Source: an uncultured Caulobacterales bacterium
GTDB taxonomy: Bacteria > Pseudomonadota > Alphaproteobacteria > Caulobacterales > Maricaulaceae
Direction: 5' to 3'
Assembly: GCA_937928165.1 (NCBI GenBank)
Contig: CALFVT010000004.1
Location: forward strand, 62,001 to 126,000
Length of the DNA stretch: 64,000 nt
Made by a program: the position numbers and the translations under genes. Positions 1 to 64,000 of this stretch are shown here, piece by piece; position 1 is the first letter of the stretch; every line of letters begins with the position of its first letter. Under the pieces are notes generated by a model. That model was given only the letters and a program-made list of their open reading frames with translations. It searched no databases and was not told the DNA's origin.

Positions 1-437
1 ACGTTCAAGTCAAAGATAGCCGCTCTGCCGAGGATGGTAATGCTATACGCCGCCGCAGGCTATGCGGTTCATGCGGGGGGCGGTTTACAACATTTGAACG
101 GGTCCAATTACGCGACCTTGTTGTTATCAAAAAGTCAGGTAAAAAAATTGCCTTCGACCGCAATAAGCTTTTGCGCTCTGTTATGATTGCCATGCAAAAA
201 CGCCCCGTTGAGCGAGATAAAGTTGAGCAAATGGTGTCTGGTGTTGTTCGGCGTCTTGAAAGCGGCGGTGAGGGGGAAATCACTTCTGATTATATTGGCA
301 AGCTTGTTATGGAGGGTTTAGCTGAGCTCGATAAAGTGGCCTATGTGCGCTACGCCTCTGTCTATAAAGATTTCCGCGCGACAGGTGATTTTGAGAAGTT
401 TATCGACGCGGAGAAGCTCTCCGATAATGAGGCCTAA
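1..437 (+). CDS. nrdR: Transcriptional repressor NrdR, 5' end outside window
   Basis: NrdR represses ribonucleotide reductase genes when its ATP-cone domain senses adenine nucleotides. The reading frame is open from base 3 to the TAA at 435-437. The visible protein starts inside the N-terminal zinc ribbon: the second zinc pair lies in [15 protein letters not shown], followed by the ATP-cone, with [19 protein letters not shown] at its start. The first zinc-binding pair and the start codon lie before base 1. A later ATG at 171 is internal and not the start. The gene sits seven bases before the riboflavin cluster, an arrangement common in alphaproteobacteria. Family assignment is secure. Confidence 0.95.
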
Positions 438-443
438 GATTTA

Positions 444-1109
444 ATGGCGCGGCCTCAAATCACCCTTAAAATTGCCAGCTCCCTTGACGGTAAAATAGCT
501 TTATCCAATGGACAATCCGAATGGATAACGGGCGAGCAGGCGCGGGAGCATGGCCGCCGCCTAAGAAGTACACATGACGCAATATGTGTCGGCGCGAATA
601 CGGCCGTGATTGATAACCCGCAGCTAACAACGCGCCTGTCGGGGCTAAAAGACCCCAGCCGTATTATATTTGATACATCGGCCCGTCTTTCTCCGCAGTC
701 TAATTTGGCTTTAACTGCGCGGGATATTCCTGTCTATCTTGTCACAGCGCAGGCAAGGCCTGCGAGTGATAGATTGGAATCCCTTGGGGTTATTATTATT
801 GCTGCGGGAGTGAATGATGCAGGCCATGTTGATATATTGCGCGGGCTTGATTTATTGCGCCGCCGCCACGGGGTGATCTCTTTATTACTCGAAGGAGGCG
901 GAATATTAGCCGCGAGTTTTATTAAATTAGGCGTTGTTGATATAATTGAATGGTACCGGGCGTCGATGGTTTTGGGGGGTGATGGGCGTAGTGCGGTCGG
1001 TGATCTTGGATTATCTGATATGGCATCTGTTTATAAGTTTGAACGCGTTTCGATAACAGAGCTTGGCCCAGATATTCATGAGCGTTATGAACGGCGACAG
1101 GTGAGCTAA
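444..1109 (+). CDS. ribD: RibD reductase-domain-only protein
   Basis: The 221-residue protein corresponds to the C-terminal reductase half of RibD, which reduces 5-amino-6-ribosylamino-uracil 5'-phosphate with NADPH in riboflavin synthesis. It begins almost immediately with the reductase signature (TLKIASSLDGKIALSNG, then WITGEQAR), and a Gly-rich LLEGGG stretch lies near residue 150. The N-terminal zinc deaminase domain (HAE and PCxxxGxTPPC motifs) of the usual roughly 360-residue fused enzyme is absent, and no frame upstream encodes it because nrdR ends at 437. The deaminase must be encoded elsewhere, or another enzyme does that step. It abuts ribE with one base between. Confidence 0.88.
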   Translation: MARPQITLKIASSLDGKIALSNGQSEWITGEQAREHGRRLRSTHDAICVGANTAVIDNPQLTTRLSGLKDPSRIIFDTSARLSPQSNLALTARDIPVYLVTAQARPASDRLESLGVIIIAAGVNDAGHVDILRGLDLLRRRHGVISLLLEGGGILAASFIKLGVVDIIEWYRASMVLGGDGRSAVGDLGLSDMASVYKFERVSITELGPDIHERYERRQVS

Positions 1110-1110
1110 T

Positions 1111-1737
1111 ATGTTTACGGGCATTATTACAGATATCGGGGAAGTGCTAGAAGTGACGCGCGGCACGGGCGGTGAGTGGGGCGACACCCGCATCAAAGTC
1201 GCCTCAAGCTATGAGCCGGGCGGGATTGCCATTGGCGCATCGATTTCCCATGCGGGTGCCTGTATGACTGTGACCGAAAAGGGAGAGTATCCGCGCGGGT
1301 CATGGTATAGTTTTGATGTGTCTGATGAGAGCTTATCTAAAACGACAATCGGCTTATGGAAAACGGGTGAAAAGATTAATCTTGAACGGGCTTTGACGGG
1401 GACGGATGAGCTCGGCGGTCACCTTGTCACCGGGCATGTGGATGCCGTCGGCTATTTAAAATTCCGTGAACATATTGCGGGTTCTCTTAAACTTGATTTT
1501 TTTGCCCCTGAAAGCCTGCGTGCGGCCATTGCGCCTAAGGGGTCTATTGTAATTGACGGAGTCTCTTTGACGGTGAACGATGTCTATGATGATGGATTTA
1601 GCGTGAATATTATTCCGCATACTGCAGAGGTTACAACATTGGGACAATTACAGCCTGATGATAAAGTAAATCTGGAAATTGATCTGATTGCGCGCTATGT
1701 GGCGCGGTATCTATCGCATATGAATGCGGGGAAGTAA
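1111..1737 (+). CDS. ribE: Riboflavin synthase, alpha subunit
   Basis: Catalyses the dismutation of two 6,7-dimethyl-8-ribityllumazine molecules to riboflavin. The 208-residue protein shows the internal duplication typical of the family: the first lumazine-binding repeat starts MFTGIITDIGEV at residue 1 and the second LVTGHVDAVGYL near residue 105. The Cys of the first repeat is in HAGACMTV (residue 51). It lies between ribD and ribBA in a tightly packed run that is probably one operon. Length and motifs are normal. Confidence 0.96.
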   Translation: MFTGIITDIGEVLEVTRGTGGEWGDTRIKVASSYEPGGIAIGASISHAGACMTVTEKGEYPRGSWYSFDVSDESLSKTTIGLWKTGEKINLERALTGTDELGGHLVTGHVDAVGYLKFREHIAGSLKLDFFAPESLRAAIAPKGSIVIDGVSLTVNDVYDDGFSVNIIPHTAEVTTLGQLQPDDKVNLEIDLIARYVARYLSHMNAGK

Positions 1738-1746
1738 AAAACTGGA

Positions 1747-2892
1747 ATGACTGTGACGATCAATAAAGCCGCATCAGATGATGTTTATGCCCTCGCAACG
1801 CCGGAAGAGATTATCGAAGACGCCCGTAATGGCCGTATGTATATTCTAGTGGATGCGGAAGACCGCGAAAATGAGGGTGACCTTATTGTTCCTGCGCAAT
1901 TTGCAACGCCCGATGCAATTAATTTTATGGCGAAACACGGGCGCGGCCTGATTTGTCTTGCGATTGAACAGGCCAAAGCCGATGCGCTAGGCCTTAGGAA
2001 TATGTCGGCGGATAACCGCTCGCGTTTTGAAACGGCCTTTACGCAATCTATTGAAGCGCGCGAAGGGGTAACAACAGGCATTAGCGCCGGAGACCGCTCC
2101 CATACAATCCAAACGGCGATTGATACGGATACGCGCGAGGATGATATCGTCTCGCCGGGTCATATGTTTCCGATTATCGCCAAAGACGGCGGCGTTTTAG
2201 TGCGTACAGGTCACACCGAAGCCTCTGTTGATATCTCGCGCATGGCCGGACTTAATCCGTCTGCTGTGATCTGCGAGATCATGAATGATGACGGGACAAT
2301 GGCGCGTCTCCCTGACCTTATCAAATTCGCGCAGTTTCACGGTTTGAAAATCGGCACGATTGAAGCCCTTGTTAAACACCGTATGCAACGCGATCATTTT
2401 GTTCGGCATGTAGCGAGTTCTAATTTCACCTCCCAAGATGGTGATGCGTTCAAAATTCATGTTTACCGAAATTATTTGGACGAGCTGGAACATGTCGCCT
2501 TATCAAAAGGTAAACCGAGCAAGGAGGCTGAATCCCTTGTCCGGGTGCATAAAATTGACTTTGCCGGCGATATCTTGCACGAGGACAGCCCGCGCTCAGG
2601 TCTTATCCGTGATGCGATGCGGCAACTTGCGGGTTATGATGGCCATGCGGTTCTAGTCCTTATTCGCGAAGGTAGTATTGATAGCCTCCTTGAGCGCTTA
2701 GGCGCGCATAAGTCAGATATCATGCCAAATAAAACAGAGCAAACCGTACGAGAATATGGCGTCGGCGCACAAATCCTAGCCGATCAAGGCGTTTTAAAAA
2801 TGCGCCTTATAACCAATACAATGCCCCGCCTTGTTGGGCTTGAGGCTTATAACCTTGAACTTGTCGGTATCACACCGCTTATTTCGTCATAG
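1747..2892 (+). CDS. ribB: DHBP synthase with degenerate GTP cyclohydrolase II half (RibBA-type)
   Basis: The N-terminal half (about residues 15-215) is 3,4-dihydroxy-2-butanone 4-phosphate synthase, making the four-carbon unit from ribulose 5-phosphate. Motifs include EDRENEGDLIVPAQF, GISAGDRSHTI and RTGHTEASVDISRMAG. The C-terminal half (about 225-381) has the fold signature of GTP cyclohydrolase II, but the zinc and catalytic site is lost: the region that should read RIHSECLTGD reads RVHKIDFAGD (from residue 266), and the two following Cys ligands are missing (SPRSGLIRDAMRQL). I infer that only the DHBP synthase works. Such inactive RibA halves are known in alphaproteobacteria. A separate RibA is expected elsewhere. 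Confidence 0.93.
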   Translation: MTVTINKAASDDVYALATPEEIIEDARNGRMYILVDAEDRENEGDLIVPAQFATPDAINFMAKHGRGLICLAIEQAKADALGLRNMSADNRSRFETAFTQSIEAREGVTTGISAGDRSHTIQTAIDTDTREDDIVSPGHMFPIIAKDGGVLVRTGHTEASVDISRMAGLNPSAVICEIMNDDGTMARLPDLIKFAQFHGLKIGTIEALVKHRMQRDHFVRHVASSNFTSQDGDAFKIHVYRNYLDELEHVALSKGKPSKEAESLVRVHKIDFAGDILHEDSPRSGLIRDAMRQLAGYDGHAVLVLIREGSIDSLLERLGAHKSDIMPNKTEQTVREYGVGAQILADQGVLKMRLITNTMPRLVGLEAYNLELVGITPLISS

Positions 2893-2904
2893 AGAGAATA
2901 AACT

Positions 2905-3336
2905 ATGCGTATTCTTGTTATTGAAGCCCGGTTTTACAACAAAATATCTGACGCATTGCTCGAAGGCGCAATGAAGGTTCTACAAGCAAATAAAGCTGAG
3001 ATTACCAAAGTGACGGTTCCGGGCGCCCTCGAAGTGCCTCATGTTATAAGCTTTGCGGAAAAGGCCAAAGCGGGCTTTGACGGCTATGTCGCCCTTGGCT
3101 GCGTTATTCGCGGCGAGACGACGCATTATGATTATGTTTGCGGGGAATCAGCCCGCGCAATCATGGATCTAGCGGTTGATCAGCAATTAGCGATTGGCAA
3201 TGGTATCATTACGGTTGAGAATGAAGACCAAGCTTGGGCGCGGGCCAAGATTGATGGAAAAGACAAAGGCGGCTTTGCGGCCAATGCTGTGCTTAAAATG
3301 ATAAAAATTCGCCGTGAACTGAATATATCGTCATGA
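2905..3336 (+). CDS. ribH: 6,7-dimethyl-8-ribityllumazine synthase
   Basis: Condenses 5-amino-6-ribitylamino-uracil with 3,4-dihydroxy-2-butanone 4-phosphate. The 143-residue length fits the family. Visible motifs are VPGALEVPHV (substrate site, residues 38-47) and GCVIRGETTHYDYVC, with the general-base His at residue 74. The N-terminus is short, as in many alphaproteobacterial copies. The stop overlaps the nusB start as ATGA, so the two are probably translationally coupled. Confidence 0.95.
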   Translation: MRILVIEARFYNKISDALLEGAMKVLQANKAEITKVTVPGALEVPHVISFAEKAKAGFDGYVALGCVIRGETTHYDYVCGESARAIMDLAVDQQLAIGNGIITVENEDQAWARAKIDGKDKGGFAANAVLKMIKIRRELNISS

Positions 3337-3809
3337 GTAGTAAGGGGCCGCATAGTAAACTCCGCCGTCAATCCCGTTTGTCGGCCGTTCAGGCGCTTTA
3401 CCAGATGGATGTTGCAAGCCTTACCTCTAAGCATGTAATTATGGAGTTTTTAAACCACCGATTTGGGTTTGAAGACGAAGCTGGGATGGTTGCTGCGGAT
3501 GAGGATTATTTTGAAGACCTTGTGAAAGGTGTGGTTGAGCGCCAAGAAGAGATTGATAAAATTATTGCTGAAAACTTATCTAAAAACTGGACGATGAAGC
3601 GGCTTGATTTAACATTGCGTGCAATATTGCGGGCCGGAGGCTATGAGATATTGCGCCGTCCGGATGTTCCGGCCTTAGTCATAATTGACCAATATGTGTC
3701 CATCACATCTGAGTTTCATGAAGATAATCAAACGGGTTTTGTGAACCGCGTTCTCGAAAATATGGCTAAATCTGCTCGCCAAGCCGAATTTGGTGTTACT
3801 GGCGCTTAA
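3333..3809 (+). CDS. nusB: Transcription antitermination factor NusB
   Basis: NusB with S10 (NusE) binds boxA RNA and assembles the antitermination complex on rRNA operons. The protein is 158 residues. Features are RRQSRLSAVQALYQMD near the N-terminus and LRAILRAGGYEILRRPDVPALVIIDQYV in the second half, ending FVNRVLENMAK. The ribH-nusB-thiL order is common across proteobacteria and supports the call. The start was chosen at the ATG overlapping the ribH stop. Confidence 0.95.
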   Translation: MSSKGPHSKLRRQSRLSAVQALYQMDVASLTSKHVIMEFLNHRFGFEDEAGMVAADEDYFEDLVKGVVERQEEIDKIIAENLSKNWTMKRLDLTLRAILRAGGYEILRRPDVPALVIIDQYVSITSEFHEDNQTGFVNRVLENMAKSARQAEFGVTGA

Positions 3810-3828
3810 TAGCTGATAATCCTTTTTC

Positions 3829-4815
3829 ATGGATGAGTTTGATTTTATTCGTGACTTGCTTGCGCCCTTAGCTGGCCCACAAGGGCTTAAGCTCGAAGAT
3901 GATGCCGCTTGTTTTACCCCTAAAAATGGATTTGATCTTGTTATAACAAAAGATGCCATGGTTGAGGGCGTTCATTTTCCAAACGGGCATTACGGCGGTC
4001 ATGTGGCGGAAAAACTGTTACGGGTTAATTTATCTGATTTGGCAGCAAAAGGGGCACGGCCTCTTGGATATTTTTTATCACTGGCCATTCCTAAGGCCAT
4101 GGATGCGCTCGACCTTAGAGGGTTTGTAACAGGCCTAAGAGACGTCCAGCAAAGCTATGATTTTACGCTTTGGGGCGGAGATACGGTTGCAACACCAGGA
4201 TTATTAACGGTTAGTGCGACCTTTCTTGGACAAGTGCCAAAGGGACATATGCTGCGCCGTAACGGGGCTAAGCCGGGGGATGACATATGGCTTACAGGAT
4301 ATATTGGGGATGCCTATTTAGGGCTTCAAAATGTTTTGGGAAAGCGGCTTAACCCTGTCCCAAAGCCTGAGCATATTTGGCACTGGGAGGAGGCATATTA
4401 CCGCCCAGAGCCTCGGCTTTTATTTCGCAAGGCCTTAAGAGCGCATGCTACGGCGGGGCTTGATGTTTCTGATGGTCTATTGGCTGATGCAGTCCATTTA
4501 TCACAAGTGAGCCAAGTTGGTCTGAATATTATGCTCGGTGATATTCCCTTTTCTAAAGCCACGCAATCATGGCTTTATCAACAAAGTCATTACAATGAAG
4601 CGCTTGAAGCTTTATTATCAGGGGGCGATGATTATGAGATATTATTCACGGCCAAAACGGAAAATCGCGGTTCCTTATTATCTGCGGCAAAGAAGCAAGG
4701 GCTGAAGCTAACATGTATCGGTCAAGTAACGGCTGCGGCGGCGAATGTTAATTGCCGCGATAAAAACGGCCAAGAGGTTCGGTTTGAAAACTCAGGTTAT
4801 AAGCATAAATTATAG
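3829..4815 (+). CDS. thiL: Thiamine-monophosphate kinase
   Basis: ATP-dependent phosphorylation of thiamine monophosphate to the diphosphate coenzyme. The 328-residue protein shows the AIR-synthase-related fold: acidic metal site LEDDAACF (Asp24/Asp25), VNLSDLAAKGARPLG (66-80), LWGGDTVATPGLL, TGYIGDAYLGL, and GLDVSDGLLADAVHL in the C-terminal domain. It closes the ribD-ribE-ribBA-ribH-nusB-thiL run and is convergent with bamE, 15 bases away. Confidence 0.95.
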   Translation: MDEFDFIRDLLAPLAGPQGLKLEDDAACFTPKNGFDLVITKDAMVEGVHFPNGHYGGHVAEKLLRVNLSDLAAKGARPLGYFLSLAIPKAMDALDLRGFVTGLRDVQQSYDFTLWGGDTVATPGLLTVSATFLGQVPKGHMLRRNGAKPGDDIWLTGYIGDAYLGLQNVLGKRLNPVPKPEHIWHWEEAYYRPEPRLLFRKALRAHATAGLDVSDGLLADAVHLSQVSQVGLNIMLGDIPFSKATQSWLYQQSHYNEALEALLSGGDDYEILFTAKTENRGSLLSAAKKQGLKLTCIGQVTAAAANVNCRDKNGQEVRFENSGYKHKL

Positions 4816-4830
4816 CTATTAAGTTGTTTT

Positions 4831-5334
4831 CTAACGTCCGCCAGGTAAGCCGCTCCCAGGGTTTTGGTTCTGGCCATTGATCCGGTCCGTTGGGATGGCG
4901 CCGATTGTTCCAAAAATTTGCTCTAATGTGTTAAGCTGACGTCCGCGCGTTGGAGTTTTGCGGTTAGAGTAATTCACATAACGGCCATCTTCAATACCAT
5001 ATTCAGCGACTTTTGAGACTTGCCCGTCATCATTAAAGCTGACTGCAACGATTGTGCGGTCTTCGATTTGCGGGCGTAGATACGCATAGCTTTGGCGCGT
5101 GGAACTTATATAATACCACGTCTCATCTTCAACACCTTCACGTTCATCAAAAGTGCCTTTAACTGATGGGTTTCCAAGACGTGATAAGACGGTTGCCTTT
5201 GTATCCGTATTCGGGTCCACCTCTTGGGGTTTTTCTTTTTCCGTTGCGATATAGCCATGTGTCCGTAGCACAGGGTTGCAAGCCGTTAGAAGGAGCGCAG
5301 GAATTATGACAAGGCCAAGAAAAGTTTTACGCAT
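4831..5334 (-). CDS. bamE: BamE/SmpA-OmlA family outer-membrane lipoprotein
   Basis: Small accessory lipoprotein of the BAM complex. The signal peptide ends in a lipobox (LLTAC, Cys19). The BamE core follows: DTKATVLSRLGNPSVKGTFD corresponds to the conserved loop-helix, and EDETWYYISSTR to the WYY strand. A C-terminal Gly/Pro/Asn-rich tail (about 40 residues) looks disordered. It is divergent from the cytochrome bc1 chaperone gene, and the 96 bases between them must hold both promoters. The pairing of these two genes is typical of the Caulobacter group. Confidence 0.88.
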   Translation of the reverse strand: MRKTFLGLVIIPALLLTACNPVLRTHGYIATEKEKPQEVDPNTDTKATVLSRLGNPSVKGTFDEREGVEDETWYYISSTRQSYAYLRPQIEDRTIVAVSFNDDGQVSKVAEYGIEDGRYVNYSNRKTPTRGRQLNTLEQIFGTIGAIPTDRINGQNQNPGSGLPGGR

Positions 5335-5430
5335 TCTATAGATGTCCGATGTTGTAATTACGTCTTATTTGACCTAGCCAATCAAGCGCAGGGTGACAAG
5401 CCATAAGGTGAGATTTTACGGAGAATTAAT

Positions 5431-5961
5431 ATGGGCGTGTTTTCAAAGATATTTGGCCGTAATCGCGCGGATCAGAAAGACGCAATGCGTATATACCGCG
5501 CTGTTATGGAGCAATCTCGCCGCCCTGAGTTTTTTGGTGATGGACGGTTTCCCGATAATTATGACGGCCGAATTGACCTGCTAACCCTTAATCTTAGTGT
5601 TATTATGAAGCGGCTAAGGGATTTTGGTGACAATGGGAAACTCTTATCTCAAGCCATTTATGACAACATGCGTGATGATTTTGAAATTTCACTTCGTGAG
5701 GAAGGCCTATCAGATACAGGCGTTGCAAAGCGGATAAAGCCAATGATTCGATTGTTTTATGATCGTTTAAAGACCTATGATTCGGCTATTGGCACTGACG
5801 AGTTTTCTGACGTTATAAGTGAGAAGCTTGGGCTTGAACCAGTTGCAAGCTTTGTTTCGCCGCTTTCCGCCTATGTAGATCATTTTTTCAAACATCTCCA
5901 AAGCTTAGAGCTAGGAGAGATTGCACAAGCTAAATTTACATTCCCAATGTTTGGAAAATAA
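5431..5961 (+). CDS. Ubiquinol-cytochrome c chaperone (CBP3/UQCC1 family)
   Basis: Assembly factor of the cytochrome bc1 complex, related to yeast Cbp3 and human UQCC1. The 176-residue protein is largely helical. The family pattern is a conserved RIDLLTLNLSVIMKRL segment, LSQAIYDNMRDDFEISLRE, and the C-terminal LSAYVDHFFKHLQSL. A GGAG-type ribosome site (around 5420) precedes the ATG. In Caulobacter relatives a DUF177 (YceD) gene usually lies between this gene and plsX; here only 79 non-coding bases separate them. Confidence 0.85.
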   Translation: MGVFSKIFGRNRADQKDAMRIYRAVMEQSRRPEFFGDGRFPDNYDGRIDLLTLNLSVIMKRLRDFGDNGKLLSQAIYDNMRDDFEISLREEGLSDTGVAKRIKPMIRLFYDRLKTYDSAIGTDEFSDVISEKLGLEPVASFVSPLSAYVDHFFKHLQSLELGEIAQAKFTFPMFGK

Positions 5962-6040
5962 AAAACCACTTTGCATCAAGTCTCTAGCTATAAGGGGTTC
6001 TCTCCGTTATAGTTAGTTTATAAATATAAAGGGTATGTGC

Positions 6041-7093
6041 GTGACAAAGGCTGTGACAATTTCCATAGATGCTATGGGCGGTGATGATGCGCCGCAAATT
6101 GTTATTGATGGCATTGCCTATTTCATAAAACATGAGGGGTATAAGCATAAGCTACGGATATTACTTCATGGGGATGAAGCGGTTTTATCCAACTTACTTG
6201 CGAGTAAAAAAGCAGTTCGTGATATATCTGAAATACACCATACCGATAGTGAAATCGCTATGGATATGAAGCCGTCGCAGGCTTTGCGGCGCGGGAAAGG
6301 GACGAGCCTTTGGAATACCGTTACATCGGTAAAAAGCGGTGAGGCCGATTTAGGGTTGTCTGCGGGTAATACAGGGGCCTTAATGGCCATCTCTATGCTA
6401 CAGTTAAAACGTAAAAATGGCGTGCAGCGCCCAGCTTTAGTGGCCGCATGGCCTACGCCTAAGGGGCAGTCTGTTGTTCTTGATGTTGGGGCTAATGTCG
6501 AGTCAGATGAAACGCAGCTGACTGAATTTGCTGTATTAGGCGATGCGTTCTATAGGGCCATTTACAATAAAGAATCGCCAACGATTGGCCTTCTTAATGT
6601 CGGAACTGAGGATCTTAAAGGCAATGCAGTCATTAAAGCTGCGCATGAACGGCTGAATGAAAGCGCGATTGACCTTAATTATATTGGCTATGTTGAAGGC
6701 TATGATATTTCAATGGGCGGCGCTGATGTTATTGTTACGGATGGGTTTACGGGTAATATTGCACTTAAAACGGCCGAAGGAACAGCCAAGCTTATCGGGA
6801 CGTTTTTCACAGACGCGCTCAAAGGGAATATGTGGTCAAAGTTTACAACGCTTTTAAATTCTGTCGCCTTAAGAAAGCTTAGAAAACGAATTGATCCGCG
6901 CCGTGTTAATGGGGCTGTTTTTTTGGGGCTTAATGGTTTGATTGTAAAAAGTCATGGCGGTACGGACCATATTGGTTTTGCCAATGCAATCAATATGGCT
7001 GTGGGTTTGGCGGAAAGTCCTTTTGAAAAGGAAATTGAACGTAAACTGGCTGAATTACATTCAGAAGATGATAACATTGGGTTTATCGCATGA
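6041..7093 (+). CDS. plsX: Phosphate acyltransferase PlsX
   Basis: Makes acyl-phosphate from acyl-ACP, the first step of phospholipid synthesis by the PlsX/PlsY route. I place the start at GTG 6041 because the ribosome site AAAGGG (6028-6033) is seven bases before it, whereas the in-frame ATG at 6035 is only one base away. Motifs: [16 protein letters not shown] at the N-terminus, [38 protein letters not shown] and [12 protein letters not shown]. The gene overlaps fabH by 4 bases (ATGA). Confidence 0.95.
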
Positions 7094-8052
7094 CAAAAAT
7101 ATATGCTCATATCACGGGTTCGGGTTCTTATTTGCCAAAGCGGGTTTTATCCAATCAAGAACTTACGAGAACGGTTGCGACCTCTGATGAATGGATAAAA
7201 GAGCGGACTGGTATTGCCCAGCGCCATATTGCAGCAGACGGGGAAACAACATCTGACCTTGGCGTTATTGCTGCGCAAAGGGCAATGAAGGATGCGGGTT
7301 TAACAGGGAGTGATATTGATTTAATCGTTGTGGCGACCTCGACGCCCGATTACACCTTTCCGTCAACGGCGACTTTAATTCAAGAACGGCTTGGCATTCG
7401 GCACGGTGCCGCCTTTGATTTACAGGCTGTTTGCAGCGGTTTTATTTACGGTCTTCACGTGACCGAAAAACTTGTTAGAGCCGGTGGTGTACGCCACGCT
7501 TTATTAATTGGTGCAGAGACGTTTTCACGTATTTTAGATTGGGAAGACCGAACCACATGTGTTCTATTCGGTGATGGGGCAGGCGCTTTTGTGCTGTCTG
7601 CATCCGAAGATGAAGGCGGTGTTTTATCAAGCTTTATTCGCTCTGATGGCCAATATCGAGAGCTTTTATACGTTGATGGAGGGCCGTCTAAAACACAGAC
7701 TGTTGGGCATTTGCGCATGATAGGCAATCAGGTGTTTAAACATGCGGTTACCGATATCGCCGCCGCCATGCGTCAATGTGCGAATGATGCGAATATTTCG
7801 ATTGACGATGTGGATTGGTTTGTCCCTCACCAAGCTAATCAACGTATCTTAAACGGCGTTGCTAAAAAGCTGAAAATCTCACCAGGCAAAGTTATTTCAA
7901 CAGTTGCAGAACATGCGAATACATCTGCAGCATCGGTCCCTCTTGCTTTCGATTATGCGGTTAAAGATGGCCGTATTAAGCGCGGTGATAAAGTTATGGT
8001 TGAAGCTTTTGGCGGTGGATTTACATGGGGGGCTGCCGTTTTTGACTTTTAA
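7090..8052 (+). CDS. fabH: 3-oxoacyl-ACP synthase III (KAS III)
   Basis: Initiates fatty-acid synthesis by condensing acetyl-CoA with malonyl-ACP. The 320-residue protein carries the full catalytic triad: Cys115 in [11 protein letters not shown], His247 in [10 protein letters not shown] and Asn277 in [13 protein letters not shown]. The N-terminus has [16 protein letters not shown] and [10 protein letters not shown]. It is coupled to plsX by ATGA and followed by ihfA, the standard order plsX-fabH-ihfA-merR. Confidence 0.97.
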
Positions 8053-8166
8053 ATAAGAATATCATAATTTTCGCTAATAAACTGTGTTTTTTATTTGCAG
8101 TTATACTATGAAAAATGCTTATTTATCCATAGAGTTTATGGCAGGGGTGGCCAAGAGGAGATCGGG

Positions 8167-8472
8167 GTGTCAGATGGAACAATTACGCGGGCAGACTTAG
8201 CCGAAAGTCTGTATAAAGAAATTGGTCTCTCAAGGTTAGAGAGCGCCGATATGATTGAATCTATTATAAATTACATTTCAGAAGCGCTATTACGCGGTGA
8301 AACAGTTAAACTTGCTGGGTTTGGCACATTTTCTTTGCGTGATAAGAATGAACGCATAGGCCGCAACCCTAAAACAGGTGTTGTTGTGCCGATTACATCA
8401 CGGCGAGTCATTATATTCAAGCCGTCTCAAGTTCTTCGTGAACGTGTTGATTCGGCATTATCACCAAAATAG
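8167..8472 (+). CDS. ihfA: Integration host factor alpha subunit
   Basis: DNA-bending histone-like protein that pairs with IHF-beta. I choose GTG 8167 because AGAGGAG ends about six bases upstream. A longer reading from 8095 would add 24 residues with no family match. The resulting 101-residue protein has [17 protein letters not shown] at the N-terminus, the DNA-intercalating arm around [17 protein letters not shown], and the [11 protein letters not shown] end. IHF-alpha rather than HU is inferred from the plsX-fabH-ihfA-merR context and the length. Confidence 0.93.
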
Positions 8473-8516
8473 TGTAGTATGACGAATCAATAGGATCGTC
8501 ATAACACTTTATATAT

Positions 8517-9158
8517 ATGCAAACGAAAACGACACGCGCCTTTCGGACAATAAGTGAAGCGGCTGAAGAGCTAGGTCTACAGCCGCATGTCTTACGGTTT
8601 TGGGAATCTAAATTTTCACAAATTCGGCCCATTAAGCGGGCCGGTGGGCGGCGGCTTTATCGGCCCGAAGACATTGACCTTTTGCGCGGCATCAAGATTT
8701 TATTGCATGAAGAAAAACATCCGATCAAAGATGTGCAGAAAATCATTCGCTTGAAAGGCCCAAATCAGGTTGTCGAATTAGGCCGCTCCATTAAACGTGC
8801 GGCGCGCCCATTAGACGTGACAGATACGGTCTTAATTCCTGAGCGTATCAACTCTAAACCGGCCAAGCCCTTAGTCAATGAAAACGAACCCGCGCCGCTA
8901 GTCGCCACCCCGCCAATCAATGCGCCGCAAGTCACTGCCCAACCAACAACCGCAGAAATACCGCCGCATAGCCCCGCTACGGCTGCGCCTCTTGTTACAA
9001 GGCCCGTCAGTACCGTGCCTGTGCAAGCGCTAGAAACGCCTGCGCCTATTCAACCGGCAAGGCCAAATTTAGATATAGGTAAGCTGCAATCAATTTTGTC
9101 CCGTTTGGAAGCATTAAAAGCACAATGGGACCAATTAAATATAAAGCCTGCCGAATAG
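8517..9158 (+). CDS. MerR-family transcriptional regulator with Pro-rich tail
   Basis: The N-terminal winged helix (residues about 8-80) is clear: [20 protein letters not shown], then [21 protein letters not shown]. The middle (about 115-185) is Pro/Ala-rich and probably disordered. A short C-terminal helix (residues about 190-210, [15 protein letters not shown]) could dimerise. This is the ihfA-linked MerR protein found throughout alphaproteobacteria. Its targets are not evident from the sequence. No Cys-based metal site is seen. Confidence 0.85.
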
Positions 9159-9194
9159 CCGCAGGTCTTTTTGGTAATTTCTAAAATTTCCGCG

Positions 9195-9223
9195 TTGCTT
9201 ATCTTTAGATGTGTTTATATAAG
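9195..9223 (+). promoter_or_regulatory. Promoter of tRNA-Pro
   Basis: -35 TTGCTT (9195-9200) and -10 TATAAG (9218-9223) are separated by exactly 17 bases. A C-rich discriminator (CCCCTTC) follows and the tRNA begins 18 bases after the -10. The layout matches the promoter before tRNA-Glu and the one before rpsB in this window. Confidence 0.65.
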
Positions 9224-9240
9224 CCCCTTCATAAATGTGT

Positions 9241-9317
9241 CGGAGTGTAGCGCAGTCCGGTAGCGCACTAAGCTGGGGGCTTAGGGGTCGTAGGTTCGAA
9301 TCCTATCACTCCGACCA
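9241..9317 (+). tRNA. tRNA-Pro (anticodon GGG)
   Basis: A 77-base cloverleaf. The acceptor stem CGGAGTG pairs with CACTCCG, the D stem is GCGC/GCGC, the anticodon stem CTAAG/CTTAG encloses loop CTGGGGG (anticodon GGG), the T loop is TTCGAAT, and ACCA is encoded at the 3' end. The 5'-terminal C of the C1-G72 pair is characteristic of proline tRNAs. The ihfA-merR-tRNA-Pro order is conserved in the group. Confidence 0.97.
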
Positions 9318-9378
9318 TTTATATAAAGTTCGTTAGGGCCGATACATTTACGGCCTGCCACTTCACAATTTAGGTTAT

Positions 9379-10413
9379 ATGTCCAACTTATCATCACAGG
9401 ATACACCTCAATGGGTCAGCGCTTGGCTTTTTGTTGTTATGTGTCTGGTGGTCGCTATGATTGTTTTTGGCGGTGCAACACGGCTGACGAATTCTGGATT
9501 ATCGATCACTGAATGGCTCCCGATTCGCGGCGCAATTCCGCCTTTATCCCATGAAGCCTGGCTTGCTGAGTTTGAAAAATATAAACAAATTCCAGAGTTT
9601 TCAGCTGAACATCCTGATATGGATTTAAAAGGCTTTGAATTTATCTATTTCATGGAATGGGGCCATAGGCAGCTTGGCCGCATTATTGGACTGGCTTATG
9701 CTTTCCCCTTTTTATGGTTAGCGCTCCGTCGGCAACTCCCGAAAGGCAAGGCTCGGCGGTTTGCATTGATCGTTTTACTGATTGGCATGCAAGGCGGCAT
9801 TGGCTGGTGGATGGTTTATAGCGGCCTGCAAGAGGGTATGGTGTCCGTAAGCCAGTACCGCCTAGCTTCCCATCTTGGTCTCGCTTTCATTATTCTCGGC
9901 TGTCTTTACTGGCTATGGCGAGACTGCTGCGAATTATGGCCAGCAAAAACGTTCAAAGTGACGTTTAATACGCAAACAGCTATTTTGGCGGGGCTTGTTT
10001 ATCTACAAATTATTAGCGGTGCTTTTGTTGCCGGCACCCAAGCGGGAAAAACATATAATACATGGCCTTTGATGGACGGCGGGCTTGTACCGGATGGCTA
10101 TTTTATTATGTCACCGCTTTGGCGTAATATTTTCGAAAATATTCCAGCCATTCAGTTTAATCACCGAATGTTAGCTTATTTGATTTTATTTATATCCATA
10201 TGGATGTTCTTTAAGTCACGGCGGCGTCATGACGGCGTACACCGTAAGTCAAAGACCTTGCTTATATTGATTTTTGTTCAAGTTGTTCTCGGAATATGGA
10301 CATTACTTAGCGCGGCGACACTTGCCTTGGCGCTATTGCATCAGTTTACAGCGATATTTGTCTTTTTGTCCGCATTAGCCACAGCGAGGGTCTCGCGCAT
10401 GCAGTCGAGTTAA
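9379..10413 (+). CDS. ctaA: Heme A synthase (COX15/CtaA)
   Basis: Membrane enzyme that oxidises the C8 methyl of heme O to a formyl group, giving heme A for cytochrome c oxidase. The 344-residue protein has about eight transmembrane helices. Conserved COX15 features are FGGATRLTNSGLSITEW near the N-terminus, EFIYFMEWGHRQLGRIIGLAY with heme-ligand His, GAFVAGTQAGKTYNTWPLM, and FNHRMLAY and LHQFTAI in the second half. The stop overlaps the convergent lipoprotein gene by 4 bases. Confidence 0.95.
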   Translation: MSNLSSQDTPQWVSAWLFVVMCLVVAMIVFGGATRLTNSGLSITEWLPIRGAIPPLSHEAWLAEFEKYKQIPEFSAEHPDMDLKGFEFIYFMEWGHRQLGRIIGLAYAFPFLWLALRRQLPKGKARRFALIVLLIGMQGGIGWWMVYSGLQEGMVSVSQYRLASHLGLAFIILGCLYWLWRDCCELWPAKTFKVTFNTQTAILAGLVYLQIISGAFVAGTQAGKTYNTWPLMDGGLVPDGYFIMSPLWRNIFENIPAIQFNHRMLAYLILFISIWMFFKSRRRHDGVHRKSKTLLILIFVQVVLGIWTLLSAATLALALLHQFTAIFVFLSALATARVSRMQSS

Positions 10414-11480
10414 TTAGCGGAATTTTGATCGGCGGCAATTTCATTGATCCGCATATTTAAAAACCCAAGCGATATATATATCAATCGCTGGCTCTGATTA
10501 TCGGCGAGTATAAGTGCACCGTCCCGCAGAGAGCCGCCAAGGGAGTCCTGACTAACGTAAAAGCTATCAATGCGGCTCGGGGCATCAGTCGTAAGGCCGC
10601 CGGTTATATCAATGGCTAAAAATCGATCTTTAGATTTTAAAAATAGCCTTGGTTTAGTCAGACTCTCAGATGTCGTGTATAAAACCGTGTCCTTGTCCAA
10701 AAAATAAATTTGACGTGAACCGGCAATAGGCGCGGCTATATTTATATCGTCATTTTCATTATAAACATAACAGCGATCAAGTGCTTCATCTTGAGTGCCA
10801 ATCTTCACAGCGTTAAAAGTTATATTATCTGGGTTAATTGCGGCATCTAAGCGGTTTATATCGCCGTTGTTTTTTAATATAAATACCGCATCATCTTGGG
10901 TGTCATATGTCTTGCAAAATGATTTGATCTCTTCCTTGGGTCTGTTTTTTAATATGCCGATTGCTGCATATTGACCTTCATCATTGATTTCTTGAAAGGC
11001 AAAAATAGAATTGTCTTTTAGCCGCTCAATACGGGATTTCTCAAGGTCTGACGTTGTAAACGTCTTACCTGTCCCTCTGACTTGAATCGTAAGGTCTTGG
11101 GTTGAACTATCGTCAACCGCGGTAATACCGTTACCGTGATGAGTTGGCGTGGCAAATAAAATTCTTGGCGTACCGTCTCGGGTGAGCGGGGTGATGTCTG
11201 AGATATCCTTTGCAAGCGGTCTAAAGTCTCCGCGCTCAATGTCGCTACGGTATAATGTATTTTCCTTATCAATAACAAATAGACTGCTAACCCATGGGGC
11301 GACTTTATTTGGGACGATTGTGATGTTTTGGATGTCAACGTCGACATAACGGTCAAAGGTCATATTTACGGCAACAACCTTATCTGCTTCTGTAAGTTTT
11401 GATGCACTCTCACTTTGATCGGGTTTTGCTTGGCAGGCACATAGAAGCCCAACAACGGATAATGAGATAAAATGTTTCAT
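10410..11480 (-). CDS. Putative lipoprotein of unknown function
   Basis: I do not recognise this 356-residue protein. It starts with a lipoprotein signal (GLLCAC, lipid Cys16), then a charged Ser/Glu-rich linker. The body has repeated short strand-like segments of the type LYRSDIERGDFRPLAK, QIYFLDKDTVLYTT and PRLFLKSKDRFLAID, which could be beta-propeller or WD/YVTN-like blades. No catalytic motif is seen. It reads as a single-gene unit on the minus strand, convergent with ctaA and divergent from rplM. Confidence 0.65.
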   Translation of the reverse strand: MKHFISLSVVGLLCACQAKPDQSESASKLTEADKVVAVNMTFDRYVDVDIQNITIVPNKVAPWVSSLFVIDKENTLYRSDIERGDFRPLAKDISDITPLTRDGTPRILFATPTHHGNGITAVDDSSTQDLTIQVRGTGKTFTTSDLEKSRIERLKDNSIFAFQEINDEGQYAAIGILKNRPKEEIKSFCKTYDTQDDAVFILKNNGDINRLDAAINPDNITFNAVKIGTQDEALDRCYVYNENDDINIAAPIAGSRQIYFLDKDTVLYTTSESLTKPRLFLKSKDRFLAIDITGGLTTDAPSRIDSFYVSQDSLGGSLRDGALILADNQSQRLIYISLGFLNMRINEIAADQNSAN

Positions 11481-11632
11481 GATAGGGTTCTCACTCTATG
11501 ACGGAATAATGGCAAGTTTATTTCTATGAAAATTCGGTTATATGAGGCCTATTTTTATGCGGTAATTTATTACCATGATTGTAAATCACTGTTTTATATA
11601 GATAATATGCCATAGGTTGTTAGAAATTAAGC

Positions 11633-11661
11633 TTGACCCACATGGATGGCCCCTCTAAACG
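11633..11661 (+). promoter_or_regulatory. Candidate promoter of rplM-rpsI
   Basis: -35 TTGACC (11633-11638, with the CTTGACC context usual in alphaproteobacteria) and -10 TAAACG (11656-11661), with a 17-base spacer. It lies 62 bases before the rplM ATG. Alternative AT-rich -10-like sequences lie upstream around 11596-11610. Confidence 0.45.
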
Positions 11662-11692
11662 CGCTCATCACATGATTAAATGCTGAACCTTC

Positions 11693-11705
11693 GGGGCTTA
11701 GCCCT
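11693..11705 (+). promoter_or_regulatory. Short hairpin in rplM leader
   Basis: GGGGCTTAGCCCT can fold into a GGGC/GCCC hairpin 18 bases before the rplM start. Almost the same 13-mer (GGGGCTAAGCCCT) lies upstream of proS at 40470-40482. A regulatory role is only a guess. Confidence 0.35.
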
Positions 11706-11723
11706 GATATATAAGAGGTTAAA

Positions 11724-12194
11724 ATGAAAACCACAAAGTTTTTGAAGACCGCAGAGGTCGAAAAAAAGTGGATTCTGATTGATGCAGAAGATATCGTTGT
11801 TGGCCGTCTTGCAACATTTGTTGCAATGCGCCTACGCGGTAAGCACCGTCCGGATTACACACCCCACATTGACGATGGCGATAATGTTATCATTATTAAC
11901 GCCGAAAAAGTCGCCTTCACAGGCAATAAGCGTAATAATAAAGTCTATTACTGGCACACAGGCTATCCGGGCGGTCTTAAAGAGCGTACTGCGGATAAAA
12001 TTCTTGATGGCCGCTTCCCAGAGCGCGTTATGCGTAAGGCTGTGCAGCGTATGCTCCCAAAAGAAAGCCCGCTTGCAAGACAGCAGCTTTCTAACCTGCG
12101 CGTTTATGCTGGTTCAGAACACCCCCATGAGGCACAAGCACCGGAGGTTATTGACTTCAAAGCCATGAGCCCAAAAAATGTGAAGAGGTCTTAA
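11724..12194 (+). CDS. rplM: 50S ribosomal protein L13
   Basis: The 156-residue protein has the L13 signature: [18 protein letters not shown] at the N-terminus, [20 protein letters not shown], and [14 protein letters not shown] plus [14 protein letters not shown] in the C-terminal half. It is followed three bases later by rpsI, the universal rplM-rpsI pair. A ribosome site (AAGAGGT) precedes the ATG by seven bases. Confidence 0.98.
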
Positions 12195-12197
12195 GAC

Positions 12198-12704
12198 ATG
12201 GCTGATACTACAAATTCACTCGAAGGCTTGAAGTCTTTAACAGAGGGCACAGTTATTGCCGCTGATGGGAGTGTTGCTCCGGCCGAAGCTACGCTTCCTG
12301 AGCCTAAAATTGACAATCTTGGCCGTGCTTATGCAACAGGCAAGCGGAAAAACTCAATAGCCCGTGTCTGGATTAAACCCGGCAATGGCAAAGTGACCAT
12401 TAATGGCCGTGACCAAGAAGTTTATTTTGCGCGTCCGGTTTTACGCCTCATTATTGCGCAAGCTTTTGAAATCTCAGACCGCATTGATAGCTATGATGTT
12501 ATCGCGACCGTTAAAGGCGGCGGCCTATCTGGCCAAGCGGGTGCCGTGCGTCACGGCATTTCAAAGGCTTTGACATATTACGAGCCTGCTTTGCGTAAGC
12601 CGCTTAAAGCGGCGGGCTTTATGACCCGCGATTCGCGTGTCGTTGAGCGTAAGAAATATGGTAAGGCGAAAGCCCGTAAGAGCTTCCAGTTCTCAAAGCG
12701 TTAG
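12198..12704 (+). CDS. rpsI: 30S ribosomal protein S9
   Basis: S9 contacts the anticodon stem of P-site tRNA through its C-terminal tail, here ending [11 protein letters not shown]. The conserved core starts near residue 44 ([20 protein letters not shown]) and includes [14 protein letters not shown]. The first roughly 40 residues are an acidic, Ala-rich extension seen in many alphaproteobacterial S9 proteins, explaining the 168-residue length against about 130 in E. coli. A rho-independent terminator follows. Confidence 0.98.
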
Positions 12705-12735
12705 GAATATATACATCCTACCCAATTATATTCAG

Positions 12736-12764
12736 GGCGCTTCGAATATCGAGGCGCCTTTTTT
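12736..12764 (+). terminator. Rho-independent terminator after rpsI
   Basis: GGCGCTTCGA (12736-12745) pairs with TCGAGGCGCC (12749-12758) around a three-base ATA loop, giving a 10-bp stem with one G-U pair, followed directly by TTTTTT. It separates the ribosomal genes from argC. Confidence 0.93.
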
Positions 12765-12785
12765 GTTATGAATTAAGAGCCGCAT

Positions 12786-13829
12786 ATGACTCAACACCAA
12801 ATAGCGATCCTTGGCGCGAGCGGTTATACGGGCGCGGAGATGATACGCCTTGCTTTGGCTCATCCGCGTCTTAATATTGCCGCTGTCACAGGGCATAGCC
12901 GCGCGGGGCAGGCGGTAGAGGCGACATATCCAAGCTTTACAGGCCAAGGCCTGCCGCCGATTAAGCTCATTAATGAGGTTGATTGGGATAAAATTGATGT
13001 TGTCTTTGCCTGTTTACCGCACGGAACATCTCAAGAAACGATTGCGGAAATTTACGAAAAAGTTCCTGTTATCATAGACTTATCCGCAGACTTTCGCCTG
13101 AAAAATTCAGAGCTTTATGCGCAAACCTACAACCGCTCTCATGATTATAAAGAGCTGTTATCAAAGGCTGTTTATGGCCTCACAGAGTTTTCTCGCCCGG
13201 CATTAAAAACGGCAAAACTCATCGCCTGTCCGGGCTGTTATCCTACCGCGAGCCTCCTCGCATTAGGGCCAGGACTGCAAAAGGGGCTGATTGATCCCCA
13301 TAATATTATTATTGATGCAAAATCCGGCGTAACCGGTGCGGGGCGTAAGGCGGTTACAAATTTAATATATTCCGAAGTCAGTGACGGCGCACATGCTTAT
13401 GGAGTAGGTGTCCATCGCCACGCGCCAGAAATTGACCAATTTATAGACCGCCTTACGAATAGTAACGCTAAGGTCAGATTTACGCCGCATTTAATACCGA
13501 TGAACCGGGGTATGATTGCGACATGTTATGTTGATCTTACAAACGCCGTTAGCGCAGAAGAGCTGCGGCAGGCTTATAATGATTTTTATGCTGCCGAAGA
13601 TTTTGTACATATGCTACCGGAAAATCAAACGCCGCAAACACGCTATATACGCGGAAGCAATCATGTTCATATGAATGTATTTAGAGACCGAGTTCCGGGA
13701 AAGGCGATTATAATCAGTGCGATAGACAACCTTATGAAAGGCTCTGCCGGACAAGCGGTGCAAAATTATAATGTGACGCAAGGCTGGGATGAAGCTATGG
13801 GCCTAGATATAACCCCGCTCTTTCCATAA
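12786..13829 (+). CDS. argC: N-acetyl-gamma-glutamyl-phosphate reductase
   Basis: NADPH-dependent third step of arginine biosynthesis. The N-terminal Rossmann motif is ILGASGYTGAEMIRL. The catalytic Cys151 is in IACPGCYPTAS. SGVTGAGRKA and PEIDQFI follow, and PHLIPMNRGMIATCYV is the conserved C-terminal segment. At 347 residues it is the normal length of the type-1 enzyme. The rplM-rpsI-argC order recurs in alphaproteobacteria, but the terminator between rpsI and argC implies its own expression or read-through. Confidence 0.96.
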   Translation: MTQHQIAILGASGYTGAEMIRLALAHPRLNIAAVTGHSRAGQAVEATYPSFTGQGLPPIKLINEVDWDKIDVVFACLPHGTSQETIAEIYEKVPVIIDLSADFRLKNSELYAQTYNRSHDYKELLSKAVYGLTEFSRPALKTAKLIACPGCYPTASLLALGPGLQKGLIDPHNIIIDAKSGVTGAGRKAVTNLIYSEVSDGAHAYGVGVHRHAPEIDQFIDRLTNSNAKVRFTPHLIPMNRGMIATCYVDLTNAVSAEELRQAYNDFYAAEDFVHMLPENQTPQTRYIRGSNHVHMNVFRDRVPGKAIIISAIDNLMKGSAGQAVQNYNVTQGWDEAMGLDITPLFP

Positions 13830-13962
13830 GGTTTATTTTATCTGTCATGAAGCTTTTGTAAGAACGCAGATGATTGATACATTTTAAGTGACCTTTCAAT
13901 AAAATTAGCGCATAAAAGAGTGAGTATTGATTTGATTATGAGTCTTTATCGGGAGTGAAGTT

Positions 13963-14313
13963 ATGGCGGTTTTTCGTCGATCTAAAACGATTATAGCCAT
14001 TATATTTGGTTTTGGATTATCGGGATGCTCAACTGTGAAGCTTCCTAAGCTTGATCTGCTTAAACTCCCCGAGTTTAAAGAAGAATCAGAAAATATTGGC
14101 GCATATCCGAATGTCGTTGACGCCCCTGGCTTACCGAGTGATGTCCGCAGTGCAGGGGATTGGGATAATACAGCCAAGGCTATTATTAAAGCTCGTGATA
14201 GCATAAACACCCCGCCTGAATCCGGCGGCGTCAAATCACCCGCTGAAATCGAGCAAGAGATCGCCCGTCTTAAGGCTAAGGTCAATGAATATCGTGCGGA
14301 TGACCCCCAATAA
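13963..14313 (+). CDS. Small putative lipoprotein
   Basis: The 116-residue protein has a basic N-terminus (RRSK), a hydrophobic stretch and a lipobox (GLSGC, Cys22). The mature part is hydrophilic: a Lys/Leu/Pro repeat-like segment (KLPKLDLLKLPEF), a middle part ending SPAEIEQEIARLKAKV, which predicts a short C-terminal helix. It lies 12 bases before the aminotransferase gene and is probably cotranscribed. Function unknown. Confidence 0.7.
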   Translation: MAVFRRSKTIIAIIFGFGLSGCSTVKLPKLDLLKLPEFKEESENIGAYPNVVDAPGLPSDVRSAGDWDNTAKAIIKARDSINTPPESGGVKSPAEIEQEIARLKAKVNEYRADDPQ

Positions 14314-14325
14314 GTTAGTGCTGTA

Positions 14326-15528
14326 ATGATGAATGATTCAGAAGAATTTTTTCGCATTCAAAAGCTTCCACCTTATGTTTTTGAGGAGGTCAATAAGCTT
14401 AAAGCGAATTTGCGCTATAACGGCGTAGATATTATCGACTTCGGGTTTGGTAATCCCGATATGCCGACGCCAAAGCATATTATTGATAAATTGGTTGAGA
14501 CTGTGCAAAAACCGCGCACTACGGGATATTCTGTCTCACGCGGCATATTAGGTCTGCGCCAAGCCTGCGCACGTTATTATGATCGCCGCTTTGATGTGAG
14601 CCTTGACCCCGAAAGCGAAATTATTGCGACCATTGGGTCCAAAGAAGGCTTTGCGAATTTGGCCCAAGCCATAACTCGCCCGGGTGATGTTATTTATGCA
14701 CCGGACCCGTCCTATCCGCTTCATGCGTTTGGGTTTATAATTGCCGGAGCACAGATACAGGGCATTCCCGCTATAACGGCGGATGAATATTTGGCCGGTG
14801 TGAAAGCGGCGCTTTTAACGGCTGAAAAACCGCCTATGGCGATTGTGGTGTGTTTTCCGTCCAACCCAACAGGGCAGGTTGCGGATTTATCTTTTTACAA
14901 AGAAATTATAGCGATTGCGAAGGCGCATAATATTATAATATTATCCGATCTGGCTTATTCTGAAATCTATTTTACCGAGGATAAGCCGCCGTCTATTTTC
15001 CAAGTTGACGGCGCAAAAGATGTAGCCGTTGAAACCATTTCTCTGTCAAAAACATATTCCATGGCGGGATGGCGTATGGGGTTCGCTGTTGGCTCAAAGC
15101 GGCTGATTTCCGCATTGGCCCGAGTGAAGTCATATTTGGATTACGGAGCTTTTACGCCTATTCAAGTGGCGGCCTGCGCCGCGCTTGACGGTCCACAAGA
15201 TTGCGTTGAGCAGGCGCGGCAAACATATAAGGTGCGGCGTGATGTCCTAGTTGAGAGCTTCGCGCGGGCAGGGTGGGATATCCCGACCCCCGAAGCCTCT
15301 ATGTTTGCATGGGCTAAATTGCCGCCAATGTTTTCGCATTTGGGCTCTGTTGAATTTGCCAAAATGCTGATGACCGAAGCGCATGTAGCCGTATCGCCGG
15401 GCCTTGGTTTTGGCCCAAATGGAGACCAATATGTGCGCATTGCTTTTGTTGAAAACGAACAGCGCATAAGACAAGCGGCGCGTAATATTAAAAGCTTTTT
15501 TGAGCACCACAACCAAAAGACCGCATAA
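14326..15528 (+). CDS. Class I/II aminotransferase, AlaC-like
   Basis: PLP enzyme of fold type I, 400 residues (or 399 if the second ATG at 14329 is used). Conserved blocks are IDFGFGNPDMPTP, TGYSVSRGILGLRQA, CFPSNPTGQVAD, the LSDLAYSEIYF aspartate strand, and SLSKTYSMAGWRMGF with the PLP lysine at 242. The best match from memory is the AlaC/LL-DAP-type alanine (2-oxoglutarate) transaminase that precedes homoserine dehydrogenase and glpX in alphaproteobacteria. Substrate assignment is inference. Homoserine dehydrogenase is not between it and glpX here. Confidence 0.85.
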   Translation: MMNDSEEFFRIQKLPPYVFEEVNKLKANLRYNGVDIIDFGFGNPDMPTPKHIIDKLVETVQKPRTTGYSVSRGILGLRQACARYYDRRFDVSLDPESEIIATIGSKEGFANLAQAITRPGDVIYAPDPSYPLHAFGFIIAGAQIQGIPAITADEYLAGVKAALLTAEKPPMAIVVCFPSNPTGQVADLSFYKEIIAIAKAHNIIILSDLAYSEIYFTEDKPPSIFQVDGAKDVAVETISLSKTYSMAGWRMGFAVGSKRLISALARVKSYLDYGAFTPIQVAACAALDGPQDCVEQARQTYKVRRDVLVESFARAGWDIPTPEASMFAWAKLPPMFSHLGSVEFAKMLMTEAHVAVSPGLGFGPNGDQYVRIAFVENEQRIRQAARNIKSFFEHHNQKTA

Positions 15529-15558
15529 CAATATTTTAATTAAATATAAGAGAATATT

Positions 15559-16506
15559 ATGACCAAATTCACTCCCAGCCTCGCCTTAAGCGCCGCCCTT
15601 GTAACGGAAATGGCGGCGATTAATGCAGCAAAATTGATTGGGCGCGGTGATGAAAAGGCCGCCGACCAAGCCGCAGTTGATGCCATGCGAAACGGCCTGA
15701 ATGCTATGCCGATAAAGGGCCGCGTTGTGATTGGCGAAGGCGAGCGAGATGAAGCCCCCATGCTTTATATCGGCGAAGAAGTGGGCCTTGGAAAAGGGCC
15801 GGAGATTGATATTGCGCTTGACCCTTTGGAGGGCACAACTATTACCGCTAAAGCTATGGCCAACGCTTTGGCCGTTATGGCGTTTGCGCCGCGCGGCGGC
15901 CTGCTTTATGCGCCAGATGTTTACATGCAAAAAATTGCGGTTGGCCCCGGCTATGATGCGGGCGTTATTGATATTAATGCAAGCGCCGGTGATAATGTGG
16001 GCGCCCTTGCCAAAGCCAAAGGCGTCAGCCCCGATCAAATCGGCGTCTGTATCCTCGACCGAGCGCGCCACAGTGCCATGATCGAGGAGCTACGGGAGAT
16101 GAATGTGCGTATTCACTTGATTATGGATGGGGACGTGCAAGGCGTGATTAATACGACAAACCCTGTGTCGGGTGTTGATCTTTATATGGGCTCTGGCGGC
16201 GCACCCGAAGGGGTTTTGGCGGCCTCTGCCCTTCGGTGTATTGGCGGGCAAATTCAAGGCAAGCTCTTGTTTAGGAATGATGATGAAGTGGCGCGGGCGC
16301 GGCGTGTGGGCATTGATGACCTTGACGCGGTTTACGACATTGAAGGTCTTGCTAAGGGGCCAACAATCTTTGCAGCAACAGGCGTTACCCAAGGCTCGCT
16401 GCTAGATGGGGTGCGTGTTGAAAATGGGCATGTCTTGACAGAAACTTTAATTATGAATTCAATGGACGGAGCTGTGCAAAGGCTTCGCTCAACCCGGCGC
16501 GCTTAA
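15559..16506 (+). CDS. glpX: Class II fructose-1,6-bisphosphatase
   Basis: Gluconeogenic phosphatase of the GlpX type. The 315-residue protein contains the metal-binding motifs VVIGEGERDEAPMLYIGEE and DPLEGTTITAKAMANALA, and MGSGGAPEGVLAASALRCIGG in the middle. Neighbours are the AlaC-like aminotransferase and recJ, the usual alphaproteobacterial set without hom. Confidence 0.95.
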   Translation: MTKFTPSLALSAALVTEMAAINAAKLIGRGDEKAADQAAVDAMRNGLNAMPIKGRVVIGEGERDEAPMLYIGEEVGLGKGPEIDIALDPLEGTTITAKAMANALAVMAFAPRGGLLYAPDVYMQKIAVGPGYDAGVIDINASAGDNVGALAKAKGVSPDQIGVCILDRARHSAMIEELREMNVRIHLIMDGDVQGVINTTNPVSGVDLYMGSGGAPEGVLAASALRCIGGQIQGKLLFRNDDEVARARRVGIDDLDAVYDIEGLAKGPTIFAATGVTQGSLLDGVRVENGHVLTETLIMNSMDGAVQRLRSTRRA

Positions 16507-16510
16507 TATT

Positions 16511-18271
16511 GTGAGCGTCGAGGCGCAGTCTATTTCGGAGCGTGGTTATATTTGGTCGCCGCGCTTTGATAAATTTCCTGACCTGGCCGCGCCTTATGAA
16601 AATAGTGATTATAAAGGTCTTAAAGCAAATTTGCTGATGGGGCGAGGGATTGCGCCAGAGCAGGCGGCGGATTATCTTTCGCCGAAACTTAAAACCTATA
16701 TGCCTGACCCATCCGTCCTTAAAGACATGGATGCGGCAGTTGAGGTGATTTGGGCCGCGATTGCGGCGAAGAAAAATATCACTGTTTTTGCCGATTATGA
16801 TGTAGATGGGGCCACATCAGCGGCGCAGTTGATAAGATGGGCAAGAGCGATTGGCCATGATTTTGGCCTTTATGTTCCTGACCGCGTCAAAGAAGGATAT
16901 GGCCCATCTTTAGCTGCGTTTAAAGATTTGAAATCAAGCGGCGTTGATCTTGTCATTACAGTTGATTGCGGCGCGGCAGCGGAAGCGCCCTTGCGCGGAG
17001 CCGAGAGCTTTGGGCTTGATATTGTCGTGATTGATCACCACCAAATGAGCGGGGATTGCCCGCCCTGTCTTGCGCTTGTAAACCCGAACCGCCCTGATGA
17101 TACATCGGGCCTTGGTGATCTGGCGGCGGCGGGGGTTGTGTTTATGCTGCTTGTGGCCCTTAGCCGTGAAGGGCGGCGGCGCGGAACAGAAAACCTTCCC
17201 GACCTTAAGGCGTTTTTACCGCTCTCTATGCTTGGAACAATCTGTGATGTCGTTCCGCTTAGGGGGCTGAACCGCGCGGTGACGCGCCAAGGACTTAAAC
17301 ACTTACCGCAGAGCGAGTTTATAGGCCTAAGAGCATTAGCTGAGGTTTCAGGCCGCAGCTCACCCTTTCGGGCGTCGGATATGGGCTTTGGTTTGGGGCC
17401 GCGAATTAATGCGGGCGGACGTATTGGGGATGCCCATATGGGTACGCGGCTTTTAACAACCGATAAAGAAGACGATGCTCAAGATATGGCTGCGGTCTTG
17501 AACCGCGTGAATGAAGACCGGCAAAAAATACAAAAACATATGCTTGAAGAAGCTATGAGCCAAGCCTCGCAAATCGCGGATGATAGTCCGCTTATCATAT
17601 CGGCCATGGAGGGATGGCATCCCGGCATTATTGGCATTGTTGCGGGCCGCCTTAAAGAGAAATTTGACCGCCCCGCCATTGTTATTGGCTTTGATGATAA
17701 TGACATTGGCAAAGGCTCTGGACGCTCTATCCACGGGGTTGATCTTGGTCGCGCGATTATTGTTGCCAAAGAGCAGGGGCTTTTGGCGTCCGGCGGCGGA
17801 CATGCCATGGCCGCGGGGCTTACGGTGCATAAAGAAAACTTTGCAGACTTTTGCGGTTTTATTGAAGATCATCTTCGCGCGGATGTTATGGCGGCCCGGC
17901 AAAACCTAAAGAGCTTTCATGACGGCGTTTTGGATGTGAATGCGATATCGCTTAAAACATTGAACATATTAGATGAATTTGAGCCTTTTGGGCGCGGAAA
18001 CCCGGCGCCGGTTTTTGTGATTGAAGATGTCGTCCTCTCTTTTGCTAAACGGCTGAACGGGGGCCATGTACGCTGTAGTTTCCAAGACCGCTTTGGGCAG
18101 AGCTTTGGCGGGATTTGTTTCGGTGCGGATGATAAGGGGGTGACGGATTTGCTTTTATCGCCTATGCCGCCGCGCCTTGATGTCTTGTGCCAGATTAAAA
18201 GAAATGAGTGGCAAGGCCGGGTCAGCATAGATGTTCATGTTCAAGATCTGCGCCGCCGTTCGTTTTCGTAA
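16511..18271 (+). CDS. recJ: Single-stranded-DNA-specific exonuclease RecJ
   Basis: 5'-3' exonuclease of the DHH superfamily that acts in RecF-type recombination and mismatch repair. GTG start, four bases after the glpX stop. The DHH domain shows VFADYDVDGATSAAQL, VDCGAAAEAP and VVIDHHQMSGDCPP. GPRINAGGRIGDAHMG follows, and the DHHA1 motif GGGHAMAAGLTV lies near residue 430. The C-terminal OB-fold follows. At 586 residues the length is normal. Confidence 0.96.
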   Translation: MSVEAQSISERGYIWSPRFDKFPDLAAPYENSDYKGLKANLLMGRGIAPEQAADYLSPKLKTYMPDPSVLKDMDAAVEVIWAAIAAKKNITVFADYDVDGATSAAQLIRWARAIGHDFGLYVPDRVKEGYGPSLAAFKDLKSSGVDLVITVDCGAAAEAPLRGAESFGLDIVVIDHHQMSGDCPPCLALVNPNRPDDTSGLGDLAAAGVVFMLLVALSREGRRRGTENLPDLKAFLPLSMLGTICDVVPLRGLNRAVTRQGLKHLPQSEFIGLRALAEVSGRSSPFRASDMGFGLGPRINAGGRIGDAHMGTRLLTTDKEDDAQDMAAVLNRVNEDRQKIQKHMLEEAMSQASQIADDSPLIISAMEGWHPGIIGIVAGRLKEKFDRPAIVIGFDDNDIGKGSGRSIHGVDLGRAIIVAKEQGLLASGGGHAMAAGLTVHKENFADFCGFIEDHLRADVMAARQNLKSFHDGVLDVNAISLKTLNILDEFEPFGRGNPAPVFVIEDVVLSFAKRLNGGHVRCSFQDRFGQSFGGICFGADDKGVTDLLLSPMPPRLDVLCQIKRNEWQGRVSIDVHVQDLRRRSFS

Positions 18272-18299
18272 AAAATCTGCGTTTTTTGTAAAAATCGAC

Positions 18300-18328
18300 T
18301 TGCACACATCTAAAGCTTTGCCTATATC
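18300..18328 (+). promoter_or_regulatory. Promoter of tRNA-Glu
   Basis: -35 TTGCAC (18300-18305) and -10 TATATC (18323-18328) lie exactly 17 bases apart, 19 bases before the mature tRNA start. It resembles the tRNA-Pro promoter at 9195-9223. Confidence 0.65.
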
Positions 18329-18347
18329 CGCTTTCGCTGCGTTATGC

Positions 18348-18422
18348 GGTCCCTTCGTCTATCGGTTAGGACGCCAGGTTTTCAACCTGGAAAGAGGGGT
18401 TCGATTCCCCTAGGGACTGCCA
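18348..18422 (+). tRNA. tRNA-Glu (anticodon UUC)
   Basis: A 75-base cloverleaf. The acceptor stem GGTCCCT pairs with AGGGACT (first pair G-U), the anticodon stem CCAGG/CCTGG encloses TTTTCAA (anticodon TTC), the T arm is AGGGG-TTCGATT-CCCCT, and GCCA is encoded at the 3' end. No integrase or att-like duplication is seen next to it. Confidence 0.96.
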
Positions 18423-18504
18423 CGCAAGCTTTGTGAATTTACGTCTATCTACAATCCAAAACCTTAGCTGAAATATAACTTATCCACGGGGTGGTGGAGT
18501 GTTA

Positions 18505-18720
18505 TATAATAGCTTTGTGTTTCCTATGGATGGACATTCGCGCGTTAGTTTGTTTGGGAAATCATGATAGGCGCAGATAGCGGCGGGAGCTAACGCACTT
18601 GCTGTCCTGCCGTACCCTCTGTCGGGCGCTGCGAGTGCGGCGTGCGAGGTGAGAGCTGAGATGGTCTAGACCCAATGACTGTCCGGGGGCTGCGAAAAAC
18701 CCTATCTCGCAGCGTGCGCC
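18505..18720 (+). ncRNA. Candidate structured RNA downstream of tRNA-Glu
   Basis: A consensus -10 TATAAT lies at 18505-18510; the -35 is weak. Downstream are two long-range inverted repeats: GCGTTAG (18542-18548) with CTAACGC (18590-18596), extendable by three pairs including G-U, and GGCGCTGCGAG (18625-18635) with CTCGCAGCG plus CGCC (18706-18720, TG bulge). The 3' strand can instead pair locally: GCTGCGA (18689-18695) with TCGCAGC (18707-18713). No reading frame of note covers 18423-18700. It does not match what I know of RNase P, tmRNA, SRP or 6S RNA. The RNA call is an inference from these pairings. Confidence 0.4.
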
Positions 18721-18977
18721 GCGTTAAAAGCTGCGCCGTGAATGTAAATTTGCGGCTCAAGCCTAATGCGGCGGCTGGGTTTCAACGTGAAGCCCGGCAC
18801 TTGTTTGCGTAAAACACATAGATATTCGGTAACCAGCGCAAACAAGTCCGCTGCGAATAGTCCAAACTGCCAAAACCGCGGCAGATAACGTTGCCCCATG
18901 GGCGAAGATAATTTGGTAAAATTAAAAAAATGGAGCCGCATTAAAAAGAAATATTTGACTTGTTTAAATTTGTTCAC
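18702..18977 (-). CDS. Uncertain small ORF coupled to the GDPD gene
   Basis: A 91-residue frame starting with GTG that overlaps the upstream gene's stop as GTGA, as in translational coupling. It has a basic N-terminus and one hydrophobic stretch (FWQFGLFAADLFALVTEYL). I recognise no family. Against it: strong inverted repeats lie inside the frame (18774-18783 with 18789-18798; 18799-18809 with 18837-18847), which suits a structured RNA better than a gene. It may be a real membrane peptide, a decayed gene, or chance. Confidence 0.35.
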   Translation of the reverse strand: MNKFKQVKYFFLMRLHFFNFTKLSSPMGQRYLPRFWQFGLFAADLFALVTEYLCVLRKQVPGFTLKPSRRIRLEPQIYIHGAAFNAAHAAR

Positions 18978-19801
18978 TCGCCTTTAACGGCCTCAAAAAC
19001 ATCTTTATTATCAATAAAATAAAGGTCTATATTAAAGCGGGATTGGTGATCGTTGATGTGATCCCAATCAAGATAAGAAAATGTACTCACCCGCAGACCG
19101 TCTGTGTGATAATTATCGACAAGCGCGCGGCTCACCATATCTTGCGGGACGCAGACTGAGCCTTTTGAGGCGATTAAAATCTCCCGAAGCCTACCGGATA
19201 GAGGCCCGTCAACAAACCAACCGCTGCGCTCTCCGTGAATATAGTCGCGGCTAAGGCGCGGAATATGCCCGGCCTCAGCGGTGTAAACGATATGTTTAGC
19301 GCGTATCCCAGCACTGGGATTTTGGCACCAATGGCTTAGGCAGAGGGGAATATCCGGCGCAATGTCGTGCATGGCATAAAGAACATTAGGCACCCATGAG
19401 ACATATTCGGTGCGGCCTTGCAGGCGGTGCGCACAGACAAGCGCGTGAATGGCTTCTTCAAAGCCGCCGTCTTTAATATCGACCAAAAGCCGCGTGTTTT
19501 TATGGGGATGGGCCGCAATCGCCGCAAAAAGGGTGTCCGCCGTGGGCATATGGGCAAACCGCCCTCCAAGCCCAGCGTAATCGGCGGTTTTGTGATCTGA
19601 TAACAACAAATGCTGACCGTTTTTATCCGGTGCAGCTTCGTCGTGATAAATCATGGGCGTGCCGCAGGCAGCGATACGGATATCAAATTCAATATAAGCA
19701 ACGCCGAAATCAAGGGCGGCATTCACCCCGTCTACGGAGTTTTCCATATCAGAAAACCCGCGAAATCTGTGGGATATAAGTGAAAAAAGCGAGCCTGTCA
19801 T
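18974..19801 (-). CDS. Glycerophosphodiester phosphodiesterase family protein
   Basis: The 275-residue protein has a GDPD TIM-barrel pattern: HR at residues 11-12, EN(S) in MENSVDGVNAALDFG, the metal pair in IEFDI (Glu38, Asp40), YHDE (His53), and LVDIKDGG (Asp108, Lys110) in place of the usual E-x-K. It has no signal peptide, so it is probably cytoplasmic. The family hydrolyses glycerophosphodiesters to glycerol 3-phosphate and an alcohol; the exact substrate is unknown. DM13 lies 47 bases upstream on the same strand. Confidence 0.85.
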   Translation of the reverse strand: MTGSLFSLISHRFRGFSDMENSVDGVNAALDFGVAYIEFDIRIAACGTPMIYHDEAAPDKNGQHLLLSDHKTADYAGLGGRFAHMPTADTLFAAIAAHPHKNTRLLVDIKDGGFEEAIHALVCAHRLQGRTEYVSWVPNVLYAMHDIAPDIPLCLSHWCQNPSAGIRAKHIVYTAEAGHIPRLSRDYIHGERSGWFVDGPLSGRLREILIASKGSVCVPQDMVSRALVDNYHTDGLRVSTFSYLDWDHINDHQSRFNIDLYFIDNKDVFEAVKGE

Positions 19802-19848
19802 AGGCCCGCTTTAATTGGTTTTATTAAGATTGTCAGCCCGTTTTTAAA

Positions 19849-20286
19849 CTAAGAGCCGTAACCTTGTTTAGTTTCTACTGTGGTTTCGCTATCAGGAATG
19901 TCAAAACCTCCCCAAAGAATGTTATAGGCTTCGCAGTGGATAAGAATACTTTCATAATCATCAAGATTAATATCATCAGGTAGGACATATTCTTGCGCGC
20001 CTTTATTTGAATCAATTAGGCCAAGGCTAACCGGCGCAATAAAGTCTGGGTTCTTTTTCAAATCTGCGACATTTTTCTTAGATAGAAAGATTTTAAGGTC
20101 GGGGCCATTTTTCGTTTTGAAATCGTCACCAAATTTCAGCACGTTTTTACCGTCAACTTGCGTTAACGTCCAAGATCCTTTGATTCTATATTTTTTTTTC
20201 GTGAAAATGCCGTTGCTATCGGCAGCAAATGCGTTTCCAGCAAAGGCCAAGGCAATAGCGGCGGGTAAAATAAGTTTCTTTAACAT
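19849..20286 (-). CDS. DM13-domain exported protein
   Basis: The 145-residue protein has a Sec signal peptide (cleavage after AFAAD-like sequence, near residue 21) and then a DM13 fold: YRIKGSWTLTQVDGKNVLKFGDDFKT, GPDLKIFLSKKNV, and DYESILIHCEAYNILWGG with the family's single conserved Cys. DM13 domains have been proposed to act in electron transfer or redox, which is not proven for bacterial single-domain forms. It is the first gene of a minus-strand pair with GDPD and divergent from nuoA. Confidence 0.85.
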   Translation of the reverse strand: MLKKLILPAAIALAFAGNAFAADSNGIFTKKKYRIKGSWTLTQVDGKNVLKFGDDFKTKNGPDLKIFLSKKNVADLKKNPDFIAPVSLGLIDSNKGAQEYVLPDDINLDDYESILIHCEAYNILWGGFDIPDSETTVETKQGYGS

Positions 20287-20679
20287 AATATCCCTCTATG
20301 GATTGATTTGTGTTGCCCAGCTTATGGCAAAATTTGTCTTCACTTGAAACTAAATAGGACGTGATATGTGAATATATTTTCTGTGAACTGTCGTGATAAG
20401 CTTTGATCTTTCTCCTGCGCAGTATTTCAGCCGGCTAAAACGACTCGATTTCGCCTGTAAATTAACGCCGCATGGGTTATTTCGCGGCTAGAGGGTGTGA
20501 TCGTCCTCATCTTGGCTTTAATAAGTGATAACTGCGCGCATTGGGCGCTGATTTTGTTAGAATTTGACATTGCTTTTTGAAGGCTGCCTCACTAGGTTCC
20601 GGCCAAATCTGATTATACGCTGGCTGCGTATAATTTCATGTCGCATATATGGGTTGTGCGCGAGTAGGGAATAGGGATT
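20287..20679 (+). other. Intergenic region upstream of the nuo operon
   Basis: A 393-base gap between the divergent DM13 gene and nuoA. It must carry both promoters. A TTGACA hexamer (20564-20569) has no good -10 at the right distance. The only strong structure is the inverted repeat at 20612-20634. No credible small gene was found; the 18-codon frame at about 20470 has no ribosome site. Confidence 0.6.
20612..20634 (+). promoter_or_regulatory. Perfect inverted repeat before nuoA
   Basis: ATTATACGC (20612-20620) and GCGTATAAT (20626-20634) form a perfect 9-bp dyad with a five-base spacer, ending 45 bases before the nuoA start. The right arm contains TATAAT, so it could be an operator over a -10 element or a 5' mRNA hairpin. 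Confidence 0.55.
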
Positions 20680-21045
20680 ATGTCCGGCTTTCTTTTAGAA
20701 TATTTACCAATTCTCATAGTTTTTGGAATCGCGACGGTTTTATCGCTCCTGTTCCTCGTCGCGGCCAAAATTATGGCGCCGGCCTCTGGGGATGTGGAAA
20801 AGCTCTCGACTTATGAGTGCGGCTTTAACGCCTTTGATGATAGCCGAATGAAATTTGACGTGCAGTTTTATCTTGTCGCGATCCTTTTTATTATATTTGA
20901 CCTCGAAATTGCCTTCCTCTTTCCCTATGCGGTGTCGCTCGATAAAGTTGGGATATATGGATGGGCGGTTGTGATGATTTTTCTATCAGAACTAATTTGG
21001 GGGCTTTATTACGCATGGAAGAAAGGCGCGCTGGATTGGCAATAG
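20680..21045 (+). CDS. nuoA: NADH-quinone oxidoreductase subunit A
   Basis: First gene of the complex I operon. The 121-residue protein has three membrane helices and the conserved loop STYECGFNAFDDSRMKFDVQFY, followed by FDLEIAFLFPYAVSL and the C-terminal IWGLYYAWKKGALDW. NuoA sits at the junction of the peripheral and membrane arms near the quinone channel. Length and motifs are normal. Confidence 0.97.
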   Translation: MSGFLLEYLPILIVFGIATVLSLLFLVAAKIMAPASGDVEKLSTYECGFNAFDDSRMKFDVQFYLVAILFIIFDLEIAFLFPYAVSLDKVGIYGWAVVMIFLSELIWGLYYAWKKGALDWQ

Positions 21046-21057
21046 CCGCCCGCGTGA

Positions 21058-21645
21058 ATGGTTGATATGTCTGACGGAATTATAAAGCCCACTACGCCTG
21101 CCTTTCAAAGCGCGCGTGATCTTGGCACCCCTGCTTATGATCCAAAGAAACATGACCCGTTTTTTGACGGTATGTCTGACCAGCTCGCTGATAAAGGTTT
21201 TATAACGGCCTCGGCGGATGACCTTATCACATGGGCGCGGACAGGGAGCCTAATGTGGATGACATTTGGCCTTGCGTGCTGCGCCGTTGAAATGATGCAG
21301 GCCTCTATGCCTCGTTATGATGTGGAGCGGTTTGGCTTTGCGCCGCGGGCCTCCCCGCGCCAAAGTGATGTCATGATCGTGGCGGGAACCTTAACCAATA
21401 AAATGGCGCCGGCCCTGCGTAAGGTTTATGACCAAATGCCAAATCCGCGTTATGTTATTTCTATGGGCTCTTGCGCTAATGGGGGCGGATATTATCATTA
21501 CTCCTATAGCGTTGTGCGCGGCTGTGACCGCATTGTGCCCGTTGATATTTATGTGCCGGGCTGTCCGCCAACCGCAGAGGCCTTGGTTTACGGTATTTTA
21601 CAGCTACAAAAGAAAATCCGCCGCGAAGGCAATATTCAGCGTTAG
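21058..21645 (+). CDS. nuoB: NADH-quinone oxidoreductase subunit B
   Basis: Carries cluster N2, the last iron-sulfur cluster before quinone. Ligands are visible: the tandem Cys of [12 protein letters not shown], Cys in [12 protein letters not shown] and Cys in [11 protein letters not shown]. The 195-residue protein has a hydrophilic N-terminal extension of about 55 residues. It starts 12 bases after nuoA. Confidence 0.97.
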
Positions 21646-21654
21646 CCTGATGGG

Positions 21655-22272
21655 GTGAAGATGATGCACGACCTTAAAGATCATATCGAAGCCAGCCTTG
21701 GCGATGCCGTTAACTCCATTGATATTACCTTTGGGGAAATCACAGTGAACGCCCGGCGCGCCGAAGTTGTTCGCGTCATAGGCTTTTTACGCGATGATCC
21801 AATGTGTAAGTTCCAGCAATTAATTGATGTTGCAGGGGCCGATTACCCCGCGCGGGAGCGGCGTTTTGATGTGGTGTATCATATGCTCAGCATGACCCAT
21901 AATCACCGTATCCGTATTAAAATTACAACTGATGAAGACATTCCCGTCCACAGCCTTATTGGCCTGTTTCCAAATGCAGAATGGTATGAACGCGAAGCCT
22001 TTGACATGTATGGTATTGCCTTTGATCAGCATCCTGACCTGCGGCGTATTCTTACCGATTACGGCTTTGAAGGCCATCCGCTCCGCAAGGATTTTCCGCT
22101 CACGGGTTTTGTCGAAGTGCGCTATGATGAAGACCGCAAGGCTGTTGTCTATGAGCCTGTGAACCTACCGCAAGAATATCGTAGCTTTGACTTTATGTCG
22201 CCGTGGGAGGGCGCAAAATATGTACTCCCCGGTGATGAGAAAAGCGATGAAAAAGTGGAGAGTGAAGGGTGA
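21655..22272 (+). CDS. nuoC: NADH-quinone oxidoreductase subunit C
   Basis: Peripheral-arm scaffold subunit (30 kDa type). The 205-residue protein ends its conserved domain with the signature [19 protein letters not shown] and [16 protein letters not shown], preceded by [15 protein letters not shown]. It is separate from nuoD, as usual in alphaproteobacteria. Its TGA shares bases with the start of the next gene. Confidence 0.97.
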
Positions 22273-22817
22273 TGCGAGTGGCCTTAAAGCTATCTTTATA
22301 TGCAGCCTTATCTGCAACTTTACTGCCTGTTGACGCGGCGGGTCAAACAGCCGTGCCTTCTAGTGTACCGGGTTATACAGCCGAGATTCTGGCCCAAAAC
22401 ATTGATAATATTACCGTGAAACATGCGGGAAGCTGTGTGGATAGGCTTAGCACTTTACGGCTACAAAAAATAAATTCGGCCCCTGTTTTCTCCTCAAAAT
22501 CAAAGAAAAAAGCACGTAAGCAAGAAGCGGCTCTTTATGGCAAACATCAGGATGTGTTTAAATCTTACATTAAGCAACATGCGAGTGCTGAAGAGTTAAA
22601 GGCACGAAAGAAACAAAACCGGAAATATGATGCAGCCGAAATTGTTGCACTTGGACTTGGCGGGCGAAGTCAAAAGCAAAGTTATATGGAGCGTATATCC
22701 CATGATGGTCATAACTGCATGCGAATTGTTATAAATGCCAAAAACAAATATTTAGCTTCGGCGCAGAATAACGTGCAAGGCCTTTCTGTGACCGGCGCTT
22801 CAGAGGTTAAGCAATGA
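22272..22817 (+). CDS. Exported protein of unknown function inside the nuo operon
   Basis: A 181-residue protein inserted between nuoC and nuoD. The start at ATG 22272 overlaps the nuoC stop by one base; GTG 22269 is also possible. It has a signal peptide (hydrophobic to about residue 22, then a VDAAGQ-type cleavage site). The mature protein is Lys-rich with two Cys (in HAGSCVDRL and GHNCMRIV) that could form a disulfide, and a basic middle ([12 protein letters not shown]). I recognise no domain. It overlaps nuoD by ATGA, so it is coupled on both sides. A complex I accessory or assembly role is speculation from position alone. Confidence 0.75.
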
Positions 22818-24010
22818 CTAAACATGAAGCCATACTCGAAGGTGATGATCGTAATTTCACCATTAATTTTGGCCCGCAGCATCCGGCGGCCCATGGGGTG
22901 TTGCGCCTTGTGCTCGAGCTTGACGGGGAGATTGTAGAGCGGGTTGACCCGCATATCGGACTTTTACATCGGGGTACGGAAAAGCTCATCGAGCACAAGA
23001 CTTATCTTCAGGCACTGCCCTATTTTGACCGCCTTGATTATGTCGCGCCGATGAACCAGGAACATGCCTATTGCATGGCGATTGAAAAATTAGCTGGTAT
23101 AGAAGTGCCGCGCCGTGCGCAATTTATCCGCGTGCTATATTCCGAGATTGGCCGCATCTTGTCCCATATGCTGAATATCACCACACAGGCTATGGATGTG
23201 GGCGCGCTGACCCCGCCTGTCTGGGGTTTTGAAGAGCGTGAAAAGCTGATGGTGTTTTATGAGCGGGCGTGCGGTTCGCGTATGCATGCGGCTTATTTTC
23301 GCCCCGGCGGTGTCCACCAAGACTTACCGCCTGCGCTGATTAATGATCTGCTGAATTGGTGTGATCAATTTCCGGAAAAACTCCAAGATATTGAGACGCT
23401 CTTGACGGAAAACCGTATTTTCAAACAGCGCAATGTCGATATTGGTGTGGTCTCCAAGCAGGACTGTATGGAGTGGGGCTTTACGGGCGTATTGCTGCGT
23501 GGTTCTGGTGTGCCGTGGGATTTGCGCCGTAGCCAGCCCTATGAAGTCTATAATGAGCTTGAGTTTAAAATCCCTTTGGGTAAAAACGGCGATTGCTATG
23601 ACCGCTATGTCTGCCGCGTTGAGGAAATGTATGAGAGCGTAAAGATCATGCGCCAATGCCTTGAAATGATGCCTGAAGGCCCGGTGATGTCAACGAATCA
23701 TAAAACCACCCCGCCGCGCCGTGCCGATATGAAGCAAAGCATGGAAGCTCTTATTCATCATTTTAAACTCTACACCGAAGGCTTTAAAGTGCCTGCGGGT
23801 GAAGTTTATGCGGCGGTTGAAGCGCCCAAGGGTGAATTTGGGGTTTACCTCGTCAGTGATGGGAGTAATACGCCCTACCGCTGTAAAATCCGCGCGCCGG
23901 GTTTCCCGCATTTGGCGGCCATGGATTATTTAAACAAAGGGCATATGCTCGCTGATGTGTCGGCCATTCTCGGCTCGCTCGACATCGTCTTTGGGGAGAT
24001 TGATCGCTAA
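22814..24010 (+). CDS. nuoD: NADH-quinone oxidoreductase subunit D
   Basis: The 49 kDa subunit that forms the quinone site with NuoB. The 398-residue protein has [23 protein letters not shown] at the N-terminus, [35 protein letters not shown], and the C-terminal [21 protein letters not shown], ending [10 protein letters not shown]. It overlaps nuoE by one base. Confidence 0.98.
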
Positions 24011-25089
24011 TGGGTGCTCGTAGACTCGCCATAAGACAGCCGGATAGTTTTTCTCTCTCGGACGGCGCTAAAAAAGAGATTGCGGTTTGGGTTGCTAAAT
24101 ATCCCGATGGGCGGCAGCGCAGCGCCTTGATTCCAGCGCTTTGGATTGCCCAAAAAGACGCGGGCGGATGGCTCCCCGAAGCGGCCCTTCGGCAGCTCGG
24201 TGATATGCTCGATATGGCTTATATTCGCGTCTATGAAGTGGCGACATTTTACACCATGTTTAACCTTGCGCCTGTGGGAGTTCATTTTGTGCAGCTTTGC
24301 GGGACAACGCCCTGCTGGCTACGCGGGTCTGATGATCTCAAAGCTATGCTCACCCGCAAAATTGGCCCGCAAGGCACGATTTCCGACGACGGTAAACTGT
24401 CTTGGCTCGAAGTCGAATGTCTCGGCGCCTGTGCCAATGCGCCTATGGCCCAGATTTCCAATCTGTCTAACGATCATTATTATGAAGACTTAACAGCGGA
24501 AAACCTCGAAACGATTTTAGATGATCTTATGGCGGGGAAAACGCCGGATTATGGCCCGCAAAATAGCCGCCATACATCAGAGCCTGAAGGCGGAGCGCAA
24601 GCCCTCACAACGGATGCAATTTTCGATCAGGAGATTAATCTAAAAACCCTGCCGAATGCGGGAAAAAAGGCCAAAATTACTTATCATGCCGCCGACCCCA
24701 AAGGCCGCCGCGCGACAACGGCAGGGCGTAAGAATAAGCCTAAAGGCGCGCGAGCGCCCAATGCGGCCCGTCCGCCGCTCTCATCAACGCAAAAGCCCAC
24801 GGTGAAACCTAAGGCAAAACCTGCATCAAAGCCCAAAGTTCTTTATACCGATGGCCCGACAGAGGGCGCACCAGATGATTTAAAGAAAATCAAAGGGATA
24901 GGGCCAAAGTTTGAAGGTGATCTTAACGGCAAAGGCGTTTATTACTTCCGCCAGATCGCAGCTTGGAAAGCGGCGGATGTGAAAATGGTTGAAGGCGTCA
25001 TTGATAGCTTCCCTGGACGCATTAAACGTGATGAATGGATTAAACAGGCGAAGTCTCTCGCCAAAACCGCGGCAAAGGCAAAAGCGTAA
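24010..25089 (+). CDS. nuoE: NADH-quinone oxidoreductase subunit E with helix-hairpin-helix tail
   Basis: Residues 1-180 are the 24 kDa subunit with the [2Fe-2S] cluster N1a: Cys pairs in [12 protein letters not shown] and [12 protein letters not shown] Pro/Lys/Ala-rich linker (about residues 205-285) and a C-terminal helix-hairpin-helix-like domain (about 290-355: [20 protein letters not shown], then [14 protein letters not shown]) follow. The tail roughly doubles the protein relative to E. coli NuoE and is known in other alphaproteobacteria. Its role is not established. Confidence 0.96.
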
Positions 25090-25091
25090 TC

Positions 25092-26408
25092 ATGGCTCAG
25101 CTTTTACAAGATAAAGACCGGATTTTCCAAAATCTTTACGGCCAATGTGATTGGCGTCTTGAAGGCGCGCAAAAACGCGGCGCATGGATTGGCACATCGG
25201 CTATGTTAGCGCAGGGCCGTGATTGGATAATTGACCAAGTTAAATCATCGGGCCTTCGCGGACGCGGCGGTGCGGGGTTCCCAACGGGGCTTAAATGGTC
25301 CTTCATGCCCAAAGACGTCGGTAATCGCCCGCATTATTTGGTGGTCAACGCCGATGAGTCAGAGCCGGGCTCTTGTAAAGACCGCGATATACTGCGCCAT
25401 GACCCGCATTTGCTCATCGAAGGCTGCCTTGTGGCCTCTTTCGCCATGCAAGCCCATGCGTGTTACATATACTTGCGCGGAGAATATATCTTTGAGCGCA
25501 ACCGTATTCAAGCCGCCATTGACGAAGCCTATGCGGCGGGTCTTGTGGGTAAAAACGCCTGCGGCACGGGTTGGGATTTTGACATTTATATGCACCACGG
25601 CGCGGGAGCTTATATTTGCGGTGAAGAAACCGCACTCCTCGAAAGCCTTGAAGGCAAAAAAGGACAGCCGCGTCTTAAGCCGCCCTTTCCGGCGGGTGCG
25701 GGGCTTTATGGTTGTCCGACCACGGTGAATAATGTCGAATCTATCGCGGTTGTGCCGACGATATTGCGGCGCGGCGCAGATTGGTTCTCAGGCTTTGGGC
25801 GCGAAAATAATAAAGGCACGAAAGTGTTTTCCCTCTCCGGCCATGTAAACACGCCCTGTAATATCGAAGAGGCTTTGTCGATACCGATGAAGACCTTGAT
25901 TGAAACTTACGGCGGCGGTGTGCGCGGCGGTTGGGATAATTTAAAATGCGTAATTCCGGGCGGCTCCTCTGTGCCGCTTCTGCCGAAAGAGATTTGCGAT
26001 AATGTGCTGATGGATTTTGATGCCCTGCGGGAGCATCAATCAGGCCTCGGCACGGCGGCGGTGATTGTTTTGGATAAATCCACCGATGTGGTCAAAGCCA
26101 TCGCGCGGCTATCTTATTTTTACAAACATGAAAGCTGCGGGCAATGTACGCCATGCCGTGAAGGTACGGGCTGGATGTGGCGCGTCATGGAACGTATGGT
26201 GCGCGGCGAGGCGGATACCTCCGAAATTGATACGCTGCTGGATGTAACCAAACAGGTTGAAGGCCACACGATCTGCGCCCTTGGGGACGCGGCAGCTTGG
26301 CCCATCCAGGGCCTGATCCGTCACTTCCGCCACGAAATCGAAGAACGCATCGATAATTACCGTGCGGGTAAACCCGTTTTTGTTTCATCCCTAGAAGCGG
26401 CAGAGTAG
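25092..26408 (+). CDS. nuoF: NADH-quinone oxidoreductase subunit F
   Basis: The 51 kDa NADH-oxidising subunit with FMN and cluster N3. The 438-residue protein has the NADH/FMN motifs [16 protein letters not shown] and [34 protein letters not shown], and the [4Fe-4S] motif [12 protein letters not shown]. All features are canonical. It is followed five bases later by a small gene before nuoG. Confidence 0.98.
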
Positions 26409-26413
26409 ATAAA

Positions 26414-26650
26414 ATGTCTCGACTGGTAAAACTTCATTTATCTGAAAAAGACAATCGGCCCATTGCTGTGCCAGTATCAGATATCGTCAGCGTAAATACT
26501 GCTTCTGATAAAGAAAACAAGCTGTTGGGTGCCAACGCAAAAGTTTATTATTCGCGTAGTGCTTGGATTGGCGGAGAGCAAATTCTTGTTCGTGAAACTC
26601 TTGATGAAGTCATATCACTTGTAAATATTCTGAAGGTTAATCATGACTGA
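26414..26650 (+). CDS. Small FlbD-like protein in the nuo operon
   Basis: A 78-residue soluble protein. Its ending (KVYYSRSAWIGGEQILVRET, then LDEVISLVNIL) resembles the small beta-rich FlbD/FlaEb-type proteins, where a Gly-containing hairpin is followed by a short C-terminal helix; this is a weak resemblance by eye. It lies between nuoF and nuoG, overlapping nuoG by 8 bases, so it is clearly part of the operon. No Cys or metal motif. Function unknown. Confidence 0.7.
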   Translation: MSRLVKLHLSEKDNRPIAVPVSDIVSVNTASDKENKLLGANAKVYYSRSAWIGGEQILVRETLDEVISLVNILKVNHD

Positions 26651-28742
26651 TCTACGCAAAATTAATATTGATGGCGCGGAACATGAGGTACCGGGGGATT
26701 ACACCCTGATGCAGGCCTGTGAGGAATATGGCGGGGCGGAAATTCCGCGCTTTTGCTATCACAAACGCCTCTCGGTGGCTGGGAATTGCCGCATGTGCCT
26801 TGTGGAATGGGTCGGCGCACCCAAGCCGCAAGCGAGCTGCGCGCTACAGGTCAAAGATTTACGCCCGAACCGCGACGGCACACCGCCAAATATTCGCACC
26901 AATAGCGAAGTCGTGAAAAAAGCCCGCGAAGGGGTGATGGAATTTCTATTGATTAATCATCCGCTGGATTGCCCGATTTGCGATCAAGGCGGGGAGTGTG
27001 ATCTTCAAGACCAAGCCATGGGCTATGGCCGTGATGCGACGCGGTTTGAAGAAAATAAACGTGCGGTTGATGATAAATTCATGGGCCCGCTTGTGCGCAC
27101 TGTGATGACCCGCTGCATTCAATGTACCCGCTGCGTGCGCTTTATTACCGAAGTGGGCGGGGTTGAAGAAATCGGCCTTGCGGCGCGCGGTGAAGATGCG
27201 GAAATCACGACTTACCTTGAGAAGTCTTTGACCTCCGAAATGTCGGGCAATGTGATTGATTTATGTCCCGTTGGGGCGCTAACCTCTAAGCCTTATGCGT
27301 TTAATGCACGGCCTTGGGAACTGGAGAGTGTTGAGAGTATTGACGTGATGGACGCGGTCGGCGCGAATATCCGGATTGATAGCCGCCGTGGCCGCGTGCT
27401 GCGGATTCTTCCGATTGAAAATGACGCCATTAATGAAGAATGGATTTCCGATAAAACTCGCTTTGTTTGGGACGGCCTTGGGCGGCAACGGCTGGATGCC
27501 CCTTATATCCGCGAGAACGGCAAACTGCGGAAAGCCGGTTGGGACGAAGCTTTGGCTCTGTCGGCGGAAAAGCTCAACGGCGCGCCGGAAACCATCGGCG
27601 CGATTGCCGGTGATCTTCAGGACGCGGAGAGCATGAAAGCCCTTAAAGACCTGCTTGATAGTTTGGGCGTTGTGAATATGGACAGCCGTCCGGCTGGTTC
27701 AAAACTGAAAAGCGTTGCTATGGGCGGAGCGCGTGAAGCTTATTTGTTTAATACGACCATCGCAGGTATTGAGCAGGCGGATGTGTGTTTGGTTGTCGGC
27801 GCGAACCCGCGCCTTGACGCGCCGCTTGTGAATACGCGCCTGCGTAAGACTTGGCTGAATTTTGGCCTCGAAGTCGGCCTGATCGGCAAAGCAGTTGGTC
27901 TGACTTATGACTATGCCCACCTCGGCACATCGGCCCAAGATATTGAGGCGCTAATAGATCAAAAAGGCGGTTTTGCGGCGTTGTTAAATAAAGCTGAACG
28001 CCCAATGATTATTATCGGCGAGGCGGCGGCGCAAGATGAGGCCGTTTTGGCCGTTTGCGCCAAGCTTGCGGATAAATTCGGCATGTTCAAAGAGGGCTGG
28101 AACGGCTGGAATATCCTTCACACAGCGGCGAGCCGCGTGGGAGGGCTTGATCTTAGCTTTACGCCGGGTGAGGGCGGCCATGATACGCAGGCCATGTGTA
28201 GCGGCGCCGTGGAGACAGTTGTTCTGCTTGGCGCGGATGAAGTTGATACGGACGGCCTTAAAGATAAATTCGTGATTTACATCGGCACCCACGGGGATAA
28301 GGGCGCACATGTGGCCGATATCATCCTGCCGTCTGCGGCCTATACGGAAAAAGGCGGGCTTTACACTAATCTGGAAGGCCGCGTGCAGCTTGGCGCGGTA
28401 TCTGTTGCGCCCAAAGGCGAGGCGAAGCCTGATTGGGCAATTATCCGCGCATTATCTGGCCATATGGATAAAGCTCTACCTTATGATAATCTCGAGCAAC
28501 TCCGCGAAAAACTTTTTGCTGACAATCCTGTTTTTGCGAGCCTTGATCATGCTCCGGGTCATGACAGCGCGGCCAGTTTTGATCTGGCGGCGATTGGTAA
28601 AGTCGGAGAGCTCTCAGCCGCGCCATTGGGCGAAAACGTCACTGAGTTTTACTTCACCAATCCGATTGCGCGGGCGTCCAATGTAATGGCGGAATGTGCC
28701 GCCCAAGATGATACGGCAAATGTTAAAGAGGCAGCAGAATAA
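26643..28742 (+). CDS. nuoG: NADH-quinone oxidoreductase subunit G
   Basis: The 75 kDa subunit. The 699-residue protein has a ferredoxin-like N-terminus with N1b ligands ([21 protein letters not shown]), the His-ligated motif [20 protein letters not shown], and [10 protein letters not shown] with the downstream Cys in [18 protein letters not shown] molybdopterin-oxidoreductase-like domain without cofactor forms the rest. It overlaps nuoH by one base. Confidence 0.98.
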
Positions 28743-29824
28743 TGATGGCTCAATCTTTACAGTTTTGGTCCGATTTATCACCGCTGGTGTGGTTTGGCCT
28801 TAAATTTGCGCAAGTTTTAGCGTTCGTGCTTGTTCTGTCACTTATGGTGGCGGTTCTTGTACTGGCGGATAGAAAAATATGGGCAGCTGTGCAAATGCGG
28901 CGCGGGCCGAATGTGGTCGGAGCCTTTGGGCTTTTGCAAACTATAGCCGACGCGCTGAAATTCTTTTTCAAAGAAATCATTGTCCCGTCCGGCGCGGATA
29001 AGTTTCTCTTTATTCTCGCGCCTGTTTTAACCCTTGTTATGGCATTTTTATCATGGGGGGTGATCCCTGTCGCGCCGGGCTGGGTGATTTCTGATATAAA
29101 TCTCGGCGTTTTATATGTGCTCGCGATTTCGTCTATGGGGGTTTACGGCATTATTATTGGCGGCTGGGCGTCAAATTCGAAATATCCTTTTATGGGCGCA
29201 TTGCGAAGCGCGGCGCAAATGGTGTCTTATGAAGTTTCTATTGGTTTTATTATTCTGTCCGTCATTTTCCTCGTTGGCTCTATGAACCTGACCGATATTG
29301 TTGAGGCGCAGAAGGGCGGATTATTTAATTGGCATATGTTCTATCTGGATTTTAAGAATCCAATTAATCTCATTTTGTTTCCCGTGATGTTTTATATGGG
29401 CGTGCTGTTCTTTGTCTCGGCTTTGGCGGAGAGTAACCGTCCGCCTTTTGATCTCCCCGAAGCGGAATCAGAGCTCGTTGCCGGTTATCAGGTTGAATAT
29501 TCCTCTACGCCGTTCTTGATGTATTTCTTCGGAGAATATGTGAATATCATGCTGCTGTCAGCGATGATGACAATTTTGTTCTTAGGCGGATGGTATGCGC
29601 CTATTGATATTGGTATTCAATTTGTACCGCCGGTATTCTGGTTCATCCTTAAAATGGCGATTATCTTCTTTCTCTTTGCGATGGTGAAGGCGATTGTGCC
29701 CCGTTACCGCTATGACCAGCTTATGCGCCTTGGCTGGAAAGTCTTTCTTCCGATGTCGCTTTTTGCGGTCATGTTTATTTCCACTTGGGTTGTTTTCTTC
29801 GGCGAGAAAGCGGTAGGAGTATAG
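28742..29824 (+). CDS. nuoH: NADH-quinone oxidoreductase subunit H
   Basis: Membrane subunit that lines the quinone chamber. The 360-residue protein has eight or more helices, with [18 protein letters not shown], the long acidic loop [20 protein letters not shown] and [18 protein letters not shown]. Normal length. Confidence 0.98.
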
Positions 29825-29827
29825 GTT

Positions 29828-30319
29828 ATGATGACACGTATTCAGCAAGCGTTTCGCGGTATGCTCCTACTTGATTTTTTGGGCGCGTTTATATTAGCGA
29901 TGAAATATTTCTTTCGTCCGAAAGTGACAATTAATTATCCTTTTGAAAAAGGCCCCCTATCGCCGCGCTTTCGTGGGGAACATGCGCTGCGCCGTTATCC
30001 AAGCGGGGAAGAGCGTTGTATTGCCTGTAAGCTTTGCGAGGCGATTTGCCCGGCTCAAGCCATTATGATCGAAGCGGAGCCGCGCGAAGACGGCTCGCGG
30101 CGCACAACGCGCTATGACATCGACATGGTGAAATGTATCTATTGCGGCTTTTGCCAAGAGGCTTGCCCCGTTGATGCCATCGTTGAAGGGCCGAATTTCG
30201 AGTTTGCCACGGAAACCCGTGAAGAGCTCTATTATGATAAAGATAAGCTTTTGGCGAATGGGGATCGCTGGGAACGTGAAATCGCCAAAAATTTAGCTTT
30301 GGATGCACCTTACCGCTAG
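29828..30319 (+). CDS. nuoI: NADH-quinone oxidoreductase subunit I
   Basis: The 23 kDa subunit with clusters N6a and N6b. Two ferredoxin motifs are intact: [15 protein letters not shown] and [16 protein letters not shown]. The N-terminal amphipathic segment ([15 protein letters not shown]) anchors it to the membrane arm. 163 residues. Confidence 0.98.
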
Positions 30320-30368
30320 GAGAAACCTTAGCGTTAAACCGATTGCGACAAGTCAGAGGACCAAAATT

Positions 30369-30971
30369 GTGATTACTGCCATAGCTTTTTATTTACTTGC
30401 CGCGGTCTCCGTCGCTAGTGCCTTTATGGTCATAGCGTCGCGAAATCCCGTGCATTCTGTGATGTTCTTGATTTTGACCTTTTTCTCGGCAGCGGGATTG
30501 TTTATTTTGATGGGCGCAGAGTTTCTCGCGTTGCTGTTAATTATGGTTTATGTCGGCGCGGTAGCTGTGTTGTTCCTCTTTGTTGTTATGATGCTTGAGG
30601 TAGATTTCGTCGCTTTAAAGCAAGGGTTTTTACAATATATCGGACTTGGCGCGACTGTCGCAGTTGTGCTCTTGACTGAACTTATTCTTGTCGGCGCGGC
30701 TTATTTTGCAGGCGACGGAAATACGGCGACGCCGCCTAATCCTGATGAGAGTAATCTCGAAGCTTTTGGGCACGTTCTTTACACGGATTATGCCTTCTTC
30801 TTCGAGGCCTCTGGCTTTATCCTACTGGTGGCTATGATCGGCGCGATTGTCCTAACCCTACGAGAGCGGGACGGGGTGAGAAAACAAGATATATCCAAAC
30901 AAATCGCAAGAACGCGGGAGGACGCCGTAGAGATGGTTGACCTTAAATCCGGTGAGGGGATTGGATCATGA
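30369..30971 (+). CDS. nuoJ: NADH-quinone oxidoreductase subunit J
   Basis: Membrane subunit with five helices, 200 residues from the GTG at 30369. I prefer this start because AGAGGA ends eight bases before it and the protein then begins directly with the first helix ([18 protein letters not shown]). An upstream ATG at 30303 would overlap nuoI and add 22 unconserved residues. Conserved [19 protein letters not shown] and the helix-3 region [17 protein letters not shown] are visible. Confidence 0.95.
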
Positions 30972-31294
30972 TTATCGGTTTAACCCATTACCTCGTCGTA
31001 GCGGCGATATTATTTACGATTGGCGTGTTCGGTATTTTTGTAAACCGGAAAAACGTTATTATCATTTTGATGTGCGTTGAGCTTATTTTGCTCGCAGTAA
31101 ATATTAACTTTGTGGCCTTTTCTACCCATATGGAAGCGGTTGGCACGAATGAGCCTTTGGCAGGGCAAATATTTGCTTTATTTGTTCTAACCGTGGCCGC
31201 TGCCGAAGCGGCCGTCGGCCTGGCTATTTTAGTTGTTTACTTCCGAAACCGCGGCAATATCGCGGTTGAAGACATCGACATGATGAAGGGGTAA
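30968..31294 (+). CDS. nuoK: NADH-quinone oxidoreductase subunit K
   Basis: The 108-residue protein with three helices. The buried Glu residues of the proton path are in [17 protein letters not shown] and [15 protein letters not shown]. It overlaps nuoJ by 4 bases (ATGA). A short acidic C-terminal tail (EDIDMMKG) is present. Confidence 0.97.
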
Positions 31295-31300
31295 CGGGCT

Positions 31301-33376
31301 ATGCTCTATTTATTGATCGTATTTGCCCCCTTAGCCGGGTTCATCTTCGCAGGCCTAGCCAATAAACGTATGGGCGACACGCCGCCCATGGTGGTGACAA
31401 CGGGCTTATTGTTTTTATCTGCGACTTTATCATGGGTCGCTTTAATTAAAGTCGGCTTTGGTCATGAACCTTCCGATTTAACTTTGCTCCGCTGGATGGA
31501 TGTCGGAGGGGTTCAGGCAAATTGGGCCCTCAAAATTGATACGCTGACGGCGGTTATGCTTGTGGTGATTAATACAGTATCGGCGCTCGTGCATCTTTAT
31601 AGTTGGGGCTATATGGATGAAGATAAATCCAAGCCGCGCTTCTTTGCTTATCTCTCGCTTTTTACCTTTGCGATGTTAATGCTCGTAACGTCTGATAATT
31701 TTGTTCAAATGTTCTTTGGGTGGGAAGGGGTCGGCCTCGCGTCTTATTTGCTGATTGGCTATTATTTCAAAAAGCCGTCTGCGAATGCCGCCGCCATTAA
31801 AGCCTTTGTCACGAACCGTGTTGGTGATGTTGGTTTGGCCCTTGGTGTGATGACGATTTTCCTTATTTTTGGTTCTGTTGAATTTGATACAGTGTTTGCT
31901 GCCGTTGAAGCCAATCAAGATAAAGTCGTGAATTTCCTTGGGATGCAAATTGGTGCAATAGAATTAATTGCTTTTCTGCTCTTTATTGGCGCTATGGGGA
32001 AATCAGCACAATTTGTGCTCCATGTTTGGTTGCCAGACGCAATGGAAGGCCCGACACCGGTCTCGGCTCTTATCCATGCGGCAACCATGGTGACTGCGGG
32101 CGTTTTCCTCGTGTGCCGATGCTATCCGATTTATGAAATGGCCCCTGTAACTTCTGGCTTTATCACGGCTATGGGCGCGTTTACTGCCTTTTTCGCCGCC
32201 ACTGTTGGCCTTGTGCAAAATGATATTAAGCGCGTGATTGCCTATTCAACTTGTAGTCAGCTGGGCTATATGTTTTTTGCGGCGGGTGTGGGCGCTTATA
32301 ATGCGGCGATGTTTCATCTCTTTACTCATGCGTTTTTTAAGGCCTTGCTCTTCTTATGTGCAGGCTCTGTTATTCATGCGCTCCATCATGAGCAAGATAT
32401 GCGTAAAATGGGCGGTATTCGTAAAAAGGTTCCCTTTACCTACGGTGCGATGATCTTGGGGACGCTTGCGATTACGGGTGTCGGTATTCCTATCCTCGGT
32501 TTCGGGTTTGCCGGATTTTTCTCAAAAGACGCCATCATTGAGGCGGCCTATGCGGTCGGTGCAGCAGGGGATAGCTCTGCAGCGGTCTTCGCGTTTTGGA
32601 TGGGGATTATCGCAGCACTATTTACAAGCTTTTATAGCTGGCGGCTTATTTTCATGACCTTTCACGGAAACTACCGCGGCGATCAACACACATTTGACCA
32701 TGCCCATGAAAGCCCGAAAAACATGCTCGTTCCGCTTGGCGTGCTTAGCTTCGGCGCGGTCTTTGCAGGAGCGTTTTTCTATAAGCATTTTATGGGCGAT
32801 AATGCTTATGGGTTCTGGAACTATTCATTACCTGTTGAGGACACGCATCATGCGCAAGTCATTCCGGATAATCTTTATGCGGCGGCGGAGACTGTGGCCT
32901 CTGATGCGGGACATCACGGGGATGACCACGCGCCGTCTGGCCTATTTGGATTTCTCTTTGCTAAGTTCCACGGCTATCCGGTTTGGGTGCTTTTTGCGCC
33001 GCTCCTCGTCTCCGCTATGGGCTTTGTGACCGCATGGGTGATGTATATCCGCCAAGGCGCAGAGAAACATATCGCAGCGGTTGATGAGAGCGGCGGCGGG
33101 GTGATGTATAATTTTCTTTTAAATAAATGGTATGTGGACGAAATTTACGACGCCACTATTGTTCGCGGTGCACGGGCCTTAGGTGATGTCTTTTGGAAAG
33201 TCGGCGATCAGAAAATCATTGATGGTCTGGGACCAAACGGTTTTGCTGCTATGGCTATGGGTGTATCGAAACGGTTTTCAAAACTGCAAAGCGGTAAATT
33301 ATTCCACTATGCTTTTATCATGTTAACGGGGATTGCGCTGATACTCGGCTTTGTCTTCTCAAAGCTTGGAGGTTAG
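31301..33376 (+). CDS. nuoL: NADH-quinone oxidoreductase subunit L
   Basis: Distal antiporter-like proton-pumping subunit. The 691-residue protein has the conserved GWEGVGLASYLLIGYYF, the pumping Lys/Glu helices, HAATMVTAGVFLVCR, KRVIAYSTCSQLGYMFFA and, near the C-terminus, the long lateral helix region (HHGDDHAPSGLFGFLF preceding it is His-rich). Normal length. Confidence 0.97.
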   Translation: MLYLLIVFAPLAGFIFAGLANKRMGDTPPMVVTTGLLFLSATLSWVALIKVGFGHEPSDLTLLRWMDVGGVQANWALKIDTLTAVMLVVINTVSALVHLYSWGYMDEDKSKPRFFAYLSLFTFAMLMLVTSDNFVQMFFGWEGVGLASYLLIGYYFKKPSANAAAIKAFVTNRVGDVGLALGVMTIFLIFGSVEFDTVFAAVEANQDKVVNFLGMQIGAIELIAFLLFIGAMGKSAQFVLHVWLPDAMEGPTPVSALIHAATMVTAGVFLVCRCYPIYEMAPVTSGFITAMGAFTAFFAATVGLVQNDIKRVIAYSTCSQLGYMFFAAGVGAYNAAMFHLFTHAFFKALLFLCAGSVIHALHHEQDMRKMGGIRKKVPFTYGAMILGTLAITGVGIPILGFGFAGFFSKDAIIEAAYAVGAAGDSSAAVFAFWMGIIAALFTSFYSWRLIFMTFHGNYRGDQHTFDHAHESPKNMLVPLGVLSFGAVFAGAFFYKHFMGDNAYGFWNYSLPVEDTHHAQVIPDNLYAAAETVASDAGHHGDDHAPSGLFGFLFAKFHGYPVWVLFAPLLVSAMGFVTAWVMYIRQGAEKHIAAVDESGGGVMYNFLLNKWYVDEIYDATIVRGARALGDVFWKVGDQKIIDGLGPNGFAAMAMGVSKRFSKLQSGKLFHYAFIMLTGIALILGFVFSKLGG

Positions 33377-33379
33377 ATC

Positions 33380-34903
33380 ATGTTTTCCAATCTTCCTATT
33401 CTCTCATTCATCACCTTTATTCCGGCTTTTGTCGCGGTTTTATTAATGGTGTTTTCGCGGCTTACAGCTGATTCAGGGCGAGCGCAGCTTGAGAAAAATG
33501 CGTCTTGGGTGGCTTTAATTACAACGATTTTTGTTTTGTTCTTGTCTGTTCTTTTATTGATAGATTTTGATAGCAGCTCTGCGGCCTATCAATTCGTCGA
33601 AGATACAGAATGGCTCGGCGGCGGAATTAATTACCGCATGGGCGTTGACGGGATATCCATATTATTTGTCGTTTTGACAGCGGTTTTAATGCCTTTTTGC
33701 ATCTATGCGAGCCAAACCTCGATTAAAAAGCGTATGCTTGAATATATGGTGGCTTTCCTGATTTTGGAAACATTCATGATCGGAGCCTTTGTCGCGCTTG
33801 ATTTGATTTTATTCTATGTATTCTTTGAAGCCGTCCTCATTCCTATGTTTATTATTATCGGTGTTTGGGGGGGTAAAAACCGGGTTTATGCGTCTTATAA
33901 GTTTTTCCTTTATACCCTGTTGGGTTCGGTGCTTTTACTCGCGGCTATATTGTGGCTTTATAATTATAGCGGTACAGTTTTAGGCGCGCCGACGACGAGT
34001 ATTGAGACATTATCTCGCGATCTTAAAATTCCGGGCGGAGCGCAAACATGGCTCTGGCTCGCTTTCTTTGCCTCATTTGCCGTGAAGATGCCGATGTGGC
34101 CCGTTCATACATGGCTGCCCGATGCTCACGTTGAAGCCCCGACGGCGGGGTCTGTGATACTGGCAGCGATTTTGCTCAAACTTGGTGGTTACGGATTTAT
34201 CCGCTTTTCTCTCCCGATGTTCCCGGACGCCAGCATGCTGCTCGCGCCGCTTGTTTTTTGGATGAGTATTATCGCGGTGATTTATACCTCCCTCGTGGCG
34301 TATCGCCAGAAGGACATTAAAAAGTTGATCGCCTATTCCTCTGTGGCCCATATGGGGTTTGTGACCATGGGAATATTCACGGTGAACCTACAGGGATTGC
34401 AAGGGGCATTATTTCAGATGATCTCTCATGGGTTTATCTCTGGGGCGCTTTTCCTCTTGGTTGGGGTGATTTATGACCGTATGCACACCCGCGAGATTGC
34501 GGCTTATGGCGGCCTCGTCAAGCAAATGCCAATTTATGCGATATTCTTTATGTTCTTCACAATGGCCAATGTTGGCCTGCCGGGAACAAGTGGGTTTGTG
34601 GGTGAGTTTTGGACATTACTAGGTGCGTTTAAAGTCAATCCGTGGATAGCCTTTGGGGCGGCGCTAGGTATGATTTTATCGGCCATGTATGCCCTGCACC
34701 TCTACCGCGAGGTCATCTTTGGTGAGGTCACCAATGACAAGCTCAATGACATTCAAGACATGACGGGCCGAGAGATTATTATACTCGCACCGCTCGCGTT
34801 ATTTACGCTCATATTAGGTGTCTACCCGTCTTTAGTGACAGATATTACAGGCCCATCGGTTGAGGCTTTGCTGGCGAGTTTTCAGCAAGCGGTAGGAGGT
34901 TAG
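33380..34903 (+). CDS. nuoM: NADH-quinone oxidoreductase subunit M
   Basis: Antiporter-like proton-pumping subunit. The 507-residue protein has [65 protein letters not shown] and [13 protein letters not shown]. It follows nuoL by three bases and precedes nuoN by nine. Confidence 0.97.
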
Positions 34904-34912
34904 GATACTGAC

Positions 34913-36355
34913 ATGGCAAATGTTATCAACTTCATACTTCCATTTTTACCGGAATTATTATTGGCCTTTTTTGCCTCGCAGCTCTTGGTGTTTGGCGTTG
35001 TAAAAAAAGAGCGGACTGACCTTGTCCGCTGGATTGCCATTGGCCTTTTAGTTGTCTTTGCGCTCGCTGGATTATTCGTTGGCGTCCCCGGCACAACGGC
35101 GTTTAACGGCGCATTGATTAATGATGATTTCAGCTACATCGCCAAAGCCATCATCGGCCTTGCGGCAGCAGCGGCTTTACTGTTCTCAGAAAGCTACCTG
35201 AAGTCAGAGCGCCTCGATCAATATGAGTTCTCAGTGTTGGTGCTATATGCGGTTCTCGGTATGAGCATTATGGTGTCTTCCAATAGCCTATTGTCCCTTT
35301 ATATCGGTATCGAAATGCAGTCTCTTGCGCTTTATGTGTTGGCGGCCTTTAACCGCGATAGCCTTCGGGCGTCCGAAGCGGGACTTAAATATTTCGTACT
35401 TGGTGCGCTCTCATCTGGCCTTCTGCTTTACGGCATATCAATGGTTTACGGCTTCACAGGTTCGCTGACTTTTGACACTATAGGCGCAGTTGTATCCTCT
35501 GGGGATGTCTCACCCGGCGTGATTGCGGGCATGGTGTTTATGCTCTGCGGTCTTGGGTTTAAAATTTCCGCTGCGCCCTTCCATATGTGGACGCCAGACG
35601 TTTATGAAGGCTCACCTACGCCTGTTACAGGCTTTTTCGCGAGTGCGCCTAAATTTGCCGCTATGGCCTTAATCGCCCGTGTTTTGATGGACCCGTTTAT
35701 GGGTATACAGGATTCTTGGCAGCAAGTGATTATTGTGCTGTCCGTTGCCTCTATGATCGTCGGTGTTTTCGGTGCGTTGATGCAGACCAATATTAAGCGG
35801 CTTATGGCCTATTCTTCTATTGCTAATATGGGCTATGCACTCGTGGCGCTTTCTGCCGGTACGGTCGCGGGTGTTAACGGCATGTTGATATTCATGAGTA
35901 TTTACCTGATTACCTCCATCGGTCTATTTGCCTGTATTTTGCAAATGCGCATAAGAGACGGCATGGTCGAGCAAATTAGTGATGTTGCTGGACTTTCGAC
36001 CACGCAGCCGCGTTTGGCTTTGATGTTCACTGTCCTGTTATTCTCGCTCATGGGCATGCCGCCGCTGCTTGGCTTTTTCGGTAAAATTAGCGCCTTTTAC
36101 CCAGCTATTGACGCGGGGCTAACATGGCTCGTCGTCGTGGCTTTAATCGCTAGTGTCGTCGGTGCATTTTATTATCTGCGGATTATCAAAACGATTTGGT
36201 TTGAAGAACAAGACCGCCAGTTTGTTAAGCCAGCTACGGCCCTGAGCGTGTTATCTGGCGTATCGACATTAATCCTCGTGGCTGTGTTATTCCTGCCGTT
36301 TATCAGCGCCCCTGTGAAGACGGCATTTGGCGCCGCAGCGGCGAGCCTATTTTAG
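34913..36355 (+). CDS. nuoN: NADH-quinone oxidoreductase subunit N
   Basis: Third antiporter-like subunit and last of the fourteen nuo genes. The 480-residue protein has LYIGIEMQSLALYVLAAF, FKISAAPFHMWTPDVYEGSP, IKRLMAYSSIANMGYALVAL and LMGMPPLLGFFGKISAFY. Downstream birA begins 15 bases later, continuing the run. Confidence 0.97.
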   Translation: MANVINFILPFLPELLLAFFASQLLVFGVVKKERTDLVRWIAIGLLVVFALAGLFVGVPGTTAFNGALINDDFSYIAKAIIGLAAAAALLFSESYLKSERLDQYEFSVLVLYAVLGMSIMVSSNSLLSLYIGIEMQSLALYVLAAFNRDSLRASEAGLKYFVLGALSSGLLLYGISMVYGFTGSLTFDTIGAVVSSGDVSPGVIAGMVFMLCGLGFKISAAPFHMWTPDVYEGSPTPVTGFFASAPKFAAMALIARVLMDPFMGIQDSWQQVIIVLSVASMIVGVFGALMQTNIKRLMAYSSIANMGYALVALSAGTVAGVNGMLIFMSIYLITSIGLFACILQMRIRDGMVEQISDVAGLSTTQPRLALMFTVLLFSLMGMPPLLGFFGKISAFYPAIDAGLTWLVVVALIASVVGAFYYLRIIKTIWFEEQDRQFVKPATALSVLSGVSTLILVAVLFLPFISAPVKTAFGAAAASLF

Positions 36356-36370
36356 GCGGGCTGTAAGCTT

Positions 36371-37111
36371 TTGCGGTTTTTAACATTTGACGCGCTTGAT
36401 TCCACCAATGCGGAAGCCGTCAGGCAAGCCCAAGCTGGAGCCGATTTACCGCTTTGGATTATGGCGAAGTCGCAAAGCTCTGGCCGGGGACGGCGAGGGC
36501 GTGAATGGGTCTCTGAGAGCGGCAATCTATTTTGCACAGGGGTTTACCCCAAGAGTGATAACGCCCAGCACGACGCGCAAAAAAGCTTTGTCGCCGCACT
36601 CGCGATTTATGACAGCCTGACGGATTATGTTGATCCAAGCCTATTGAATATTAAATGGCCTAATGATGTGCGGCTTGGCGGTAAGAAAGTTTCGGGTATT
36701 TTGCTTGAACGGACATCAGAGGCGCTCTGTATTGGCATTGGTATAAATTTACTTACCGCGCCTAAAAACGTCACAGACCAAGAGACGGCCTGCGTGATTG
36801 ATTATATCGAAGAGGCGCTAATTAACGATCCGGAACCCATTTTAGACATGCCGGAACCTGTTTTGGCTATCCTGGCGCGAAATTATAGCCAATGGTCGCG
36901 CCGCCATGATGAGGAGGGCTTCGCGCCCATTCGTAAAGCCTGGCTGCTGCGGGCTGCTGGAATAGGGCAGCGCGTACGGGTTAACCTTGCGAAAGAGAGC
37001 TTTACTGGTTATGCGGATGGACTGAATGAAGACGGCGCATTGACAGTTCGCTTGGATAGCGGTGCCTACCGCGATATTCACGCGGGCGAGATATTTTTTG
37101 AAGGCAGTTAA
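36371..37111 (+). CDS. birA: Biotin-[acetyl-CoA-carboxylase] ligase, catalytic-only form
   Basis: Attaches biotin to the carrier protein of acetyl-CoA carboxylase. It starts with TTG. The 246-residue protein lacks the N-terminal DNA-binding domain of E. coli BirA, so it is not a repressor. It has LTFDALDSTNAEA, the biotin/ATP loop SSGRGRRGREWVS, LNIKWPNDVRLGGKKVSGIL and the small C-terminal domain. The nuoN-birA-coaX-rnj order is typical for alphaproteobacteria. Confidence 0.93.
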   Translation: MRFLTFDALDSTNAEAVRQAQAGADLPLWIMAKSQSSGRGRRGREWVSESGNLFCTGVYPKSDNAQHDAQKSFVAALAIYDSLTDYVDPSLLNIKWPNDVRLGGKKVSGILLERTSEALCIGIGINLLTAPKNVTDQETACVIDYIEEALINDPEPILDMPEPVLAILARNYSQWSRRHDEEGFAPIRKAWLLRAAGIGQRVRVNLAKESFTGYADGLNEDGALTVRLDSGAYRDIHAGEIFFEGS

Positions 37112-37114
37112 AAC

Positions 37115-37885
37115 ATGCTATTAGCCATAGACACAGGCAATACGAATACAATTTTTGCTATTCATGATATGACCGGCTGGATTGTGCAGTGGCGTATTGC
37201 CACAAACCCAACCCGCACTGCCGATGAATATGCGGTGTGGTTTCATCAGCTTTTAATGATGAAGGGGCTTAAGTTTTCTGACATTACGGATTGCGTGATC
37301 TCAACTGTGGTGCCGCAATCCTTGTTTAACATGCGGAATCTGGCGCGGCGGCATTTAAACGTAGAGCCGATTGTTATTGGCGATAGCGGCGTTAATACGG
37401 GCATAAGCGTTGATATTGATAACCCGCGCGAAGTCGGGGCTGACCGGCTTGTCACCTCGCTGGGCGCAGCGGAGCAATATGACGGTGATCTTATCATCAT
37501 CGATAGCGGGACGGCGACGACTTTTGATATTTTATCCAAAGACCGCGTGTTTGAAGGCGGTATCATTTGCCCCGGCATTAATCTGTCCATGCGGGCCTTA
37601 CATGATGCGGCGGCGCAGCTTCCGAGGGTGGCCATACAAAAACCAGACCGCGTAATCGGTAAAACAACTGTTGAAGCCATGCAATCCGGCGTGTTTTGGG
37701 GCTATATCGGATTAATCGACGGTCTTGTGAATAAGATTAAGCGGGAAGATGGCCGCAAGTTTACCGTAATCGGCACGGGCGGCGTTGTGTCGCTATTTGA
37801 CGGTGCGTCTGAGACGATCGATGTCTATGACAGTGCCTTGACGATTAACGGCCTTTATCACCTTTGGCGGATAAATAAAAAATAG
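37115..37885 (+). CDS. coaX: Type III pantothenate kinase
   Basis: First step of coenzyme A synthesis, the feedback-insensitive class. The 256-residue ASKHA-fold protein has the phosphate-1 motif [24 protein letters not shown], and [10 protein letters not shown] with the catalytic Asp. It starts three bases after birA. Confidence 0.95.
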
Positions 37886-37895
37886 AAAGGCGCTC

Positions 37896-39575
37896 ATGCC
37901 TGATGTAAAAAATGATCTACTCTTCTTACCGCTCGGGGGCTGCGGTGAGATTGGAATGAATCTCAACCTCTTTGGCTATGGCCCGCCGTCGCGGCGGCAA
38001 TGGATTATTGTCGATATTGGTGTTACATTTGGCGGGCTGGACACACCGGGCGTTGACATTATCATGCCCGATACACAGTTTATCGAAGATAATGTTGATG
38101 ACCTTATCGGGATTGTCCTCACCCATGCCCATGAAGATCATATGGGCGCGCTGGCGCGTTTGTGGCCGCGCCTAAAATGCCCTGTCTATGCCACGCCCTT
38201 TACTATGTATCTTGTCAAAGACCGCCTCGCAGAATTTGGCCTTTTAGACGCTGTGGAATTGATTGAAATTCCGCTTAAAGGACGTTTTGATTTAGGGCCA
38301 TTTGATATTGAAATGATTAGTCTGACCCATTCTATCCCAGAGCCTAATGCCCTCGCAATCCGCACGGATGACGGGATTATCCTGCATACGGGGGATTGGA
38401 AAATAGATCCTGCCCCGCAAATTGGTGAGCCCGTCGATGTCGCCGCAATTAAAGCCCTCTCAGAAGAGGGCATACTTGCTATGATTTGCGATAGTACCAA
38501 TGTGTTTACGCCAGGGGAAGCAGGGTCCGAAGGGGATGTGCGTAAAGAGTTGTCTAAACTCATCGGGGAATATGACGGGCGCGGCGTAGCTGTAGCGTCT
38601 TTTGCCTCTAATGTGGCGCGTTTGGAGAGCGTAATGGTTGCCGCTAAGGATAATGGCCGCTCGGTCTGCCTCGTTGGACGTTCAATGGAGCGCATGACCC
38701 GCGCGGCGAAATCGGTTGGACTTCTTAAAGGCCTGCCCGATACATTGGATCAAGAAGAAGCGGCGCAAATCCCCCAAGAACATGTGCTCTATTTATGTAC
38801 CGGCTCCCAAGGGGAGCCCCGCGCGGCCTTGTCGCGGATTGCTAATAATGATCACCGCCATGTGGATTTTAGATCCGGTGACGTAGTGATTTTCTCAAGT
38901 AAGATTATTCCGGGCAATGAAAAATCTATCTTTGCTCTGCAAAATGCGCTTGCGGATGATGGTATAGACATTGTCACAGAGAAAAGCCGCGATATTCATG
39001 TATCGGGCCATCCTTGCCGCGGCGAATTAACCGCCATGTATGGATGGGCGAAGCCTCATATTGCCATCCCTGTTCATGGGGAGCGGCGGCACCTCATAGA
39101 ACATGCCAAACTCGCGCAGGGACTTGGTATTGCTCACGGCATTGCGCCGCATAATGGGGAGATGATACGCCTGTCTAAAGCAGGCGTGGAAATCGTCGAT
39201 ATTGTTCCCAGCGGGCGGCTTTATGTGGACGGCTCTGAAATTGTCTCCAGTGATGATGATGGCATAAAGCAGCGCCGCAAAATGGCCTATGCGGGGCATA
39301 TCGCCATCAGCCTTGTGGTCGACGGACAGGGGGCGATCTTATCAGGCCCAGAGACGCGCATAAGCGGTTTTCCTGTGGGTAAAGATGAGGCGCTGTTAGA
39401 TGCGCTCACCGAAGCCGTGGCCGATATTGCGGAGGACGCTTTTGACAGCTTGCCGCGCAAAGACCGCAAGGATGAAGACGCCATAGAGGCGCGGCTGCGC
39501 TCGAAAGTGCGGCGCTATGTGAAACAACAAACAGGGAAGCGGGCGATTGTGGACATCACGGCGCACCGGATATAA
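37896..39575 (+). CDS. rnj: Ribonuclease J
   Basis: Beta-CASP metallo-beta-lactamase RNase that processes and degrades RNA (5' exonuclease, endonuclease). The 559-residue protein has the metal motif THAHEDHMGALARL, LHTGDWKID, MICDSTNVFTPGEAGSE, the beta-CASP part with CTGSQGEPRAALSRI and VSGHPCRGEL, and IPVHGERRHLIEHA. It lies in the conserved block between coaX and mce. Confidence 0.95.
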   Translation: MPDVKNDLLFLPLGGCGEIGMNLNLFGYGPPSRRQWIIVDIGVTFGGLDTPGVDIIMPDTQFIEDNVDDLIGIVLTHAHEDHMGALARLWPRLKCPVYATPFTMYLVKDRLAEFGLLDAVELIEIPLKGRFDLGPFDIEMISLTHSIPEPNALAIRTDDGIILHTGDWKIDPAPQIGEPVDVAAIKALSEEGILAMICDSTNVFTPGEAGSEGDVRKELSKLIGEYDGRGVAVASFASNVARLESVMVAAKDNGRSVCLVGRSMERMTRAAKSVGLLKGLPDTLDQEEAAQIPQEHVLYLCTGSQGEPRAALSRIANNDHRHVDFRSGDVVIFSSKIIPGNEKSIFALQNALADDGIDIVTEKSRDIHVSGHPCRGELTAMYGWAKPHIAIPVHGERRHLIEHAKLAQGLGIAHGIAPHNGEMIRLSKAGVEIVDIVPSGRLYVDGSEIVSSDDDGIKQRRKMAYAGHIAISLVVDGQGAILSGPETRISGFPVGKDEALLDALTEAVADIAEDAFDSLPRKDRKDEDAIEARLRSKVRRYVKQQTGKRAIVDITAHRI

Positions 39576-39577
39576 TC

Positions 39578-39997
39578 ATGAAACTTGGCCCTTTAAATCA
39601 TGTCGGCGTTGCGGTCCCAAACCTCGAAGAGGCTGTGGCCTGCTATCAAGAGATTTTTACCCCAGAATCGATATCGGATGTCATCATCCTCGAAGACCGC
39701 GGTCTTCGGGTGCAATTTGTTAATCTGCCCACGGGGCAAGTGGAACTCATTGCGCCCATGCATGATAAAACGGCGATCGCTAAGTTCCTAGAGGCCAATC
39801 CCCTCGGCGGGCAGCATCATATCTGTTTTGAAGTCGCAGATATTCACGCGGCCGTGGCGGATATGGAAGCGAAAAACATTCGCGTGCTTGCATCGCCGCG
39901 CCTTGGAGCGCACGGAACGCCTGTGATATTCCTTCACCCCAAAGATATGGGGGGTGTGCTGATTGAACTCATGGAAACCCCCAAAGAGGGGCATTAA
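39578..39997 (+). CDS. mce: Methylmalonyl-CoA epimerase
   Basis: Interconverts the two methylmalonyl-CoA epimers on the propionyl-CoA pathway. The 139-residue vicinal-oxygen-chelate protein has metal-ligand His in PLNHVGVAVPNLEEA and GQHHICFEVADI, and the last ligand Glu in VLIELMETP. No mutase gene is in the window. Confidence 0.92.
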   Translation: MKLGPLNHVGVAVPNLEEAVACYQEIFTPESISDVIILEDRGLRVQFVNLPTGQVELIAPMHDKTAIAKFLEANPLGGQHHICFEVADIHAAVADMEAKNIRVLASPRLGAHGTPVIFLHPKDMGGVLIELMETPKEGH

Positions 39998-40006
39998 AAC
40001 CAAGTT

Positions 40007-40273
40007 ATGAATCCTTTTTCCGCTTTTGTTGTGTTTTTAATTATCTGGTGGGTGGTGCTGTTCATGATCCTGCCCATCGGTGTGCGCGGCCAAGCGGAAG
40101 AGGACGACGTGGCACGCGGTACAGAACCCGGTGCGCCCACCAAAGCCAATATGCGCTGGAAAGTGAAAGTGACAACCATCATCACCCTTATCCTATGGCT
40201 CATCATCTGCGCCGTTATAACCTTTGGCCTCATAGACCTAGAATGGCTTGTCGGGGATATTGAGGATTTTTAG
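40007..40273 (+). CDS. DUF1467 membrane protein
   Basis: The 88-residue protein has two membrane helices (about residues 5-25 and 53-78) flanking the diagnostic PIGVRGQAEEDDVARGTEPG loop of DUF1467. It is located between mce and proS in most alphaproteobacteria. Function unknown. Confidence 0.9.
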   Translation: MNPFSAFVVFLIIWWVVLFMILPIGVRGQAEEDDVARGTEPGAPTKANMRWKVKVTTIITLILWLIICAVITFGLIDLEWLVGDIEDF

Positions 40274-40423
40274 ATGTGTAGTTAGAATGACATTTCTTAT
40301 CCACCATAAATCTTTATTTAAGCGGTTAAAAGCGACATCTTGAATTTTCCGCATATAATTCTCTGCAAAATTAGTAGGTAGATCAATCATACTATCACCC
40401 CACTCACTCCCCACCCACCCCAA
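40238..40423 (-). pseudogene. Possible small ORF or gene remnant
   Basis: A 61-codon frame in the otherwise empty 211-base gap between DUF1467 and proS. The middle (from MIDLPTNFAENYMRKIQDV) reads like coding sequence, with AT-rich codons unlike the neighbours, but its last codons run into the end of the DUF1467 gene on the other strand and no good ribosome site is seen. It may be a decayed gene or chance. Confidence 0.2.
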
Positions 40424-40469
40424 ATATTTCCAAAATCTAACAGTCCGGCGCTTGTGGCGGGCTGCATGA

Positions 40470-40482
40470 GGGGCTAAGCCCT
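40470..40482 (+). promoter_or_regulatory. Short hairpin upstream of proS
   Basis: GGGGCTAAGCCCT, a GGGCT/AGCCC hairpin, 26 bases before the proS ATG. It is almost identical to the hairpin in the rplM leader (11693-11705). Possible leader element; function unknown. Confidence 0.35.
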
Positions 40483-40508
40483 ATGTGAAGACAGAGGATA
40501 CGACTCAC

Positions 40509-41834
40509 ATGCGCTTATCTCGATATTTTTTGCCGCTCTTGAAAGAGTCCCCTGCGGAGGCCTCGATTGCGTCTCATAATTTCATGCTCCGGGCGGGCAT
40601 GGTGAAGCAAAATACAGCGGGTATTTATACATGGCTGCCCCTTGGGCATAAGGTGCTTAAGAAAATCGAGCAGATTGTACGTGAGGAGCAAAACCGCGCA
40701 GGGGCGGTTGAAATGCTTATGCCGACCATACAGCCGGCGGAACTTTGGCGCGAAACAGGACGCTATGATGCTTATGGGCCTGAAATGCTGCGGATTACCG
40801 ACCGTCATGAGCGCGAAATGCTCTATGGCCCGACCAATGAAGATATGATTACCGATGTGTTCCGCAGTTTTGTGCGTTCCTATAAAGACTTGCCGCAAAT
40901 GCTTTATCACATTCAGTGGAAGTTTCGCGATGAGCGCCGCCCGCGCTTTGGGGTGATGCGGGGACGCGAGTTTTTGATGAAAGATACCTATAGCTTTGAC
41001 CTCACGGAGGACACAGCCCGCCAATCTTATAATAAGATGTTTGTCGCTTATCTAAATACATTTGCGCGGCTGGGTCTGAAGGCGGTACCGATGCGCGCCG
41101 ATACGGGACCGATTGGCGGTGATCTGTCTCATGAATTTATCATACTTGCAGAGACGGGGGAGAGCGAAGTGTTCTGCCATAAAGACCTCGTCGATATGGC
41201 TGCGCCGGGACTGGATGTTGATTTCGGCGGTGATCTCCAAGCTCTCGTGGATGAACGCACGGCGCTTTATGCATCCACAGAGGAAATGCACGATGCGGAT
41301 GAATTTGCCAAAGTGCCCGCAGATAAACAGCTCTCAGCGCGCGGCATCGAAGTCGGCCATATCTTCTATTTCGGCGAGAAATATTCGGCTCCGATGAAAG
41401 CCACCGTTATGGATAAAGATGGTAAGCCTGTGACGGTAAAAATGGGGTCTTACGGCATTGGCGTCTCGCGGCTTGTAGGCGGCATTATTGAAGCTTTCCA
41501 TGATGACAAAGGTATTATCTGGCCGAAGTCTGTCACGCCATTTGGGGCTGGAATTATCAATCTTAAAGCGGGTGATGAAGATGTGGATGCAGCCTGTGAG
41601 ACGATTTACAGTGCCTTGTCCAAAGCAGGCGTTGATCCGCTTTATGATGATAAGGCGGATCGGGGCGGGGTGAAATTCTCGCGGATGGATTTAATTGGCC
41701 TGCCGTATCAAATCGTTGTTGGCCCGCGCGGGCTTAAGACGGGCGAGGTGGAAGTGAAAGACCGCGCCAGCGGGGAGCGGCAGAACCTAACCCTTGATGC
41801 GGCGATAAATTTTGTCACCGAAGCTTACGGCTAA
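40509..41834 (+). CDS. proS: Prolyl-tRNA synthetase, short alphaproteobacterial type
   Basis: Class II synthetase charging tRNA-Pro. I start it at ATG 40509 ([18 protein letters not shown]); the GTG at 40485 would add eight residues. Motif 2 is [20 protein letters not shown] and motif 3 lies in [14 protein letters not shown]. At 441 residues it lacks the roughly 180-residue INS editing domain between motifs 2 and 3 that E. coli ProRS has, as usual in alphaproteobacteria, which use a separate ProXp-ala deacylase instead. Confidence 0.95.
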
Positions 41835-43151
41835 ATGAGCACGGCCCTATCGCATATGAGCTCGGAAGCACCGAATAAGGTCAAGCCCTTTGGCACGGCG
41901 GAACGCACCATAGCTATGCGCTATTTACGGGCGAAAAAATCCCAAGGCGGCGTCGGGCTGATCGCGGGGATATCTTTTGCCTGTATAGCCCTTGCGATTG
42001 CGGCCATGATTATCATCATGAGTATTATGAACGGCTTTCGGGAAGAGGTCATTCGCCTGACCATTGGGTCTGAGGGCCATATGTTTATCGCCGTCGCCGA
42101 AGCCAATCCGCCGCCCGGCACGCTAGATGATTTAGAAATTACCATTTCTGGTCTACCTAAAGTCACTAAAGCTTTTGAATTTACTCAAGATTTTGCGGGC
42201 GTACAGGCCAATGGCCGCGTGACGGCGGGGCAGGTGATTGGTATGGAGCTACAAGCACTTGAAACCTTTGAGTTAATCGCAGGAAACATACAGCAAGGCG
42301 GGCTTGACGGCTTTGCGAGCGGGAGCGGATCTGACCCTATGGTGGTTATTGGCGTGCAAATGGCGGCGCAGCTTGGTTTGGCTGTAGGGGATAAAATTGT
42401 CTTACTCTCTGGGCGCGTGCGGCAATCTCCCTTTGGGCCGCCAAAACCAGTTTATAAACCTTATACCATTGGCGGTATATTTGCGACGGGGCTTTATGAA
42501 GCTGACCTGACCTATATTTATATGGATATTAAGGAATCGACCCTCTTGTTCCATGCGGGGGTGAGCCAAGGCACGGTTATGGTACGCCTTGAGAATGCAG
42601 ATGACGTCGATGACATACGAAGCCTTATTCGAGAGGTTATTAAACAGCCCATATTCCTTGAAACTTGGCGCGATAGGAATGCAAGTGTTGCAACGGCCTT
42701 GCGGACTGAGCAGGTTGCCATGCGCCTAGTGTTTATGATTGTCGTTATTATCGCAATGTTCCCCGTTTTAGCAGCAATGATAATGCTTGTTAAAAACAAA
42801 TCCAAAGATATTGCGGTGCTACGCACCATTGGTGCGACGAGCGGTTCCATATTACGAATATTCTTAATGGCGGGGGCAATGATTGGCCTGCTTGGAACAT
42901 TTATTGGCATTATTGGTGGGATTTTATTCTGCCTTAATATTAGCGCGGTGCAGAGCTTTATTGAAATCTTTACGGGGCCCTTGTTCCCCGCGGAGCAATA
43001 TCAACTGGCATCGGGTATTCCGGCCAAAATGGTTGGCTCCGAAGTCGCAGGCGTGGCCTTTTGGGGGTTTTTAGTTTCGGCGCTTGCCACGTTTTTCCCA
43101 GCGTGGTCGGCCTCCAAAATCGATCCAGTGGAGGCGCTGCGCTATGAATGA
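41835..43151 (+). CDS. lolC: Lipoprotein-releasing ABC transporter permease LolC/LolE
   Basis: Inner-membrane permease that hands lipoproteins to LolA. The 438-residue protein has one N-terminal helix (about 38-62), a large periplasmic domain and three C-terminal helices, the LolC/E topology. The coupling region is KNKSKDIAVLRTIGAT and the C-terminus reads FPAWSASKIDPVEALRYE. Only one permease gene is present, so it may act as a homodimer (inference). It overlaps lolD by 8 bases. Confidence 0.93.
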   Translation: MSTALSHMSSEAPNKVKPFGTAERTIAMRYLRAKKSQGGVGLIAGISFACIALAIAAMIIIMSIMNGFREEVIRLTIGSEGHMFIAVAEANPPPGTLDDLEITISGLPKVTKAFEFTQDFAGVQANGRVTAGQVIGMELQALETFELIAGNIQQGGLDGFASGSGSDPMVVIGVQMAAQLGLAVGDKIVLLSGRVRQSPFGPPKPVYKPYTIGGIFATGLYEADLTYIYMDIKESTLLFHAGVSQGTVMVRLENADDVDDIRSLIREVIKQPIFLETWRDRNASVATALRTEQVAMRLVFMIVVIIAMFPVLAAMIMLVKNKSKDIAVLRTIGATSGSILRIFLMAGAMIGLLGTFIGIIGGILFCLNISAVQSFIEIFTGPLFPAEQYQLASGIPAKMVGSEVAGVAFWGFLVSALATFFPAWSASKIDPVEALRYE

Positions 43152-43869
43152 TTTAGCCAATACATTAGTGCAAAGCGGAAAGCTACGCCCGATATTATCA
43201 GTTCGCAACCTTGTTCGCTCTTATAAGTCAGGTGAGGGCGTTCTTGAGGTACTACGCGGCGCAGATATTGACGTGTTTCCCGGGGAAATGATTGGGTTGA
43301 TTGGCCCGTCGGGCTCGGGGAAATCTACCTTACTACATGCTGCGGGACTTTTGGAAAAACCGAATGCGGGTAAGGTCTATATTAACGGGCGGGAATGCCT
43401 GACGCTCCCTGATGGCCAACGCACAGATATTCGCCGGCAAAGCGTCGGAGTTGTTTACCAATTCCATCACTTACTTAAAGAATTCACTGCCCTTGAAAAT
43501 GTTGTCCTGCCGCAAATGATTGCGGGGCGCTCTCGCGCGGCGGCAGAAACGGAAGCCATGCGCTTACTTGACCTTATGGGCTTGACCCCGCGCTTGGGTC
43601 ATAAGCCCTCGCAAATGTCAGGCGGAGAGCAACAGCGCGTCGCCATTGCCCGCGCCATATCCAATAATCCACAAATTTTACTTGGCGATGAGCCAACAGG
43701 TAATCTTGATCCGGCGACCTCTAACCGGGTGTTCCAAAGCCTGCATGACCTCACCCGCTGTGAAGGGGTGGCCGCCCTGATTGCCACGCATAATATGGAT
43801 CTCATTCCTTTTATGGACCGTGTGTTGACAGTACGGAACGGATTAATAGTACCGTTCACAGGGGTTTAA
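43144..43869 (+). CDS. lolD: Lipoprotein-releasing ABC transporter ATPase LolD
   Basis: ATPase partner of LolC. I choose ATG 43144, inside the lolC end; the ATG at 43084 would extend it over lolC. The 241-residue protein has Walker A GPSGSGKST, Q-loop in VYQFHHLL, signature MSGGEQQRVAIARA, Walker B ILLGDEP and the H-loop IATHNMD. Confidence 0.95.
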   Translation: MNDLANTLVQSGKLRPILSVRNLVRSYKSGEGVLEVLRGADIDVFPGEMIGLIGPSGSGKSTLLHAAGLLEKPNAGKVYINGRECLTLPDGQRTDIRRQSVGVVYQFHHLLKEFTALENVVLPQMIAGRSRAAAETEAMRLLDLMGLTPRLGHKPSQMSGGEQQRVAIARAISNNPQILLGDEPTGNLDPATSNRVFQSLHDLTRCEGVAALIATHNMDLIPFMDRVLTVRNGLIVPFTGV

Positions 43870-43906
43870 ACGCTCACCAATATTATTTTGAGTGTGATTT
43901 ACGGGG

Positions 43907-43925
43907 TAAGTTCAAAATGAACTTA
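43907..43925 (+). repeat. Perfect 8-bp inverted repeat after lolD
   Basis: TAAGTTCA (43907-43914) and TGAACTTA (43918-43925) with a three-base AAA loop. There is no T run after it, so it is not a standard terminator. It may slow transcription or be a protein site upstream of the SOS-type promoter. Confidence 0.4.
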
Positions 43926-43990
43926 GAGTAACCGATTCGTTAAATATTTGAAAACAAACAAAATAATTTCTTGTCAACAAGCTTTATTCA

Positions 43991-44018
43991 TTGTTTGTTC
44001 TGTGTTAGAACATAAATA
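43991..44018 (+). promoter_or_regulatory. Candidate promoter of the small SOS gene and dnaE
   Basis: -35-like TTGTTT (43991-43996) and -10-like TAAATA (44013-44018) with a 16-base spacer. The LexA half-sites lie over the spacer and -10, the geometry expected for repression. The promoter call is moderate; the operator itself is clearer. Confidence 0.4.
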
Positions 44019-44022
44019 GAAC
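43997..44022 (+). promoter_or_regulatory. LexA operator (SOS box), alphaproteobacterial type
   Basis: Three half-sites in a row: GTTC (43997-44000), GAAC (44008-44011), GAAC (44019-44022), each separated by exactly seven bases. The pair at 44008-44022, GAAC-N7-GAAC, is the exact reverse complement of the known alphaproteobacterial LexA box GTTC-N7-GTTC. The first two make an additional palindromic GTTC-N7-GAAC. It is 32 bases before the small ORF. Confidence 0.8.
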
Positions 44023-44053
44023 AAATAATGTGTGGACAGATAAGGATATTGAC

Positions 44054-44146
44054 ATGAAACAACTCGTTTTAGATTTAAGTGCAGGTATGATAGCCATAGG
44101 ATTCGTATCAACCATGACATTATGGTTGATGGTTTTAGGTAGCTAA
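44054..44146 (+). CDS. 30-residue single-span membrane protein, SidA-like
   Basis: ATG 44054 to TAA 44144-44146, with a strong ribosome site TAAGGA seven bases upstream. The peptide has a short charged N-terminus (MKQLVLD) and then one hydrophobic helix, residues about 8-28, containing FVSTMTLWLMVLG. It is directly downstream of a LexA operator and 16 bases before dnaE. Size, topology and SOS control match Caulobacter SidA, a 29-residue inner-membrane inhibitor of FtsW that delays division after DNA damage. I cannot align the two here, so the homology is inference. Confidence 0.7.
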   Translation: MKQLVLDLSAGMIAIGFVSTMTLWLMVLGS

Positions 44147-44162
44147 TCATCCGGAGTTGATT

Positions 44163-47100
44163 TTGGCACGAACGCTTTCGCCTTTTGTTCATCTAAGGTC
44201 ACGCTCTCCTTATTCGCTGCTTGAAGGGGCGATGCAAATATCTGATATGGCTAGCTATTGTTCCAAATGGAATATGCCGGCTCTTGGAATTACGGACACG
44301 AATAATCTTTGCGGCGCGCTCGAATTTTCGAGCAAATGTGTCGATAAGGGCATACAACCCCTTATTGGCCTGACTTTATCTATTGATATTGGCGATCATG
44401 ACCCGCTCGCACATGGCCATAAAGAACCGGACGGCACGCTTGTTTTATTCGCACAAAATGAAGCGGGATATCAAAACCTTATGGCTCTTTCGAGTGCCGC
44501 GTTTTTGGACGTTGAAGCCACAGACTTGCCCCATGTTCCGTTTGATGTGGTGCTACGACATGCGGAGGGCCTTATTGCTCTCACGGGCGGGCCTGACGGG
44601 GTGCTATGCCGCCTGACCTATCAAGGGCAGTTCAAACAGGCCGAAGCCTATTTGGATCAGCTACAAGACGGCTTTAAAAATCGGCTTTACATAGAGCTAC
44701 AACGTCACGGCATGTCTACCGAGCTTGGGACAGAGGCAAAACTTATCGCATGGGGTTATGAAAAAGCGATTCCCCTTGTCGCGACCAATGAGCCTTATTT
44801 CCTTGAGCCGACCATGCACAAAGCTCACGACGCGCTATTAGCCATATCGGAAGGCTCATATGTCCTTGAAAAAAACCGCCGTAAGGTGACGACACAGCAT
44901 TATTTCAAATCCACAGAACAAATGGTTGAGCTGTTTAAAGACCTCCCTGAGGCCATTGAAAACACAGTAGAAATTGCGCAGCGTTGCGCGGTTCGCTCAG
45001 TCGCCCGCAAACCTATTTTACCGGGCTTTGGGGATGAGACCCTAAGTGAAGCGGATATTCTAAGGGAAGAAGCCAAGGCAGGACTTGAAGCGCGTCTCGA
45101 AAAAATACCGCTGGCCACAACCCGCCAAGCCTATTTCGAGCGTCTCGACTTTGAGCTTAACGTCATCGAGGGTATGGGGTTTCCGGGCTATTTCCTAATC
45201 GTTTCTGATTTTATTAAATGGGCTAAAGACCAAAATATTCCTGTTGGACCTGGGCGGGGCTCTGGCGCTGGCTCTGTGGTGGCCTGGTCATTGACGATCA
45301 CTGACCTTGATCCGCTGCGTTATGGCCTCCTCTTTGAGCGATTTTTAAACCCCGAACGGGTTTCTATGCCCGATTTCGATATCGACTTTTGCCAAGAGCG
45401 GCGCGGAGAGGTCATCCGCTATGTGCAGCAAAAATATGGCAGCGACCAAGTGGCGATGATCATTACCTTTGGAACGCTGCAGGCGCGTGCGGTTGTGCGC
45501 GATGTAGGGCGGGTATTGCAAATGCCCCTCGGCCAAGTTGACCGCCTCGCCAAACTTGTGCCGTCCAATCCAGCTAATCCGGTCTCGCTGTCTCAAGCTA
45601 TTCGTATGGAAAAAGGGCTTCAAGAAGCGCGAGATTCCGAACCAGCTGTAAAAGAGCTTTTAAGCATGGCCCTCGAGTTGGAAGGGCTGTACCGCAATGC
45701 CTCAACCCATGCTGCCGGCGTCGTCATCGGAGACCGCCCTTTAACCCAGCTCGTGCCGCTTTACCGTGATCCGCGCTCTGATATTCCCGCTACGCAATTT
45801 TCCATGAAATGGGCGGAAAAAGCCGGCCTTGTAAAATTTGACTTTTTGGGACTTAAAACCCTCACAGTAATTGACCGCGCTTTAGGGTATCTGAGGGCGC
45901 AAGGCCGCGAAATTGACCTTGATGCGGTCTCAACGGATACGCCCTCAGCCTATAAGAATTTGGCAGACGGACTGTCTGCAGGGGTGTTTCAGCTTGAAAG
46001 CTCAGGCATGCGCGATGTGCTACGCAAAATGGCCCCAGATTCTATCGAGGAACTCACTGCCCTGATTTCCCTTTACCGTCCCGGCCCGATGAAAAATATC
46101 GATAGCTATATTGACCGTAAATATGAACGCATACCGATTGAGTATCCGCATCCTAGTCTTGAGGAAATATTAAAAGAAACCTACGGTATTATTATCTACC
46201 AAGAACAAGTCATGAAAATTGCGCAGGTTCTATCCGGCTATTCATTGGGCGAGGCGGATATGCTTCGCCGCGCTATGGGTAAAAAAGATAAAGCGGAGAT
46301 GGACCGCCAGAAATCCCGTTTTATCAACGGCGCCGTTGAGCGAGGTGTTGACGCTAGATTAGCGGGCGATATCTTTGAACTTGTGAATGAATTTGCAGGT
46401 TATGGATTTAATAAATCCCACGCCGCCGCCTATGCGATGATTTCCTTTCGTACGGCCTATTTAAAGGCGGAGTTTCCTACTGAGTTCATTGCAGCTTCGA
46501 TGAGCCTTGATTTGAATAATGTCGATAAACTCGCGCAGTTTTATAGAGAAGCCAAGCGCATGGCGATCGAAGTCAGGCCGCCCTGCGTTAATCACTCCAT
46601 GGCAGATTTTGACGTCGCAGGAGGCGCTGTTCTTTACGCGCTTGGGGCGCTTAAAAATGTGGGGCTTGAGGCGATGAGACATGTTGTAGCTGTGCGTGAA
46701 GACGGCGGCCCATTTAAAGACTTATTTGATTTTGCTAAACGTGTGGATGCCCGTATTGTTAATAAGCGTTGTTTTGAAAACCTTGCGCGGGGTGGGGCTT
46801 TTGATGCCCTAGAGCCTAACCGTGCTAAAGCCTTTTTAGCTGCGGCAACGCTGCAATCTGTTGGCTCCCGCGCCACACAAGAGCGCGAATCGGCGCAGGC
46901 GGCCTTATTTGGTGATAGCCAAATTGAAATGGCAGAGCCAGAGCTGGCAGATCCGCCGCCTTGGTCTTTGGTCGAAAAACTAGAACATGAATTAGGTGCC
47001 ATAGGCTTTTATTTTGGCGGCCATCCGCTACAGGCTTATGAAGCGGTGCTTCTACAAAAAAAGACAATATTTTCAGCCGATATTGAAAGTGAATATCGCG

Positions 47101-47621
47101 GTGGAATAAAGGCTATGCGCCTTGCGGGGGTTGTGCGTAAACGCCAAGAGCGCATGTCACAGCGTACAAAAAAGAAATTCTGCTATCTTGCTTTGTCTGA
47201 TCCCACAGGTGATTATGAAGTCTTTATTGGCCAAGAGCTTCTGGATCGTTACCGAGATATTATGTCCGCCGGGGCGCTTGTTGAGGTCCAAGTCAGCGTG
47301 GATGAACGGGACGGGGAGCTTAAAATCTTTGGCAATTCAATCGCGTCACTGGATACTCAGGCCCAGCAAAAACTTAAAGGCCTTATCATAAGGCTACGTA
47401 GTGCCAATGATGAAAGCCTTGATGACCTGCATGAGGTTATATCAGCGGTAAAAGCTGCGCCGTCTCGTAAAATGGGCTTTGTCGATATTATTGCGCCCCT
47501 TGAGGCGGGGCGGGAAGCTCATTGGCGATTACCTGATAAAATAGGTATTGGGGATAAGGCCCGTGCTGCCCTTAAATCTTCCCGCTTTGTTGAAGTCATA
47601 GAAGATGTTTATGACGGATGA
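44163..47621 (+). CDS. dnaE: DNA polymerase III alpha subunit (DnaE1)
   Basis: Replicative polymerase. I choose TTG 44163 as start: CCGGAG ends six bases before it, while the TTG at 44157 touches the ribosome site. The 1152-residue protein starts with the PHP domain (FVHLRSRSPYSLLEGA). It has the catalytic region GPGRGSGAGSVVAWSL and MPDFDIDFCQERRGEVIRYV with two catalytic Asp. The C-terminal part carries HhH and OB-fold domains. Length and the neighbourhood (lolD, rpsB) fit DnaE1 rather than the SOS polymerase DnaE2/ImuC. It probably shares a transcript with the SOS small ORF. Confidence 0.95.
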   Translation: MARTLSPFVHLRSRSPYSLLEGAMQISDMASYCSKWNMPALGITDTNNLCGALEFSSKCVDKGIQPLIGLTLSIDIGDHDPLAHGHKEPDGTLVLFAQNEAGYQNLMALSSAAFLDVEATDLPHVPFDVVLRHAEGLIALTGGPDGVLCRLTYQGQFKQAEAYLDQLQDGFKNRLYIELQRHGMSTELGTEAKLIAWGYEKAIPLVATNEPYFLEPTMHKAHDALLAISEGSYVLEKNRRKVTTQHYFKSTEQMVELFKDLPEAIENTVEIAQRCAVRSVARKPILPGFGDETLSEADILREEAKAGLEARLEKIPLATTRQAYFERLDFELNVIEGMGFPGYFLIVSDFIKWAKDQNIPVGPGRGSGAGSVVAWSLTITDLDPLRYGLLFERFLNPERVSMPDFDIDFCQERRGEVIRYVQQKYGSDQVAMIITFGTLQARAVVRDVGRVLQMPLGQVDRLAKLVPSNPANPVSLSQAIRMEKGLQEARDSEPAVKELLSMALELEGLYRNASTHAAGVVIGDRPLTQLVPLYRDPRSDIPATQFSMKWAEKAGLVKFDFLGLKTLTVIDRALGYLRAQGREIDLDAVSTDTPSAYKNLADGLSAGVFQLESSGMRDVLRKMAPDSIEELTALISLYRPGPMKNIDSYIDRKYERIPIEYPHPSLEEILKETYGIIIYQEQVMKIAQVLSGYSLGEADMLRRAMGKKDKAEMDRQKSRFINGAVERGVDARLAGDIFELVNEFAGYGFNKSHAAAYAMISFRTAYLKAEFPTEFIAASMSLDLNNVDKLAQFYREAKRMAIEVRPPCVNHSMADFDVAGGAVLYALGALKNVGLEAMRHVVAVREDGGPFKDLFDFAKRVDARIVNKRCFENLARGGAFDALEPNRAKAFLAAATLQSVGSRATQERESAQAALFGDSQIEMAEPELADPPPWSLVEKLEHELGAIGFYFGGHPLQAYEAVLLQKKTIFSADIESEYRGGIKAMRLAGVVRKRQERMSQRTKKKFCYLALSDPTGDYEVFIGQELLDRYRDIMSAGALVEVQVSVDERDGELKIFGNSIASLDTQAQQKLKGLIIRLRSANDESLDDLHEVISAVKAAPSRKMGFVDIIAPLEAGREAHWRLPDKIGIGDKARAALKSSRFVEVIEDVYDG

Positions 47622-47660
47622 TAAATTGGCGTTTCTTTTACAGTAAGGGGTAAAAACGCC

Positions 47661-47688
47661 TTGCATCCTATGAAATTGCGGCTATAAG
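47661..47688 (+). promoter_or_regulatory. Promoter of rpsB-tsf
   Basis: -35 TTGCAT (47661-47666), 16-base spacer, -10 TATAAG (47683-47688), then a GC-rich discriminator (GCCGCC). It is very like the two tRNA promoters of this window and leaves an untranslated leader of about 105 bases. Confidence 0.65.
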
Positions 47689-47704
47689 GCCGCCATAAAT
47701 TCGC

Positions 47705-47788
47705 GCACGAGGCGTGGCGTAGACCGTGTTGGTTTATTGTCAATTCCGGTGAACATTTGTTTCACACCTCGTGCAAGGCCAACCGGAA
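47705..47788 (+). promoter_or_regulatory. rpsB leader with interleaved inverted repeats (candidate pseudoknot)
   Basis: Two perfect pairings cross each other: A, GCACGAGG (47705-47712) with CCTCGTGC (47767-47774), and B, TTCCGGT (47744-47750) with ACCGGAA (47782-47788). The order A-B-A'-B' defines an H-type pseudoknot whose last strand touches the purine-rich ribosome site just before the ATG at 47803. GTGAA/TTCAC inside loop A can add a local hairpin. This is the expected layout for autoregulation by S2, known for the E. coli rpsB leader; here it is predicted only. Confidence 0.55.
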
Positions 47789-47802
47789 GAAAGAGAAACC
47801 TT

Positions 47803-48960
47803 ATGGCACTACCTGATTTTTCTATGCGTCAACTCCTCGAAGCAGGGGTTCATTTTGGGCATCAAACTCATGCGTGGAATCCAAAAATGGATTCATATAT
47901 ATTCGGCGCACGGTCAAATGTTCATATTATTGACCTATCACAAACAGTCCCGCTCTTGCACCAAGCCCTTGTTCAAGTGCGCGAAGTTGCGGCCAAAGGT
48001 GGACGTATTTTATTCGTCGGCACAAAACGTGCGGCGCAAGACCCGATTGCAACGGCGGCTAAACGGTGCGCGCAATATTATGTCAATCACCGCTGGCTTG
48101 GCGGTATGATGACGAATTGGAAGACCGTATCTAACTCTATCGCCCGCTTACGTGAGCTTGAAACCATGCAAGAGAACGGCGGTGCGGCAGGCTTGACTAA
48201 AAAGGAAGGCCTACAGCTTGCCCGTGAACTCGAAAAGCTTGATAAAACCCTAGGCGGGATCAAAGATATGGGCGGTAAGCCGGACCTTATGTTTGTTATT
48301 GACACTAATAAAGAAGGCATTGCGATTAAAGAAGCGCGCCGCCTTGGTATTCCTGTTGTTGCCATTTTGGATTCAAATTGTGACCCTGAATCGGCTGATT
48401 TTCCTATTCCGGGTAATGATGATGCGGCCCGCGCGATTACGCTTTACTGCGACTTGATTGCGGATGCGGTTCTTGACGGCATGACCGAAGCTCAAGCGGG
48501 CGCTGGTATTGATCTCGGCGCAGCGGTAAACCCTGTCGAATTAGCGATTGCTGATATTGCCCCGGCTGCTGAAGTGCCAACGGAGCCGGCGCCTGTTGCG
48601 GAAGCTGCGCCGCTTGCTCAGGCTCCAACTCAGGCCCCAAGCGCCGAGGAGTCTGAATATCTTCGCGTAACTCGTGAATATGATGCGGGTGTGGATCCAG
48701 AGGTTGTTACGAAGATTGAAAAACATTTGAGCGCGTCCCTGAGTAATCGTGATAGTAAATATGTCGCCTGCAGCGATGAAACAGAACTTGAGACCATTGC
48801 TAAAGGTTTTATGGTCAAGAAAATGGGTGTTGATGACAATGATGCGGCCATGGCCAAAATCAAAGCTGTTTGCGAGACAATGAAACCAACACGTATGAAA
48901 AACCGCGTAACATTTTATTACTTATTGGCGAAAAACGAAGGTAAACTTGGCGAATTTTAA
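47803..48960 (+). CDS. rpsB: 30S ribosomal protein S2 fused to a C-terminal DUF2853 domain
   Basis: Start at ATG 47803 ([20 protein letters not shown]). Residues 1-245 are a normal S2: [63 protein letters not shown]. An Ala/Pro-rich linker follows (about 251-283). Residues about 284-385 match DUF2853: [36 protein letters not shown], and the family-typical end [20 protein letters not shown]2 is usually 240-270 residues; this is 385. There is no internal stop, so the fusion is continuous. DUF2853 proteins are otherwise small and separate and have no known function. Confidence 0.92.
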
Positions 48961-48989
48961 TCCGCTTTAACCTGTTTAAATTCCTTATC

Positions 48990-49009
48990 AACGCCTCTTT
49001 CGGGGCGTT
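48990..49009 (+). terminator. Weak terminator/attenuator between rpsB and tsf
   Basis: AACGCCTC (48990-48997) pairs with GGGGCGTT (49002-49009) around TTTC, 8 bp with one G-U pair, followed by an interrupted T-rich ACATTTTAATTT. It may partly terminate transcripts and tune the S2 to EF-Ts ratio. Confidence 0.55.
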
Positions 49010-49038
49010 ACATTTTAATTTCCTAAGGAGATATTCCT

Positions 49039-49965
49039 ATGGCCCAAATTACAACGGCTTTAATTAAAGAACTTCGCGACAAAACATCCGCAGGCATGAT
49101 GGATTGTAAAAAGGCACTAACTGAAACAAATGGCGATATTGAAGCAGCAGCGGATTGGCTACGCCAAAAAGGTATTGCTAAAGCGGATAAAAAAGCGTCC
49201 CGCGTTGCGGCAGAAGGCCTTGTAGCGGTATCGCTCGGCGGCACGAAAGGTGCGCTTGTTGAAGTTAATTCTGAAACAGACTTCGTTGCGCGTAACGAAG
49301 CCTTCCAAGCGGTTGTGGCTGAAATTGCAGACTTAGGCATCGGTGCCGGCGGTGATATTGATACACTTAAGGCAGCCGGCACAAAATCCGGCGAAAATGT
49401 TGCTGATCATCTTGTTGCCCTTGTAGGTAAGATTGGTGAAAATATGTCGCTTCGCCGGACGGATTACCTTGAAGTGTCGGACGGTGTTGTATCTGGTTAT
49501 ATCCATAATGCCGAAGCAGATGGCATGGGTAAAATCGGCGTTATGGTCGCGCTTGAATCGACAGGGGATAAAGCGGCTCTTGAAACATTGGGCAAAAAGA
49601 TTGCCATGCATGTGGCTGCGACAAGCCCGCTTGCTCTTACGCCGGCTGATCTTGATGAAGCCGTTGTTACAAAAGAGCGCGATATGCTTATTGCCGAAGC
49701 GCGTGAGTCTGGAAAGCCCGAAGCGATTATTGAAAAAATGGTTGATGGCCGGATGCAAAAATTCTTCAAAGAATCCGTTTTAACAACGCAAATCTTCGTT
49801 ATGGATGGAGAGCGTACAATCGACCAAGTTGTTGCCGATGAAGCTAAAACTCTTGGCACGGATGTGAAGCTTACGGGCTTTGCGCGCATGGCCCTGGGTG
49901 AAGGTATTGAGAAAAAAGAAGAAGACTTTGCCGCAGAAGTTGCGGCGGCAGTTGCTGGTTCTTAA
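49039..49965 (+). CDS. tsf: Elongation factor Ts
   Basis: Nucleotide exchange factor for EF-Tu. The 308-residue protein has the N-terminal UBA-like domain ITTALIKELRDKTSAGMMDC, the core LRQKGIAKADKKASRVAAEG, and the TDFVARNEAFQ loop that inserts into EF-Tu. AAGGAGA lies seven bases before the ATG. It follows rpsB, the universal pair. Confidence 0.98.
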   Translation: MAQITTALIKELRDKTSAGMMDCKKALTETNGDIEAAADWLRQKGIAKADKKASRVAAEGLVAVSLGGTKGALVEVNSETDFVARNEAFQAVVAEIADLGIGAGGDIDTLKAAGTKSGENVADHLVALVGKIGENMSLRRTDYLEVSDGVVSGYIHNAEADGMGKIGVMVALESTGDKAALETLGKKIAMHVAATSPLALTPADLDEAVVTKERDMLIAEARESGKPEAIIEKMVDGRMQKFFKESVLTTQIFVMDGERTIDQVVADEAKTLGTDVKLTGFARMALGEGIEKKEEDFAAEVAAAVAGS

Positions 49966-49995
49966 ACCGCAGCTTTCTTTTATATGAAAATATAG

Positions 49996-50026
49996 AACCC
50001 TGTGTCTAGCGCGCAGGGTTTCTTTC
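49996..50026 (+). terminator. Terminator after tsf
   Basis: AACCCTG (49996-50002) pairs with CAGGGTT (50014-50020) around an 11-base loop and is followed by TCTTTC. The stem is good and the T run interrupted. Confidence 0.65.
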
Positions 50027-50088
50027 GTTATAAAGGGTGAAACGGATTCGGCGGGGGCCGCTAGTCTTATTAACTGGGAGTTATTGAG

Positions 50089-50805
50089 GTGGATTATAAA
50101 TTCAAGCGCGTCTTATTAAAAGTTTCGGGGGAAGCTTTAATGGGGGAACAATCCTACGGCATTGATGTCTCTATGACAGAAAAAATTGCCAAGGAAGTTA
50201 AACATGCGCATGAAAACGGCCTTCAAATGGCTCTTGTTATTGGCGGCGGAAATATTTTTCGCGGATTATCTGCGGCCGCCGGCGGGATAGAGCGCACGAC
50301 CGCCGATTATATGGGAATGCTCGCAACAGTCATGAACGCTCTTGCGATGCAAAGCGCCCTTGAGCAACAAGGAGTGCAAACTCGGGTTATGTCAGCCATT
50401 CCAATGACGACAGTGTGTGAGCCTTATATTCGCCGCCGGGCGGTTCGCCATATGGAAAAGGGGCGCGTTGTTATTTTTGCCGCCGGTACGGGTAATCCTT
50501 ATTTTACAACAGATACCGCGGCCGCACTACGGGCGGCAGAAATGGGCTGTGATGCCCTTCTTAAAGGCACACAAGTGGATGGAGTTTATGATAGCGATCC
50601 GAAAACCAATAAGAATGCTGTCCGGTATAATCAATTAAGCTATCAAAAAGTGCTTGCAGATGACCTAAGGGTTATGGATACCTCGGCTGTGTCTTTGATG
50701 CGGGATAATTCCATTCCCATAATTGTATTTTCCGTGCATGATGCAGGTGGACTCGATTCCGTTATGCGCGGGCAAGGTGTTTGCACCACAATTTCGTCGA
50801 GCTAG
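50089..50805 (+). CDS. pyrH: UMP kinase
   Basis: Phosphorylates UMP to UDP, amino-acid-kinase fold, hexameric. It starts with GTG; GGGAG lies eight bases upstream. The 238-residue protein has [41 protein letters not shown] and [15 protein letters not shown]. Normal length and place before frr. Confidence 0.97.
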
Positions 50806-50844
50806 AGCCTCATTACGGCCTGCTTGATTTTGTAAGGAGACAAT

Positions 50845-51399
50845 ATGACATTTGACCTTCAAAGCTATCGTAAGCGGATGGACGGCGCAGTTGCGGCGTT
50901 AAAAACTGAATTTAGCGGCCTTCGCACAGGGCGGGCGAACACGGCCCTTTTGGATAATATCACTGTGAATGCTTACGGCGGAGAGACGCCGTTAAATCAA
51001 GTCGGCGCGGTCTCTGTGCCCGAACCACGTATGTTAACTGTGCAGGTTTGGGACAAATCTGTCGTTGCCGCTGTGGAGCGGGCCTTGCGTGAAAGTCCTC
51101 TGGGCATTAATCCGGTTGTTGATGGGCAAACCATGCGCATTCCTATGCCACCGCTGACTGAAGAACGCCGGAAGGATTTGAGCAAAGTGGCCGGCGGGTA
51201 TTCAGAAAATGCCCGTGTCGCCATTCGCAATGTTCGCCGCGACGCAATGGATACTCTTAAAAAACTACAAAAAGACAGCGCTATTAGCGAAGATGACCAA
51301 AAGAAGTTTGGCGAAGATGTTCAAAAGGCGACCGATACAGTAATTGGGCTTGTGGATGAAGCGTTAAAAGCTAAATGCGAAGAAATCATGCAGGTATAA
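50845..51399 (+). CDS. frr: Ribosome recycling factor
   Basis: Splits post-termination ribosomes with EF-G. The 184-residue protein has the three-helix and beta-barrel pattern: [19 protein letters not shown], the barrel around [20 protein letters not shown], and [23 protein letters not shown] split over the second half. AAGGAG precedes the ATG. Confidence 0.97.
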
Positions 51400-51402
51400 A
51401 TT

Positions 51403-52131
51403 CTGAACCAAGCTTCAAAATATCAAGCTGATTTCCCGCTTCATGTGGGAATTATCATGGACGGGAATGGTCGCTGGGCCAAAGCCCGCCACCGTCCGCG
51501 TGTGTTTGGTCATCAAGAAGGGGTTAAAACTGTTCGCCGTATTGTCGAAGACGCGGCAGACTTGGGGATTAAATACCTAACTCTTTATAGTTTTTCGACC
51601 GAAAATTGGACGCGACCAAAATCTGAAATTACAGCGCTATTTCGCCTTTTAAAACAATATGTTGCAGATGACCTTGAAAGTCTAAACCGCAATAATGTGC
51701 GGGTGCGCATTATTGGCTCTCGTGAGGGTTTAAGCGAAGATCTTTTACGGGTGATAGATAAAGTGGAAACTGTGACTCAGAAAAACACCGAGTTCTTTCT
51801 TAATATCGCGTTTAACTATGGTGGCCGGGATGAAATTATCCGCGCTGTAAGGCGAATAGCCGCTGCGGGGCATGATATTGATGCGGTTGATGAGGCGACT
51901 TTATCGCGCTATCTTGATACGGCGGAACTTCCGGAGCCTGAATTTATTATTCGGACAAGCGGGGAGCGCCGCGTGTCAAACTTTTTGATGTGGCAATCCG
52001 CCTATAGTGAATTTATCTTTACAGATGTACTTTGGCCTGATTTTACCCGTAAAGACCTTGAATTAGCAATCGCTGAGTTTCAGACTCGCGATCGCCGGTT
52101 TGGGAATCTTAAAGCCGACGAAGTCGCTTAA
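51403..52131 (+). CDS. uppS: Undecaprenyl diphosphate synthase, non-canonical start
   Basis: cis-Prenyltransferase that makes the C55 lipid carrier for peptidoglycan and LPS. The catalytic Asp is in IIMDGNGRWAKAR, and RTSGERRVSNFLMWQSAYSEF is near the end. In this frame the frr stop TAA is at 51397-51399. The conserved residues just before the motif (FPLHVG) are encoded but no ATG, GTG or TTG precedes them; the only candidates are ATT 51400 or CTG 51403. Starting at GTG 51445 would cut the conserved N-terminal strand. I favour CTG or ATT, giving about 242 residues. Confidence 0.9.
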   Translation: MNQASKYQADFPLHVGIIMDGNGRWAKARHRPRVFGHQEGVKTVRRIVEDAADLGIKYLTLYSFSTENWTRPKSEITALFRLLKQYVADDLESLNRNNVRVRIIGSREGLSEDLLRVIDKVETVTQKNTEFFLNIAFNYGGRDEIIRAVRRIAAAGHDIDAVDEATLSRYLDTAELPEPEFIIRTSGERRVSNFLMWQSAYSEFIFTDVLWPDFTRKDLELAIAEFQTRDRRFGNLKADEVA

Positions 52132-52136
52132 GGATT

Positions 52137-52973
52137 ATGAGTGAGCCCGAGCCCATATCCTCGCCTAAATGGAAGAATATCGGGGCCCGCGCGGCCTCCG
52201 GCCTTAGTTTTGCTGTTGTCGCCTTTATCCCTTTTTATTTTGGCGGTATATATTGGACATTGCTCGTTGCCCTGATCGCCGCCAGAGCGGCATGGGAATG
52301 GGTACGTATGTCGGAAAGCCGCCCTACAAAATTTGCCTTTATGATTCCGATTTTAGGGGTCATATTTGCCTTAATCGCTAGCCATTATGAGGCCTATAAA
52401 GCGGCGTTTCTTTGTGTTGTTTTAATGGCAGCCTTGGCGGGAATTGAACGGCTTCGCCGCCGCAGCGCGGTATGGGCAGCGCTAGGGTTTATCTATATTA
52501 TTGTTCCAGCCATATTGTTAGTCCTGCTTCGCGGGAAAACTGCGGGTGTTAATGCGGTCGGCTTTCAAAGTTTAATCTATGTGATTTTAGTGGTTATTGC
52601 AGCCGATACAGGGGCTTATTTTGGAGGATCGCATTTTCGCGGCCCTAAGATTGCTCCTAAATTAAGCCCGAATAAAACATGGTCAGGTTTTATCTCTGGC
52701 ACTGTCTTTGCTGCATTAATTGGAGGTATATGTGCCGCCTTTATTGGATTTTCACCAGTATACGGTGTTATCATGGCGGTGCCGATTGTTATTTTTTCTG
52801 TTATCGGTGATTTTCTTGAAAGCGGATTAAAGCGAAAATTGGATGTTAAAGATACAGGCGGACTCTTGCCGGGCCACGGCGGGGTGCTTGACCGAGTCGA
52901 CTCGCTCATGATGGCCATTGTATTTGTCGCGATATTACAAGGGACCGCGCCGCATTTGTGGCCGATTTCATGA
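52137..52973 (+). CDS. cdsA: Phosphatidate cytidylyltransferase
   Basis: Makes CDP-diacylglycerol. The 278-residue membrane protein has about eight helices and the CdsA signature: SPNKTWSGFISGTVFAALIG and SGLKRKLDVKDTGGLLPGHG followed by GGVLDRVDSLMMA with the metal-binding Asp. It overlaps dxr by 4 bases (ATGA). Confidence 0.95.
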   Translation: MSEPEPISSPKWKNIGARAASGLSFAVVAFIPFYFGGIYWTLLVALIAARAAWEWVRMSESRPTKFAFMIPILGVIFALIASHYEAYKAAFLCVVLMAALAGIERLRRRSAVWAALGFIYIIVPAILLVLLRGKTAGVNAVGFQSLIYVILVVIAADTGAYFGGSHFRGPKIAPKLSPNKTWSGFISGTVFAALIGGICAAFIGFSPVYGVIMAVPIVIFSVIGDFLESGLKRKLDVKDTGGLLPGHGGVLDRVDSLMMAIVFVAILQGTAPHLWPIS

Positions 52974-54148
52974 CCCGCCGTATATCGGTCCTTGGCGGGA
53001 CGGGCTCCATTGGGGATAGCACATTTGACCTTATTCGCCGCGCCGCGCCAGGCGCTTTTAAGGTCGTGGCCATAACTGCTTATTCTAATGTTGATAAACT
53101 TGCTGCTTTGGCCATAGAGTTTGGCGCAGAATATGCGGCCATTGGCGATCCAGCCTATGAGGGAGATTTAAGGGACGCTTTATCAGCTCATGATATTAAG
53201 GCCGGCGGCGGGCGCAACGCGGTCATTGAAGCCGGGCAAAGACAAGCTGACTTCACAATGGCGGCGATTATCGGTGCGGCTGGGCTTGAGCCGACATTGG
53301 CCGCCGTGGATCAAGGCCGTACAGTAGGCTTAGCAAATAAAGAATGCCTCGTTTGCGCGGGGGATTTATTCATGCAACGGGTAAAAACGGCGGGCACAAG
53401 GCTATTGCCGATAGACTCAGAGCATAATGCTATTTTTCAAGTGCTTGAACATGATAAGCCCGAAGGTGTCAGGCGGCTTATCCTCACAGCAAGCGGCGGC
53501 CCGTTTCGCGAAACGCCGTTTGATGAGTTAACTAAGATGACGCCAGCACAAGCCCTTAACCACCCCGTCTGGAGCATGGGGGCCAAAATCTCTATTGACT
53601 CTTCGACTTTGATTAATAAAGGCTTAGAACTCATTGAAGCGGCTTATCTTTTTGACCGGCCCGAGTGCGAGATTGACGTCGTCGTTCATCCGCAATCTAT
53701 TATTCATTCGATGGTCGAATATATAGACGGCTCTGTTTTGGCGCAAATGGGCGCGCCGGATATGCGCACGCCGATTGGTTATGCTCTTAGCTGGCCGAAG
53801 CGTATGGAAACGCCTGTCAAACAGCTTAACCTCGTAGATATCGGCGCTTTAAGCTTTTTTAAGCCGGATATGATTCGTTTTCCGGGTCTTGATCTGGCCC
53901 GTACGGCTTTAAAACAGGGTGGGGCCGCTCCAAATGTTTTTAACGCGGCCAATGAGGTCGCTGTTGCGGCGTTTCTTAATGGTCGTATTGGATTTATGGA
54001 TATTCCGGCCTTGGTTGAAAAAACCCTTGAAACCCAAGAAAAATATACAAGTTTTGGGCAAGCCCTGATGTCCGTTGATGCGGTTCTCGCCTGTGACAAA
54101 GCTGCGCGTCGAACTGCAGATGAGCTTATTTTAACTTTGAAACTATAA
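52970..54148 (+). CDS. dxr: 1-deoxy-D-xylulose 5-phosphate reductoisomerase
   Basis: Second step of the MEP isoprenoid pathway. Start at ATG 52970; the GTG at 52958 would add four residues. NADPH motif SVLGGTGSIGDSTFDLI, LANKECLVCAG, PIDSEHNAIFQ with the metal-binding Asp/Glu, SSTLINKGLELIEA and VVVHPQSIIHSMVEY are intact. About 392 residues. Confidence 0.97.
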   Translation: MTRRISVLGGTGSIGDSTFDLIRRAAPGAFKVVAITAYSNVDKLAALAIEFGAEYAAIGDPAYEGDLRDALSAHDIKAGGGRNAVIEAGQRQADFTMAAIIGAAGLEPTLAAVDQGRTVGLANKECLVCAGDLFMQRVKTAGTRLLPIDSEHNAIFQVLEHDKPEGVRRLILTASGGPFRETPFDELTKMTPAQALNHPVWSMGAKISIDSSTLINKGLELIEAAYLFDRPECEIDVVVHPQSIIHSMVEYIDGSVLAQMGAPDMRTPIGYALSWPKRMETPVKQLNLVDIGALSFFKPDMIRFPGLDLARTALKQGGAAPNVFNAANEVAVAAFLNGRIGFMDIPALVEKTLETQEKYTSFGQALMSVDAVLACDKAARRTADELILTLKL

Positions 54149-54193
54149 GCATTTAACCCTATGGTTGGATAGTTTTAATTAAGGACTTAATGC

Positions 54194-55384
54194 GTGTCGT
54201 GGTTGATTAATTCAGTCTTATTTATGTCGAGTTTCATTCTCATGCTCAGCGCCCTCGTATTCATTCATGAAATGGGACATTATTCGGTTGCACGGTTTTT
54301 TAATGTGGCCATTGACCGCTTTTCTATTGGGTTTGGAAAACCGATATTTAAACGTGTTGATAAAAAGGGAACAGAATGGGTAATTAGCCGCATTCCCTTT
54401 GGCGGTTTTGTAAAGTTTTCTGGCGATATGGGCATGGCGAGCAATCCTGACCATAAACAATTAGCGGCTTTAAAAGAAAAAGCCTTAACAACAGGGGAGA
54501 CGGCTGATTATAATCGCTTTTTTCACTTCAAACCTTTGTGGCAGCGTGCGTTTGTCGTTCTTGCTGGGCCCCTTGCTAATTTCTTACTGGCTATTATCAT
54601 TTTTGCCCTCATTGTCATGACATTTGGTACGCGAAGATTAGAGTCAGTTGTCTCGACCGTGACCCCGTCCAGCGCAGCTGAAGCGGCTGGGGTCATGCCG
54701 GGCGATAAATTCCTAACCATGAACGGCCATGACGTATCCTTTCATAAAGACCTTGCCTCTTATGTGTCTTTACGTAGCGATAGTGATATCAAGACAGTTA
54801 TCCTGCGTGAGGGACAAGAAATTGAAATAACTTTACGCCCGCAACGTGTCGAGCAAAAAGACTTTATTGGTGGCCGAAATAAAGCTGGTATGATTGGAGT
54901 TGGATTTAGCCGTGAGAATGAGATCACAGTTAAATATGGCCCTGTAAAGGCCGTATCTTACGGCGTAAATGAGCTCGGCCGGACGATTTCTTCAACGGGT
55001 GAGTATGTTGGCCGCATATTCCGGGGCAAAGAAGACGGTTCCGCCCTTGGAGGGCCATTACGCATTGCGACAATGACAGGAAAAACAGCCGTTGACGTCT
55101 CGCAGCTCAATATATCTGTCTTTGAACGCCTAAAAGCGGCGTTTTTTACTCTTTTACAACTGGGGGCATATCTGTCAATCGGGTTAGGTGTCGCAAATTT
55201 AATGCCAATACCCGTACTGGATGGTGGACATTTATTATTCTACGGTTATGAAGCGTTAGCGGGTCGTCCGCTGAGTCAAGAAAAACAAGAAATAGGGTTT
55301 CGAGTTGGGTTCGCATTAATACTAACATTATTTGTATTTTTAACATTTAATGATGTTGGTTACATTCGTAGCTTTTTCTCCTAA
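54194..55384 (+). CDS. rseP: RIP site-2 metalloprotease RseP
   Basis: Intramembrane zinc protease for regulated proteolysis of anti-sigma factors. GTG start. The zinc motif FIHEMGHY (His25, His29) lies in the first helix and the third ligand in ANLMPIPVLDGGHLLFYG. A PDZ domain (about residues 150-230, AAEAAGVMPGDKFL) lies between. The protein has 396 residues. The dxr-rseP-bamA order is standard. Confidence 0.96.
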   Translation: MSWLINSVLFMSSFILMLSALVFIHEMGHYSVARFFNVAIDRFSIGFGKPIFKRVDKKGTEWVISRIPFGGFVKFSGDMGMASNPDHKQLAALKEKALTTGETADYNRFFHFKPLWQRAFVVLAGPLANFLLAIIIFALIVMTFGTRRLESVVSTVTPSSAAEAAGVMPGDKFLTMNGHDVSFHKDLASYVSLRSDSDIKTVILREGQEIEITLRPQRVEQKDFIGGRNKAGMIGVGFSRENEITVKYGPVKAVSYGVNELGRTISSTGEYVGRIFRGKEDGSALGGPLRIATMTGKTAVDVSQLNISVFERLKAAFFTLLQLGAYLSIGLGVANLMPIPVLDGGHLLFYGYEALAGRPLSQEKQEIGFRVGFALILTLFVFLTFNDVGYIRSFFS

Positions 55385-55398
55385 AGTGGACGGCATAT

Positions 55399-57900
55399 AT
55401 GAGAGTAACAAACGCGCATAAGCTTCCTATATTTCGCTTATTTGCATTCATGGCATTGTCAATGGCGATGTTGACCGTTGTGCCTGCGCGCGCGCAAGAG
55501 GCAGATGCTCCCCCGGCGTTTACTGAACTACCGGATATTATCCGCACGATTCAGGTTGTTGGTAATCAACGTGTTGAGGCGAATACAGTTGCTTCTTACC
55601 TGCTTTTTGCACCGGGTGACCCCTTTAGCGAACAGCGTGTCGATCTTTCAATAAAAACATTATTTCGCACAGGGCTTTTCGCCGATGTGAGTATTGAGCC
55701 CCGTGATGGTAATGTGCTGATCCGCGTGATCGAAAACCCAATTATCAACCGTGTTATATTCGAAGGAAATAGATCGCTTAAAGAAGACAAAATTACAGAT
55801 GAAATCGAAGCGGAACCTCGGGCCTTGTTTACGCGGGCTGCAGTTCAATCTGATGTTCAAAGAATAATAGAGCTTTACCGTCAATCAGGCCGATTTGCCG
55901 CCACGGTAACGCCGAAGATCGTTCAGCAACCTCAAAACCGTGTTGACCTTGTTTTTGAAATTACAGAAGGCCCAGTGACAGGAGTTAAGCAAATTAACTT
56001 TATTGGCAATAATGAGTTTTCTGATCGCGTACTTCGTAAGGAAATCGTTACGCAGGAATCAAGCTGGTATAAATTTTTCTCATCAAATGATAATTATGAC
56101 CCCGGCCGGTTGGAATTTGACCGGGAGCAAGTTCGTAATTTTTACACGGACAGAGGTTTTGCCGATTTCCGCGTCGTTTCTGCCGTGGCTGAGTTAACGC
56201 CGGATCAAGAAGATTTTTACATCACATTTACGATTGACGAAGGCGAAGAATATACTTGGGGAGATATAGACGTTTCAACACAACTTGAAACATTAAATGA
56301 AGATATCCTTCGATCATTTGTTCCAATTCGAACTGGGGATATTTATAAATCTAGTATTATTGAAGGCGCGATTGAAAATCTAACATTTGCAACGGGCACG
56401 TCTGGATATGCCTTTGTGGATATTCAACCCTCTATACGCAGAAACCGCGAAAAAAAGACGGTTGATGTAACCTTTAATATTACAGAAGGGCCAAGGGTTT
56501 ATATCGAAAAAGTCAATATTGTTGGGAATACAACAACGCTAGATTACGTTATCCGCCGTGAATTGACTCTTGCTGAAGGGGATGCTTTTAACCGCGTTCT
56601 TTTAGACCGCTCTCGTAATAATATTCGCCGTTTACGGTTCTTTGAAAATGTTGAGATAACGGAGTCTCAAGGTAGCGCTGCTGACCGGGCCATCGTAGAA
56701 GTTAGTGTTACAGAGCAGCCTACGGGTGAGTTGGCTTTTAGTGCAGGCTTTTCATCACAAGATTCATTCCTTGTTGACTTTTCACTGACGCAAAGAAACC
56801 TTCGTGGACGTGGACAGTTGCTATCTTTAACCGTTGCGGCCAGTTCAAATAGGCGGCAAATAAACTTGCAATTCCAAGAGCCTCGCTTTTTGGGCCGAAA
56901 CCTTGCAGCTGGATTTAATGTTTTTGATACAACCTTCAATTTTTTAAGAGAAGCCGGCTTTAGACAATCGCGGCGCGGGGCTTCAGTTCAATTCGGTTTT
57001 CCTCTCACTCAAAATACACGCCTGCAAACGCGCTACTCTTTACGAAATGAAAGTATTGAGGTTCCAGCGGGAACCTGTATTCCCGTTCCTGAAGGTCAAA
57101 TTATCCCTGTTAGCAATTCAAGCCTTTGTGACCCCGAAACAGGTGGTAATCCAGAGGATCGCATTAGCTCAATTCTTGGATATTCATTTATCTGGGATCG
57201 AAAAAATGACCCGATTGCCCCTACTGGTGGGTTTGATTTATCTCTTTCACAAGACCTTGCGGGAATTGGCGGTGATGCGCGTTACCTTCGCTCTGAATTA
57301 CGTGCTAATGCTTATCGTGGTATTTTACCAGGTATTGTCTTGAGCTTGAACGGTCAACTTGGGTTTACCCAAGGGTGGGGCGGCGATCCTATTCGTATTA
57401 ATGACCGTTTCTTTAAGGGGTCTAATGATTTTCGCGGCTTTGATAATGCCGGTGTGGGGCCTCGCCTTTTACAGCGAATTGCTGTCACAGACCCAGCAAC
57501 AGGTCAGCAAGCTATTGATCCAGAGACGGGCGAAGGCGTTACGCAAGATATTCGTCTTCGCTCTCTTGGTGGTAATGCTTTTGGCCTCGCTGTAGCTGAA
57601 CTGAGTTTTCCTATTGGAATCCCACAATTAGACGCTAGTTTGTTTGCAGAGGCTGGTACTGTCGGCCTATTAGATGATGAGTTCTTAGGAGACCGTGATA
57701 ATCCGAATGTTCCGTCACCCGATAATAATGAATTGGGTTTCTTTGTGGAAGACGCACTTGTTCTACGGGCAACTGTTGGGGCCAGTGTTTATTGGGAATC
57801 ACCATTTGGCCCCCTACGATTTGACTTTACAAAGCCCGTAAAACAACAAGCTTTCGATGACAGAATGTCATTTCAATTTACAACACGTACAAGGTTCTAA
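55399..57900 (+). CDS. bamA: Outer-membrane assembly factor BamA
   Basis: Central beta-barrel of the BAM complex. The 833-residue protein has a signal peptide (cleavage near PARAQ), five POTRA domains (about residues 45-430; each with an I-x-x-I/V-x-G-N type start such as IRTIQVVGNQRVEAN and VYIEKVNIVGNTTTLD) and a C-terminal 16-strand barrel with the conserved KGSNDFRGF loop. It ends with Phe, as barrel proteins do. Confidence 0.97.
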   Translation: MRVTNAHKLPIFRLFAFMALSMAMLTVVPARAQEADAPPAFTELPDIIRTIQVVGNQRVEANTVASYLLFAPGDPFSEQRVDLSIKTLFRTGLFADVSIEPRDGNVLIRVIENPIINRVIFEGNRSLKEDKITDEIEAEPRALFTRAAVQSDVQRIIELYRQSGRFAATVTPKIVQQPQNRVDLVFEITEGPVTGVKQINFIGNNEFSDRVLRKEIVTQESSWYKFFSSNDNYDPGRLEFDREQVRNFYTDRGFADFRVVSAVAELTPDQEDFYITFTIDEGEEYTWGDIDVSTQLETLNEDILRSFVPIRTGDIYKSSIIEGAIENLTFATGTSGYAFVDIQPSIRRNREKKTVDVTFNITEGPRVYIEKVNIVGNTTTLDYVIRRELTLAEGDAFNRVLLDRSRNNIRRLRFFENVEITESQGSAADRAIVEVSVTEQPTGELAFSAGFSSQDSFLVDFSLTQRNLRGRGQLLSLTVAASSNRRQINLQFQEPRFLGRNLAAGFNVFDTTFNFLREAGFRQSRRGASVQFGFPLTQNTRLQTRYSLRNESIEVPAGTCIPVPEGQIIPVSNSSLCDPETGGNPEDRISSILGYSFIWDRKNDPIAPTGGFDLSLSQDLAGIGGDARYLRSELRANAYRGILPGIVLSLNGQLGFTQGWGGDPIRINDRFFKGSNDFRGFDNAGVGPRLLQRIAVTDPATGQQAIDPETGEGVTQDIRLRSLGGNAFGLAVAELSFPIGIPQLDASLFAEAGTVGLLDDEFLGDRDNPNVPSPDNNELGFFVEDALVLRATVGASVYWESPFGPLRFDFTKPVKQQAFDDRMSFQFTTRTRF

Positions 57901-57901
57901 C

Positions 57902-58486
57902 ATGTTAAATAGTAAACTATTCAGCCGTCTCTTACTTACATTTATGGCGAGTCTTGTTTTTGCAGCTCCTGCTATGGCGCAAAGTACTATCTTAATTATT
58001 GACCAAAAACGTATCATGCGTGAATCCGAAGTGGGTAAGCATATTAATCGCCAGCTCGATTCTATTGCTAAGACGATGGAAAGTGAAATTAAAGCAACGG
58101 CACAGCCTTATGCGTCTGAGCGCGAACGCCTTGTTAATGAGCTAAATGCCATTGGACAGGAAGGTCTTAAGACCCGGCCCGATTTACAAAAAAAGGCGCA
58201 AGACCTTGTTGCCAAAGGTCAAAAAGCTCAAAATGAAGCGGCTTACAAACAACGTGAATTACAAGTTACCGAAGCGAAAGCCCTTCAAGCTGTTAATACG
58301 AAACTAGCTGAAATCCTAAAAACGATTGTGGCCGAACGTAATGCCGATGTTGTTTTAGAACGCTCTGTTGTTATTTACGGAGATGGTGCGGATGTAACGG
58401 ATACAGTGATTAGCCGTCTTAATAGCCAAATGCGCACCGTCACAGTGACTCGTGAGCGTATTCCGCGCCAAGCCGCACCTAAGTAA
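57902..58486 (+). CDS. skp: Skp/OmpH periplasmic chaperone
   Basis: Holdase for unfolded outer-membrane proteins. I start at ATG 57902, right after the bamA stop. The 194-residue protein has a signal peptide (APAMAQ), then STILIIDQKRIMRESEVGKH and a long coiled-coil tentacle (about residues 50-140), then a beta-strand end. The bamA-skp-lpxD order is standard. Confidence 0.93.
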   Translation: MLNSKLFSRLLLTFMASLVFAAPAMAQSTILIIDQKRIMRESEVGKHINRQLDSIAKTMESEIKATAQPYASERERLVNELNAIGQEGLKTRPDLQKKAQDLVAKGQKAQNEAAYKQRELQVTEAKALQAVNTKLAEILKTIVAERNADVVLERSVVIYGDGADVTDTVISRLNSQMRTVTVTRERIPRQAAPK

Positions 58487-58516
58487 TCTAAACGGATTAA
58501 AGCATAGGGCTAAGCT

Positions 58517-59524
58517 ATGATCGATAAACGATTTTTCGATCATCTTGGCCCTTTGTCTTTGGGTGAATTATTAACTAATATCACTCATGACTGCCCCATT
58601 AATGGTTATTTTGATATATCTGTATCAAATGCAGCGAATCTTGCGGATAGTGAGAGTGGAGATATATCTTTCATTGATAACCGCCGTCATCTAAACGCCC
58701 TTGAAACGGCTAAGGCCAGTGCATGTTTTACGACAGACAGATTGGCGCCTAAACTCACTGAAAAAAACATCACCCCCTTAATTGTGAAATCGCCAAAAGC
58801 CGCCTTCGGTCGGGTTATCAATAAATTGTTTTCACAAATTATTTCAAATGACATTCTGCCGCAAATCGCTGAAACGGCTAAAATTCATCCGAGTGCCGTT
58901 ATCGGAAGTGGTGTTATTATCGGGGAAAATGTTATTATTGGCCCGAATGTTGTCATTGGAACCGGCGTTGTTATTGGTGCAGCAAGTCAAATCATGAACG
59001 GAGCTAGCATTGAATGTGCTATTTTAGGAGAAGGTTGTTTTATTAAATCCGGTGCAGCGATTGGAACGATTGGTTTTGGCATGTCCCATGATGAAAACGG
59101 TGTGATTGAGCTTCCTCATATTGGCCGTGCTCTTTTGGGTAAACATGTCCGGGTTGGCGCAAATAGCTGCGTTGACCGCGGGTTTCTTCAAGACACAATC
59201 TTAGAAGATGATGTAAAACTCGATAACCTCGTTCAAATTGGCCATAATGTTCGGGTTGGCGCACGTAGTATGATGGCATCTTTTGTAGGCATCCCAGGGA
59301 GCTGTAATATCGGGTGTGACGTGATTATTGGCGGACAAGCGGGGCTCGCCGATCATCTAACCGTTGGGGACGGGGCTAAAATAGCGGGTCACAGCGGTAT
59401 TATGCATAATGTCCCGGCGGGTGAAGTTTGGAGCGGCTATCCGGGCATGCCTGTGCGGCAGCATATGCGCGTCGTCAGTGAGCTTATGAAAATTGGAAAG
59501 GCTAAGAAAAATGCCTCAAAATAA
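58517..59524 (+). CDS. lpxD: UDP-3-O-acylglucosamine N-acyltransferase LpxD
   Basis: Third step of lipid A synthesis. The 335-residue protein has an N-terminal uridine-binding domain (about 1-110) and a left-handed beta-helix of hexapeptide repeats (from about residue 115: VIGSGVIIGENVIIGPNVVI). The catalytic His is in VQIGHNVRVG. It overlaps fabZ by 14 bases. Confidence 0.96.
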   Translation: MIDKRFFDHLGPLSLGELLTNITHDCPINGYFDISVSNAANLADSESGDISFIDNRRHLNALETAKASACFTTDRLAPKLTEKNITPLIVKSPKAAFGRVINKLFSQIISNDILPQIAETAKIHPSAVIGSGVIIGENVIIGPNVVIGTGVVIGAASQIMNGASIECAILGEGCFIKSGAAIGTIGFGMSHDENGVIELPHIGRALLGKHVRVGANSCVDRGFLQDTILEDDVKLDNLVQIGHNVRVGARSMMASFVGIPGSCNIGCDVIIGGQAGLADHLTVGDGAKIAGHSGIMHNVPAGEVWSGYPGMPVRQHMRVVSELMKIGKAKKNASK

Positions 59525-59978
59525 GCCGCAGCCGCATGATTGCCCCTTCGGGCCGGATATTATATCGCAATATTTACCCCATAGAGCCCCTATACAGCTT
59601 GTCGACAGCGTTATAAGTTTTAATGAGACGTCGATTACAGCCAAAACGAGTTTATCACAGCATGAAAACTTATTCGCTGGGCATTTCCCTGATCGGGCGA
59701 TCTTGCCGGGCATATATATGATTGAAATGGCGGCACAATCAGGCGCGTTATTAATCAGCCTTACAAGTGGATTGCAAGCGGGTAAGTTTATTGGGTTTTC
59801 AGGGGTTGATAATGTCAAATTCCGAACCGCCGTAAAACCAAATGATATTTTAAACATAGATGTAGAACTCACCAGAATCCGTTTGCCTTTTTATAAATTT
59901 AAGGGGAAAGTTAGTGTGAGCGGCAAAACGGCTATAACCCTTGATTTTTCTGCGGCTCTTATGGATTTTACCGGGTAA
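59511..59978 (+). CDS. fabZ: 3-hydroxyacyl-ACP dehydratase FabZ
   Basis: Dehydrates 3-hydroxyacyl-ACP in fatty-acid synthesis. Start at ATG 59511 inside the lpxD end; TTG 59493 would add six residues. The hot-dog fold has the catalytic His in LFAGHFPDRAILPGIYMIEMAAQ with Glu in the following helix (shown around residue 60-80). 155 residues. It sits between lpxD and lpxA, as usual. Confidence 0.96.
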   Translation: MPQNKPQPHDCPFGPDIISQYLPHRAPIQLVDSVISFNETSITAKTSLSQHENLFAGHFPDRAILPGIYMIEMAAQSGALLISLTSGLQAGKFIGFSGVDNVKFRTAVKPNDILNIDVELTRIRLPFYKFKGKVSVSGKTAITLDFSAALMDFTG

Positions 59979-60006
59979 GTAATTTTACCTCCTTTGATTG
60001 AAATTT

Positions 60007-60804
60007 ATGGCGACTTTTATACATCCCACGTCGATTGTCGCGCCCAAGGCAAAACTTGGTCAAAACGTCTATATTGGCCCATTTTGTACCGTTCAATCCG
60101 ATATAACTTTAGGTGATAATTGCCGCCTTGAAAGCCATATAAGCCTCGCGGGTCAGGTCACAATGGGGGCGAATAATAAACTCTCGCCTTTTGTTTCTAT
60201 GGGCCACCCGCCGCAAGATTTTAAACATAAGGGCGGTGAGGTCAGCATAGAAATCGGTGAGGGAAATGTATTTCGTGAATATGTTAATGTTCATCCAGGG
60301 ACGGATGCCGGCATGTCCGTCACCCGTATTGGAAATGAATGTTATATGATGGTGGGCACACATTTGGCCCATGAAGGGCAAATGGGTAATCATGTGGTTG
60401 TCTCAAACGGAGCGCAAATTGGCGGCTGCGTGACGATTGGTGATTATGCGGTGCTTGGCGGGCTTTGTGCTATTCATCAATATACCCGTATTGGCGCACA
60501 TGCCTTTGTTGGCGGTATGGCTACAGTTACTACGGATGTTATTCCTTTTGGCTCTGTCGTGGGCAATGCCGCCCATTTGGCGGGATTGAATATTATCGGA
60601 CTGCGCCGCCGTGGTTTTGACCGTCACACCATCAAAGAGCTCCGCTCGGCTTACCGATTATTATTCGCAGAAGAGGGCACTTTCGCAGAACGGCTTGAAG
60701 ATGTGGAGCGTATTTACGGCGGTCAAGATCTCGTTATGGATATGATCCGCTTTATTCGCGGTAAAGATAAACGCAATATTTGTATGCCGCATATGAAGTC
60801 ATAA
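60007..60804 (+). CDS. lpxA: UDP-N-acetylglucosamine acyltransferase LpxA
   Basis: First step of lipid A synthesis. The 265-residue protein has a hexapeptide beta-helix (from IHPTSIVAPKAKLGQNVYIG), the catalytic His in THLAHEGQMGNHVVV, and the C-terminal helices with GLRRRGFDRHTIKELRSAY. No clear ribosome site precedes ATG 60007; the TTG at 59998 is a possible alternative. Its neighbours complete the lpxD-fabZ-lpxA-lpxI-lpxB run. Confidence 0.95.
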   Translation: MATFIHPTSIVAPKAKLGQNVYIGPFCTVQSDITLGDNCRLESHISLAGQVTMGANNKLSPFVSMGHPPQDFKHKGGEVSIEIGEGNVFREYVNVHPGTDAGMSVTRIGNECYMMVGTHLAHEGQMGNHVVVSNGAQIGGCVTIGDYAVLGGLCAIHQYTRIGAHAFVGGMATVTTDVIPFGSVVGNAAHLAGLNIIGLRRRGFDRHTIKELRSAYRLLFAEEGTFAERLEDVERIYGGQDLVMDMIRFIRGKDKRNICMPHMKS

Positions 60805-60807
60805 GTT

Positions 60808-61647
60808 ATGAAAATTGGTCTGCTGACAGGAAAGGGGGCGCTCCCTTACCATGTAATTGCCGGCGCGAAGGAAGCAGGTTTTAATATGACCGCCGTGACC
60901 TTTAACGGCCTCACTCATTCGAATGATTACAATGTGCCAAGTCAAAGCTTTGGCCTCGCCGAATTTGGCGGGATTACAGCCTATCTTAAATCCCATAAAT
61001 GCACCCATATCTGTATGGCGGGATATATCCAGCGTCCTGATTTCACACAGTTGAAACCGGATTTAAAGGCGCTGAAATATCTACCCGGTGCTATATCCGC
61101 AGGAAAAAAGGGTGATGATGCTTTGCTGCGTTATCTTATGGCCATTTTTGAAAAGCAAGGTTTCGAGATTATTTCCCCGCAAGAGCTATGCCGCCATCTT
61201 TTAGCGGGTGAGGGTTATTTAGGCGCAGTGCAAATGGCAGCTGAGCATAAAGATGATATAAATAAAGCCTGCGCTATTGCCCGTGAAATGGGCGCGCGTG
61301 ATATCGGGCAAGGGGCCGTAGTTTGCGGCGGACTTATCTTGGCTGTTGAGGCCCAAGAAGGTACGGATGAAATGTTAAAGCGCGTTGCAAACCTGCCTGA
61401 TGCAAAACGCGGCACACAGTCTTGCCGCAAAGGTGTTCTGGCAAAAATGCTCAAACCCGGCCAAGATAGCCGTGTGGATTTACCCACGATAGGGCTGCAA
61501 ACCATTGTGCTCGCGGATGAGGCTGGTCTTTCGGGGATTGCCGTTGAAAGCGGACAAGCGTTTATTATCGACCGCGCCGCCGTAATTAAGCGTGCCGATG
61601 AAGCAGGTATATTTATTCTGGGGTTGCCCCCGTCAGAATCTTTATGA
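60808..61647 (+). CDS. lpxI: UDP-2,3-diacylglucosamine pyrophosphatase LpxI
   Basis: Makes lipid X from UDP-2,3-diacylglucosamine in organisms that lack LpxH. The 279-residue protein has the N-terminal GLLTGKGALPYHVI motif, the middle PGAISAGKKGDDALL, and the catalytic motif QDSRVDLPTIGLQT with the Asp known to be essential in Caulobacter LpxI (family knowledge). It overlaps lpxB by 4 bases (ATGA). Confidence 0.95.
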   Translation: MKIGLLTGKGALPYHVIAGAKEAGFNMTAVTFNGLTHSNDYNVPSQSFGLAEFGGITAYLKSHKCTHICMAGYIQRPDFTQLKPDLKALKYLPGAISAGKKGDDALLRYLMAIFEKQGFEIISPQELCRHLLAGEGYLGAVQMAAEHKDDINKACAIAREMGARDIGQGAVVCGGLILAVEAQEGTDEMLKRVANLPDAKRGTQSCRKGVLAKMLKPGQDSRVDLPTIGLQTIVLADEAGLSGIAVESGQAFIIDRAAVIKRADEAGIFILGLPPSESL

Positions 61648-62816
61648 GTCTATCCGTCTTCATTTTGGCCGTTGAAAACTCTGGGGATCATCTTGGGGCA
61701 GGAATTGTCACGGCGATTAAAGATAAAGCTCCGCATATCGCGCTGAGGGGTGTTGGCGGCGCGGCGATGAAAGCGGCTGGAATAAGCTCTGAGTTTGATA
61801 TATCCCGCCTCGCTATATTGGGTTTTACTGAAGCTATTGGCGCTTATCCTCATGTTTTAGAGCGGGTAAAAACGGCCTGTGATATCATCATATCAGATCC
61901 CCCTGACGCGGTTGTTTTAATTGATTCTTGGGGCTTTATGGTGCGCGTAGCTAAGCGGCTAAAAGCTTTGGGTTATAAGGGTAAAGTTGTAAAATATGTG
62001 GCTCCTCAGGTCTGGGCTATGCGGCCGCGACGGGCAAAAATACTTGCGCGATATGTTGATTATCTACTCAGTATTCAGCCTATGGATAAGGCTTATTTTG
62101 ATGCCGCGGGATTACCAAATGATTATGTTGGTAATCCGATGTTTGATGAAGACTATAGCGGCGGAGCGGGGGCAGAGCTGCGAGCGGCCTATAATATACC
62201 GCCTAAAGCGCCGATTGTCGGCGTGTTTTTTGGAAGCCGCCTATCAGAGCTACAAAGCTTAGCCGTGCCTTTTGCGCAGGCTGTTGAGCGTGTACGGGCT
62301 GTACGGCCTGATGTGCATTTTATATCCCCCATGGCCGCCAGTATTGATGAGGATATTTTAGCCGCTGCGGGCGCTAACCTAAGTCTACAAAATATTATCT
62401 TATTGCCCGAAACGCAGAAACGCGATGTCTTTGCGGCGATTGATATAGCGCTTGCTTGTTCGGGAACCATCACAACTCAACTTGCGAGTCTGGGCGTGCC
62501 AACGATTGTGGCCTATAAACTCTCGGCGCTGACTTATTTTGCCGCCAAGCGGTTATATAGTCCTGATTATATTTCACTTGTTAATATTGCGGCCAATGCG
62601 GCTTTGATGCCCGAATTTATGCAAGAAAATGTCAACGGCGCAGATTTGTCCCAAGCGCTTTTGGTGCGGCTTGAAAATAAAGCGCTGCGCGAGGGTGAAA
62701 GTGCCGCCCTATTAAGGCAAATTTCGCTTATGCGGCAGAGCGCAGATAGACCTAAAAATAGCGGCCTCGCTTCAGGCCAAGCCGCTCAAAAGCTTATTGA
62801 ATATTTAAACGCTTAG
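61644..62816 (+). CDS. lpxB: Lipid-A-disaccharide synthase LpxB, divergent motifs
   Basis: Condenses UDP-2,3-diacylglucosamine with lipid X. The 390-residue GT-B protein is placed in the usual lpx order, and [17 protein letters not shown] and [16 protein letters not shown] are recognisable. Several normally invariant spots differ: N-terminal AGEPSGD reads AVENSGD (9-15), the GHP turn reads GNP (Asn164), LPGSR reads FFGSR, and the Glu of ASGTxxxE is Gln279. Either these are lineage variants or activity is altered; the gene has no stop or frameshift. The stop overlaps the convergent gltA end by 4 bases. Confidence 0.9.
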
Positions 62817-64000
62817 CGCTTATCCATCGGCACAAGACTACGGGCGGGAGCGCCTGTATAAAGCTGGCGCGGACGGCCAATACGCTGGCTTGGGTCTTCT
62901 AGCATTTCATTCCACTGGGAAATCCAGCCAACAGTTCGTGCTAGGGCAAATAAAACCGTGAACATCGACGTCGGGAAGCCAAGAGCGCTGAGGACAATGC
63001 CGGAGTAGAAGTCGACATTTGGGTAAAGTTTCTTTGCGATGAAATATTCATCCTCGAGGGCAATACGTTCAAGCTCTTTGGCAACATCCAAAATAGGGTT
63101 GCTAATGCCGAGCTCATCAAGAAGCTCATGTGAAGCTTTTTGCATAACCCGAGACCGCGGATCGAAGTTCTTATAAACGCGGTGACCAAAGCCCATTAGA
63201 CGGAAAGGGTCTTGCTTGTCTTTAGCGCGGGCGATAAATTCAGGAATTCGGTCAACAGAACCAATTTCTTGGAGCATATTAAGGCAAGCCTCATTCGCGC
63301 CGCCGTGGCTTGGGCCCCATAAACAGGCAATACCCGCCGCAATACAGGCATAAGGATTAGCGCCTGATGAGCCTGCAAGACGAACCGTTGAGGTCGATGC
63401 ATTTTGTTCATGATCGGCGTGAAGAATGAAAATCTTATTCATTGTTTTGGCAATGACGGGATTCACTTCATAGGTTTCAGCTGGAACGCCGAAACACATT
63501 TTCAAAAAGTTTTCCGCATAATTTAATGAATTATCGGGATAAACATGAGGCTGGCCGATTGAATATTTATAAGCGCGGGCACAAATTGTTGGCATTTTTG
63601 CAATCAAGCGCATCATAGCAAGGTCGCGGGCCTCATTTTCGGCAATATCTGTTTCGTCATGATAAAAAGCCGAGAGGGCCCCCGTAGTTCCGCAAATCAT
63701 GGCCATGGGATGGGCATCACGGCGGAATCCGTGGAAGAAACGCTCGACTTGCTCATGGAGCATGGTGTGAGAGGTGATCTTCTCATCAAATTCTGCGAAT
63801 TGTTCCTTATTCGGAAGTTCACCGTTCATCATAAGATAGGCGACTTCCATGAAATCACAATTTTCGGCAAGGTCTTCGATGGAATAACCACGGTGCAAAA
63901 GCTGCCCTTTGCCGCCATCAATGAACGTAATTTGGGATTCTGTGCTACAGGTTGAGGTATAGCCGGGGTCAAATGTAAAATGTCCGCTAAGTTTATGTAG
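62813..64000 (-). CDS. gltA: Citrate synthase, 5' end outside window
   Basis: First step of the TCA cycle. The frame is open to base 64000, so the start lies beyond the window. Visible in order: [67 protein letters not shown] and [16 protein letters not shown] with catalytic His, ending in the substrate-arginine region [13 protein letters not shown]. At least 395 residues are present. It is convergent with lpxB, as in Caulobacter relatives. Confidence 0.96.

Follow-up and report, generated by a model that had tools for sequence, protein, structure and literature searches.

A SidA-type micro-ORF behind predicted LexA boxes upstream of dnaE in an alphaproteobacterium outside Caulobacteraceae

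A 30-codon frame directly upstream of dnaE in an uncultured marine, Hellea/Robiginitomaculum-like bacterium of the Maricaulaceae is, judged by its pattern of substitution, a real gene selected as a protein, and because position, control and profile agree, its product is very probably an orthologue of SidA, the small division inhibitor of Caulobacter crescentus. On this sequence evidence, the SidA type gains a new member outside Caulobacteraceae that annotation had left out. The gene lies within a stretch of 64,000 nucleotides (hereafter, the window), and the features of its neighborhood are the following.

43144 to 43869, plus strand: gene for a LolD-type ATPase, the conserved upstream neighbor of the sidA-type frame.
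43986 to 44000, minus strand: opposed near-LexA box GAACAAACAATGAAT (GAACN7GAAT), which supplies the upstream half-site GTTC.
44008 to 44022, plus strand: LexA box GAACATAAATAGAAC, a GAACN7GAAC direct repeat whose motif is shared with lexA, recA, uvrA/ssb and the orthologues of the frame.
44041 to 44046, plus strand: ribosome-binding site TAAGGA, seven bases 5' of the ATG, read from the sequence.
44054 to 44146, plus strand: sidA-type gene (30 amino acids, one transmembrane helix, basic N-terminus), identified from its translation, its relatives and profile comparison.
44157 to 47621, plus strand: dnaE, replicative DNA polymerase III alpha, starting at TTG 44157 or TTG 44163.

The frame runs from ATG 44054 to its stop at 44146 (MKQLVLDLSAGMIAIGFVSTMTLWLMVLGS) and encodes a peptide that, like SidA, is small and has a single predicted transmembrane helix (peak 17-residue hydropathy, 2.09); the 93 bases, the ribosome site with its spacing and the one helix all read as the initial annotation had described them. 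The alternative dnaE start at TTG 44163 is suggested by its spacing to GGAG at 44152-44155. Depending on which start is used, 10-16 bases separate the stop of the sidA-type frame from dnaE, and because of this short gap the two genes are probably co-transcribed, with dnaE on the same transcript as the sidA-type gene.

A strong hairpin of 11 pairs (44106-44131) lies within the end of the sidA-type frame, just 5' of the dnaE start; it is terminator-like by pattern and could affect dnaE translation or transcription. Further downstream, the frame of rpsB (ribosomal protein S2; 47737-48960) has a long C-terminal extension, comprising an Ala/Pro/Glu-rich stretch followed by another segment of roughly 100 residues.

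Conservation and selection within the family

A tblastn search with the window peptide retrieved relatives from the same family at E-values of 2e-8 to 1e-4, directly 5' of dnaE. With dnaE as an independent anchor, we then read the upstream region in all 56 genomes sampled from the family and found an ORF of about 30 residues with one helix in 55 of them, including three (G018, G031 and G005) that were missed by the ORF filter and confirmed by eye; the sole exception is a highly fragmented genome (G002). At nearly all of the 55 loci, the ORF is preceded by one LexA box or two, which in some genera deviate from the exact motif at one base, and a G+A-rich ribosome site precedes the ATG in nearly all. 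The conservation of frame and ribosome site in related genomes, which the initial annotation had named as a check, is thus borne out. Across 21 independent pairs, synonymous changes amount to 0.41 and nonsynonymous changes to 0.068 per site, that is, a pN/pS of 0.17 (p about 2e-60), indicating that the amino acids are under selection.

Predicted LexA operator and SOS regulon

Upstream of the frame, the sequence GTTCtgtgttaGAACataaataGAAC (43997-44022) contains three half-sites, GTTC at 43997-44000, GAAC at 44008-44011 and GAAC at 44019-44022, separated by exactly seven bases each (GTTC-N7-GAAC-N7-GAAC). The initial annotation had described these as one LexA operator with three half-sites; all three are present at that spacing, but the GTTC half-site belongs to the minus-strand near-box, so that two facing LexA boxes, not a single box of three half-sites, are the better reading of the segment 43986-44022.

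By itself, the motif is uninformative in a sequence of this size: 0.95 chance occurrences of the two half-sites are expected per window, and 0.15 of the three half-sites with up to one mismatch, and GAACN7GAAC shows no excess, either across the window or genome-wide (33 genome sites versus 111 for the reversed control pattern). The case for an operator therefore rests on its context, which rises above chance because of the conservation of the locus, the purifying selection on the frame and the matching boxes before SOS genes of the same genome. The lexA gene itself, about 24 kb from the frame (G000:C4:130242), has the box GAACTTATATAGAAC 43 bases before its start, and the same motif precedes recA, ssb with the divergent uvrA, two Y-family polymerases, ruvC, and comM-like and radA-like genes, the kind of set expected of an alphaproteobacterial SOS response. 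Thus, as with SidA, a predicted LexA operator (GAACN7GAAC at 44008) precedes the gene, in a genome with lexA and a regulon carrying the same box. One of the SOS-boxed Y-family polymerases (from G000:C9:191517; L151:1118-2101) has its IMS domain from residue 52 and, N-terminal to it, about 50 residues with four cysteines in a zinc-ribbon pattern (CRDCG...CPSCG), an unusual extension.

Among the relatives, the operator mostly consists of the GAACN7GAAC direct repeat alone, with two tandem boxes in some, and in several related genera GAACN7GAAW is the sole box type ahead of the orthologue. Tandem GAACN7GAAW boxes about 25 bases apart were observed at L166, L172, L185, L189, L222, L225-L227, L229, L230, L232 and L243, where they replace GAACN7GAAC as a LexA site that has drifted in its second half. 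Roughly half of the orthologues in the family survey have a TTGAC sequence resembling a -35 element 24-29 bases 5' of the LexA box, a spacing at which the first LexA half-site would overlap the -10 element; before the box in the window, this promoter element of many relatives was not found.

Relation to SidA and proposed function

The reference for SidA is NF033228, the curated NCBI equivalog model div_inhib_SidA (cut-off, 35 bits), which identifies the ORF in the lolD-dnaE interval of Caulobacteraceae as SidA at E-values of 1e-15 to 1e-16. Among the 150 genomes searched from the order, 19 proteins scored over the cut-off, all from one family (f3, Caulobacteraceae) and all encoded directly 5' of dnaE, mostly behind a LexA box that matches exactly; lolD lies upstream wherever the available sequence extends far enough. 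The order lolD, LexA box, ORF, dnaE is therefore common to authentic SidA and the window, where the ORF likewise directly precedes dnaE. Six Caulobacter-like loci (L112-L117) have no exact box, so the operator has either drifted there or been missed by the strict pattern.

The window peptide itself matches neither NF033228 nor any other NCBIfam or Pfam model; because it falls below the cut-off, as do eight other members from outside Caulobacteraceae, we do not file it under this narrow model. A hit elsewhere in the same genome (G000, C4:172445; E 0.08) contains an internal stop and, as with similar weak matches, was rejected as chance, because the model also yields sub-cut-off matches in E. 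coli, Bacillus and archaea.

Alignment with SidA, a check named in the initial annotation, is not significant for the single sequence (1.3 bits against a model of Caulobacteraceae SidA, a score equaled by half of the shuffles), but it holds at the level of profiles and through sequence intermediates. Since single-sequence comparison was insufficient, homology was assessed by profile. In an hhalign comparison, the profile of the family aligned with that of SidA, columns 1-22 on 1-22, at a probability of 95% (E 2.8e-8), with the Gly-Phe pair at 16-17 in register; the best of 300 column-shuffled versions of the SidA alignment scored 18.2, against 32.5 for the real one. The core genera compared directly with SidA gave a probability of only 26%. 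When a family model was trained on other genera, the window peptide scored 21.2 bits against it, a value reached by none of 20000 shuffles and none of 597 real transmembrane segments, and a model free of any Caulobacteraceae sequence placed 18 of 23 SidA proteins above all 20000 shuffles. Intermediates such as MRRMITDVSAAAAVLGFAWMMMVWSSAVAG and MRRVVQDVSAATAVLGFAWMIAMWGSVLGAA join the two patterns.

The resemblance in size, topology and control that the initial annotation had pointed to is therefore upheld: 30 amino acids in the window and 29 in Caulobacter SidA (CCNA_02004; NF033228), with one helix, a LexA box and a ribosome site in both. The two proteins also share the lolD-sidA-dnaE locus, the Gly-Phe residues, a basic start and an acidic residue 7. 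They differ in that the window peptide has Trp at position 24 and a WxMVLGx end where SidA has FVWMMC, in the operator, which in the window consists of two facing boxes, and in FtsW contact residue A31.

In Caulobacter, SidA is an inner-membrane protein that is induced by LexA cleavage and blocks division via FtsW, with a contact to FtsN, and its suppressors map to FtsW and FtsI (PMC4211646); a lexA mutant no longer forms filaments once sidA is deleted (PMC12700426), and low-confidence AlphaFold 3 models put SidA on FtsW (PMC13396833). By analogy, we consider it very likely that the window gene is a LexA-repressed, damage-induced sidA orthologue whose product holds the FtsW/FtsI/FtsN septal synthase inactive, with activity and target probably as in Caulobacter. 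In undamaged cells, LexA on the box or boxes at 43986-44022 would keep transcription low; damage would activate RecA, LexA would be cleaved and the sidA(-dnaE) message would rise. The peptide would then enter the inner membrane with its basic N-terminus inside, according to the positive-inside rule, and hold the synthase inactive, so that septation would wait for repair.

FtsW is present in the window genome, and F145 and A246, which are suppressor positions in Caulobacter (PMC4211646), are unchanged. A31, whose substitution lets Caulobacter cells escape specifically from SidA, is Leu in the window genome, so the contact surface may differ or be shifted. This lack of conservation of A31, together with the divergence of the C-terminal part of the peptide from SidA, would fit a SidA descendant that blocks division through another divisome partner (FtsN, FtsI or FtsQLB), which we regard as unlikely given that the N-terminal 22 columns align with SidA and that F145 and A246 of FtsW are conserved.

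Much less probable is a leader ORF that controls dnaE translation and whose peptide has no function of its own. Such a role would agree with the short distance from the end of the frame to dnaE, 10-16 bases in the window and small in most relatives as well, and with an RNA that folds better than its shuffles (z -3.7), but conservation extends from the frame to the amino acids themselves, one helix is retained in every orthologue, the Rhizobiales ORFs end about 100-290 bases 5' of dnaE, and SidA function is proven at the same locus. Equally improbable is another SOS-induced membrane peptide, such as a TisB-like depolarising toxin, co-descended or convergent with SidA, for although size, single helix, LexA control and the weak direct similarity to SidA would suit it, the gene occupies the locus of SidA, matches its profile in register and is joined to it by intermediates, and an Rfam scan of the locus found no known RNA family or RNA element.

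TisB and DinQ of E. coli are SOS-controlled hydrophobic peptides of about 30 residues as well, whereas they are toxins under antisense RNA control at an unrelated locus. YneA, SosA, ChiZ and DivS of Gram-positive bacteria are longer than the SidA-type peptide and have extracellular parts, and we know of no sequence or locus relation between them and the SidA-type gene. They resemble it in being small membrane proteins that inhibit septal synthesis under SOS control (PMC13396833). DidA of Caulobacter is likewise a small, DNA-damage-induced divisome inhibitor with one helix, but it comprises 71 amino acids, is controlled by DriD independently of SOS and binds FtsN (PMC4211646).

Distribution in Alphaproteobacteria and implications

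We examined 80 public dnaE loci that were chosen regardless of the peptide, 78 of which had enough upstream sequence. In 25 of these, an exact box was accompanied by a qualifying ORF; 2 had a box only, 2 an ORF only (both SidA by the model) and 49 neither (Fisher p 7e-16); shuffled box-to-dnaE segments yielded a qualifying ORF 0.6% of the time. Box and ORF precede dnaE in Bradyrhizobium, Tardiphaga, Methylorubrum, Stappia, Aureimonas, Bauldia, Sneathiella, Aquisalinus and a Parvularculaceae MAG. With one genome per family across the class (86 examined), 8 had both, 2 the box only and 76 neither, so that the distribution is patchy outside the order. The peptides behind such boxes outside Caulobacteraceae that were scanned match no NCBIfam model. 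Compared with SidA by hhalign, the remaining, distant group gave an E-value of 3.7e-8, which supports homology of these members to SidA as a group and less securely one by one.

Because the combination of box, one-helix micro-ORF and dnaE recurs patchily in Rhizobiales, Sneathiella, Parvularculaceae and others, the LexA-sidA-dnaE module is probably ancient within Alphaproteobacteria. A broader reading is offered here tentatively, as a possibility short of an even chance: SidA would be the one member with a name in a family that spans Alphaproteobacteria, and SOS induction of an ancestral module of LexA box, one-helix inhibitor and dnaE would, through one transcript, halt septation and raise the replicative polymerase. 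The literature that we searched, which did not cover the original description of SidA, held no report of an extension beyond Caulobacteraceae, and priority is uncertain.

SidA is known from work on Caulobacter, and among the genomes searched the curated model assigns it in Caulobacteraceae only. Position between lolD and dnaE, behind GAACN7GAAC, provides a rule that points to candidate SOS division inhibitors where models name none, and natural variation among them shows which positions are important in a divisome inhibitor of 30 residues. The wider significance lies in the conservation of the LexA-sidA-dnaE module beyond Caulobacteraceae, here in a sister family, and the tight linkage to dnaE raises the testable question of whether the checkpoint is coupled to replisome supply.
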